Source of the DNA: Lachnospiraceae bacterium
GTDB lineage: Bacteria > Bacillota > Clostridia > Lachnospirales > Lachnospiraceae
NCBI GenBank assembly: GCA_021770755.1
Contig: JAETQI010000038.1
Location: forward strand, 1 to 43,638
DNA length: 43,638 nt
Direction of reading: 5' to 3'
Position 1 is the stretch's first letter. Each line of letters begins with the position of its first letter. Under the pieces are notes generated by a model. It was not told the origin of the DNA and ran no database searches. It saw only the letters and a program-made list of their open reading frames with translations. Of the stretch, positions 1 to 43,638 are shown in pieces. Both the position numbers and the translations under genes were made by a program.

Positions 1-110
1 CTTTAGGCGGAAGAATAACAAGACAATGGTTTGCCAGACCGCCTTTAGGCGGAAAAGTAACATCGGCCCCGTAGGGCCAACAGCAAACCACCAGCAGGGC
101 TGGTGGTTCG
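1..110 (+). repeat. Hairpin-rich tandem repeat upstream of the first gene
   Basis: A 20-base block at 1-20 recurs with three changes at 43-62, a 42-base period cut by the window edge. The second unit contains a perfect hairpin (CCGCC 39-43, loop TTTA, GGCGG 48-52). Next come GGCCC/GGGCC (65-69/74-78) and a 10-bp stem AACCACCAGC/GCTGGTGGTT (86-95/99-108). TGGTTTGC (27-34) can also pair with GCAAACCA (83-90), enclosing the two small hairpins. That pairing excludes the 10-bp stem. No T-run follows, so it is not a clear terminator. It could be the end of a repeat array or a structured RNA leader for the gene at 145. Confidence 0.6.
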
Positions 111-144
111 TGACTTAGGATAAGCAGACAAGGGGGAGAGGACT

Positions 145-1176
145 ATGCTGACTGTGAGACTCGGAAATACGGGGATCATTGCAAATAAAAATGGATTTGG
201 GGCGCTTCCGATCCAGCGGATCGATGTGGACAGTGCTGTAAAACTGATCCGCATGGCACTGGATGGGGGCGTGAATTTCTTTGACACGGCGCGGGCATAC
301 AGCGACAGTGAGCAGAAGCTGGGTATCGCGCTGGAGAGGATCGACAGGAGCAGCTATTATCTTGCGACAAAGACAGCGGCAAAAACAGGCAAGCAGGTTC
401 TGGAGGATCTGGAGACTTCGCTTCGCCTGTTAAAGACAGATTACGTAGATATATACCAGCTACACTGCGCGCCGAAATGCTTCCGCCCGGGCGACCAGGA
501 CGGGGTGTATGATGCGGTTGTCCAGGCAAAGAAAGCAGGCAAGATCAGACATATCGGCATCACTGCCCATCTGCTGAATGTGGCGGAGGAAGCGGTTGAG
601 AGCGGATTGTATGAGACGCTGCAGTTTCCGTTTGCGTACATCTCCTCGGAAAAGGAGATCGCGCTTGTCCGGAAATGCGAGGATGCCGGAATGGGATTTC
701 TCGGCATGAAGGGGCTTGCCGGCGGACTGCTCACGAATTCGAAGCTCTGCTACTGGTTTGCATGCCAGCATGAGGCGGTGCTGCCACTGTGGGGAGTGCA
801 GCGGGAATCCGAATTGGCGGAATTCCTAAGTTATCAGGAGAAGACACCGCAGATGGACGAGGAGATGAAGGCGGTATATGAGAAGGATCTGACCGAGCTT
901 GCGGGGGATTTCTGCCGCGGCTGCGGTTACTGTATGCCGTGTCCGAAGGGGATCCAGATCAACAACTGTGCGCGGATCTCGCAGCTTCTGCGCCGCTCGC
1001 CGTCGGCAGGCTGGCTGGGCGAGGAGTGGCAGGCACAGATGGCAAAGATCAGGGAATGCATTCACTGCGGGCAGTGTGCTTCCCGGTGTCCGTACGGACT
1101 TGATACGCCGAAGCTTCTGGAGAAAAACCTGGAGGATTACGAGAACGTGCTGGCGGGAAGAGTGAATGTAAATTAG
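145..1176 (+). CDS. Aldo/keto reductase with C-terminal 4Fe-4S domain
   Basis: A 343-residue protein. The N-terminal 240 residues match the aldo/keto reductase barrel: FDTARAY places the catalytic Asp47 and Tyr52, TKT gives Lys76, and YQLH gives His107. The C-terminal part carries two cysteine clusters, C257-x2-C260-x2-C263-x2-C266-P and C305-x2-C308-x2-C311-x3-C315-P, as in ferredoxin-like 4Fe-4S proteins. This architecture is common in anaerobes and suggests an NAD(P)H-linked reductase that also moves electrons through clusters; the substrate is unknown. The start at 145 follows a strong GGGGGAGAGG ribosome site. The GH13 gene begins 28 bases downstream, so the two may be co-transcribed. 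The protein is probably cytoplasmic, as no signal peptide is seen. Confidence 0.88.
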   Translation: MLTVRLGNTGIIANKNGFGALPIQRIDVDSAVKLIRMALDGGVNFFDTARAYSDSEQKLGIALERIDRSSYYLATKTAAKTGKQVLEDLETSLRLLKTDYVDIYQLHCAPKCFRPGDQDGVYDAVVQAKKAGKIRHIGITAHLLNVAEEAVESGLYETLQFPFAYISSEKEIALVRKCEDAGMGFLGMKGLAGGLLTNSKLCYWFACQHEAVLPLWGVQRESELAEFLSYQEKTPQMDEEMKAVYEKDLTELAGDFCRGCGYCMPCPKGIQINNCARISQLLRRSPSAGWLGEEWQAQMAKIRECIHCGQCASRCPYGLDTPKLLEKNLEDYENVLAGRVNVN

Positions 1177-1204
1177 ATTTTGAGGGAAAGGGACAGGTAA
1201 CTAT

Positions 1205-2980
1205 ATGGAGTTTGCATCAGTTTATCACAGAACAGCCGACAATTATTGCTACATGCTCGATGAGGATCAACTGATCATCAATCTGAAGACCGGATATGAT
1301 GTCAGGGAAGTGAACATTGTCTATGGAGACCCGTTTGCAAACGGGATTCTGGGCGGCGGTGAGGAGTGGACCGGCGAAAAAGCAAATATCCCGTTCAAGA
1401 AACGTCTGAAATATCAGATCTGGTGGACAACAACACTCAGACCGGCATTCAAGAGATTGAAATATTATTTTGAACTGGTGACGGACACAGAGCGCTGGTT
1501 CTATTTTGAGGATGGATTTGTCAGTGAGGAACAGATGCAGATCAAGGGCAGGAGCAAACAGTGCTTCACCATGCCGTGGATGAATCCTGCCGATATCAAT
1601 AAAGTGCCGGAGTGGGTGAATGAGACGGTCTGGTATCAGATCTTTCCGGACCGGTTCTGCAACGGCGATCCGTCTTTGAATCCCGAGAACACAAAAGAGT
1701 GGAAATATGAGGGCGGTGTCGGCCATAAGGATTTTTATGGCGGCGATCTAAAGGGCATGACAGACAAGCTTGACTATCTGAGAGATCTGGGCATCACGGG
1801 GATCTACACGACGCCGATCAACGAGGCACCCTCAAACCATAAATACGACACGACAGATTACGAAAAGATCGATCACCATTTTGGCGACGACGAGACCATG
1901 AAAAACTTTGTGGATCAGGCACACAAACGCGGGATCCGCGTGATGATCGACGCGGTATTTAACCATGGCGGATATTATTTCAAGCCGTGGCAGGATGTGC
2001 TGGAGAACGGGCGCAGATCCGCATATTTTGACTGGTTCATGATCAGGGAATGGCCGCTGTCTGATCAGTGGGACGCGGCAAAGCGGGGGCAGTTGTACAC
2101 GTTTGCCTTTTTTGACACGATGCCCAAACTAAATACCAACAATCCCGAGGTGCGCGAATACCTGATCGGCGTTGCCTGCGACTGGGTCAGGAAATATGAT
2201 GTGGACGGGATCCGTATGGACGTGGCGAACGAAGTGTCCCATGTATTTTGCAAAGAACTCAGAAAGGCGCTCAAATCGATCAAGCCGGACATTTACCTTC
2301 TGGGCGAGATCTGGCATGACGCCATGCCGTGGCTTAGGGGGGACGAATACGATTCTGTCATGAACTATCCGCTTGCGGGGAGCATGAAGGACTTTTTCCT
2401 GGACAAGAGCCTTACCGGAGAAGATTTTGAGTTCATGATCAACCGCTGCTATACGAATTATATGCAGCAGACAAATGACGTGCTTTTTAATATGCTTGAC
2501 TCGCATGACACGATCCGCCTCCGGAATGTGACGAGCGGACTCGATGAATATAACTGCCTGTTTGCGCTGCTGTTCATGATGCCGGGCAGCACCTGTATCT
2601 ATTATGGGACAGAGATCGGCATGGAGGGAGGTTTTGATCCGGACTGCCGCCGCTGTATGCCGTGGACGGATATTGAGCAGGGCAAGTACAACGAACAGAT
2701 TTCCATGACAAAGCAGCTCATAAAGCTCAGAAAAGAGGAACCGCTGATGCGGGAGCGCAACTTCCATTTCCCGGCTGATTATGCCGATCCGAGGGTGATC
2801 CAGTTCCAGAAGATGGGATGGGGCGAGACACTCGAGGTGATCGTGAACAGCAGCGGGGAGGATATCGACATCATCAGGGATGAGGACAGCAAGATCGTGT
2901 TCTCGCGCCGTCTCGAGGGCGATGTGCTCCATGTGAACGGAGTGTGCATCCGGTATCTGAGCAACAAGCAGAATATCTGA
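1205..2980 (+). CDS. GH13 alpha-glycosidase (neopullulanase / cyclomaltodextrinase type)
   Basis: A 591-residue glycoside hydrolase family 13 enzyme. The four conserved regions are present: DAVFNH (249-254), GIRMDVANE with nucleophile Asp339, LLGEIWH with acid/base Glu368, and LDSHD with the transition-state Asp435. Residues 1 to about 125 resemble the N-terminal domain of neopullulanases and maltogenic amylases (CBM34-like), and the overall length fits that group. With no signal peptide it should act in the cytoplasm on imported maltodextrins or cyclodextrins, hydrolysing alpha-1,4 and possibly alpha-1,6 links. Exact specificity cannot be told from motifs. The gene follows the aldo/keto reductase closely and is followed by a clear terminator. 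Confidence 0.88.
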   Translation: MEFASVYHRTADNYCYMLDEDQLIINLKTGYDVREVNIVYGDPFANGILGGGEEWTGEKANIPFKKRLKYQIWWTTTLRPAFKRLKYYFELVTDTERWFYFEDGFVSEEQMQIKGRSKQCFTMPWMNPADINKVPEWVNETVWYQIFPDRFCNGDPSLNPENTKEWKYEGGVGHKDFYGGDLKGMTDKLDYLRDLGITGIYTTPINEAPSNHKYDTTDYEKIDHHFGDDETMKNFVDQAHKRGIRVMIDAVFNHGGYYFKPWQDVLENGRRSAYFDWFMIREWPLSDQWDAAKRGQLYTFAFFDTMPKLNTNNPEVREYLIGVACDWVRKYDVDGIRMDVANEVSHVFCKELRKALKSIKPDIYLLGEIWHDAMPWLRGDEYDSVMNYPLAGSMKDFFLDKSLTGEDFEFMINRCYTNYMQQTNDVLFNMLDSHDTIRLRNVTSGLDEYNCLFALLFMMPGSTCIYYGTEIGMEGGFDPDCRRCMPWTDIEQGKYNEQISMTKQLIKLRKEEPLMRERNFHFPADYADPRVIQFQKMGWGETLEVIVNSSGEDIDIIRDEDSKIVFSRRLEGDVLHVNGVCIRYLSNKQNI

Positions 2981-2993
2981 TGTCAAATACCTG

Positions 2994-3021
2994 AGGGGCA
3001 TTTACGGCCCCTTTTGGTTTT
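2994..3021 (+). terminator. Intrinsic terminator after GH13 gene
   Basis: AGGGGC (2994-2999) pairs with GCCCCT (3007-3012) across a 7-base loop and is followed by TTTTGGTTTT. It starts 14 bases after the GH13 stop and separates that gene from the Uma2 promoter. Confidence 0.7.
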
Positions 3022-3031
3022 GAACAATGGC

Positions 3032-3059
3032 TTGAAAAAGTCATGGAACTTGGTATAAT
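3032..3059 (+). promoter_or_regulatory. Sigma-A promoter for Uma2-family gene
   Basis: TTGAAA (3032-3037), 16-base spacer, TATAAT (3054-3059). The expected transcription start (about 3066) lies downstream of an in-frame ATG at 3043. The translation start is therefore 3088, which also has a GGGGG ribosome site 7 bases upstream. Confidence 0.75.
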
Positions 3060-3087
3060 AAAAAGAAGCAAGACAGGGGGCGCAGGG

Positions 3088-3609
3088 ATGGATATCAATC
3101 TACAGATTACAGATATGACAGGAGCCAGACCTGAACATTCAGCAGTGATCGTAAACTTCGTTGCCGCAGTACGCAGGCAGTTAAAAAATAGTATGTGTTA
3201 CGTGTTTTCTGATAATGTACAATACAGATTCAAAACAGAAGACGGGGAAAACAAAACGGTCATACCGGACGCATCGATCAATTGCCGGATCAAATCGCGC
3301 AGAGGGAATACCTTTATCGACGCGCCGCGTTTTGTGATGGAAGTACTAAGCCCCTCGACGGAAAAATACGACCGGGGTGAAAAGAAGGAATTGTATCGCC
3401 AGCAGGAGATTGACGAGTACTGGATCGTTGATCTGCGAGATAAAAAAGTAGAGATCTATGAACTTGATTATGACGAAACAGGAAAACCGCAGTATTATCT
3501 GTGGAAGATCGTCACAGAGAAAAATAAAAACGAGTTGAAGATGATTCATTTTCCGAATGTGAAGATCACATTTGATGATCTGTTTGATGAAGTGGATATG
3601 GAATATTGA
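3088..3609 (+). CDS. Uma2-family (DUF820) PD-(D/E)XK nuclease-fold protein
   Basis: A 173-residue protein from the 3088 start. It shows the Uma2/DUF820 pattern: PDASI, then FVMEVLSPSTEKYDRGEK, and EYWIVDL. These correspond to the Asp, Glu and downstream polar residues of the PD-(D/E)XK nuclease fold. Family members are often multicopy in cyanobacteria and scattered elsewhere; their cellular function is not established. Here the gene is a single copy with its own promoter, directly behind a terminator, so it is an independent unit. A conserved-type small protein follows 21 bases after its stop and may be co-transcribed. No partner toxin, antitoxin or transposase is visible nearby. Confidence 0.82.
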   Translation: MDINLQITDMTGARPEHSAVIVNFVAAVRRQLKNSMCYVFSDNVQYRFKTEDGENKTVIPDASINCRIKSRRGNTFIDAPRFVMEVLSPSTEKYDRGEKKELYRQQEIDEYWIVDLRDKKVEIYELDYDETGKPQYYLWKIVTEKNKNELKMIHFPNVKITFDDLFDEVDMEY

Positions 3610-3630
3610 CTGGAAGAGGAGGAGTCAGAT

Positions 3631-3879
3631 ATGGCAGTATTTAGCGGTTTGGAAGATATGGATGAACTAGAGGCAAAGAAAAGGGACCAGCAGGAGCAGG
3701 AGATCGAGAATATCATCAACATGCTTGACAACAAGACCCTGAGCGGTGTGAGCCGCATCAAGGTAAACGTGTCCGAGGAGCAGCAGGAGGGCACCGTCAA
3801 TACACAGTATCATCATGGCCGCTGTGATGTGGGCAGCCCGTGGGCAAAGGGGACCACCAGAAATTTTGGATGCGATTAG
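3631..3879 (+). CDS. Small protein of unknown function with Cys/His-bearing tail
   Basis: An 82-residue protein with a good AGAGGAGGAG ribosome site. The first 35 residues are acidic and likely helical or coiled coil (ELEAKKRDQQEQEIENI). The C-terminal third changes character and holds HH, two Cys, Gly and Trp (HHGRCDVGSPWAKGTTRNFGCD is split here only by description: His62-63, Cys66, Cys81). I do not recognise the family. It lies between the Uma2 gene and hisS, 45 bases ahead of hisS. It could be a small regulatory or metal-binding protein, but nothing in the sequence proves this. Confidence 0.65.
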   Translation: MAVFSGLEDMDELEAKKRDQQEQEIENIINMLDNKTLSGVSRIKVNVSEEQQEGTVNTQYHHGRCDVGSPWAKGTTRNFGCD

Positions 3880-3923
3880 GGATGGATGGGTATTGAATAC
3901 ATTTTAAGAAATGAGGTACAAAT

Positions 3924-5186
3924 ATGGCACTGAACAAGAAACCGGTGAATGGTATGAAGGATATCATGCCGGAAGAGATGCAGATCCGTGATTATGTGAT
4001 GGGTGTGATCAGGGAGACATACGGGAAATTCGGTTTTACGCCGATGGAGACGCCCTGCATGGAAAATATCGAAAATCTGAGCAGCAGGCAGGGCGGCGAG
4101 AATGAAAAACTGATCTTTAAGGTGATGAAGAGAGGTGCACAGCTCAATCTCGAGACAGCAAAGACGGAGGAGGATGTCGTTGATTTCGGGATGCGCTATG
4201 ACCTGACCGTCCCGCTTGTCAGATATTATGCAAACCATGCAAATGAGCTGCCGTCGCCCTTTAAGGCGCTGCAGATGGGAAATGTATGGAGGGCGGACAG
4301 GCCGCAGAAGGGCAGATACCGCCAGTTTATGCAATGTGACATCGATATCCTTGGCGAAGAGTCCAACCTTGCGGAGATCGAGCTGATCCTTGCGACGACA
4401 ACGACGCTTGGAAAGTTAGGATTTCGGAATTTTGAGATCCGCATCAATGACAGAAGGATCCTGAAAGCGATGGCTGCGTACAGCGGATTTGGCGAGGAGG
4501 ATTACGACAATATCTTTATCACGCTTGACAAGATGGACAAGATCGGGATCGAGGGCGTGGAGCGCGAGCTGACCGAAGCAGGATATGACAGCGGAAATGT
4601 TGAAAGATATCTTGCACTTTTCAAGGATATGAACGCGTCGGGCGACACGCTTGCGTTTATCGAGGAGAAGATGACAGGTTTTCTCGATGAAACGGTGAAG
4701 GCTGGTTTCCGGGAGATCATCGAGAGTGTCAATGCCACGAAGGGCGATCACTTTAAACTTGTGTTTGATCCGACATTAGTCCGCGGGATGTCTTATTATA
4801 CAGGCACGATCTTTGAGATCGCGATGCCCGAACTGGGTGCGAGCTGTGGCGGCGGCGGGCGCTATGACAAAATGGTGGGCAGATTTACTGGAAAGGATGT
4901 GCCTGCGTGCGGTTTTTCCATCGGATTTGAGCGCATCATACTGATCCTGATGGAGAGCGGGTTCAAGGTGCCGGATCAGAGCAGGAAAGTGGCGTATCTG
5001 ATCGAGAAAGGTGTGTCCGGGGAATCGCTCTGCAAGATCATCGCGGAGGCGCAGGAGGAGCGGCAAAGCGGTGCACAGGTGCTTGTGGCGCGCATGAACA
5101 AGAACAAGAAGTTTCAGCGGGAACAGCTTACGGCGCAGGGATACGAAGCGTTCAGGCAATTCTACAAAGAAGGCTTAAAGAATTAG
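3924..5186 (+). CDS. hisS: Histidyl-tRNA synthetase
   Basis: A 420-residue class II synthetase that charges tRNA-His. Motif 2 is seen as RADRPQKGRYRQF near residues 124-136. The histidine-specific loop RGMSYYTGTIFE is near 284-295, CGGGGRYD near 310, and motif 3 GFSIGFERI near 330-338. The C-terminal 90 residues fit the anticodon-binding domain, although the final part is short. The start ATG at 3924 has GAGGT upstream. No T-box or other leader is visible in the 45 bases before it, so it is probably read from an upstream promoter or an unrecognised one. nth follows 24 bases later. Confidence 0.95.
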   Translation: MALNKKPVNGMKDIMPEEMQIRDYVMGVIRETYGKFGFTPMETPCMENIENLSSRQGGENEKLIFKVMKRGAQLNLETAKTEEDVVDFGMRYDLTVPLVRYYANHANELPSPFKALQMGNVWRADRPQKGRYRQFMQCDIDILGEESNLAEIELILATTTTLGKLGFRNFEIRINDRRILKAMAAYSGFGEEDYDNIFITLDKMDKIGIEGVERELTEAGYDSGNVERYLALFKDMNASGDTLAFIEEKMTGFLDETVKAGFREIIESVNATKGDHFKLVFDPTLVRGMSYYTGTIFEIAMPELGASCGGGGRYDKMVGRFTGKDVPACGFSIGFERIILILMESGFKVPDQSRKVAYLIEKGVSGESLCKIIAEAQEERQSGAQVLVARMNKNKKFQREQLTAQGYEAFRQFYKEGLKN

Positions 5187-5209
5187 CGGCGGGAAACAGG
5201 AAGAGAAAG

Positions 5210-5860
5210 ATGAGAGCAAAGAGCAAAAAGCAAAAGAAAGCGCTTGCACTTGAGATCATAGAGCGTCTCAAGAAGGCGTATCCTGACTCGGACTGTACGC
5301 TGGATTACAACGAGGCGTGGAAGCTTTTGGTGAGCGTGCGTCTCGCGGCACAGTGTACAGATGCGCGGGTCAATGTGGTGGTGAAGGGACTATACGAGAA
5401 ATATCCGACGATTGAAGCGCTTGCCGATGCCGATGTCGAGGATATAGAACGCATCGTTAAGCCGTGCGGACTAGGGCACAGCAAGGCGCGGGACATCAGC
5501 GCATGTATGAAGATGCTCCGCGACGATTTTGGCGGCAGGGTGCCCGATGATCTTGATACACTGCTGAAGCTCCCGGGAGTCGGCAGGAAGAGCGCAAACC
5601 TCATTGTGGGAGATGTGTTTGGCAAACCTGCGATCGTGACGGATACGCACTGTATCAGGCTCACAAACCGCATGGGACTGGTCGACAACATCAAGGAACC
5701 CAAAAAGGTGGAGATGGCGCTGTGGGAGCTGATCCCGCCCGAGGAGGGCAACCAGTTCTGCCACAGACTTGTCGATCACGGGCGGGAGATCTGCACAGCG
5801 CGGACGAATCCGTACTGTGACCGGTGCTGCCTGAATGATATCTGTGAGAAAAGGCTATGA
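5210..5860 (+). CDS. nth: Endonuclease III (DNA glycosylase/AP lyase)
   Basis: A 216-residue base-excision repair enzyme acting on oxidised pyrimidines. The helix-hairpin-helix LPGVGRKSA (121-129) supplies the catalytic Lys127. TDTHC supplies Asp145. The C-terminal 4Fe-4S cysteines are Cys195, Cys203, Cys206 and Cys212. The first spacing is seven residues, one longer than the C-x6-C-x2-C-x5-C of E. coli Nth. All other landmarks are normal, so the enzyme is probably active. The gene sits between hisS and pspA with short gaps. Confidence 0.93.
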   Translation: MRAKSKKQKKALALEIIERLKKAYPDSDCTLDYNEAWKLLVSVRLAAQCTDARVNVVVKGLYEKYPTIEALADADVEDIERIVKPCGLGHSKARDISACMKMLRDDFGGRVPDDLDTLLKLPGVGRKSANLIVGDVFGKPAIVTDTHCIRLTNRMGLVDNIKEPKKVEMALWELIPPEEGNQFCHRLVDHGREICTARTNPYCDRCCLNDICEKRL

Positions 5861-5939
5861 TGCGCCCATCCTGCCGCAAAAATTCAGAACAGAGAGACGG
5901 GAAAGGATATATATACAAACAAGAAAGTGAGGAAAAAGT

Positions 5940-6617
5940 ATGTCTATATTTAACAGGATTTCGGATATACTAAAAGCAAATATCAATGATCTGCTGGACA
6001 GGGCGGAGGATCCGGAGAAGATGGTCAAGCAGATCATTGCAGATATGGAGGAACAGGTCAGGGATGCAACAGAAGCGCTCGGACAGGCTATGGCAAGTGA
6101 AAAGCAGGCATACGCACAGCTCGAGAAGGCAAAGGCGGGCTCTAGGGAATGGGAAGACAAGGCAAAGACTGCGCTGAAGGCGGGCAACGAAGCGCTCGCG
6201 AAAAAGGCGCTTGCGTCGAAAGTCGAGATCGACAAAAATGTGCAGTCGCTCCAGGCTTCTTACGACCAGATCGCTGCGCAGACGAGTGAACTTCATTCGA
6301 GAGTCGGGGTGCTCCGGCAAAAGCTTGAGGAGGCAAGGCAGCGGCAGAACATGCTCATCGCGAGGGCGAAGATGGCGGATGCTACAGAGAGCGTAGCGAC
6401 AGCGGTCACAAACACAGATCCAGACAGCGCGTTTGCGAAGCTCGATAAGATGGAGCGGAAAGTGGAGGACAGGGAAGCGAGGGCGGAGGCGTTTGCTGCA
6501 ATGTCCGGTGAGACGGTGTTTGCAAAGGATGAGTTTGCGGAGCTTGAGACCAGCCAGGCTGTTGACGCGGAGCTGCAGAGACTTATGAAGGAATTGAATG
6601 GCGGAAATGAAAATTAA
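5940..6617 (+). CDS. pspA: PspA/IM30 (Vipp1) family membrane-stress protein
   Basis: A 225-residue, almost wholly alpha-helical protein that starts MSIFNRISDILKANINDLL. This is the amphipathic N-terminal helix typical of PspA/IM30 proteins. Long coiled coils rich in Glu, Lys, Ala and Gln fill residues 25-160. The family binds and stabilises the inner face of the membrane and assembles into ESCRT-III-like oligomers. No pspB, pspC or liaIFSR genes are nearby, so its regulation here is unclear. A GTGAGG-type ribosome site precedes the ATG. Its 3' end overlaps the next gene by 20 bases, suggesting translational coupling with the DUF2156-GNAT protein. Confidence 0.9.
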   Translation: MSIFNRISDILKANINDLLDRAEDPEKMVKQIIADMEEQVRDATEALGQAMASEKQAYAQLEKAKAGSREWEDKAKTALKAGNEALAKKALASKVEIDKNVQSLQASYDQIAAQTSELHSRVGVLRQKLEEARQRQNMLIARAKMADATESVATAVTNTDPDSAFAKLDKMERKVEDREARAEAFAAMSGETVFAKDEFAELETSQAVDAELQRLMKELNGGNEN

Positions 6618-8394
6618 TTTTCATCCGATCTCGCTGGGTGACAGAGGCTGGATGATCGAGAAATTGAAAGAAGAGCACCCGGATGCCTGCGAATATACGT
6701 TTGCCAACAATTTTATCTGGGCAAAGGGATACAATGTGCAGGTTGGATGCGCCTATGGCTGCGGTGTGATCCGCTCCAGGGGACAGGAGCATTTTCAATA
6801 TTCCTTTCCCTTTGGAGATGGGGACAAGAGGGCGATGATAGAGCACCTCAGAAAGATCTGCGCAGTGCATGGCTGCAAGCTGAATCTCTACCCTGTCAAT
6901 GAAGAGAACAGATCAAAACTGATCGAGTGGTTTCCGGGAGAATTTGAGATCTGTTCTGACAGGGACAGCTTTGATTATGTGTACACGACAGAAAAGCTTG
7001 CTTCGTTAAGAGGCAGGAAACTGCACGGCAAACGAAATCATATAGCCCGTTTTATGGATGATGGAGACTGGCATTATGAGCGGATGACAGAGGAGAATAT
7101 CGCAGAGTGCCGCAGCATGGCAAAAGAATGGATCGCATCGCGCGCTGAGAAGTGGAATGATGAGATGGAGCAGGAGATGGCAGTGCTGGAGGTGGCATTT
7201 GCCAATTTTAAGGAGCTGGGCCTGTGCGGCGGTGTTCTGTATAAGGGCGGCGGGATCGTGGCATTTGCGGTCGGTGAGCCGCTCAATGAGGATACCTTTG
7301 TGGTTCATTTTGAGAAGGCGTTTCCGGATCTGCAGGGAGCTTATCCGATGATCAACCAGCAGTTTGTCCTGCACGAAGCACAGGATTACAAGTATGTGAA
7401 CCGCGAGGAGGATACAGGGGACCAGGGACTTAGAAAGGCGAAGATGTCCTACTATCCGGATATCCTGTTAAAAAAGTACAAGGCGGTGGAGAGCCGTGTC
7501 GTGTTTGCAGACGAGACGGTTCAGGAGCATATCGTGGAGATATGGAGCCGATGCTTTGGCGACAGCAGGGACTATATAGCGCTGTATCTGGAAAACCGCT
7601 TTGAGCGTGAAAACATGTATGTGATCTATCAGGATGGACGTCCTGTGTCGATGACGAGCCTGCTGCCGGTCCAGGTGACGATCGGCGGCAGGAAGGAACC
7701 TGCCAGATATGTCTACGCAGTCGCCACGCTGCCGGAATACAGGGAAAAGGGCTATGCATCGGAGATCATCAGGCATGCCGCGGATCGCTGCAATGAGCCG
7801 CTGCTTTTGCAGCCGGCTGACAGGGATCTGCAGGAATATTACGAGAGACAGGGTTTTCGGGATGCTTTTGGCGAGAGCCCCTGCTGGATCTATGCCGGAA
7901 GATGTACGAACAGGGCGGATATCCGATGCCTGCCGGACGAAGACAGCGGCCTGCGTGCAGCGGAAGAGGCGGAGGAGGATACGCTGGATATCCTTGGAGG
8001 CTGGCTGGTCTCTGACGCGGACGCAAAGGAATACAAGGCAGTGCGGGATCGGTTTTTTGAAGGCGAGGGTTATGTAGAGTGGGATGAGAAGGCGATCGCC
8101 TATGCGATAAGGGAAAACCACTTCTGCGGCGGAAGAACGCTGCTGCTGACCAGGGAGCGGGAGATGCAGGATCCCGGGAAGGCGGTGCTGATGTACCGGC
8201 TGGACAAGGACAGCCTTCATATCGTGGAGACGACACTTGACGATGATGCGCTTCATGCGGTACTGCCGGAGCTGCTCGAATATACAGGCGCATCGTGGGC
8301 ATATGAGCGCAATATGGGCGGAATGATCCTGCTGCCGGATCGGTTTCAGAATTGGGATTGCAGGGAAGGATACCTCGGACTGACACTGGGGTGA
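6598..8394 (+). CDS. DUF2156 / GNAT acetyltransferase fusion protein
   Basis: A 598-residue protein. Residues 1 to about 295 resemble DUF2156, the domain related to the catalytic part of phosphatidylglycerol lysyltransferases (aminoacyl-tRNA-using GNAT fold). Residues about 300-430 form a second, classical GNAT domain with VATLPEYREKGYAS, the acetyl-CoA loop, near 375-388. The last 165 residues are not recognised. No membrane segments are seen, so it is not a full MprF. Substrates are unknown; transfer to a lipid, peptide or small molecule is possible. The start at 6598 has AAGGA five bases upstream, inside pspA, which it overlaps by 20 bases. Coupling to pspA hints at an envelope role, which is inference. 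Confidence 0.75.
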   Translation: MAEMKINFHPISLGDRGWMIEKLKEEHPDACEYTFANNFIWAKGYNVQVGCAYGCGVIRSRGQEHFQYSFPFGDGDKRAMIEHLRKICAVHGCKLNLYPVNEENRSKLIEWFPGEFEICSDRDSFDYVYTTEKLASLRGRKLHGKRNHIARFMDDGDWHYERMTEENIAECRSMAKEWIASRAEKWNDEMEQEMAVLEVAFANFKELGLCGGVLYKGGGIVAFAVGEPLNEDTFVVHFEKAFPDLQGAYPMINQQFVLHEAQDYKYVNREEDTGDQGLRKAKMSYYPDILLKKYKAVESRVVFADETVQEHIVEIWSRCFGDSRDYIALYLENRFERENMYVIYQDGRPVSMTSLLPVQVTIGGRKEPARYVYAVATLPEYREKGYASEIIRHAADRCNEPLLLQPADRDLQEYYERQGFRDAFGESPCWIYAGRCTNRADIRCLPDEDSGLRAAEEAEEDTLDILGGWLVSDADAKEYKAVRDRFFEGEGYVEWDEKAIAYAIRENHFCGGRTLLLTREREMQDPGKAVLMYRLDKDSLHIVETTLDDDALHAVLPELLEYTGASWAYERNMGGMILLPDRFQNWDCREGYLGLTLG

Positions 8395-8438
8395 TATTTT
8401 GATTAAGATATATCAATTAAAATGATTAATTTTAATGC

Positions 8439-8467
8439 TTGCAATATGCTTTGAATCGTGTTACTAT
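8439..8467 (+). promoter_or_regulatory. Promoter for leuA T-box leader
   Basis: TTGCAA (8439-8444), 17-base spacer, TACTAT (8462-8467). It lies just upstream of the T-box leader, with the start of transcription expected near 8474. Confidence 0.6.
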
Positions 8468-8473
8468 AGAACC

Positions 8474-8786
8474 ATGAATAAAAGACAAAATGGCGATGAA
8501 AAGAAATAGTAGTGATACAGAACATTTCAGAGAGCTGTCATCTGCTGCGAGACAGTATGGGAAGTATGGCGAACTCATCTTGGAGCTGTGTGTCTGAACC
8601 GGTCGGAAGCAGATCAGTAGGACACAACGGAGCACCCACCGTTATAAGGGAAAGGCATGATCGTGCCGATGAGCGTATGTTTTTGTATGGAGCGCATATG
8701 GGAACATGAAGTAGAGTGGTACCGCGAAGGAATAGGAAAGTCTTTCGTCTCTGCAATGAAATGATTGCGGAGCGAAGGATTTTTTT
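8474..8786 (+). promoter_or_regulatory. T-box leader, leucine (CTC specifier)
   Basis: A leader of about 310 bases ends in a terminator and holds the T-box core AGAGTGGTACCGCG (8713-8726). The specifier-loop context GAACTCA (8571-8577) presents CTC (8574-8576), a leucine codon, and the gene downstream is leuA. Uncharged tRNA-Leu should stabilise the antiterminator and allow leuA transcription. The full Stem I pairing was not drawn, so the specifier call rests on its context and on the match to the gene. Confidence 0.88.
8741..8786 (+). terminator. T-box regulated terminator
   Basis: A 16-bp stem with one bulged C (arms 8741-8757 and 8764-8779), a short loop and seven T (8780-8786). The 5' arm lies just after the T-box sequence, as expected for the alternative antiterminator fold. 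Confidence 0.85.
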
Positions 8787-8809
8787 GTTGGAAAGGGAGG
8801 ATTTGAGAC

Positions 8810-10807
8810 ATGAAAAATGCGAGTAAGTATGAAAGATCCTATTTTTTGCCTCCGGTCTGTACATATGACTGGGTGAAGAAGGATGCGATCACAGCACCGC
8901 CAATCTGGTGTTCGGTGGATCTGCGCGACGGGAATCAGGCGCTGATCGAGCCGATGAGTCTGGATGAGAAGCTGCAGTTTTTCGAGATGCTTGTGGAGAT
9001 CGGCTTTAAGGAGATCGAGGTTGGGTTCCCTGCGGCATCGGAGACGGAATATGAGTTTATGCGTGCCCTGATTGAGAGAGATATGATTCCTGACGACGTG
9101 ACGGTCCAGGTGCTCACGCAGGCGAGGGAACATATTATCAAGAAGACCTTCGAGGCGGTCAAAGGGGCGCCGCACGCGGTGATCCATCTCTATAATTCAA
9201 CCTCAGTAGCGCAGCGCGAGCAGGTCTTTAAGAAAAGTAAGGAAGAGATCAAGAAGATCGCGACAGACGGCGCGGAGCTTCTGAAAAAACTGGCGTCGGA
9301 GACGGACGGGAATTTTTCGTTTGAGTACAGTCCCGAGAGCTTCCACGGCACGGAAGTCGACTATGCGGTCGAAGTGTGCAACGCGGTGCTGGACATCTGG
9401 CAGCCGACAGCGGACAGGAAAGCGATCATCAACATTCCGACGACCGTTGAGAATGCCATGCCGCATGTGTTTGCCACACAGGTGGAATACATCCACAAAA
9501 ATCTGAAATACAGGGATGCGGTGGTGCTCTCCGTGCATCCGCACAATGACCGCGGATGCGGCGTGTGCGATGCGGAGTTCAGCGTCCTTGCAGGTGCGGA
9601 CCGCGTGGAGGGGACGCTTTTTGGAAACGGGGAACGGACAGGAAATGTGGATCTGATCACCGTGGCGATGAATATGTTTTCCCACGGCGTCGACCCGAAG
9701 CTCGATTTTTCCAATATGCCCGAGATCCGGGAGAAGTATGAGCTGTTCACGCGCATGAGAGTGCATGAGCGGCAGCCGTACTCCGGTGATCTTGTATTTA
9801 CCGCCTTTTCGGGTTCGCATCAGGATGCGATCGCGAAAGGGATGCAGTGGCGCGAGGAGAAGGAGTCCGACAAGTGGACCGTGCCGTATCTGCCGGTTGA
9901 TCCCAAGGATGTGGGCAGAAATTACGATGCTGACGTGATCCGCATCAACAGCCAGTCAGGAAAAGGCGGCGTGAACTATATCCTGAAACAAAACTACGGG
10001 ATCTCCCTGCCGTACGCTATGCGCGAGGAAGTGGGATATCTCGTGAAGGATGTCTCGGACCAGGAGCACAAGGTGCTCTCGCCGCAGTGGGTTTATGACA
10101 TTTTCTGCGAAAATTATGTGGACAACACGCCGCTGTTCCAGATCAACGAATGTCATTTCAAACAGGTGGACGGCATCATGGCGGAGGCGGTGATCACCTG
10201 CGGCGACAGAAAGACTACTGTGGATGCGAACGGTAACGGGCGTCTTGATGCGGTGAGCAATACGATCAAGCAGTATTTTGGGATCAGCTATCAGTTGTCG
10301 GACTATGAGGAGCACGCCCTCACAAAAGGCTCCTCGTCCAAGGCGATCGCTTATGTGAGCGTCACCTGCAACGGCGAGAAGTTCTGGGGTGTCGGGATGG
10401 ATGATGACATTATCAAGGCGTCGATCCATGCACTCTGCGTCAGCGTCAATAAGCTCCCGCAGATCCAGGAGAATGAGGCGTGCCAGGATGAGCGCATGAT
10501 GGAGATCATGAACTATATCCAGGCAAATTACCAGGCGACAGCACTCAGCGACGTGGCAGCGCACTTTCATTTATCCGAGCCTTACTTAAGCAAATATATC
10601 CATGAGAAATCGGGCAAGACCTTCGGAGATATTCTGATAAACATACGTTTAAAGAAGGCGAAGACACTGCTCCGGAATGGGAATATGACAGTCGAGAATG
10701 TGGCGATGGCGGTCGGATATCCGAATGTGGAGCATTTTAACCGCATTTTCAAGAAGAAGATGGGTGTGACGCCCGTACAGTACAGAAAAGGCAGCAGTAA
10801 CAATTAA
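8810..10807 (+). CDS. leuA: 2-isopropylmalate synthase fused to AraC-type DNA-binding domain
   Basis: A 665-residue protein. Residues 1 to about 555 are a complete LeuA of the long type: DLRDGNQ (37-43), HPHNDRG (243-249) and GNGERTGN (272-279) are the metal and substrate motifs of the barrel. The region from about 430 to 553 fits the leucine-binding regulatory domain. It catalyses acetyl-CoA plus 2-oxoisovalerate to 2-isopropylmalate, the first leucine-specific step. Residues about 563-662 form an AraC/XylS domain with two helix-turn-helix units ([19 protein letters not shown]; later [20 protein letters not shown]), ending GVTPVQYRK. The reading frame is unbroken. A leucine T-box controls it. 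No leuBCD genes follow in the window. The fusion suggests leucine-dependent DNA binding, which is inference. Confidence 0.93.
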
Positions 10808-10841
10808 TAGTGTGACAGATTGCGACAGATAAGAGAGATAG

Positions 10842-11651
10842 ATGAGAAAAGAGATCAGGGATATACTGGCACAGTATGCGGATGAAAAATATAAGGAATT
10901 TTCGGCAGGACTCATTCCTGGGGCAAAGCCCCTTATGGGGGTGAGACTGCCAAGGCTGCGGCAGATCGCCAAAAGTATCGTAAACGATAAGGAAGAGAAG
11001 CTGAGATGGCAGGATGAAGCCGCCGTCTATGATGGCGTGTACGAGGATGTCTATTTTGAGGAGACGATGCTCCGCGGAATGCTCATCGGATATGGCACGG
11101 CCAAGAAAAGCGTTTCGTGCGGGGAGGGGCTTGCGTATCTAAAGTCCTTCATCCCGCATATCGATAACTGGTCTGTCTGCGACAGCTTCTGCAACTCTTT
11201 TTCCTTTGCGAACAGGTTTCGCGGCGAAGTGTGGGAGTTTATGCAGCCCTATCTGTATTCGGACAGGGAGTATGAAGTCAGGGTAGCGCTGATCCTGCTT
11301 CTGAGCCAGTATCTTAAGTACGACATGGACAACAGGAAGATCGCAAGGAACAAAAAAGTGTGCATGGCGGATCTTGTGGACAGAGAGCCGAACCAGGCGA
11401 ATAATCCTTATCTGGAAAAGATCCTTGCCGCGCTGGACAGGGAATTTTCACAGGGATACTACGCGCGGATGGCGGCGGCGTGGCTCATGGCGGAAACCTT
11501 TGTCTGCTTTCCGTATGAAAGCACCCGCATGCTCGCGGGGGAATGCCATATGGATCAGTGGACATACAATAAGGCGCTGCAGAAGATACAGGAGTCCCTG
11601 AACTCAGATCCGGCGGTAAAGGATTATATCAAAAGCTTGAAAAAGGGATAA
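10842..11651 (+). CDS. DNA alkylation repair protein (AlkD-like, HEAT-repeat)
   Basis: A 269-residue protein resembling the DNA alkylation repair (AlkD/AlkC-type) family. It opens with an amphipathic helix and the LIPGAKPLMGVRLPRLRQIAK stretch (split: LIPGAKPLMGVR then LPRLRQIAK), where the family has its PxxGVR-like motif. Repeating helices follow, with SFIPHIDNWSVCDSF near residues 105-120 and VRVALILLLSQYL near 146-158. Members remove alkylated purines without base flipping, although many homologues are untested. The ribosome site is weak (GAGAGATAG). The gene lies 34 bases after leuA and may be read through from it. Confidence 0.8.
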   Translation: MRKEIRDILAQYADEKYKEFSAGLIPGAKPLMGVRLPRLRQIAKSIVNDKEEKLRWQDEAAVYDGVYEDVYFEETMLRGMLIGYGTAKKSVSCGEGLAYLKSFIPHIDNWSVCDSFCNSFSFANRFRGEVWEFMQPYLYSDREYEVRVALILLLSQYLKYDMDNRKIARNKKVCMADLVDREPNQANNPYLEKILAALDREFSQGYYARMAAAWLMAETFVCFPYESTRMLAGECHMDQWTYNKALQKIQESLNSDPAVKDYIKSLKKG

Positions 11652-11691
11652 CAGATCAATTGGAATATGTTGAGAATTTGGGAGGGACCGC

Positions 11692-12054
11692 ATGAGTGAT
11701 TTCAAGGAAAGCCTATACAAAAAGAAAAGTTTTATATATCAGATCGGAGCGGAGTACTACGCGATCGGAGCGAACACATTTTCAAAAGTGACAGACTCGC
11801 CCGAGGTCGATACCATAGAACTTTTGCACAATGCCCTGAAAAAAGGAAATGACAGACAGATCGAAAAGTATCTTGACAAGATCGTGCGCAATGCCAATTC
11901 TTACCGTGTGGATGCAAGGGAACACTACAAACTGCGGGATAAGCTGTTCCGGTTCCTTGACCAGCTCAAAGCGGGTGATGAAGCGGCTTTCCGGTCGCTT
12001 GAGGATCAGGTGTTCCGGTTTGACGAGCTGTGCGAAAAATATCAGATATTGTGA
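11692..12054 (+). CDS. Small helical protein of unknown function
   Basis: A 120-residue protein with a strong GGGAGGGACC ribosome site. It begins with a basic patch (YKKKSFIYQIGAEYYAIG) and continues as charged helices (LRDKLFRFLDQLKAG). There is no signal peptide, membrane segment or cysteine motif. The family is not recognised. It lies 40 bases after the AlkD-like gene and before a tRNA promoter, so it likely ends that transcription unit. No terminator is obvious before the tRNA promoter. Confidence 0.65.
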   Translation: MSDFKESLYKKKSFIYQIGAEYYAIGANTFSKVTDSPEVDTIELLHNALKKGNDRQIEKYLDKIVRNANSYRVDAREHYKLRDKLFRFLDQLKAGDEAAFRSLEDQVFRFDELCEKYQIL

Positions 12055-12072
12055 TCAATTTCATTTCTGTTG

Positions 12073-12101
12073 TAGACAAATGAAAATATTTGTGTTATGA
12101 T
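12073..12101 (+). promoter_or_regulatory. Promoter for tRNA-Arg
   Basis: TAGACA (12073-12078), 17-base spacer, TATGAT (12096-12101), 25 bases before the mature tRNA. Confidence 0.55.
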
Positions 12102-12126
12102 TACAGACGTGATGTAGATCATATCC

Positions 12127-12198
12127 GCACCCGTAGTCTAATGGATAGAACGGAGGCCTCCGACGCCTTTAATGCAGGTTCGATTCCTGTCGGGTGCA
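12127..12198 (+). tRNA. tRNA-Arg (anticodon CCG)
   Basis: A 72-base cloverleaf. The acceptor arms GCACCCG (12127-12133) and CGGGTGC (12191-12197) pair fully, followed by discriminator A. The anticodon stem GAGGC/GCCTT encloses loop CTCCGAC with anticodon CCG at 12160-12162, reading CGG. The T arm GCAGG/CCTGT has loop TTCGATT. The D stem GTCT/GAAC has a C-A mismatch. The 3' CCA is not encoded. A gene for an SH3b protein follows 40 bases later. Confidence 0.93.
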
Positions 12199-12238
12199 TT
12201 TCCAGAAATGGGTTTGGCAGTGATGGATAGGAGCAGAG

Positions 12239-13891
12239 ATGGATAACAAGAAGAAAAAGCGAAACAAGCAGAAGAGAAATCAATATCCGAATAAAAATAC
12301 TGAAGTGCTAAATACAGAAGAGGGAAAAAAAGAGAACGATACAGATCACGATCCGGCAGGAAAGCGAGAAGATAAAAGAGAAGAAGATAAGCAGGAAAAA
12401 AAGGAAGAAGAGAAAAGGGTAGAAAAAAAAGAAGAGAAACAGGAAGATAAAAGAGTAGAAAAAAAAGAAGAAAATAAAGAAAAAAAAGAAGAAAACAAAG
12501 CAGGGGATCCCCCAAAAAAGAATAATATTGTATCGATCCAGAAGAACAGGGAAGAAAAAACAGAGGACAAAAAAGCTGAGAATAAAAAAATAGCGGAAGC
12601 GCCAAAAAAAAATAGCGCGGAGACTGTCCCCAAAGAGCACGCCGGCAAAGAGGGACAACTCCAGGCGGGCAGGCGGGCAGTGACGGAAGCTTCGTCAGAG
12701 CAGATCAGGGGAATTGCCGTGAACGCCGCAAAGATCCTGCTGCCGGTCGCAGCGTGTGCGATCATCATCGCCGTAGTGATCTCGTACATCGGTTCGCAGA
12801 AGACCCAGACAGTGGACAACCCGTCGCTGAATACGGAGGAGCAGGCCGATACGACCAGCGCGGTCACGCTGAGTGACGAGCCGCTGGCGGAGAACGCTTA
12901 CACGAACGTCAATGAGCTGATGCAGGCGTTTTGTGCTGCGCTCGCGGACGGTGACATGGATACAGTCAGGACGCTTAAGGATTACAACACGGATCGCGAG
13001 ATCATCACTTATGAGAAGAAGAGCGAGTTTATAGAGCGCTATGACAATATCAAATGCTACACAAAGCCCGGAATGGAGGAAAATTCCTACTTTGTGTATG
13101 TGACATATGAAGTCAAGTTCAAGGATATCGAGACAAAGGCGCCCGGCTTAAATGCTTTTTATGTATACACGGCAGAGGACGGAAGCCTTAAGATCGACGG
13201 GGATACCGAGGAAAATATCAAGGCGGCGTTTAAGCTTGTCACGAATCAGGACGACGTGGTCGATCTCTACAATGAGATCAACGTCAAGTATACAGAGGCA
13301 ACGGCATCAGACGAGACGTTGGAGCAGTTTATGACAGACCTTCCGGTCGCGATCAGGGAATCTGTCGGAGTGGTGCTGGCACAGCTTGAGACACAGGGTG
13401 AGACGACCGATACGCCCCAGACAGAGGCAGGCGGGACACAGCCGGCGGAGACAGAGGCGTCAGGCGATAGCGAAGAGCTGCCCCAGAACCAGGTAGTGAA
13501 TCAGATCGTGCGGACGACCGATACCGTCAATGTGCGTTCTTCTGACAGTGAGGAAGCGGACAAGATCGGTAAGGCGCAGGCAGGAACGGAACTGAAACGT
13601 GTTGAAGACAGGGTTAACGGCTGGAGCAAGGTCATATTCGAGGACAGGGAGGCTTATATCAAGAGTGATTATCTTGAGGTAGTGACGGCTGAGGCGGTGA
13701 CAGAGACCGTTGGGACGGTCATGGCGACGACGAATGTAAATGTCAGAAGCCAGGCAAGCCAGGAGTCTGAGCGGATCGGATCTGCACAGGCAGGAACGTC
13801 GTATGATCTGCTTGAGGATCAGGGCGAATGGTACATGATCGATTACAACGGCACAACAGGTTATGTCAAGGCAGAATTTTTTGTGAGATAA
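12239..13891 (+). CDS. Single-pass membrane protein with Lys/Glu-rich N-terminus and two SH3b domains
   Basis: A 550-residue protein. Residues 1 to about 150 are extremely rich in Lys and Glu (repeats such as KKEEK and KKEENK) and likely lie in the cytoplasm. A membrane helix spans about 161-185 (LLPVAACAIIIAVVISYIG). The outside part has an alpha/beta domain near 220-350 that may be NTF2-like. A Thr/Glu-rich linker follows, then two bacterial SH3 (SH3_3) domains at about 423-480 and 493-549, both beginning with VNVRS. SH3b domains usually bind cell-wall peptides, so an envelope anchoring or sensing role is likely. No catalytic domain is seen. AGGAGCAGAG precedes the start. Confidence 0.82.
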   Translation: MDNKKKKRNKQKRNQYPNKNTEVLNTEEGKKENDTDHDPAGKREDKREEDKQEKKEEEKRVEKKEEKQEDKRVEKKEENKEKKEENKAGDPPKKNNIVSIQKNREEKTEDKKAENKKIAEAPKKNSAETVPKEHAGKEGQLQAGRRAVTEASSEQIRGIAVNAAKILLPVAACAIIIAVVISYIGSQKTQTVDNPSLNTEEQADTTSAVTLSDEPLAENAYTNVNELMQAFCAALADGDMDTVRTLKDYNTDREIITYEKKSEFIERYDNIKCYTKPGMEENSYFVYVTYEVKFKDIETKAPGLNAFYVYTAEDGSLKIDGDTEENIKAAFKLVTNQDDVVDLYNEINVKYTEATASDETLEQFMTDLPVAIRESVGVVLAQLETQGETTDTPQTEAGGTQPAETEASGDSEELPQNQVVNQIVRTTDTVNVRSSDSEEADKIGKAQAGTELKRVEDRVNGWSKVIFEDREAYIKSDYLEVVTAEAVTETVGTVMATTNVNVRSQASQESERIGSAQAGTSYDLLEDQGEWYMIDYNGTTGYVKAEFFVR

Positions 13892-13904
13892 TTGTCAGTT
13901 TGAC

Positions 13905-13934
13905 TTGAAATTGTATACATATATCGTCTATAAT
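13905..13934 (+). promoter_or_regulatory. Promoter upstream of the Gfo/Idh gene
   Basis: TTGAAA (13905-13910), 18-base spacer, TATAAT (13929-13934). It gives a leader of about 175 bases that holds a hairpin and structured element copy A. Confidence 0.65.
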
Positions 13935-13955
13935 AGAATAAGTAATAAATGCGAA

Positions 13956-13988
13956 CCCATGTAGCATCCTGCTGCATGGGCTTTCATT
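13956..13988 (+). terminator. Hairpin with T-rich tail in Gfo/Idh leader
   Basis: CCCATG-T-AGCA (13956-13966) pairs with TGCT-G-CATGGG (13970-13980) as an 11-bp stem with one G-T pair and a TCC loop, followed by CTTTCATTTA. It may end transcription from the SH3b gene or attenuate the downstream gene. The T-tract is imperfect. Confidence 0.5.
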
Positions 13989-13991
13989 TAT

Positions 13992-14042
13992 GCGCAGACC
14001 CGTGCAGAGGAAATATGCCGTTGTGCGGCACACGGGTCGAGC
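13992..14042 (+). repeat. Structured intergenic element, copy A
   Basis: GCGC, a bulged A, then GACCCGTG (13997-14004) pairs with CACGGGTC (14031-14038). Inside are a one-sided loop CAGAGGAAATA and the inner hairpin TGCCG/CGGCA. The same fold and loop recur at 22792-22843 (minus strand) and 40392-40444. It lies in the 5' leader of the Gfo/Idh gene, directly after a hairpin with a T-rich tail. Confidence 0.75.
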
Positions 14043-14116
14043 AGGGAAAGCGGAGAGTGATCCGTCAAAGAGATGCATGGGATTTGGGGTACATTACGAA
14101 AGGTATGGGATGGCAT

Positions 14117-15184
14117 ATGTTTAAACAAAAGCGCGTCGGTATCATGGGAACCGGAAGGATCGCAGGGATTATGGCAGGCACGATCAAAAAAATGAAAAAT
14201 GTGAAGTGCTATGGTGTGGCGTCAAGGAGCGAGGAAAGGGCGCAGGCGTTTGCAAGTGAGAATGGTATCAAGGTAGCATATACTTCTTACGAGGAGATGA
14301 TGCTTGACGACAAGATCGATCTGGTCTACATTGCAACGCCTCATTCCGAGCATTATGCCAACATGAAGCTCTGTATAGAGAATGGAAAAAATGTACTGTG
14401 TGAAAAGGCATTTACAGCAAATGCAGCGCAGGCGGAAGAGATACTGGCACTGGCAAAAGAGAAAGGTGTGTTCGTGGCAGAAGCGATGTGGGTGCGATAT
14501 ATGCCGATGCTGACCACGATCAAAGGGATCCTGAACTCCGGTATCATAGGAGAGCCAGCCATGCTGACGGCAAATCTCGGGTATCCCGTTGCGGACAAGA
14601 AAAGGCTGACGGACCCGGCGCTTGCGGGGGGCGCACTGCTTGATCTGGGCGTGTATACATTGAACTTTGCGGCGATGATGTTTGGCAAGGACATCGAGAA
14701 AGTGGATTCTTCCTGCACCTATAAAGACACCGGCGTGGATGCATCCGAGAGCATTACAGTCACATACAAGGATGGTAAGATGGCGGTGCTGAACTGTACG
14801 ATGAACGGGGTGAGCGACAGGCGGGGCGTGATCTATGGTCCCAAAGGATACATCGCAATAGAAAATATCAATAATTTTGAGTCTGTCACAGTGTACGATG
14901 CGGGGTATAAGGCAGTCAGATCCGTAAAGGCGCCAAAACAGATCACCGGCTATGAGTACGAGGTATACGCCTGCATGGAGGCGATCGAGAAAGGCGAGAA
15001 GGAGTGCTGGGAGATGCCGCACGACGAGATCCTTCGCATCATGAGACAGATGGACGGGCTCCGTGCGCAGTGGGGAATTGTCTTTCCGTTTGAGAAGGAA
15101 GATGCGGATCCAAAAGAAAAAGTGGAGGTTCTGACCGGCGAGGTGGAAGATACGGTTCTGGAGGATACGGATATACAGGCATAA
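14117..15184 (+). CDS. Gfo/Idh/MocA-family NAD(P)-dependent oxidoreductase
   Basis: A 355-residue protein. RVGIMGTGRIAG at the N-terminus is the Rossmann dinucleotide loop. LCEKAFT near residue 95 carries the conserved Glu-Lys of the family, and GGALLDLGVYTLNF near 170-185 is the second-domain signature. It probably oxidises or reduces a sugar, cyclitol or dihydrodiol; the substrate is unknown. The frame stays open upstream to 13949, but that part overlaps the structured element. ATG 14117, directly before the Rossmann strand, is therefore preferred; ATG 14105 is also possible. The ribosome site is weak (GAAAGG). The tail of about 25 residues is acidic and unusual. Confidence 0.85.
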   Translation: MFKQKRVGIMGTGRIAGIMAGTIKKMKNVKCYGVASRSEERAQAFASENGIKVAYTSYEEMMLDDKIDLVYIATPHSEHYANMKLCIENGKNVLCEKAFTANAAQAEEILALAKEKGVFVAEAMWVRYMPMLTTIKGILNSGIIGEPAMLTANLGYPVADKKRLTDPALAGGALLDLGVYTLNFAAMMFGKDIEKVDSSCTYKDTGVDASESITVTYKDGKMAVLNCTMNGVSDRRGVIYGPKGYIAIENINNFESVTVYDAGYKAVRSVKAPKQITGYEYEVYACMEAIEKGEKECWEMPHDEILRIMRQMDGLRAQWGIVFPFEKEDADPKEKVEVLTGEVEDTVLEDTDIQA

Positions 15185-15241
15185 GCTGCTAAAATGTGGC
15201 AATACTATAGCTATCGAAATGATTGTGAAAAGGAGATAGCT

Positions 15242-15673
15242 ATGAAAAAGGATGATCGGGAAATTTTGAAGGAAGTCCAGAAGAACACCGATATGGCGAT
15301 CCATGCGATCGACACCATCGCGGAAAAAGTGAACGATGAGGAGCTGCGCCAGGAACTCTCCAGGGAAAAGCTTTTATATTCTGTGATACAGAATAAAGCA
15401 ACCGACCGGCTGCAGAGCGAGCGTGCGGAGGGATATCACGGCAGCACGGTTCAGGAGCTGCTCCTAAAAAGCGGTATTCAGATGAATACACTCACAAACT
15501 GCAGTACCAGCAGGATCGCAGAGCTGATGATCCAGGGCAGCAGCAGAGGGATCACAAACATGTGGCGATCGATCAATCACCATCAGAATTCGGGCAGCAC
15601 CTCGATGGAAGTTGCCAGGGAGCTGGTGGATTTTGAGGAAAAGTCGATCGGAAGACTGAAAAGGTTCCTGTGA
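15242..15673 (+). CDS. Small helical protein of unknown function
   Basis: A 143-residue protein. ATG 15242 has AAAGGAG with six-base spacing, so it is chosen over an in-frame start at 15194. It is mostly helical and charged, with a Ser/Asn-rich middle (NTLTNCSTSRIAELMIQG) and the pattern EKLLYSVIQNKATDRL. The shape could suit a four-helix bundle. No metal-ligand pattern is convincing and I do not recognise the family. It sits between the Gfo/Idh gene and the rRNA pseudouridine synthase, 25 bases before the latter. Confidence 0.65.
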   Translation: MKKDDREILKEVQKNTDMAIHAIDTIAEKVNDEELRQELSREKLLYSVIQNKATDRLQSERAEGYHGSTVQELLLKSGIQMNTLTNCSTSRIAELMIQGSSRGITNMWRSINHHQNSGSTSMEVARELVDFEEKSIGRLKRFL

Positions 15674-15698
15674 GACGGAGAAAGAGGATACAAGGATT

Positions 15699-16421
15699 AT
15701 GACCAGATTAAACAAGTACCTGGCGGAATGCGGCATATGTTCAAGGCGTGAGGCAGATGATCTGATCGGCCAGGGCAGGGTGAAAGTGAACGGTCAGAAG
15801 GCTGTGAGCGGGATGCAGGTAAGCGGCGCGGATCATGTGGAGGTGAATGGCAGGCAGGTGAAGCCCGTTCCGGCAAAGATTGTTCTGGCATACAATAAAC
15901 CGGTTGGCGTCACCTGCACGGAAAAGGACCGGCATGCGGAGAAAACGATCACGGAGGCGGTGAGATACCCCGTAAGGCTGACCTATGCGGGGCGTCTGGA
16001 CAAGGATTCTGACGGACTGATCATCCTGACAAATGACGGGGAACTGATACAGCGCATGATGCGCGGGGCAAACCGTCATGAAAAGGAGTACGTCGTCAGG
16101 GTGGACAGGGAGTACACGGATGATTTCCTTGTGAAAATGTCCCAGGGTGTTTATTTGAAGGAACTTAACGAGACGACGCGCCCCTGTGAAACGGCGTATA
16201 TTGGGAAATATACGTTTGGGATCACACTGACGCAGGGACTCAACAGACAGATCCGGCGGATGTGTGAGAGCCTTGGGTACAAGGTAAGATCCCTGACACG
16301 GATCCGCGTGATGAATATTGAACTTGGCGGGCTGAAAAGCGGTACATATCGGGAAGTAAGGGGCGAGGAGCTCGCGACGCTCTACCGTATGTGCGGTATG
16401 TCAGGGAAAAATCAGGTGTAG
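15699..16421 (+). CDS. rluF: 23S rRNA pseudouridine synthase, RluF-like
   Basis: A 240-residue protein with an N-terminal S4 RNA-binding domain (TRLNKYLAECGICSRREA, residues 2-60). The synthase domain includes YNKPVGVTCT and GRLDKDSDGL with catalytic Asp101. QGLNRQIRRMCESLGY near residues 180-195 fits RluF better than RluB or RsuA. RluF modifies U2604 of 23S rRNA in E. coli, so the same or a nearby site is predicted. ligA begins 9 bases after its stop, so the two are likely one unit. Confidence 0.85.
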   Translation: MTRLNKYLAECGICSRREADDLIGQGRVKVNGQKAVSGMQVSGADHVEVNGRQVKPVPAKIVLAYNKPVGVTCTEKDRHAEKTITEAVRYPVRLTYAGRLDKDSDGLIILTNDGELIQRMMRGANRHEKEYVVRVDREYTDDFLVKMSQGVYLKELNETTRPCETAYIGKYTFGITLTQGLNRQIRRMCESLGYKVRSLTRIRVMNIELGGLKSGTYREVRGEELATLYRMCGMSGKNQV

Positions 16422-16430
16422 GAGGAGAAC

Positions 16431-18416
16431 ATGACAGCAAACAGCGAAAAGTTACATAGAATGAAAGAACTTGTGGGAATACTTCGTGAGGCTTCCAAAG
16501 CGTATTACACGCAGGATACGGAGATCATGAGCAATTTTGAGTATGATAAGCTGTACGATGAATTGACGGAGCTTGAGCGGGAAACAGGTATGGTCCTGAC
16601 GGGGAGCCCTACGGTCAATGTCGGGTATGAAGCGGTTGACGAGCTGCCAAAGGAAGCGCATGAAAGCCCGATGCTGTCGCTTGGAAAGACCAAAGACAGG
16701 GAGGAGCTCAGAGACTGGCTTGGAGATAAGGAGGGTGTGCTGAGCTGGAAACTCGACGGACTGACGATCGTGCTGACGTACCAGGACGGTGAACTGCTGA
16801 AAGCTGTCACACGCGGAAATGGTGCGGTCGGGGAAGTGATCACGAACAATGCGAAGGTGTTCAAAAACATTCCGCTGCGCATCCGGTATCAGGGAGAGCT
16901 GATCCTCAGGGGCGAGGCAGTCATCACGTATCAGGATTTTGAGGAGATCAACAGCCAGATCGATGACGTGGATGCAAAGTACAAGAATCCGCGCAATCTA
17001 TGTTCCGGTTCTGTCAGACAGCTCAACAATCAGATCACAGCGGAGAGAAATGTGCGGTTTTACGCCTTTGCCCTTGTGAAAGCGGACGGCGCTGATTTCG
17101 AAAATTCACGGGAGAAACAGTTTGAGTTTCTGCAGGAGCAGGGATTTGACGTTGTGCAGTATCTGAAAGTAAACGCAGAGAATATCATCGATGCAGTCGC
17201 AGAATATGAGTCGCGTGTTCCGACCTACGAGGTGCCGTCGGACGGGCTCGTACTGATGTATGATGATATCGCATATGGCAGGTCGTTAGGGCGGACGGCA
17301 AAATTCCCGCGGGATTCTATCGCTTTTAAGTGGGCGGACGAGATACGGGAGACGACATTAAAGGAAATTGAATGGAGCGCGAGCCGTACCGGACTGATCA
17401 ATCCCGTTGCGATCTTTGAACCTGTAGAGCTGGAAGGAACGACCGTGAGCAGGGCGTCTGTGCACAATATCAGTATCTTAAAAGGATTAAAGCTGGGTAT
17501 TGGCGACAGGATAACCGTTTACAAGGCAAATATGATCATTCCGCAGATCGCAGAAAACCTTACGTGCAGCGATAATCTGGAGATACCGGATACGTGTCCG
17601 GTCTGCGGCGGCAGGACAGAGCTGCGGGCAGTCAACGAAGTGCAGTCGCTGTACTGTACGAATCCGGACTGTGATGCCAAGAAGATCAAGTCCTTTACCC
17701 TGTTTGTCAGCCGCGATGCCATGAACATCGACGGATTGTCGGAGGCTACGCTTGAGAAATTTATAGGAAAGGGTTTTCTCCATCAGTATCAGGATGTGTT
17801 CCACCTTGACAGGCATAAGCCGGAGATCGTGGAGATGGAAGGCTTTGGGGAGAGATCGTACAAGAAACTGATCGATGGCATTGAGAAGGCAAGGGAAGTG
17901 GAGCTTCCCAATCTGATCTACAGTCTGGGTATTGCAAATATCGGGCTTGCCAATGCGAAGGTCATCTGCAGATATTTTCAGTATGACATTGACGCCATGC
18001 GTCATGTGACAGCGGAGGAACTTAGTGAGATCGACGGTATCGGGGAAGTGATCGCAAAAGCGTTTGTGGACTATTTCTCCGACGCGAAAAAGAATGAAAT
18101 GTTTGACAATCTTTTGAAGGAAGTTCATATCGTCAGGGAAGAGATCGATGAGATAGAACAGACGCTCGAAGGGAAGACATTTGTCGTGACAGGCAGTCTG
18201 GAGCTTTTCGGCAGCAGAAACGAGCTGAAAGAGCTGATCGAGAAAAAGGGCGGGAAAGTGGCTGGGAGCGTGTCTGCCAAAACCGTCTGCCTGATCAACA
18301 ATGATGCCGCCTCAAACTCGTCCAAGAATAAAAAAGCGAAAGAACTCAACGTTCCGATCCTCACGGAAGAGCAGTTTATGGCAGCGTATCTGGGGATGGA
18401 GTTATCAAACGAGTAG
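16431..18416 (+). CDS. ligA: NAD-dependent DNA ligase LigA
   Basis: A 661-residue ligase of usual length. The adenylation site SWKLDG gives Lys107. The Zn finger is Cys389, Cys392, Cys409 and Cys414. HhH repeats fill about 420-560 (IDGIGEVIAKAF), and a BRCT domain covers about 585-655 (GKTFVVTGSLELFGSRNEL). It seals nicks in replication and repair using NAD. The text around the nucleotide-binding residues (AHESPMLSLGK) is more divergent than in typical LigA (usually H-x-PMLSL), so it may be a second, divergent ligase of the genome. GGAGGAG precedes the ATG. Confidence 0.92.
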   Translation: MTANSEKLHRMKELVGILREASKAYYTQDTEIMSNFEYDKLYDELTELERETGMVLTGSPTVNVGYEAVDELPKEAHESPMLSLGKTKDREELRDWLGDKEGVLSWKLDGLTIVLTYQDGELLKAVTRGNGAVGEVITNNAKVFKNIPLRIRYQGELILRGEAVITYQDFEEINSQIDDVDAKYKNPRNLCSGSVRQLNNQITAERNVRFYAFALVKADGADFENSREKQFEFLQEQGFDVVQYLKVNAENIIDAVAEYESRVPTYEVPSDGLVLMYDDIAYGRSLGRTAKFPRDSIAFKWADEIRETTLKEIEWSASRTGLINPVAIFEPVELEGTTVSRASVHNISILKGLKLGIGDRITVYKANMIIPQIAENLTCSDNLEIPDTCPVCGGRTELRAVNEVQSLYCTNPDCDAKKIKSFTLFVSRDAMNIDGLSEATLEKFIGKGFLHQYQDVFHLDRHKPEIVEMEGFGERSYKKLIDGIEKAREVELPNLIYSLGIANIGLANAKVICRYFQYDIDAMRHVTAEELSEIDGIGEVIAKAFVDYFSDAKKNEMFDNLLKEVHIVREEIDEIEQTLEGKTFVVTGSLELFGSRNELKELIEKKGGKVAGSVSAKTVCLINNDAASNSSKNKKAKELNVPILTEEQFMAAYLGMELSNE

Positions 18417-18433
18417 GGAAGAGTCATCTTCCC
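18416..18433 (+). other. Short perfect hairpin after ligA
   Basis: GGGAAGA/TCTTCCC (18416-18422/18427-18433) with a GTCA loop begins at the last base of the ligA stop. No T-run follows, so it is at best a weak terminator or a processing site between ligA and metA. Confidence 0.45.
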
Positions 18434-18470
18434 CTGCGCATAATAAATAAACAGACAGGAGTGAAGAATA

Positions 18471-19376
18471 ATGCCTATTAAAGTACAAAGCGATCTGCCG
18501 GCAAAGGAGATCCTGGAAAATGAAAATATATTTGTGATGGACGAGAACCGTGCGATGCATCAGGATATCAGACCATTGCAGGTCTGCATCTTGAATCTGA
18601 TGCCGGTAAAACAGGACACGGAGCTGCAGCTTTTGCGCGCATTGTCCAACACGCCGCTGCAGGTCGACGTCACGTTTCTGATGGTGGCGAGCCATGTATC
18701 GCTCAATACATCGGCAAATCATCTGAATCGTTTTTATACAACATTTGAACAGATCAGGGATAAGCGCTTTGACGGATTGATCATTACCGGAGCACCGGTG
18801 GAGGATATCGCTTTTGAGGAGGTAGATTACTGGCAGGAGGTGTGTGCGATCATGGACTGGGCGGAGGAACATGCAACCTCCACACTTCATATATGCTGGG
18901 GCGCCCAGGCTGGATTTTATCATTATTATGGCATACAGAAACGCATGCTCCCAGAGAAGCTTTTTGGGATCTATTCCCACAAGGTACAGAACAGAAAGGT
19001 TCCGCTGGTGCGCGGCTTTGACGATCATTTTCTCGCGCCGCACAGCCGTCACACAGAGACTGCTGCTGCCGATATCCACCGATGCGACAAGATCACGGTG
19101 CTCGCAGAATCCGCGGAGGCAGGCGTATTCCTCGCATATGCCGAGAACGGCAGGAAGGTGTTTGTGAACGGCCATCCGGAGTATGACAGATACACACTTG
19201 ATGCAGAGTATAAGCGGGATCTGGGAAAAGGACTGCCGATACATATTCCAAGAAACTATTATCCAGACGACGATCCGTCGCAGAAACCAAACCTGCAGTG
19301 GCGCGCGCACTGTAATAATCTCTATACAAACTGGCTCAATTATTACGTATACCAGGCGACGCCGTATGAATGGTAA
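18471..19376 (+). CDS. metA: Homoserine O-acetyltransferase (MetA family)
   Basis: A 301-residue enzyme of methionine synthesis. The residues line up in number with characterised MetA proteins: catalytic Cys142 in HICWGAQAG, His235 and Glu237 in NGHPEYD. TGAPVE places Glu at 111. In family studies Glu111 marks acetyl-CoA use and Gly111 succinyl-CoA use, so acetylation of homoserine is predicted despite the common label homoserine O-succinyltransferase. AGGAGTG precedes the ATG. The gap to ligA is only 54 bases and shows no SAM riboswitch. Confidence 0.93.
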   Translation: MPIKVQSDLPAKEILENENIFVMDENRAMHQDIRPLQVCILNLMPVKQDTELQLLRALSNTPLQVDVTFLMVASHVSLNTSANHLNRFYTTFEQIRDKRFDGLIITGAPVEDIAFEEVDYWQEVCAIMDWAEEHATSTLHICWGAQAGFYHYYGIQKRMLPEKLFGIYSHKVQNRKVPLVRGFDDHFLAPHSRHTETAAADIHRCDKITVLAESAEAGVFLAYAENGRKVFVNGHPEYDRYTLDAEYKRDLGKGLPIHIPRNYYPDDDPSQKPNLQWRAHCNNLYTNWLNYYVYQATPYEW

Positions 19377-19415
19377 AAAGTAAAAGAAAAATTTGTAAAA
19401 ATTTTCTAACGCTGT

Positions 19416-19452
19416 TTGCACTTATGTGCTATAATGAATATATTATAGCACA
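19416..19452 (+). promoter_or_regulatory. Promoter overlapped by an 11-bp perfect inverted repeat
   Basis: TTGCAC (19416-19421), 17-base spacer, TATATT (19439-19444). TGTGCTATAAT (19425-19435) and ATTATAGCACA (19442-19452) are a perfect inverted repeat with six bases between them, and it covers the spacer and the -10 region. This is a good shape for a dimeric repressor operator controlling the hemerythrin gene. A hairpin role is also possible. Confidence 0.6.
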
Positions 19453-19536
19453 TTCACTGTGAGCGTAGACAATTTGCAGTATAGAATGCCACTGGTGTAC
19501 CAATTATACAATATTATGGCAAAGGAGAAGATATAC

Positions 19537-20913
19537 ATGGGCAATCAATTAGTATGGCAGGATCAGTATAATCTAGGTGTAGAGGTTATTGACAAAGAAC
19601 ACAAGAAGCTGTTTAGCATTCTGAATAAACTGTTCGATTTCGGAAAGCAGGAAGAGAAGAGTCAGTGGGTATGTCAAGAAGCGATAAAGTACTTTAGAGA
19701 TCACGCACTTAAGCACTTTGCAGATGAGGAAGCCTACATGCTTTCAGTTGATTATGAAGGGTTTGAGATGCATAGGCGCATTCACAAAAACTTTCGTGAC
19801 AGGATCGTTCCAGCGCTTGAGCGGGAACTGGAGTTGACGAATTATTCAGAAGAATCAGTCAACCATTTTCTGAGTGTATGTGCGGGATGGCTGATCGGGC
19901 ATACGATGATAGAGGACTATGCGATCGTAAAGGGCGAGAGCATAAAACAGTGGGAAAATCTCCAGCCGGAGGAGGAGCAGGCGGTGATGGGGCAGACGAT
20001 CACGGGTCTGCTGCATAGTATGTTTCAACTGGATCCGAGGCTGATCAGTGACTGTTACGGCGGAGAGAAGTTTGTCAACGGCATTTATTTCCGTCTGATC
20101 TACAGCACCAAGGATAAGAGGAGATGGGAGTTCTTTCTGATATTTGAGGAAAAACTGATCATCAGCACGATCGGAAGTGTGATGGATACAAAGTCAGAGG
20201 CGGTCAATGTTATGCTGATGAACGCGGCAAGATATGTCGCGAAACAGCTTGTGGACCGTGTTAAGGGATACTTCCCGTCTTCTGATAATTTTGAGTTAAA
20301 GGAAGAGCAGTTGTTGACGTACGAGCAGTTCCAGAAAGTGTTCGAAAAGCAGAAACCACAGTTTAGCCTGCTGTTTGACACTGGAAAAGGCTACTTCGCA
20401 TACTGTGTGACGTCAACGGATATGCTCCAGAGCGAGGGCGGCGTTTCGATCATAACAGAAAACGCCATGGCAGAGGTAGAGAAATATCTGAATCGGAATG
20501 AGGTCGAGAAAAAGATTATCAGCCGCAAGAAGAAAGTACTCGTGGTGGATGATTCCGATTTTATGTTAAAGACACTGCAGGATCTGCTGGGGAATGATTA
20601 CGAGGTGATCGTGGCCAAATCCGGTTTGTCTGCGATCAGGGGCATCACCCTTGACAGACCGGATCTGATCCTGCTGGATTATGAGATGCCCGTCTGTGAC
20701 GGCAGTCAGGTGCTGGAGATGATCCGCGGCGAGAAAGATTTTGCAGATATTCCTGTGATCTTTCTGACCAGCAGGGTTGACAGGGAGAGTGTCAAGAAAG
20801 TGATCGAACTAAAGCCCGACGGTTATCTGTCGAAATCGTTAGCACCTGCGGATGTGAAGAAGGAAGTGGATCATTTTTTCGAAAAAACTGCGAGAAGAAG
20901 TGCTAAAAAATAG
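19537..20913 (+). CDS. Bacteriohemerythrin - middle domain - response regulator fusion
   Basis: A 458-residue protein from ATG 19537, which has AAAGGAG nine bases upstream. Residues 1-135 are a bacteriohemerythrin with a full set of diiron ligands: His22, His60, Glu64, His79, His83, His122 and Asp127. Residues about 150-310 form an alpha/beta domain that may resemble CheX/CheC phosphatases, but this is weak. Residues about 332-450 are a receiver domain with Asp338, Asp339, phospho-acceptor Asp381 (LLDYEMP), Thr in FLTS and Lys in LSKS. It probably links oxygen or redox state to a phosphorelay. No histidine kinase or chemotaxis gene is nearby. Confidence 0.87.
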   Translation: MGNQLVWQDQYNLGVEVIDKEHKKLFSILNKLFDFGKQEEKSQWVCQEAIKYFRDHALKHFADEEAYMLSVDYEGFEMHRRIHKNFRDRIVPALERELELTNYSEESVNHFLSVCAGWLIGHTMIEDYAIVKGESIKQWENLQPEEEQAVMGQTITGLLHSMFQLDPRLISDCYGGEKFVNGIYFRLIYSTKDKRRWEFFLIFEEKLIISTIGSVMDTKSEAVNVMLMNAARYVAKQLVDRVKGYFPSSDNFELKEEQLLTYEQFQKVFEKQKPQFSLLFDTGKGYFAYCVTSTDMLQSEGGVSIITENAMAEVEKYLNRNEVEKKIISRKKKVLVVDDSDFMLKTLQDLLGNDYEVIVAKSGLSAIRGITLDRPDLILLDYEMPVCDGSQVLEMIRGEKDFADIPVIFLTSRVDRESVKKVIELKPDGYLSKSLAPADVKKEVDHFFEKTARRSAKK

Positions 20914-20944
20914 AAAAGGATGTATATTTTTCCTTTCTTGTCCA

Positions 20945-20999
20945 TATAATTTATTACATAACAATAATGATTCAGTTATGTATTCGTATGAATCGTTAT
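20945..20999 (+). promoter_or_regulatory. Possible -10 and inverted repeat before the small coiled-coil gene
   Basis: TATAAT (20945-20950) has only a poor -35. Downstream, ATAATGATTC (20964-20973) pairs with GAATCGTTAT (20990-20999) with one G-T pair and a 16-base loop. It may be an operator or a leader hairpin. The gene starts at 21025. Confidence 0.35.
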
Positions 21000-21024
21000 A
21001 AATTGACAGAATAAGGAGAATCAT

Positions 21025-21246
21025 ATGGCAAGAGGAGTAAAAAAATCAATACAGGAGAAGATCGCGCAGAAAGAAGAGCTGATCGATGCACTTTCTACAA
21101 GGATCAAAAAGGAGAGAGACGAGCTCAATGAACTTTTGGAGATGCAGAAGATGGAGGAGCTCAACGAGCTTCGGGTAGTGGTGGAGAAATCCGGCATGGA
21201 GATCTCTGACATCATCCAGATGGCACAGATGCAGGCCGCACAGTAG
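21025..21246 (+). CDS. Small coiled-coil protein of unknown function
   Basis: A 73-residue protein with a clear AAGGAG ribosome site. A long charged helix (KEELIDALSTRIKKERDEL and onward) occupies residues 8-45 and is likely a coiled coil. A short second helix follows (EKSGMEISDIIQMAQ). This helix plus helix layout is like small DUF4315-type proteins and some DNA-binding coiled coils, but I cannot assign it. It sits alone between the hemerythrin gene and the asnS promoter. Confidence 0.6.
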   Translation: MARGVKKSIQEKIAQKEELIDALSTRIKKERDELNELLEMQKMEELNELRVVVEKSGMEISDIIQMAQMQAAQ

Positions 21247-21293
21247 AGAGTATCCGACAGCAAAAAAATATTTATGAAAAAGTCCAAACACAA

Positions 21294-21322
21294 TTGCGTA
21301 CATAGCCTGAAAAGGGTATAAT
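21294..21322 (+). promoter_or_regulatory. asnS: Promoter for asnS
   Basis: TTGCGT (21294-21299), 17-base spacer, TATAAT (21317-21322). An in-frame ATG at 21321 overlaps the -10, so translation must start further downstream (21396). Confidence 0.75.
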
Positions 21323-21395
21323 GGAAAGCAGAGTGATTGGACTTTTTCAATGCAATCATACCAAACATACTTTAACGATGGAAAGGAAAATGAAA

Positions 21396-22778
21396 ATGGT
21401 AAACATACGCGAATTATATCACAATTATAAGGAGTATGCAGATCAGGAGGTAACGATCGGCGGTTGGCTTAGAAGCAAGCGGGATTCCAAAACATTTGGT
21501 TTCCTGGTGATAAATGACGGTACATTCTTTGAGCCGCTCCAGGTCGTGTACAGTGATGTGCTGGATAATTTTGCAGGCATTTCCAAACTGAATGTGGGGG
21601 CGGCAGTGATCGCGACGGGTGTTGTGACTCTTACGCCTGAGGCAAAGCAGCCGTTCGAGATACAGGCGACGAGGATCGAGGTGGAGGGGGATTCGACACC
21701 GGACTACCCGCTGCAGAAGAAGAGACACAGCTTTGAGTATCTCAGGACGATCTCGCATTTAAGGCCGCGCACCAACACGTTTCAGGCAGTGTTCCGGGTG
21801 CGCTCGCTGTGTGCGTATGCGATTCACAAATTCTTTCAGGAGAGGGACTTTGTCTATGTCCACACACCGCTGATCACGGGAAGCGACTGTGAGGGCGCAG
21901 GCGAAATGTTCCAGGTTACGACGCTGGATCTGAAGAATGTGCCTATGGTCGACGGGGAAGTGGATTTTAGCAGGGATTTCTTTAATAAGCCGACCAACCT
22001 TACGGTAAGCGGGCAGTTAAACGGCGAGACGTATGCGATGGCGTTTAAGAATATCTATACGTTTGGACCGACCTTCCGCGCGGAGAATTCCAACACGACG
22101 CGCCATGCGGCGGAATTCTGGATGATCGAGCCGGAGATTGCTTTTGCGGATCTAAAGGATGATATGATGCTTGCGGAGGGTATGCTCAAATATATCATCA
22201 ATTATGTTCTGGAGAATGCTCCGGAGGAGATGGCGTTCTTTAATCAGTTTGTGGATAAGGGACTGATCGAGAGACTGCAGCATGTGGCAAATTCGGAGTT
22301 TGGTCACATTACCTACACAGATGCCATCACGGAGCTTGAGAAGCACAATGATGAGTTTGAGTACAAGGTTTCATGGGGATGCGACCTGCAGACCGAGCAC
22401 GAGCGGTATTTAACGGAAAAACTTTTTGGAAGACCTGTATTTGTCACAGATTATCCCAAGGAGATCAAGGCATTCTATATGAAGCTCAATGAGGATGGCA
22501 GGACGGTTGCAGCGATGGACTGCCTTGTGCCGGGGATCGGTGAGATCATCGGAGGCAGCCAGAGGGAGGACAAGCTTGCCGTTCTGGAGAAAAGAATGCA
22601 GGAGTGCGGCCTGAAACCGGAGGATTATGATTTCTATCTCGATCTTCGGCGCTACGGCAGCGCAAGGCACGCAGGCTTCGGACTTGGTTTTGAGCGCTGT
22701 GTCATGTATCTGACAGGCATGGGCAACATTAGGGACGTGATACCATTCCCGAGAACAGTCAACAACTGCGAGTTGTAA
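21396..22778 (+). CDS. asnS: Asparaginyl-tRNA synthetase
   Basis: A 460-residue class II synthetase that charges tRNA-Asn. The N-terminal OB fold (residues 1-110, [20 protein letters not shown]) binds the anticodon. [35 protein letters not shown] and the C-terminal [15 protein letters not shown] are the catalytic motifs. Asn specificity rather than Asp is supported by the RPRTN and [12 protein letters not shown] stretches. ATG 21396 has AAAGGA eight bases upstream and is preferred over in-frame ATGs at 21321, 21378 and 21390. The gene has its own promoter and a strong terminator. Confidence 0.95.
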
Positions 22779-22791
22779 ATATAAATCGAGT

Positions 22792-22843
22792 GCGCGACCC
22801 GTGCGCCGCACTGGCGGCATATTTCCTCTGCACAGGTCTGCGC
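22792..22843 (-). repeat. Structured intergenic element, copy B (minus strand)
   Basis: Read on the minus strand this is copy A again: GCGCAGACCTGTG, the loop CAGAGGAAATA, an inner hairpin, then CACGGGTCGCGC. The T in GACCTGTG pairs with G only in minus-strand RNA, which supports that orientation. As at copy A, a hairpin with a T-run lies directly 5' of it in its own orientation. Confidence 0.75.
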
Positions 22844-22845
22844 AT

Positions 22846-22883
22846 AAAAAGCTTTTCGGATCAAGGTCTGAAAAGCTTTTTTT
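22846..22883. terminator. Bidirectional terminator after asnS
   Basis: AAAAAGCTTTTC (22846-22857) pairs with GAAAAGC plus T (22870-22881) as a 12-bp stem, with seven T (22877-22883). The A-run on the 5' side makes it usable on both strands. Confidence 0.8.
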
Positions 22884-22990
22884 GTGCTGAACACATTTTT
22901 ATCACATTTTTACCATATTTTTTTCATGATTTTCCCATAGAATGTTATATAGGTTGTCTGACGACCACAACAAACAGGGAGGATGAGAAA

Positions 22991-23983
22991 TTGATTGAGG
23001 TTAAGGATCTGACAAAGAAGTATGGAGACTGTGTCGCCGTGGATCACCTGTCGTTCCATATCGATCCGGGAAAGATTTACGGCTTTCTGGGGCCGAACGG
23101 GGCGGGCAAGAGTACTACGATGAACATGATGACGGGGTACATAGCTGCCACGGAGGGGACGGTGAAGATCAATGGCTATGATCTGTTAAAAGAGCCGGAG
23201 AAGGCAAAGCGGTCTGTGGGATATCTGCCGGAGATCCCGCCGGTATATCCGGATATGACAGTGTGGGAGTATCTGCAGTTTGCAGCGGAGTTAAAAAAGG
23301 TCTCTGGGACAGCGCGGAAACAACAGATGGAAACGGTCATGCAGCAGACAGGCATTGAGGATGTCAGGAAACGGCTGATCAGGAATCTGTCCAAAGGCTA
23401 TAAGCAGAGGGTAGGGCTTGCGCAGGCGCTGATCGGCGATCCCGAGGTGATCATTCTCGATGAACCGACAGTGGGACTGGATCCCAGGCAGATCATCGAG
23501 ATGCGGGATCTGATGCGGGATCTGGCAAAGAAGCATACCGTGATACTGAGTTCGCACATTTTGTCAGAGGTCAGTGCAGTATGCGACCACATTATGATCA
23601 TCTCCAAGGGAAGGCTGGCCGCGAGTGATACGCCGGAAGGGCTCATGACGATGCTGCAGGGTGGGATCGAGATATCGCTGCGTGTCAAAGGAGAAGCAAA
23701 GAGGCTGGAGGAAGTATTAAAGGAGTATCCGCAGATCACAGGGTATTGCTTCGATACGATGAAGGATGAAGGGTGCACCGCGGTGGATCTGAAAGTACAG
23801 GGAGATGCGGATATCCGGGAAAAACTGTTTTACCGTCTGGCGGAGGCGAAACTTCCGATCATGGGGCTGACCCTTGTGGAACGTTCCCTGGAAGATGTGT
23901 TCATGGAGCTGACGGGAGAAGAAGAAGTGATGATCAATGAGGAGGCGCAGACTGATGACAGCGATATTGAAGAAAGAGTTTAA
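22991..23983 (+). CDS. ABC transporter ATP-binding protein (GldA-like)
   Basis: A 330-residue ATPase. Walker A GPNGAGKST is near residues 34-42, the signature LSKGYKQRVGLAQ near 133-145, Walker B VIILDEPTVGLDP near 152-164, and the switch His is in LSSHIL. The start is TTG 22991: GGAGG (22978-22982) stands eight bases away, and no in-frame ATG lies near. The C-terminal 100 residues match the extra domain of ABC-2 exporter ATPases. Its end overlaps the permease gene by 29 bases. Together with the next two genes it makes a Gld-like transporter. Confidence 0.92.
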   Translation: MIEVKDLTKKYGDCVAVDHLSFHIDPGKIYGFLGPNGAGKSTTMNMMTGYIAATEGTVKINGYDLLKEPEKAKRSVGYLPEIPPVYPDMTVWEYLQFAAELKKVSGTARKQQMETVMQQTGIEDVRKRLIRNLSKGYKQRVGLAQALIGDPEVIILDEPTVGLDPRQIIEMRDLMRDLAKKHTVILSSHILSEVSAVCDHIMIISKGRLAASDTPEGLMTMLQGGIEISLRVKGEAKRLEEVLKEYPQITGYCFDTMKDEGCTAVDLKVQGDADIREKLFYRLAEAKLPIMGLTLVERSLEDVFMELTGEEEVMINEEAQTDDSDIEERV

Positions 23984-26057
23984 GTCCTACATGCATTCTG
24001 TCGTAGGCTTTCTGTTTATAGCGGTTATGATATTTTTCTTTGCACTGTATGCGACCGTCTACAATTTTGCGTCGGGAATCCCGTATCTGTCCTATACATT
24101 GAGCGCGATCCTTCTTTTATTCTGGCTGTCCATACCGATCCTGTCCATGAGGATACTGGCGGAAGAGCGGAAGCAGCGGACGGATCAGATGATCCTGACA
24201 GCGCCGGTCACGGTGGGAGAGATCGTAGTCGGAAAATTTCTGGCGATGGCGGCAGTTTTTATGATCCCGGTCGTTCTGATCTGTGCGGTGCCGCCGTATT
24301 TAAGCCGTTATGGGGCGGTGTCTTTTGGCGAATCCTACGTGGTGATCCTTGCATTTGTACTGTATGGTCTTGCCTGCATCGCAGTGGGACTGTTCGTGTC
24401 GAGCATTACGGAGAGTCAGGTGATCGCGGCAGTGCTGTCATTTGCCATTTTGTTTGTGACCTACATGATGGCTGGGATCGAGGATCTGATCTCCACGACC
24501 GGAAATGTGCTGACAAAGTTTTTGTCAGTCTTTGATTTTCAGGGACGGTTTGTGAACATGGCTTCCGGGATGCTTGACCTGACTTCTGTCGTATACTATG
24601 TCAGTGTGATCGTCCTGATGCTGTTTCTGACGGCACAGTCCATCCAGAAACGCCGGTACAGTGTATCGGTCCACAATCTTTCCATGGGAGCATACAGTCT
24701 GGTCACTGTCTGCGCTGTGACTGTGCTTGTCGTGATCGTCAATCTGATCGCGGGGAGCATTCCGGAGAGGTACACGAATATCGACGTTACCGACAACAAG
24801 ATGTATACCCTTACGGAACAGACGAGGGATATTCTGGAAGCGCTTGACGAAGAGATCGACATTTATGTGATACAGGCTGAGAACAGCGCAGACGCTACGG
24901 TCGCACAGACCTTGAAGAAATACGCAGATGCCTCGCCACAGATCCAGGTCACGTACATTGATCCTGTCGTGAATCCTCAGTTTGTAAACAAATACACGAC
25001 GGGCAGCATCACAACAGACAGCGTCATTGTCGAGAGCAGCAGGCGCTACAAGATCATATCGTATCAGGAGCTGTATGAGACAGAGCTGGATTATTCAACG
25101 TATCAGCAGAATGTCACAGGCTATGACGCGGAAGGACAGATCACCAGCGCGATCGATTATTGTGTCAGTGAGGATATGCCCAGGATCTACATGATAGCGG
25201 GGCACAATGAGTACACGCTGGATGCAGGATTTCAGAGTGCGATCGATAAGGAAAATATCGAGACGGAGACGATCAACCTCATGAATTATGACTCCGTGCC
25301 GGAGGATGCGGAGTGCATAGTGATCCATGCACCGGAATCGGATCTGTCACAGGATGATACGGACAAGATCATCGCGTATCTGAACAAGGGGGGTAAAGCG
25401 CTGATCACGACGGACTACGCGGGAATTGAACTTCCCAATCTGGAACGGATCATGGCGGAGTTTGGCATGACGCTTCAAAATGGTTTTGCGGTAGACAATG
25501 ACAGCGGTCATTATTATCAGGAACCGACATATCTGCTGCCGGAGGTCGCATATGCGCCGGAGACAGAGGGACTTACCGGTGAATACACCTATCTTCTTGC
25601 GCCGTTTGCCCAGGGGATCGGGATCACAGACGAGGAGACAGAGGATATCATCTACACCAGGCTGCTGACTGGTTCGGAGCATTCGCTGGTAAAGACTGAT
25701 GCAGAGAATGCGGTCAGCTATACTTACGAGGATGGCGATATTGAGGGACCGGTATGTATCGGGATAAAAGCGGAGAAGGCGGATTCGGTCCTCTATGTGT
25801 TTACCAGCGCCCGCATGTTTATGGACAATATCGATCTGGCTGTGTCCGGCAACAACAAAAGACTGTTCTCGAACATTATGGGTACTATGGCAGGGCATGA
25901 GTCGAGTGTGTCCATTCCGGCAAAGCGTTATCAGATGGACAGACTGATCGTCCCTGCAAGGGAGGTGATGATCTTTGGCGTCGTGATGGTGGTGGTAGTG
26001 CCGCTTGGGCTGATCGCTGTCGGTATCATGATCTGGCTGAACAGGAGAAAGAGATAG
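23955..26057 (+). CDS. ABC-2 permease fused to GldG-like auxiliary domain
   Basis: A 700-residue membrane protein. Residues 1 to about 240 hold six hydrophobic segments of an ABC-2 permease (GldF-like). A further helix near 250-275 (LVTVCAVTVLVVIVNLIAG) leads into a large outer domain, residues about 280-660. That domain resembles GldG/ABC_transp_aux (NIDVTDNKMYTLTEQT at its start; IYMIAGHNEYTLDAGF further on). A last helix and basic tail (LNRRKR) close the chain. In Bacteroidetes these are the separate genes gldF and gldG. ATG 23955 with GAGGAGG nine bases upstream is preferred over 23937. The substrate is unknown. Confidence 0.87.
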   Translation: MTAILKKEFKSYMHSVVGFLFIAVMIFFFALYATVYNFASGIPYLSYTLSAILLLFWLSIPILSMRILAEERKQRTDQMILTAPVTVGEIVVGKFLAMAAVFMIPVVLICAVPPYLSRYGAVSFGESYVVILAFVLYGLACIAVGLFVSSITESQVIAAVLSFAILFVTYMMAGIEDLISTTGNVLTKFLSVFDFQGRFVNMASGMLDLTSVVYYVSVIVLMLFLTAQSIQKRRYSVSVHNLSMGAYSLVTVCAVTVLVVIVNLIAGSIPERYTNIDVTDNKMYTLTEQTRDILEALDEEIDIYVIQAENSADATVAQTLKKYADASPQIQVTYIDPVVNPQFVNKYTTGSITTDSVIVESSRRYKIISYQELYETELDYSTYQQNVTGYDAEGQITSAIDYCVSEDMPRIYMIAGHNEYTLDAGFQSAIDKENIETETINLMNYDSVPEDAECIVIHAPESDLSQDDTDKIIAYLNKGGKALITTDYAGIELPNLERIMAEFGMTLQNGFAVDNDSGHYYQEPTYLLPEVAYAPETEGLTGEYTYLLAPFAQGIGITDEETEDIIYTRLLTGSEHSLVKTDAENAVSYTYEDGDIEGPVCIGIKAEKADSVLYVFTSARMFMDNIDLAVSGNNKRLFSNIMGTMAGHESSVSIPAKRYQMDRLIVPAREVMIFGVVMVVVVPLGLIAVGIMIWLNRRKR

Positions 26058-26071
26058 GAGGGGAAATAAGG

Positions 26072-26629
26072 ATGATAAGACAGAGAAGGCAGCTACTGAT
26101 CGTGACCCTGGTGCTGATCCTTGCAGTATTGGCACTGGTGTTTGTGTGGAGGCTTCCAAAAGAGGAGGAGACGGCTAATATACAGAGTTATCCGGTCACA
26201 GATATGGATCAGGACAAGATCAATCATTTTTCCTTTACAAATGAGAGCGGCATGTGCAATTTTACCAGACAGGATGGCGCGTGGGTAAATGAGGAGGACC
26301 GGTCGCTTGACGTCGATGCGGATGCCATTGAACGCCTTGCGGGAAAAGTTGCGTCGCTGACTTCTCAAAATCGTATAGAACAGGTGGAGGACAGCGCGCA
26401 ATACGGACTGGATGAACCGGCGGCAACGATCCTGATCGCTGATGGAACGACAGGGTACACCCTTCTGGTCGGCGATCGCAATGACCTGACAGGAACGTAT
26501 TACATTTGCATGGAATCTGATCCGGGAACTGTATATACGGCGGATTCGTATATTGTTTCAGATTTTATCGAGATGGATATCAGTGATCTGATCGTGACGC
26601 CGGAGGAGACTGGAACGGCATCAACATAA
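26072..26629 (+). CDS. DUF4340 membrane-anchored protein
   Basis: A 185-residue protein with an N-terminal membrane anchor (residues 7-25, LLIVTLVLILAVLALVFVW) and an outer beta-rich domain. The domain has the DUF4340 pattern: a repeated DKINHFSFTNESG and LDVDADAIERLAGKVASL, then YGLDEPAATILIADG. DUF4340 proteins usually follow GldG-like genes, as here, and are thought to serve the same transporter. This copy is short, with one repeat rather than the longer forms. The start follows GGAGGGG. A bidirectional terminator comes directly after its stop. Confidence 0.82.
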   Translation: MIRQRRQLLIVTLVLILAVLALVFVWRLPKEEETANIQSYPVTDMDQDKINHFSFTNESGMCNFTRQDGAWVNEEDRSLDVDADAIERLAGKVASLTSQNRIEQVEDSAQYGLDEPAATILIADGTTGYTLLVGDRNDLTGTYYICMESDPGTVYTADSYIVSDFIEMDISDLIVTPEETGTAST

Positions 26630-26657
26630 AAAAACAGGGCATTGCCCTGTTTTTTTT
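26630..26657. terminator. Bidirectional terminator between convergent genes
   Basis: ACAGGGC (26634-26640) and GCCCTGT (26644-26650) form a stem flanked by A-runs and T-runs. It serves the DUF4340 gene on the plus strand and the activase gene on the minus strand, whose stop is at 26656-26658. Confidence 0.9.
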
Positions 26658-29600
26658 ATGCTGATTTATTTTTGGCGTTGTTCTTTCTTCTGTTCTTAGA
26701 GTGTTTTTTCCGGGAAGTCTTTTTCTGGGAGGTCTGTTTTCTGGCCGCCTGTTCTGCCGCCTTCTTCTCCGCCTCGGCGGCTTCTTCCATAGCCTTGTTC
26801 AGATTCTTCTGTGCCGTGGAGAGCATCAGCTTGATCCGGTTGAGCTGGTTGACCTCGGATGCGCCGGGATCATAGTCGATGGCGACGATGTTCGCCTCTG
26901 GGTGGCGTTTTCTGAGTTCCTTGATAACGCCCTTGCCGACAACATGATTTGGCAGGCAGCCAAAAGGCTGCGTACATACGATGTTTGGCGTATCCGTGTT
27001 GATCAGCTCAAGCATCTCGCCGGTAAGGAACCAGCCTTCTCCGGTCTGATTGCCAAGCGAAACGATCTCCTGTGCGTGTTTTGCCGTTTCATAGATATCG
27101 GCAGGCGGTATGAAGTGCCTGCTTGCCGCAAAGGCTTCACTCATGGGTTTTCGCAGCATCTGGATCGCCTTGATGCCAAAGCGGCTGATATCGGCAGCTT
27201 TCTTGCTGGTGCCAAGGTTCTCTGCTTTGTACAACTGATTGTAGAAGCAGTAGAACATGAAATCCATCAGGTCAGGAACGACCGCCTCTGCGCCCTCGTG
27301 TTCCAGAAGCTCCACAAGCTGGTTGTTTGCAGCGGGTGAAAACTTCACCAGGATCTCGCCGACTATGCCGACGCGCGGTTTTTTGATGTTGAGGACAGGG
27401 ATCGAATCAAATTCGGCGATCATCTCGCGGCACATCTTTTTGTAAGTGTTGAAGGACAGATACTTACGCCCGAGGAAATCGCAGCATTTCCTGATCCATT
27501 TCTGATGAACCTCCTCCACCGAACCCGGAACGGCTTCATATGGACGCATACGGTACACACAGCGCATAAAGATATCGCCGAAGTTCACAGCGTACACGGC
27601 GCGGAGCAGGAGCATCGGCGTCAGCTTAAATCCCGGGTTGCTCTCCAGCTTCGACAGATTGATCGAGATGACCGGGATATGCTGATAACCAGCCTTTTCC
27701 AGCGCGCGGCGGATAAAGCCGATATAGTTCGTGGCGCGGCAGCCGCCTCCGGTTTGCGACATGACGACCGCGAGATGGTCGGTATCGTACTTGCCGGAGA
27801 GCACAGCCTCCATGATCTGTCCGACAACCAGCAGGGAAGGATAGCAGGCGTCGTTGTTGACGTATTTCAGCCCCATGTCGATACTGCCCCTGTTGTCATT
27901 GTTCAATACGACCAGGTTGTAGCCGCATCTTCTGAAAGTCGGCTCTAAGAGGTCAAAGTGGATCGGTGACATCTGGGGGCATAGTATCGTATAATTTTTG
28001 CGCATCTCCTTTGTAAAAAGGACTCTGTTCATGCGGCTCGAGTGGATCGTCCGCTCCTGATGGCGCTGTTCGCGCACGCGGATCGCAGACAGCAGTGAGC
28101 GGATCCGGATGCGCGCAGCGCCCAGATTGTTCACCTCGTCGATCTTTAAGCAGGTATATATCTTGCCCGACCCTGTCAGAATGTCATTGACCTGATCCGT
28201 CGTGACAGCGTCCAGTCCGCAGCCAAATGAGTTGAGCTGTATCAGATCCAGGTCGTCGCGAGTCTTGACAAAGCTTGCGGCGGCATACAGCCTGGAATGG
28301 TACATCCACTGGTCTGATACGATCAGTGGGCGCTCCGGCTTTGCGAGGTGCGATACCGAGTCTTCCGTGAGGACAGCGATGCCATAGGAATTGATCAGCT
28401 CAGGGATACCGTGGTTGATCTCGGGGTCAATGTGATAGGGGCGTCCTGCAAGCACAATACCGCGTGCATGATTTTTCTCAAGGTAGCCGATCACTTCCTC
28501 GCCCTTTTTGCACAGATCCCTGCGCACATTGTCAAGCTCCTGCCACGCTGCGTCGACCGCCTCTTTCAGTTCATCGGCAGGAAGCTCCGGAAATTCTTTT
28601 TCCAGCGACTGCAGGATCAGGGCCGGCTCGCGGAAGGACATGAACGGGTTCTTGAACGCCACCTCTCCGCGACCGATCGCCTCCACATTATTTTTGATAT
28701 TCTCAGAGTATGATGTGACGATCGGACAATTGTAATGATTGTTTGCCTCCTCAAACTCATTGCGCTCATAAAACAGGGCAGGATAGAAGATAAAATCAAC
28801 ATTCTGCCGGATCAGCCATTCCACATGACCGTGTGCGAGCTTGGCAGGGTAGCACTCGGATTCGCTTGGGATGGACTCGATCCCCATCTCGTAGATCTTT
28901 CTGTTTGACAGCGGCGAGAGTACGACCTGGTACTTAAGCTTTGTGAACAGCGTAAACCAGAAGGGATAATTCTCGTACATGTTCAGAACCCTTGGAATGC
29001 CGACACGCCCGCGGACCGCCTCCGCGTCAGAGAGCGGCTCATAGGAGAACATCCGCTTGAGCTTGTACGCAAAGAGATTCGGTATGTCATTTTCTGTCTT
29101 TGTCTTTCCAAGCCCCCGTTCACAGCGGTTTCCGGATATGTAGCTTCTGCCGTCGGAGAACTTGTTGACTGTCAGCCGGCAGGAGTTGGTGCAGCCCTGG
29201 CATTTTACCAGGGACGTGGTGAAGGCAAGCTCGTTGATCTGGTCTATGGTGAGCATGGCCGTGTCCTTTTCCGGGGCAGCCTGATAGCGTTCCCGCGCGA
29301 TCAGTGCGGCGCCAAAGGCTCCCATGATACCTGCGATGTCAGGACGGATCACCTCACAGCCTGCGATCTTCTCAAAGCTGCGCAGAACCGCGTCATTGTA
29401 GAACGTGCCGCCCTGCACGACGATATTTTTGCCCAGTTCGCCTGCGTCCGATACCTTGATGACCTTAAACAGGGCATTTTTGATGACGGAGTAGGCAAGA
29501 CCTGCGGAGATGTCAGACACTTCCGCCCCTTCCTTCTGCGCCTGTTTTACTTTGGAATTCATAAATACGGTGCAGCGCGTTCCAAGGTCGATGGGGTGCT

Positions 29601-31044
29601 TTGCAAACAGCGCCGCCTTTGCAAAATCCTGCACGCTGTAATTGAGGGATTTTGCGAAAGTCTCGATAAAGGAGCCGCACCCTGACGAGCATGCCTCATT
29701 GAGCTGCACGGAATCAACCGTCTGATTTCTGATCTTGATGCACTTCATATCCTGGCCGCCGATATCGATGATACAGTCCACCGCGGGATTAAAGAATGCG
29801 GCGGCATAATAGTGTGCCACCGTCTCGACTTCACCTTCGTCGAGCATAAATGCGGCCTTGAAGAGCGCCTCTCCGTAGCCTGTGGAGCAGGAGCGCACGA
29901 TCGTTGCGTCATCGGGAAGCAGACGATAGATCTCCTGAATGGCAAAGATCGCAGTCTTTAGCGGGCTTCCGTTATTGTTGCTGTAAAATGAGTACAGCAG
30001 CGTCCCGTCCTCTGCGACCACCGCGATCTTTGTCGTGGTGGAGCCGGCGTCGATCCCCAGAAAGCACTTGCCGTGATAGTCCTCAAGCTTTGCGCTGTTT
30101 ACATGGTTGGAACCGTGTCTGGACCGGAAGCTTTCGTATTCCGCCTCGCTGGAAAACAGCGGATCCATGCGGGCAACCTCGAATTCCATCCGGATATCGC
30201 AGGAGAGCTTATCCACCATCTCGGACATGGAGAAATGAACCTCCTCCTTGGCGTTGAGCGCGGATCCGATCGCTGCGAACAGGTGGGAATCTTCCGTGTC
30301 GATAATGTGCTCCTCATCGAGCTTTAACTTGCGGATGAACGCTGTCTTAAGCTCGGACAGGAAATGAAGCGGTCCGCCCAGAAATGCCACATGGCCGCGG
30401 ATCGGTTTGCCGCAGGCAAGTCCACTGATCGTCTGGTTGACCACTGCCTGAAAGATAGAGGCAGACAGATCTTCCTTCGTGGCACCCTCGTTGATGAGCG
30501 GCTGAATATCTGTCTTTGCGAACACGCCGCAGCGCGCCGCGATGGTATATAGTGATTTGTAATTTTTTGCATATTCATTTAAACCGGCGGCGTCTGTCTG
30601 GATCAGGGACGCCATCTGGTCGATAAAAGAGCCTGTACCGCCGGCACAGATCCCGTTCATGCGCTGTTCTACATTTCCACCTTCAAAGTAGATGATCTTG
30701 GCGTCCTCGCCGCCAAGCTCGATCGCGACGTCTGTCCTGGGCGCAAGCTCCTGCAATGAGGTGGATACTGCGATCACTTCCTGTACAAACGGTACGCCCA
30801 GATGATTTGCGAGCGTCAGCCCGCCGGAACCGGTGATCATCGGATGGAGCGTCAGGTTTCCAAGCTTTGCGTATGCATCCTGTAAAAGGGAAGAAAGAGT
30901 TTCCCGGATATTGGCGTAATGACGCTGATAATCAGAGAAGAGCAGATCATGCGCCGCATCTAATATTGCAACCTTTACAGTGGTAGAACCAATATCGATC
31001 CCAAGTGTATAAAACTCCTTATTCTTTTTCATGAAGATAACCAT
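26656..31044 (-). CDS. Very long acyl-CoA dehydratase activase / HgdB-like fusion protein
   Basis: A 1462-residue protein of the 2-hydroxyacyl-CoA dehydratase activase (BadF/BadG/HgdC-like) family. Two ASKHA ATPase domains lie in one chain: the first has [16 protein letters not shown] at the start and [10 protein letters not shown]; the second has [16 protein letters not shown] near 330 and [10 protein letters not shown] near 448. Each keeps the cluster-type Cys pair (RCGVF; RCTVF). Residues about 660-900 fit the DUF2229 domain, and the rest resembles HgdB. CQGCTNSC lies near 615. The last 40 residues are Lys/Arg-rich. ATG 31044 is used; 31032 is possible. No dehydratase subunits are nearby. 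Confidence 0.88.
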
Positions 31045-31081
31045 GCCTTTCTGTTTTCGACTTTTCCAACATACATTTGCT

Positions 31082-31110
31082 ATTATACGACAGCAATTTC
31101 AAAAACGCAA
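31082..31110 (-). promoter_or_regulatory. Promoter for the activase gene
   Basis: On the minus strand: TTGCGT (31105-31110), 17-base spacer, TATAAT (31082-31087), about 38 bases before the ATG at 31044. This is the first part of the 332-base gap between divergent genes. Confidence 0.65.
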
Positions 31111-31256
31111 TAAAGCAGATCATGAAAAGTTGCTGAAAAATTTAATCAGATTATAAACCACATCCCGTTATTTTTTGACAATTAGTCAGACATTTCAGGC
31201 GCGAATCATAATAAATTGTTATAATGTATGAAACGATCAGCGGGGATAATACTATA

Positions 31257-31299
31257 AATCTAAAAAAAATATAATATTTTTATTGTATAAATTTAGATT
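31257..31299. other. AT-rich inverted repeat in divergent gap
   Basis: AATCTAAA (31257-31264) and TTTAGATT (31292-31299) flank a very AT-rich stretch just before the rhomboid-like gene promoter. It may be an operator. The remaining gap, 31111-31256, shows a TTGACA (31175) and a TATAAT (31220) too far apart to pair, and nothing else convincing. Confidence 0.35.
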
Positions 31300-31301
31300 G
31301 G

Positions 31302-31330
31302 TTTACATTTCCAGAAGTGAATGCTATACT
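31302..31330 (+). promoter_or_regulatory. Promoter for rhomboid-like gene
   Basis: TTTACA (31302-31307), 17-base spacer, TATACT (31325-31330). An in-frame start at 31317 lies upstream of the expected transcription start, which supports ATG 31377. Confidence 0.65.
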
Positions 31331-31376
31331 GAAATGGCGAGATTATTTTATAGGTGAAAGGCAGGAAGATAGAATT

Positions 31377-32258
31377 ATGAATTTTCTGAATAAGATGGAG
31401 CGGAAGATCGGAAAGTATGCGATACCGAATCTTTCTTTGTATCTGATCATGGGGTATGTGCTGGGGTACATTCTTAGATTTATCAATCCGGCGATCGTGG
31501 ATTTTCTGACGCTGAATCCGTATCTGATCCTGCATGGGCAGATCTGGCGGCTTGTCACATGGATCATCATTCCGCCGTCGGGTCTTGACTTGTTCACGGT
31601 CATCATGCTGATGTTTTATTATTCCGTGGGCACGAGTCTGGAGCGGACATGGGGAACCTTTTTCTATAATGTGTACCTTTTCATGGGAATGATCTTTACG
31701 ATCATAGGAAGTTTCCTGATCATGGGGATCAGTTATGTGCCGGCATTCCATTCTTTTATCGTGAGGGAAACGTATGGGACGACAGCATTTTTCCTGCTTG
31801 TGGCGCGCAGCTTTAGCACCTATTTTGTAAATATGTCCATTTTCCTCGGATTTGCGGCGACATTTCCGGAGGTACAGGTACTGCTGATGTTCATCATCCC
31901 CATCAAAGTGAAGTGGATGGGCATAGCGTACGGTGTGCTTCTGGTCGTACAGTTTTTGCAGAGCGACATCGTCGGAAAGATCGTTATCGGCGCGTCACTT
32001 CTCAATTTTGTCGTCTTTTTCCTGATGACAAGGAGCGGGATCGGCATGCGCATCTCACCGCGGCAGGTGCGCAGGCGCCATGAATATAACAAGGAAATAA
32101 AGCGGGCGAAACCAGCCAGCGTGTCAAAGCATAAGTGCGCGATCTGCGGCAAGAACAGCGAGGACAATCCGGAGGCAGAGTTCCGTTTCTGCTCCAAGTG
32201 CAATGGAAATTATGAGTACTGCCAGGATCACCTGTTTACGCACACTCATGTTAAATAA
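31377..32258 (+). CDS. Rhomboid-like membrane protein with C-terminal Cys-rich zinc-binding-type tail
   Basis: A 293-residue protein with about six hydrophobic helices in residues 20-215. HGQIWRLVTW (53-62) matches the rhomboid family signature, and an ERTWGTFFYN loop follows the second helix. The family's active Ser (GxSG) and its His partner are not visible, so it is likely a rhomboid-fold protein without protease activity. The C-terminal tail is basic and then carries Cys254-x2-Cys257, Cys272-x2-Cys275 and Cys282, a zinc-ribbon-like set. A sigma-like gene follows 15 bases later. The ribosome site is AGGAAG. Confidence 0.75.
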   Translation: MNFLNKMERKIGKYAIPNLSLYLIMGYVLGYILRFINPAIVDFLTLNPYLILHGQIWRLVTWIIIPPSGLDLFTVIMLMFYYSVGTSLERTWGTFFYNVYLFMGMIFTIIGSFLIMGISYVPAFHSFIVRETYGTTAFFLLVARSFSTYFVNMSIFLGFAATFPEVQVLLMFIIPIKVKWMGIAYGVLLVVQFLQSDIVGKIVIGASLLNFVVFFLMTRSGIGMRISPRQVRRRHEYNKEIKRAKPASVSKHKCAICGKNSEDNPEAEFRFCSKCNGNYEYCQDHLFTHTHVK

Positions 32259-32273
32259 GGAAGGCATGGATCT

Positions 32274-33026
32274 ATGGAATTGAATCAGACGAATTTTGCG
32301 CAGATCCTCGAAGCGCTGCGGGATACCGCGAGACTGCAGGGAAATATGCTGACAAGCGGGCAGGTCAGTGAGGCTTTTGAAGAGTGGCAGTTAGATGACG
32401 GCAAACTGGCGCTGATCCACAACTATTTTCGCAGCAACCATATCGGGATCGACGAGCCGGGAGACGCGGAGGAAAACCTGTCGGGCGAAGATGCCGGTTT
32501 TCTCGAGATGTATCTGATGGAGTTAAAGGAGCTTCCGCCAGTGTCTGACGGTGAGAAGCGGGCGGTGATGATGTCGGCGCTCGCGGGCGACGGCGATGCG
32601 CAGGCAAAACTGGTCGAGATCTTTCTGCCGCAGGTGGTCGAGATCTCCCGGCTCTACGCGGGACAGGGAGTGCTTGTCGAGGATCTGATCGGCGAGGGAA
32701 ATGTCGCTGTGACCACGGCGGTGACGATGCTCGAATGTGTGGAAGGCATCGACGAGGTGGAAGGGTTTATCGGAAAAATGATCATGGACGCCATGGAAGA
32801 AGCGATCAGCGACGACTCGGACAACCGCCAGACGGATGAGAACGTGCTGGGCAGGGTCAACGAAGTGAATGACAAGGCAAAAGAAATGTATGAGAACCTC
32901 CTGCGAAAAGTTACGATCAAAGAAGTGGCGGACGAGCTTGGCATCATGGAGGAGGAAGTCCGGGAAGCAGTGAAGTTTTCCGCGGACAGTATCGCGTATA
33001 TAGAAGCCCTGGAAAAAGAAGAATGA
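32274..33026 (+). CDS. Sigma-70-like protein lacking region 4
   Basis: A 250-residue protein. Residues 6-60 resemble sigma region 1.1 (ALRDTARLQGNMLTSGQVSEAF is divided here: ALRDTARLQGN, MLTSGQVSEAF). Residues 80-152 resemble regions 1.2 to 2.2: YLMELKELPPVSDGEKR, then LYAGQGVLVEDLIGEGNVAV with DLIGEGN at 137-143, the core-binding stretch. The aromatic-rich region 2.3-2.4 is replaced by an acidic segment (DAMEEAISDDSDN). Residues 213-243 look like region 3 (VTIKEVADELGIMEEEVREA). Region 4, which reads the -35 box, is absent. It may bind RNA polymerase without choosing normal promoters. It lies in one unit with the rhomboid-like gene and the unknown at 33055. Confidence 0.72.
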   Translation: MELNQTNFAQILEALRDTARLQGNMLTSGQVSEAFEEWQLDDGKLALIHNYFRSNHIGIDEPGDAEENLSGEDAGFLEMYLMELKELPPVSDGEKRAVMMSALAGDGDAQAKLVEIFLPQVVEISRLYAGQGVLVEDLIGEGNVAVTTAVTMLECVEGIDEVEGFIGKMIMDAMEEAISDDSDNRQTDENVLGRVNEVNDKAKEMYENLLRKVTIKEVADELGIMEEEVREAVKFSADSIAYIEALEKEE

Positions 33027-33054
33027 ATACAGACAGAAATAATTGGAGACAAGC

Positions 33055-33480
33055 ATGCAAACACCAAACAGCAATGATTTCAAATATGTGATCCAGGATA
33101 CGAACTGTGTCTATTTTGGCAGGGAACTCACCTATGCGGAGATGATGGAGCAGGACGATATCCCGTTCAAATTCAAGGCGGTCATCAGCGCCCATATTGC
33201 AAGGGACACGGATCTGGACAGGAAGATGACGGATCATCTGATGCGGATATCCGATCAGGAATTTTCGTATCGCATCTTTGAACAACTGAAACTGACGGTG
33301 CGTGTCTGCTACAAAGTGACAAGAAGAGGATTTGGCGGCAGGACGACAGACAGATGGATCCACAAGTCCTGTTCGCTCAAGCAGTTTTGCGGCGAGTACC
33401 GCAGTCAGGTCGCCAGCGCGGATATGATGATCGAGGATCTCTCGATCTCGAAGCTGTCGCTGATGATGCTGAATATATGA
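33055..33480 (+). CDS. Protein of unknown function after the sigma-like gene
   Basis: A 141-residue protein. ATG 33055 has GGAG six bases upstream and is preferred over an in-frame TTG at 33043. It has a mixed alpha/beta composition, with FKFKAVISAHIARDTDLDRK near 35-55 and LKLTVRVCYKVTRRGFGG near 80-98. A helical tail ends LSKLSLMMLNI-like. No domain is recognised, and there is no signal or membrane segment. The gap of 28 bases after the sigma-like gene suggests a shared operon, so it could be its partner, which is inference only. Confidence 0.65.
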   Translation: MQTPNSNDFKYVIQDTNCVYFGRELTYAEMMEQDDIPFKFKAVISAHIARDTDLDRKMTDHLMRISDQEFSYRIFEQLKLTVRVCYKVTRRGFGGRTTDRWIHKSCSLKQFCGEYRSQVASADMMIEDLSISKLSLMMLNI

Positions 33481-33510
33481 TCGAAATAGAAAAAGAAAGG
33501 GATATAAAGT

Positions 33511-36438
33511 ATGAAAAAGATTGAGGATTTAGTGTCTTATGAGGTAATTGAGAAACGTCAGATCGAAGATATCGGTTCGATGAGCTGGCTTCTGCGGCAC
33601 AAGAAGACCGGAGCGAGGATCGCGCTGCTTTGCAACGACGATGAGAACAAAGTGTTCTGTGTCGGTTTCCGCACACCGCCCACGGATTCCACTGGTGTGC
33701 CGCATATCGTGGAGCACACCGTGCTGTGCGGATCGAAGGATTTTCCGGTGAAGGATCCTTTTGTGGAGTTGGTGAAAGGCTCGCTGAATACATTCCTGAA
33801 TGCCATGACATACAGTGATAAGACCGTTTACCCCGTTGCAAGCTGCAACGACAAGGATTTTCAAAATCTGATGCATGTATATCTAGATGCAGTATTTTAT
33901 CCCAATATCTATAATGAAAAGAAGATCTTCCAGCAGGAGGGCTGGCACTATGAGATGGAGGATGCGGACAGTCCGCTCACACTCAACGGCGTCGTCTACA
34001 ATGAGATGAAGGGGGCTTTCTCGTCGCCGGATGAAGTCAATGACAGGGAGGTAGTCAATTCGCTTTTCCCTGATACGCCGTACGGCGTGGAATCGGGAGG
34101 AGATCCCAAAGTGATCCCGACACTTACCTATGAGCAGTTTCTGGCATTTCACGGGAAATATTATCACCCGTCAAACAGCTATATCTATCTGTATGGCAAT
34201 ATGGATATGGTCGAAAAGCTGGAATGGATCGATGAGAAATATCTGAGCCGGTTTGACAGGATCGAGGTGGATTCTGCGTTAAAGCTGCAGACTGCATTTG
34301 ACAAGACGGCGGAAGCATATAAGGAATATCCGATCATGGAGGGGGAGTCGCTGGAGAACAACACGTATCTATCGTATAATACGGTTGTCGGGACAAGCCT
34401 GGATAAAGAGCTGTACTATGCGATGGAGATATTGGAGTATGCACTGTGCTCGGCTTCTGCGGCGCCCCTGAAACTGGCGCTGATCCACAAAAACATCGGC
34501 ACAGAGGTTTACTCAGTGTACAATAACGGCATTTATCAGCCGTATTTTTCCATCGTGGCAAAGAACGCGAATGTCTCACAGAAGGAAGAGTTCGTGCAGA
34601 CGATTGAGAGTGAGCTGGCACGCATTGTAAAGGAAGGGATAGACAAGAAGTCACTGCTTGCGGGGCTCAATTACTATGAGTTCAGATACAGGGAAGCAGA
34701 TTTTGGATCGTATCCCAAGGGACTGATGTACGGTCTGCAGATGTTTGATTCATGGCTCTATGACGACAATATGCCTTTTGACATGATCGAGGCGATCGAT
34801 ATTTTTAGGGACTTAAAAGACAAGATCAATACCGATTATTATGAAAGACTGATCGAGAAGTACCTGATCCGGAACCAGCACAAGTCCGTACTCGTGGTGG
34901 CGCCCAGGGAAGGGCTTACGGTGAAGGAGGAGAAAGCGCTTGCGGATCAGCTTGCCGCGTATAAGGCGGGACTGACCGGCGAGGAGATCAGTCAGATCGT
35001 CGCGGAGACAAAGGCGCTGCGGGCGTATCAGGAGCTGGAGGACACCCCGGAGAATCTTGCCAGGATACCGATGCTCAAACGCGGGGATATGAAGAAAGAA
35101 GCGGAGGATTTTGTGAATGAAGTCCGAAGCATCGGGGATACGAATGTGCTGTTCCATGAGATCCAGACAAATGGGATCGGTTACGTCAAGCTGATCTTTG
35201 ATGCGGCGAACATCCCGGCGGAACTGTTTTCGTATATCGGGATCCTTAAGAATGTGCTGGGTTACGTGGACACGGACAAATACACTTACGGGGAGCTGTG
35301 CAATGAGATCAATATCCATACAGGGGATATCGTGAGCAGCGTCAATACCTATGTCAATGCGAAGAAGCTGGACGAGTACAAACTTACTTTTGAGATGAAG
35401 ACAAAGGCGATGTATGATGAACTGCCTGCCGCGTTTGAGCTGATGACAGAGATCATGACGGCTTCCAGGCTGGATGACGAGAGCCGGATCCTTGAGATAC
35501 TTGAGGAGCTGAAATCAGTCATGCAGGGGAATATGACTTCCGCAGGACATACTTTTGCCGCGATGAGGGCAATGTCGTATTTCAGTGAGACTGCGGCTGT
35601 GTCAGAGCTTGTGAATGGTCTGCCCTGCTACCGCCTGCTCGAAAAGCTCACGGATGATTTTGACGGAAATAAAGCCGAACTGCTGTGCAGGCTTACAGAA
35701 CTTACAAAATGTATTTTCAGACCGGAAAACCTTCTGGTCGATATCACAGCCACCAGTGAAGGCTACGAGAAGATGCGGCCGCTTGTCGCGCCGATGAAGG
35801 CAAAACTTTTTACGGAACCGGTCAGAAAAGAACGATTTGAGATCGCTACAGAGAAGAAAAACGAGGGATTTTCCACATCGGCGCAGATCCAGTATGTGTG
35901 CAGGGCGGGCAATTATATGACCGGCACGGACTATGCATATACAGGCGCGCTGCGGGTATTGAGAGTGATGCTCCGATATGAGTATCTGTGGATCAATGTG
36001 CGCGTCAAGGGCGGTGCGTACGGTATTATGTGCAATTTCGGCAAGACCGGCGACAGCTATCTTGTCTCATACAGAGATCCCAATCTCAAAAAAACAGTTG
36101 ACATCTACGAGAAAACGAGTGATTATTTAAGGGAATTTAGCGCGGACGAACGCACCATGACCAAGTATATCATCGGAGCGGTCAGCGATCTGGATGTGCC
36201 TATGACGCCGGCAGTCAGGGGGAGCCGTTCTTCCAGCGCCTATCTGACGAACCTTGATTTTGCGGAGGTACAGAGAGAGCGCGATGAAGTGCTTGCCTGT
36301 GATCAGGAGAGTATCAGGGCACTGGCAGGCTATCTGGACGCGATCATGTCACAGGACGTGATCTGTGTAGTCGGAAACGGACAGTCGATCGAGGAGAATA
36401 AACAGATGTTTATGAAAGTAGAGAATCTTTTTCATTGA
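33511..36438 (+). CDS. M16C-family zinc metallopeptidase (presequence protease-like)
   Basis: A 975-residue insulinase-superfamily peptidase. The inverted zinc motif H65-I-V-E68-H69 lies in GVPHIVEHTVLCGS. NEMKG supplies the third ligand Glu165. The length and the GSKDFPVKDPF and YSDKTVYP stretches fit the M16C group, with two peptidase-like halves and a linking middle (about residues 470-560). Such enzymes degrade peptides in a closed chamber. No signal peptide is seen, so it acts inside the cell. The ribosome site is AAAGGG. era follows after a short gap. Confidence 0.92.
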   Translation: MKKIEDLVSYEVIEKRQIEDIGSMSWLLRHKKTGARIALLCNDDENKVFCVGFRTPPTDSTGVPHIVEHTVLCGSKDFPVKDPFVELVKGSLNTFLNAMTYSDKTVYPVASCNDKDFQNLMHVYLDAVFYPNIYNEKKIFQQEGWHYEMEDADSPLTLNGVVYNEMKGAFSSPDEVNDREVVNSLFPDTPYGVESGGDPKVIPTLTYEQFLAFHGKYYHPSNSYIYLYGNMDMVEKLEWIDEKYLSRFDRIEVDSALKLQTAFDKTAEAYKEYPIMEGESLENNTYLSYNTVVGTSLDKELYYAMEILEYALCSASAAPLKLALIHKNIGTEVYSVYNNGIYQPYFSIVAKNANVSQKEEFVQTIESELARIVKEGIDKKSLLAGLNYYEFRYREADFGSYPKGLMYGLQMFDSWLYDDNMPFDMIEAIDIFRDLKDKINTDYYERLIEKYLIRNQHKSVLVVAPREGLTVKEEKALADQLAAYKAGLTGEEISQIVAETKALRAYQELEDTPENLARIPMLKRGDMKKEAEDFVNEVRSIGDTNVLFHEIQTNGIGYVKLIFDAANIPAELFSYIGILKNVLGYVDTDKYTYGELCNEINIHTGDIVSSVNTYVNAKKLDEYKLTFEMKTKAMYDELPAAFELMTEIMTASRLDDESRILEILEELKSVMQGNMTSAGHTFAAMRAMSYFSETAAVSELVNGLPCYRLLEKLTDDFDGNKAELLCRLTELTKCIFRPENLLVDITATSEGYEKMRPLVAPMKAKLFTEPVRKERFEIATEKKNEGFSTSAQIQYVCRAGNYMTGTDYAYTGALRVLRVMLRYEYLWINVRVKGGAYGIMCNFGKTGDSYLVSYRDPNLKKTVDIYEKTSDYLREFSADERTMTKYIIGAVSDLDVPMTPAVRGSRSSSAYLTNLDFAEVQRERDEVLACDQESIRALAGYLDAIMSQDVICVVGNGQSIEENKQMFMKVENLFH

Positions 36439-36470
36439 TACACAGTTCTGTCATAACGGAGGGAGAATGC

Positions 36471-37385
36471 ATGACAAATGAAACACACAAGTCGGGTTTT
36501 GCGGCGCTGATCGGAAGGCCAAACGTAGGGAAGTCGACGTTGATGAACTGTCTCATCGGACAAAAGATCGCCATCACATCCAAAAAGCCGCAGACCACCA
36601 GGAACCGCATACAGACAGTGTACACCTCCGATGAGGGACAGATCGTCTTTGTGGATACGCCGGGGATCCACAAGGCGAAAAATAAGCTCGGCGATTATAT
36701 GGTCAATGTCGCGGAGCACAGCCTGCGGGAAGTCGATGTCATCTTGTGGCTGGTGGAGCCTACGGACTATATCGGTGCAGGTGAGCAGCATATCATCGAA
36801 CAGTTGAAAAAAGCAAAGGCGCCGGTCATCCTGGTGATCAATAAGATCGATACCGTGAAGCGGGAACAGCTTCTCGGGTATATCGATGTCTACCGGAAAC
36901 AGCTTGATTTTGCGGAGATCGTTCCGGTGTCGGCGCTGAAAAAGGATAACACCGATGTGCTCATCGCACAGATCATGAAGTATCTGCCGTATGGACCGGC
37001 TTTTTACGATGAGGACACGATCACAGACCAGCCCATGAGGCAGATCACGGCAGAGCTGATCCGGGAGAAAGTGCTCCGCAGCATCGATGAGGAGATCCCG
37101 CACGGCGTGGCGGTGACGATCGAGTCCATGAAGTACAGGAAGAAGATCGTTGATATCGATGCCACGATCATCTGCGAGCGGGATTCACACAAGGGGATCA
37201 TCATTGGAAAAGGCGGCGCGATGCTCAAAAAGATCGGTTCCCTGGCGCGCCCTGAGATCGAGGAGCTGCTCGGGCAGCATGTCAACCTGCAGTTGTGGGT
37301 CAGGGTAAAGAAGGACTGGCGCGACAGTGATTTCCTGATGAAGAATTTTGGTTACGATCCAAAAGAAAATGGATCGATACAATGA
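36471..37385 (+). CDS. era: GTPase Era
   Basis: A 304-residue GTPase for 16S rRNA maturation and 30S assembly. G1 is GRPNVGKST (15-23), G3 is DTPG and G4 is NKID. The C-terminal KH domain shows GIIIGKGGAMLKKIG near 242-256. ATG 36471 has GGAGGG seven bases upstream and is preferred over the in-frame ATG at 36435, which overlaps the M16C gene. The order era, YqzL-like ORF, recO matches Bacillus and other Firmicutes. Confidence 0.95.
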   Translation: MTNETHKSGFAALIGRPNVGKSTLMNCLIGQKIAITSKKPQTTRNRIQTVYTSDEGQIVFVDTPGIHKAKNKLGDYMVNVAEHSLREVDVILWLVEPTDYIGAGEQHIIEQLKKAKAPVILVINKIDTVKREQLLGYIDVYRKQLDFAEIVPVSALKKDNTDVLIAQIMKYLPYGPAFYDEDTITDQPMRQITAELIREKVLRSIDEEIPHGVAVTIESMKYRKKIVDIDATIICERDSHKGIIIGKGGAMLKKIGSLARPEIEELLGQHVNLQLWVRVKKDWRDSDFLMKNFGYDPKENGSIQ

Positions 37386-37472
37386 ATAAAATCGTCCCAT
37401 AAGCACACCCTAGTTATGTAAATATTACAAATATCGTGTAAGCACGAGATACAGAAAGGGAAGGGACATTCG

Positions 37473-37685
37473 ATGCACGAGGATGGATGGGGCCGGTTTA
37501 TGGAGACAGGACAGGTATATGATTATCTGGCTTACAAAGGGCATCCTGATATGGAAGAGGCCATGTCCATGACTGCAGTCATGGACAGTGATAAGGCGGG
37601 AGAGATACATGAGTACGGGAATGCAGGATTTTGTGATACTGACAGGGATCATTATCAAGGCAGAACCGATTGGAGAGTACGATAG
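37473..37685 (+). CDS. YqzL-like small protein, overlapping recO
   Basis: A 70-residue protein with AAGGGA before its ATG. Residues 6-20 (WGRFMETGQVYDYLAYK) follow the pattern of Bacillus YqzL (W, F, TG, YL-YK), and the position between era and recO is the same. YqzL has no firmly known function. Here the reading frame runs 77 bases into recO. The last 25 residues are thus encoded by recO sequence in another frame and may not be conserved. It is possibly a translational-coupling ORF for recO. Confidence 0.68.
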   Translation: MHEDGWGRFMETGQVYDYLAYKGHPDMEEAMSMTAVMDSDKAGEIHEYGNAGFCDTDRDHYQGRTDWRVR

Positions 37686-38271
37686 GCGAGTGGTACTTCT
37701 GACAAAAGAGAGAGGGAAGATATCAGCCTTTGCCAAGGGTTCCAGGCGCCCCGGCAACAGGCTGATGGCGCCTACGAATCCTTTTTCGTTTGGGCAGTTT
37801 AAGCTGTACGCCGGCAGGAGCGCCTACAATATGTCTGACGCGGAGATCACCAACTATTTCGAGGAGCTGCGCCAGGATTTTACGGGAGCCTATTACGGAA
37901 TGTACTTTTTGGAGATCTGCGATTATTACACGAGGGAAAACAATGATGAGACGGGAATGCTGAAACTGATCTACCAGTCACTCCGGGCACTGACTTCGCC
38001 GAACTTTGACGACCGCCTTGTGAGGCATATCTTTGAATTAAAATCCATTATGCTGAACGGAGAATTTCCAGGACTAGGTGCGGACGATGTGCTGATGGAG
38101 TCCACGGCATACACGATCGATTACATAATGAAAACACCTGTGGAAAAACTTTTTTCATTTCAAGTAAGGACAGAAGTATTGGAAGAATTAGGACAATATA
38201 GCAGGAAAATGTGCAAAAGGATCATGGACAGGAATTTTAAAAGTCTTGAAATACTTGAAAATATTGATTAA
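37609..38271 (+). CDS. recO: DNA repair protein RecO
   Basis: A 220-residue protein that helps RecF and RecR load RecA on gaps. The N-terminal OB fold is seen as FVILTGIIIKAEPIGEYDRRVVLLTKERGK (two parts: FVILTGIIIKAEPIGEY and RRVVLLTKERGK). FAKGSRRPGNRLMAP follows, then a helical domain. The Cys4 zinc motif of many RecO proteins is not seen, and the protein is short. ATG 37609 has GGGAG six bases upstream and is preferred over 37588. Its end carries the next gene's promoter. Confidence 0.9.
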   Translation: MSTGMQDFVILTGIIIKAEPIGEYDRRVVLLTKERGKISAFAKGSRRPGNRLMAPTNPFSFGQFKLYAGRSAYNMSDAEITNYFEELRQDFTGAYYGMYFLEICDYYTRENNDETGMLKLIYQSLRALTSPNFDDRLVRHIFELKSIMLNGEFPGLGADDVLMESTAYTIDYIMKTPVEKLFSFQVRTEVLEELGQYSRKMCKRIMDRNFKSLEILENID

Positions 38272-38283
38272 GTTGTTTATAAT
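38255..38283 (+). promoter_or_regulatory. Promoter for lipoprotein gene
   Basis: TTGAAA (38255-38260), 17-base spacer, TATAAT (38278-38283), overlapping the last codons of recO. Confidence 0.75.
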
Positions 38284-38315
38284 AAAACGCATATAAAGAT
38301 TAAGGTGGAAAAGGT

Positions 38316-38963
38316 ATGAGGAAAGCTTTTATTTTAATGTTATGCTTTTGTGTGCTGGGGCTTACTGCGTGCGGGGAAGTGATACAGCAGGAGAATGGCG
38401 GCAGCAAAGAAGCTACAGACGAAATAGCATCGACGGTGTCGTCTCTTTCGATCGAAAAGGATGGAAGCATCTCCAGCACGATCATCGAAGATTTTTTTGA
38501 GAGCTATTACGATGAGGACGGCCTGAAATCCATGATCGAGTCGTTTATCGAGGCGTACAGAGCGGAGAATGCGGCAGCGCGGATCAAACTAAAAGGCTGC
38601 AAGGTAAAAGACGGAGTGGCGAATGTCCGCATGGAGTACGGCGATTATCAGGCTTATGCGGGATACAATGGAGAGGATTTTTTTGCCGGGACGATCAAGG
38701 ATGCCAACATGGCAGGGTTTGACCTGAATGTGACGCTCCAGTCGGTCTCGGACGAAACGACCGTTTCAAAACCCGAGCTGCTGGGTATGGGGGACAGCCA
38801 TATTGTGATCTTTGTGCGCGATGAAAGCCCGGAGCAGCCGGAACAATTGCGCGTCAATTGTTTTGACGAGATCTTATATGTCGGTGATGATGTCACGCCG
38901 GTAGGGAAAAAGAGCGCCGATGTATCGCTGGTGCAGGGTTATAAGATTATTGTATTCAAATAA
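38316..38963 (+). CDS. Lipoprotein of unknown function
   Basis: A 215-residue secreted lipoprotein. MRK, a hydrophobic stretch and the lipobox LTAC with Cys19 give a type II signal peptide. A Ser/Glu-rich linker follows (residues 25-50), then an alpha/beta domain: FFESYYDEDGLKSMIESF near 60-77 and beta strands to the end (YKIIVFK). No enzyme motif is seen. Its own promoter stands just upstream. glyS follows 35 bases later. Confidence 0.8.
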   Translation: MRKAFILMLCFCVLGLTACGEVIQQENGGSKEATDEIASTVSSLSIEKDGSISSTIIEDFFESYYDEDGLKSMIESFIEAYRAENAAARIKLKGCKVKDGVANVRMEYGDYQAYAGYNGEDFFAGTIKDANMAGFDLNVTLQSVSDETTVSKPELLGMGDSHIVIFVRDESPEQPEQLRVNCFDEILYVGDDVTPVGKKSADVSLVQGYKIIVFK

Positions 38964-38998
38964 CAATATAAAATCAAATGAGGTTAGGAGAACTTGAT

Positions 38999-40390
38999 AT
39001 GGAAAAGACATTGGACAAGATCGTAGCGCTGTCAAAAAGCAGGGGATTTGTGTATCCCGGCTCTGAGATTTACGGCGGACTCGCAAACACATGGGATTAC
39101 GGAAATCTCGGTGTTGAGTTGAAAAATAACGTAAAACGCGCGTGGTGGCAGAAGTTTATCATGGAGAATCCATACAATGTGGGCGTGGACTGTGCGATCC
39201 TGATGAACCCTCAGACATGGGTTGCATCAGGGCATCTTGGCGGTTTTTCCGATCCGCTGATGGACTGCAAGGAGTGCCATGAGCGTTTCCGCGCAGACAA
39301 GCTGATCGAGGATTACGCCAGTGAGCATAATATCACGCTGGAAAAACCCATCGATGCCTTCTCGCAGGAGGAGATGAAGCAGTTTATCGAGGAGAAAAAT
39401 ATCCCCTGTCCGACTTGCGGCAAGCACAATTTTACAGATATCAGACAATTCAACCTGATGTTCAAGACCTTCCAGGGCGTCACGGAAGATGCCAAGAACA
39501 CTGTCTATCTCAGACCGGAGACGGCGCAGGGCATATTTGTGAACTTTAAGAACGTACAGAGGACTTCCAGAAAGAAGATCCCTTTTGGGATCGGACAGAT
39601 CGGCAAATCTTTTAGAAATGAGATCACACCGGGCAATTTTACGTTCCGGACAAGAGAGTTTGAGCAGATGGAGCTGGAGTTCTTCTGCGAGCCCGGAACC
39701 GATCTTGAATGGTTCCAGTATTGGAGAGGCTTCTGCCGCGACTGGCTTCTGAGTCTTGGGATCAAGGAGGAGGAGATGCGCCTGCGCGATCACGCGCCGG
39801 AAGAGCTTTGTTTTTATTCCAAGGGCACGACAGATATCGAGTTCCTCTTCCCTTCGATCGGATGGGGCGAGCTGTGGGGCATCGCTGACCGGACAGATTA
39901 TGACCTGACACAGCATCAGAATACTTCCGGACAGGATATGTCCTATTTTGATGACGAGAAGAAAGAAAAATACATACCATATGTTATCGAACCGTCACTG
40001 GGCGCAGACCGTGTGGTACTCGCTTTTCTTTGTGCTGCGTATGACGAGGAGGAGATCGGCGAGGGCGATGTGAGGACAGTGCTCCATTTCCACCCGGCGA
40101 TCGCACCGGTCAAGATCGGCGTGCTCCCGCTGAGCAAAAAGCTCAATGAAGGCGCGGAGAAGATCTATGCGCAGTTGTCAAAGAAATACAACTGTGAGTT
40201 TGACGACAGGGGAAATATCGGCAAGAGATACCGCCGCCAGGATGAGATCGGTACGCCGTTCTGCGTTACGTATGATTTCGATTCGGAGCAGGACAATGCA
40301 GTCACGGTCCGTTTCCGTGATTCCATGGAACAGGTGCGGATCAAGATTGATGAACTGGACGCTTATTTTGCAGATAAGTTTGATTTCTAA
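38999..40390 (+). CDS. glyS: Glycyl-tRNA synthetase, dimeric type
   Basis: A 463-residue class II synthetase of the homodimeric (eukaryote-like) kind rather than the alpha/beta type of B. subtilis. Marks are [16 protein letters not shown] at the N-terminus, [15 protein letters not shown] near 173-187, [19 protein letters not shown], and [12 protein letters not shown] near 335. The C-terminal 100 residues bind the anticodon. ATG 38999 has AGGAG eight bases upstream and is preferred over 38978. No T-box is present. Element copy C follows. Confidence 0.94.
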
Positions 40391-40391
40391 T

Positions 40392-40444
40392 GCGCACGGG
40401 CACCCAGAGCAATATGTCAGCTAGAGCTGACGGGTGCCCGGCGC
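40392..40444 (+). repeat. Structured intergenic element, copy C
   Basis: GCGC, a bulged A, CGGGCACCC (40397-40405), the one-sided loop AGAGCAATAT, inner hairpin GTCAGC/GCTGAC (40416-40421/40426-40431), then GGGTGCCCG and GCGC. The base pairs differ from copies A and B while the fold is kept, which suggests that structure is conserved. It starts just after the glyS stop and lies in the alaS leader. Confidence 0.75.
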
Positions 40445-40478
40445 GGCGGATAGGATATAAAATTTTGGAGGAATGATT

Positions 40479-43139
40479 GTGAAAAACTATGGAGTGAATG
40501 AACTTCGGAGAATGTTTCTTGAATTTTTCGAGAGCAAAGACCATCTATCGATGAAGAGCTTTTCGTTAGTGCCGCACAATGACAACAGCCTGTTGATCAT
40601 CAACTCTGGTATGGCGCCGTTAAAACCTTATTTTACAGGGCAGGAGATCCCCCCGAGACGCCGTGTCACGACATGCCAGAAGTGTGTCAGGACAGGCGAC
40701 ATCGAGAATGTCGGCAAGACGGCAAGGCATCTGACCTTTTTTGAGATGCTTGGAAATTTTTCGTTTGGAGATTATTTCAAGCGCGAGGCGCTCACGTGGA
40801 GCTGGGAGTTTCTGACGAAAGTAGTCGGGCTTGACCCGGAGAGACTGTATCCGTCTATTTACTGCGAGGACGAGGAAGCATTTGACATATGGGTAAATGA
40901 GATCGGTGTCCCGGCAGAGAAGATCACACGCTTTTACCGCGACCCGGAGACAGGGGAGTGCGACAACTTCTGGGAGCATGGTGCCGGACCGTGCGGACCG
41001 TGTTCGGAGATCTATTATGACAGGGGTGTCAGATATGGCTGCGGTAAGCCCGATTGTAAGGTTGGCTGTGACTGCGACCGTTTTATAGAAGTATGGAATA
41101 ACGTGTTCACACAGTTTGACGGTGACGGAAAGGGTCATTATGAAGAACTTGCGCAGAAGAATATCGATACCGGAATGGGGCTTGAACGGCTTGCAGTCGT
41201 CGTGCAGGATGTGGACACAGTGTTTGATATCAACACGATGAAAGCGATCCGTGACAAGATCTGCGAGACAGCCGGAGTGGCGTACGGAACGGACGAGAAG
41301 AAGGATGTCTCGATCCGGCTGATCACAGACCATATCCGTTCTGCGACATTTATGATCTCTGATGGGATCATGCCGACCAACGAGGGGCGCGGTTATGTGC
41401 TCAGGCGTATTATCCGGCGTGCGGCACGCCACGGAAGAATGCTCGGCATAGAAGGCACGTTTATGGCGGATTTCGCAAAGACCGTGATCGATGAGTGCAA
41501 GGACGGCTACCCTGAGCTGGATGAGAAACGGGATTTTATCTTCAAGGTGCTGACACAGGAGGAAGAAAAGTTTAACAGGACGATCGACCAGGGACTTGCG
41601 ATCCTTGCGGATATGGAGGATAAGATGCAGGCGTCAGGGGAGAAGATCCTCTCCGGCGAAAATGTATTTAAGCTGTATGATACATACGGTTTCCCTGTGG
41701 ATCTTACCTGTGAGATATTGGAAGAAAAAGGGTTCTCCATCGATGAGGACGGATTTGATGCGGCGATGGAGCAGCAGCGGACCAAGGCGCGCAAAGCGCG
41801 CAAAGAGACGAATTATATGGGAGCGGATGCAACGGTATATGAGTCGATCGATCCTGCCATCACGACCGTGTTTGTTGGATATGATAAACTGGAGACAACC
41901 TCAAAGGTTTCTGTGCTCACGACAGAGAGTGAGCTGGTGGAGGCGCTTTCAGACGGAGAGATCGGTACGATCATTGTCGATGAGACGCCGTTTTATGCGA
42001 CGATGGGCGGTCAGCAGGGCGATAAGGGTGTGATCACGACTGCATCAGGGGAGTTTGTTGTGGAAGATACCGTTAAGCTGCTTGGCGGCAAAGTCGGACA
42101 CATCGGTAAGATGACGCGCGGTATGATCAAGGCGGGCGACGAGGTTACGCTGCATGTGGACAAGACGCTCCGCGCGAAGATCTGCAAGAATCATTCCGCC
42201 ACGCATCTGCTGCAGAAGGCACTCCGCGAGGTGCTTGGCACGCATGTACAGCAGAAAGGTTCCTATCAGGACGGGGAGCGCACGCGTTTTGACTTTAGCC
42301 ATTTCGAGGCGATGACGGCTGACGAGCTTGCGGCTGTTGAAAAGATGGTCAATGAAAAGATCGCAGAGAACATCGCTGTCGATACACAGGTCATGACAAT
42401 GGACGAGGCGAAGAAGACAGGTGCGATGGCGCTGTTTGATGAGAAATACGGGGAGTCTGTGCGCGTCGTGTCCATGGGAGAGTTCTCGAAGGAATTTTGC
42501 GGCGGTACGCACGTAAAGAGTACTGGCGATATCACAACCTTTAAGATCGTGTCCGAGAGCGGCATCGCGGCAGGCGTGCGCCGTATCGAAGCGCTTACAG
42601 GGGACAACGTATTTGCGTATTACCACACGATCGAAAGAGAACTTGACGCAGCGGCAAAGGCGGCGAAGACCACCCCGTCTAACCTGATCGAGAAGATCGA
42701 ACATATGATGACAGAGATCAGATCACTGCAGAACGAGAATGAAGCGCTCAAGAGCAAAGCGGCAAAAGAAGCACTCGGTGATGTCATGAACCAGGTGGCG
42801 GAAGTGAAGGGTGTAAAGCTTCTGGCAGCGAGTGTGGACGGAGTGGACATGAACGGTCTGAGGGATCTTGGCGACCAGTTGAAGGCTAAGATCGGTGAGG
42901 GTGTTGTCGTGCTTGCATCCGGCATGGATGGAAGAGTGAACCTGGTGGCAATGGCTACAGACGGCGCTATGGCAAAAGGGGCTCACGCCGGAAATCTGAT
43001 CAAAGGAATCGCCGGACTTGTAGGCGGCGGTGGCGGCGGACGGCCGAACATGGCGCAGGCAGGCGGCAAGAATCCCGCGGGGATCGACAAAGCGATCGCA
43101 GAGGCGAAAGTCGTCCTTGAGGGACAGATCCATAGCTGA
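40479..43139 (+). CDS. alaS: Alanyl-tRNA synthetase
   Basis: An 886-residue class II synthetase. Catalytic marks are GMAPLKPYFTG, RTGDIENVG, and HLTFFEMLGNFSFGDYF. The editing domain shows HSATHLLQKAL near 570 and FCGGTHV near 670. The C-Ala domain follows, with GGGGGGRPNMAQAGG near the end. The start is GTG 40479, with GGAGG (40467-40471) at a seven-base distance; the ATG at 40473 would be only one base from that site. The 82-base gap from glyS holds element copy C and is too short for a T-box. Confidence 0.95.
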   Translation: MKNYGVNELRRMFLEFFESKDHLSMKSFSLVPHNDNSLLIINSGMAPLKPYFTGQEIPPRRRVTTCQKCVRTGDIENVGKTARHLTFFEMLGNFSFGDYFKREALTWSWEFLTKVVGLDPERLYPSIYCEDEEAFDIWVNEIGVPAEKITRFYRDPETGECDNFWEHGAGPCGPCSEIYYDRGVRYGCGKPDCKVGCDCDRFIEVWNNVFTQFDGDGKGHYEELAQKNIDTGMGLERLAVVVQDVDTVFDINTMKAIRDKICETAGVAYGTDEKKDVSIRLITDHIRSATFMISDGIMPTNEGRGYVLRRIIRRAARHGRMLGIEGTFMADFAKTVIDECKDGYPELDEKRDFIFKVLTQEEEKFNRTIDQGLAILADMEDKMQASGEKILSGENVFKLYDTYGFPVDLTCEILEEKGFSIDEDGFDAAMEQQRTKARKARKETNYMGADATVYESIDPAITTVFVGYDKLETTSKVSVLTTESELVEALSDGEIGTIIVDETPFYATMGGQQGDKGVITTASGEFVVEDTVKLLGGKVGHIGKMTRGMIKAGDEVTLHVDKTLRAKICKNHSATHLLQKALREVLGTHVQQKGSYQDGERTRFDFSHFEAMTADELAAVEKMVNEKIAENIAVDTQVMTMDEAKKTGAMALFDEKYGESVRVVSMGEFSKEFCGGTHVKSTGDITTFKIVSESGIAAGVRRIEALTGDNVFAYYHTIERELDAAAKAAKTTPSNLIEKIEHMMTEIRSLQNENEALKSKAAKEALGDVMNQVAEVKGVKLLAASVDGVDMNGLRDLGDQLKAKIGEGVVVLASGMDGRVNLVAMATDGAMAKGAHAGNLIKGIAGLVGGGGGGRPNMAQAGGKNPAGIDKAIAEAKVVLEGQIHS

Positions 43140-43158
43140 GCACATTGTATATTATGCA

Positions 43159-43191
43159 CAGGGGGCGTGCAGTAAAGCTGTACGCCCCCTG
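43159..43191 (+). terminator. Long hairpin after alaS (no T-run)
   Basis: A 14-bp stem, arms 43159-43172 (CAGGGGGCGTGCAG) and 43178-43191, with loop TAAAG. It contains one G-T pair that works only in plus-strand RNA. No T-tract follows, so termination is uncertain and 3' end protection is possible. Confidence 0.55.
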
Positions 43192-43363
43192 CGTGGTCTT
43201 GTCAGCGCTACTGTTTTGACAGCGTATGCAGGAGGTGCTCTTCGTTGAAGGCTTGGTGGGAAGATTCCTGCACTTGACCTCCCGCAACAGGTCAAGTCCG
43301 TTCATATCCAAAATCTCCTTTGTTTTTGCTGATCATGATAAAAGAAAAAATTAGAATTTGTTG
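43192..43363. other. Gap between alaS and rRNA promoters, with inverted repeat
   Basis: ACTTGACCT (43272-43280) and AGGTCAAGT (43289-43297) form a perfect 9-bp inverted repeat. Upstream, AGGAGGTG (43230-43237) precedes a ten-codon frame from TTG 43245 to TGA 43277. A minus-strand AAAGGAG also precedes an ATG at 43305. Neither frame looks like a known gene. Confidence 0.4.
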
Positions 43364-43392
43364 TTGACATATGCAGAATGACGTGGTATCAT
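43364..43392 (+). promoter_or_regulatory. rRNA operon promoter P1
   Basis: TTGACA (43364-43369), 17-base spacer, TATCAT (43387-43392). Confidence 0.75.
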
Positions 43393-43469
43393 AACATTCG
43401 TCGCTGGAAAATATATCAACAAACAGTGACAAAAAAACAGAAAATGTTTTAAAAAAGTAAAAAAAGTGC

Positions 43470-43498
43470 TTGACAGATGCGAAAACTTGTGATAAATT
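43470..43498 (+). promoter_or_regulatory. rRNA operon promoter P2
   Basis: TTGACA (43470-43475), 17-base spacer, TAAATT (43493-43498). The -35 is perfect and the -10 is weaker. The two tandem promoters, about 105 bases apart, fit a ribosomal RNA operon. Confidence 0.7.
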
Positions 43499-43504
43499 GA
43501 ATGA

Positions 43505-43638
43505 GTTGCCGCAAAGAGCAAACAAAGATCAGAACCTTGACAAATAAACAGTAATGCAACCCTGAAAATTCTAAAAAGAATTATTCAGAACAAAAACCTT
43601 TAAAAGTAAATGCATTGAAAAATGCAACGGATCAAAGC
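43505..43638 (+). other. 16S rRNA leader region
   Basis: The text ACCTTGACAAATAAACAG, the hairpin around 43562-43589 and TGCATT/AATGCA (43611-43616/43621-43626), ending AACGGATCAAAGC, is the kind of leader seen just before 16S rRNA in Lachnospiraceae. The window ends before the mature 16S begins. Confidence 0.75.

Follow-up and report, generated by a model that had tools for sequence, protein, structure and literature searches.

The leuA-araC locus

The analyzed window, i.e., the whole 43,638-nt stretch of DNA, carries on its plus strand a single open frame without internal stop codons that joins LeuA to an AraC-type DNA-binding domain. Every Pfam domain of the product, three from LeuA followed by a pair of AraC-type helix-turn-helix (HTH) units, scores above its cut-off. 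The gene, its domains and its leader are arranged as follows:

8487-8755, + strand: T-box leader (RF00230; Rfam 126 bits, E 1e-27)
8810..10807, + strand: LeuA-AraC fusion gene, 665 aa
8903..9733, + strand: catalytic domain, HMGL-like, residues 32-308 (Pfam E 2e-71)
9788..9988, + strand: post-catalytic domain IPMS_D2, residues 327-393 (Pfam E 2e-34)
10091..10456, + strand: LeuA_dimer allosteric domain, residues 428-549 (Pfam E 6e-24)
10457..10495, + strand: linker, residues 550-562, with the lowest conservation among the stretches compared
10496..10789, + strand: AraC-type DNA-binding domain with two HTH units, residues 563-660 (Pfam and structure model)

Judged by its barrel, D2 and LeuA_dimer domains and its active-site residues, the LeuA part is a long-type 2-isopropylmalate synthase; it scores 802 bits with NCBIfam NF002991 (cut-off 455) and 662 bits with TIGR00970 (leuA_yeast), below the cut-off of 697. 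The C-terminal part belongs by its two above-threshold HTH matches to the AraC/XylS type: HTH_18 covers residues 583-660 (73.2 bits, cut-off 33.6, E 2e-20) and HTH_AraC covers residues 621-660 (56.2 bits, cut-off 26.6, E 3e-15), and a sequence search matched this part to solved AraC-family domains. The leader exceeds the Rfam gathering score and has the leucine codon CUC (8574-8576) at what we take to be the specifier place of the T-box alignment, which identifies it by sequence as a leucine T-box. Thus, the original prediction that one frame, preceded by a leucine T-box, joins an entire long-type LeuA, regulatory domain included, to two AraC-type HTH units was borne out by Pfam and Rfam. With 4 of 54 candidates scored, the genome that contains the window gave one match at E<=1e-100; with 20 of 54 scored, there was no second LeuA of the long type among the matches listed.

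The AlphaFold2 model of the fusion protein (mean pLDDT 76.6, pTM 0.61, residues 321-386 poor) ends the regulatory domain with a helix at 534-547, followed by a short linker and seven helices at 562-663. Its top Foldseek matches are the Mycobacterium tuberculosis LeuA structures, to which the LeuA part is approximately 44-45% identical in the Foldseek alignment. The two proteins (1sr9 and 3fig for M. tuberculosis) share the domain order, the active-site residues and the leucine regulatory domain, whereas the aligned mycobacterial chains have no DNA-binding domain behind LeuA. Residues R39, D40, H243, and H245 align with R80, D81, H285, and H287 of 1sr9 and are invariant in 45 fusion proteins. 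Within the regulatory domain, G475, N476, G477, Y499, E501, S508, and A512 are conserved in all 54 fused rows of the alignment, and in 20, 20, 20, 19, 18, 18, and 19 of the 20 non-fused rows, respectively; the remaining leucine-loop positions are variable, and the loop together with the GNGRL motif is largely conserved. According to PMC11057210, the leucine pockets and their closing loops are located at the dimer interface of the LeuA regulatory domain.

Distribution and phylogeny of the fusion

The fusion is present as a single open frame in 30 of 36 genomes of the genus, with 72-100% identity, and since the unbroken frame recurs in these 30 loci it is neither a chance event nor an assembly error. 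In the other six genomes, the fusion is spread over two contigs (G006), only an unfused LeuA of approximately 50% identity is encoded (G001, G029, and G030), or neither fused nor unfused LeuA was found (G027 and G032); the 74% complete G027 nevertheless has the upstream operator described below, 48 bp from a contig end. Five genomes (G007, G010, G013, G020, and G023) encode, in addition to the fusion, an unfused LeuA that is approximately 50% identical (open frames of 564-584 aa).

Among the matches listed, from which divergent fusions may be missing, at least 68 of 299 Lachnospiraceae genomes encode a full-length fusion; one of those counted, in G298, covers the query up to residue 660 and lacks a match to the short HTH pattern. 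To these are added a copy cut by a contig end (G222) and two copies with LeuA and the HTH in different frames, L129 (G120:C54:1500-5800) and L365 (G137:C6:70800-74500). Outside the family, fusions were detected at E<=1e-180 in three of 391 genomes of the class, two from one family (G430 and G565) and one from another (G567), where contamination may be their source. The related records that bear names include Roseburia faecis M72, Falcatimonas sp. MSJ-15, and Petralouisia muris. A LeuA frame was obtained in 78 of the best 80 of 491 related named records, L166 and L207 being the two where none was obtained, and it is fused in 78 of 78. No examined relative has an unlinked leuA and araC pair at this site, and the possibility that the fusion is a local accident, with a separate araC gene in relatives, was rejected on its conservation in the genus, the family and the named records.

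On a quick LeuA tree built from 54 fused rows and 20 others (including G137), HTH-less genes are nested among the fused ones. The fused label requires seven changes on this tree, and the grouping of all fused rows in one clade is not rejected (AU p 0.163); one gain followed by several losses of the HTH fits the tree without being proven by it. The only two genomes with LeuA and the HTH in different frames both retain the operator. In G120, the HTH lies in the +1 frame after two stops; in G137, it begins 20 bp past the LeuA match in the -1 frame, adjoining a run, TTTAAAAAAAAC, that could permit slippage. A true split, slippage or a sequencing error may alike account for these two cases. Among decayed copies, the 12 listed stop-containing matches that were checked had neither an HTH remnant (best E 0.66) nor an operator site.

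A conserved operator upstream of fusion genes

The upstream regions of the fusion genes share a 40-bit motif with the consensus TTAAAATAnATCAATAAAAnTGATTAAATTTAATCATT, which defines a candidate operator of approximately 39 bp. In the window, it takes the following form:

8403..8441, + strand: candidate operator of the fusion gene (34 bits and E 1.6e-7 with model R1)
8403..8417, + strand: direct repeat 1, TTAAGATATATCAAT (consensus TTAAAATAnATCAAT)
8426..8440, + strand: direct repeat 2, TTAATTTTAATGCTT (consensus TTAAATTTAATCATT), offset by 23 bp relative to repeat 1
8459..8467, + strand: extended -10 element TGTTACTAT, at the same distance as in 95 of 102 distinct sites

The operator is best read as a direct repeat of TTAAAnTnnATCAnT with a 23-bp spacing; the second repeat is degenerate in the window. 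A palindrome was considered as well, since the columns about centre 29.5 are symmetric too (0.72 for 10 pairs; the direct repeat reaches 0.604 on 15 columns). We tentatively prefer the direct repeat because AraC-type binding sites are tandem and the left arm of the palindrome varies in some lineages. A tandem repeat site just upstream of the promoter and a two-HTH C-terminal domain are features shared with AraC/XylS regulators such as AraC (2k9s) and Rns (6xiu); the spacing differs, being approximately 21 bp at araI. In contrast to these regulators, the effector part of LeuA-AraC is a complete metabolic enzyme.

The operator was found in 55 of 56 fusion loci with more than 200 bp of upstream sequence, the loci from which the motif itself was derived (so that this count is no independent test); L049 is the exception. 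Forty-nine of the 55 sites lie within 650 bp, five are farther upstream, and that of L014 was located on longer pieces of the same genome. All 74 named loci for which 300 bp or more of upstream sequence was available have the operator as well, although many come from the same genomes as the training set. For scanning whole genomes, a sequence-only model, R1, was built from 48 sites, of which the window site, whose runner-up in its own genome scores 15 bits, is one. When 15 fusion genomes were scanned laxly, the highest-scoring match always preceded the fusion gene (26-41 bits), and no other independent match exceeded 16.6 bits. Across the family, 49 of 70 fusion genomes have a match at E<=0.003 within 1.5 kb upstream of the gene, always on the gene strand; among held-out genomes, outside the training loci, the strict match was obtained in 21 of 40. 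Matches elsewhere are confined to three fusion genomes (G265, G204, and G095) and, one each, to four of 229 non-fusion genomes (G188, G292, G231, and G254), all with 19.8-22 bits.

A strict site is missing in 21 of the 70 family fusion genomes. The upstream regions of 20 of them were read, the 21st having only 74 bp; their scores with the position weight matrix (PWM) range from 24.9 (L110) to -36 (L115), several retain only a core like TTAAAATAnATCAA, and those of L115, L118, L120, and L128 contain nothing convincing as an operator. The operator is restricted to HTH-bearing genes: no site precedes any of 30 HTH-less leuA genes of family genomes (best PWM -4.9; absence of the HTH checked by tblastn for 26 of them and resting on match ends for four), and the seven HTH-less leuA genes nested within the fusion clade lack it. 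Conversely, the fusions in the three genomes of other families have it (PWM 41.5, 26.3, and 49.4), and G137, with the HTH in another frame, has a site (PWM 22.3; R1 8.3 bits) with the -10 element at the fixed distance. In addition, G023 has seven operator-like matches of equal score (21 bits) on seven contigs (e.g., C101:34806-34846); several lie close to a contig end, and a mobile element present in repeated copies may be their source.

Since the site occurs at fusion loci, is absent at HTH-less leuA genes and yields a single strong match in each of the 15 genomes scanned laxly, the fusion protein most likely regulates its own promoter, and direct binding of the operator by the fused HTH is, in our estimate, highly probable. 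We consider it very improbable that an unlinked regulator binds the conserved site while the fused HTH does something else or nothing. Such a regulator would be compatible with co-inheritance of site and HTH, as the tree-aware test of their association was not significant (5 independent pairs, same 2.0, opposite 0; same 1.6, opposite 0 with G137 labelled unfused), so that common descent could explain part of it. It is harder to reconcile with the single strong site at the fusion gene in 15 genomes, the sites of the fusions in other families, the lack of a site at the seven nested HTH-less genes, and the retention of both HTH and site in the frame-split G120 and G137.

The slow evolution of the HTH, similar to that of the enzyme part, also speaks against an unlinked regulator. 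Median dN/dS is 0.009 for the HTH (38 pairs), 0.023 for LeuA (41 pairs), and 0.05 for the linker (30 pairs), and the means are 0.025, 0.026, and 0.077, respectively; these are simple counts over the 41 of 300 genus pairs with overall dS of 0.2-1.5, which are not independent and approach saturation of dS. By this measure, the HTH is under purifying selection and not decaying, and the alignment of homologues shows an intact domain with invariant positions. That it is a functionless vestige of a chance fusion is thus scarcely credible given the dN/dS, the invariant positions and the conserved operator, even though the HTH-less genes inside the fusion clade indicate that it can be lost.

Promoter architecture and two proposed additional brakes

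In 95 of 102 distinct sites, the extended -10 element TGnTAnnAT begins exactly 14 bp after the 44-column motif. The script behind this count favoured 14 in ties, but the same spacing is evident independently from the column frequencies (TG 0.90/0.92, TA 0.98/0.97, AT 0.91/0.97). The promoter has no clear -35 element, which together with the fixed spacing between operator and -10 suggests an activator role; activation as the sign of control appears reasonably likely. The opposite sign is an unlikely though substantial alternative: the fusion protein would act on its operator as a repressor, as a second operator copy close after the -10 hexamer, a typical repressor position, in 41 of 95 promoters would suggest. 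However, the site common to these promoters lies upstream of the -35 region at a fixed, activator-like spacing to the extended -10, and 54 of 95 promoters are without a downstream copy by the score used.

The downstream half-sites are situated within 90 bp after the -10 hexamer; most are on the minus strand, at a distance of 3-27 bp. Half-sites scoring at least 8 occur in 41 of the 59 promoters that lack a T-box but in none of the 36 that have one (Fisher 5e-13); 18 of the 95 distinct promoters have neither element and none has both. The T-box is therefore a variable add-on to the fusion promoter, being present in 36 and absent in 59 of the 95 promoters as classified by a short motif, which Rfam confirmed in 13 of 14 motif loci tested (not in L194); the Rfam search detected no T-box in six motif-less loci or in 18 more. 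The tree-aware test of T-box versus downstream operator was not significant (5 pairs, opposite 1.3, same 0), and both this Fisher value and that for HTH versus site (7e-40) accordingly overstate independence. The window promoter, without a downstream copy (best half-site -4.7), belongs to the T-box class. Two layers of leucine control had been proposed for the locus; the window indeed has both the operator and the leucine T-box, whereas the arrangement is not general, given the 59 promoters without a T-box. Like known leucine T-box leaders (RF00230), that of the window is a T-box, with CUC at the specifier place; it differs in standing behind an AraC-type operator, which other lineages supplement with a second operator copy instead. 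We propose that a further brake would differ by lineage, acting either by repression from a second operator over the start site or by attenuation at a leucine T-box, of which the window would represent the T-box version.

Possible additional targets

The HTH had been envisaged as possibly making LeuA a leucine-responsive transcription factor, with a search for shared motifs upstream of leu, ilv, and bcaT genes suggested as a check. Its role as a DNA-binding regulator is very likely because of the conserved operator ahead of the fusion gene, along with the intact HTH and its purifying selection; control of the whole pathway was not supported. In the genome of the window, three PF00330 (leuC-like) places and ilvC have no site (PWM -11.6 or lower), for which reason control looks mainly autogenous, with occasional recruits such as ilvB and leuD. 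Two PF00330 (leuC-like) and two leuD-like genes of this genome adjoin one another (G000:C60:10212-13704).

A broad leucine regulon of leu, ilv, and bcaT genes is accordingly quite improbable, and a global leu/ilv regulon was rejected as the general case. For it speak the weak-hit regions, 2 of 16 inspected (from 10 genomes) preceding branched-chain amino acid genes (G250, ilvB; G009, a leuD-like gene), as well as site-like sequences elsewhere. Among 30 ilvB upstream regions, related sites precede TTGACA in G250 and G290, half-sites occur in G163 (before TTGACA) and G319 (121 bp ahead of the gene), and that of G094 is weak; among 30 leuD upstream regions of 250 bp each, that of G009 contains both an upstream and a downstream copy, and that of G035 contains a related site in the upstream position (ilvB and leuD being assigned by eye). 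Most of the 30 ilvB and 30 leuD regions scanned have no operator, as is the case for the leuC-like and ilvC genes above.

Proposed mechanism and relation to known systems

We regard LeuA-AraC as a likely bifunctional protein, an enzyme and at the same time an autogenous transcription factor that would serve as a leucine-switched activator of its own promoter. The LeuA dimer would set its two AraC-type domains on the direct-repeat pair just upstream of the -35 region and activate transcription when leucine is low. Leucine bound at the dimer interface of the regulatory domain would alter how far apart the two HTH domains lie or how they are oriented, the signal passing from the last regulatory helix through the linker of approximately 13 residues to the DNA-binding domain, and would thereby switch off activation while inhibiting catalysis.

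We infer leucine sensing purely from homology, and consider leucine quite likely to be the signal. An improbable alternative is that the fusion binds its own operator in response to the catalytic state, with 2-ketoisovalerate, acetyl-CoA or 2-isopropylmalate as the signal. The conserved catalytic residues would agree with it, as would the precedent of yeast Leu3, which has alpha-isopropylmalate as its co-effector; the DNA-binding domain, however, is joined right behind the allosteric domain and not to the barrel, and the key leucine-loop residues are conserved. Returning to the leucine-switched activator, we suggest only tentatively, at slightly less than even likelihood, the wider scheme in which one allosteric leucine site governs both catalysis and, via an operator private to the gene, transcription, while a second operator and a T-box, as unrelated leucine brakes, interchange in evolution.

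Enzymes that carry their own DNA-binding domain, or trigger enzymes, include PutA, BirA, NadR, Ada, and MocR. Like them, LeuA-AraC is predicted to regulate transcription by means of a DNA-binding domain attached to an enzyme or enzyme-like part; we know of no trigger enzyme in which an HTH is linked to isopropylmalate synthase or to its leucine domain. No published LeuA-AraC fusion was found in the literature searched, which covered few subscription papers and no preprints. The LeuA and AraC halves each belong to an ordinary family; new here is the operator of the fusion gene, set at a constant spacing ahead of an extended -10.

The first enzyme of leucine synthesis thus probably controls its own production in many gut Lachnospiraceae, whose leuA should not be taken for an enzyme gene only. 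If correct, this would provide a family-wide case among gut bacteria in which a biosynthetic enzyme subject to feedback inhibition doubles as its own transcription factor and has a defined operator, and protein- and tRNA-based sensing of one amino acid could be compared as substitutes at one promoter.

Several features of the neighbourhood were observed in addition. The gene ahead of the operator in the window (6598-8394) encodes a phosphatidylglycerol-lysyltransferase C-terminal domain and a GNAT acetyltransferase domain. At L039, L041, L042, L044, L045, L051, L052, and L054, the operator overlaps, by eye, a terminator-like hairpin behind the preceding gene (GGAAAGTGA..TCACTTTCC or similar, then a T-run), and that gene is often a solute-symporter-like ORF. 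In L009, a DUF5713 gene (Pfam; 1137-1472) is located between the operator, with the T-box where present, and leuA-araC, and may share their control because of this position; similar ORFs were recognized by eye in L017 and L019.
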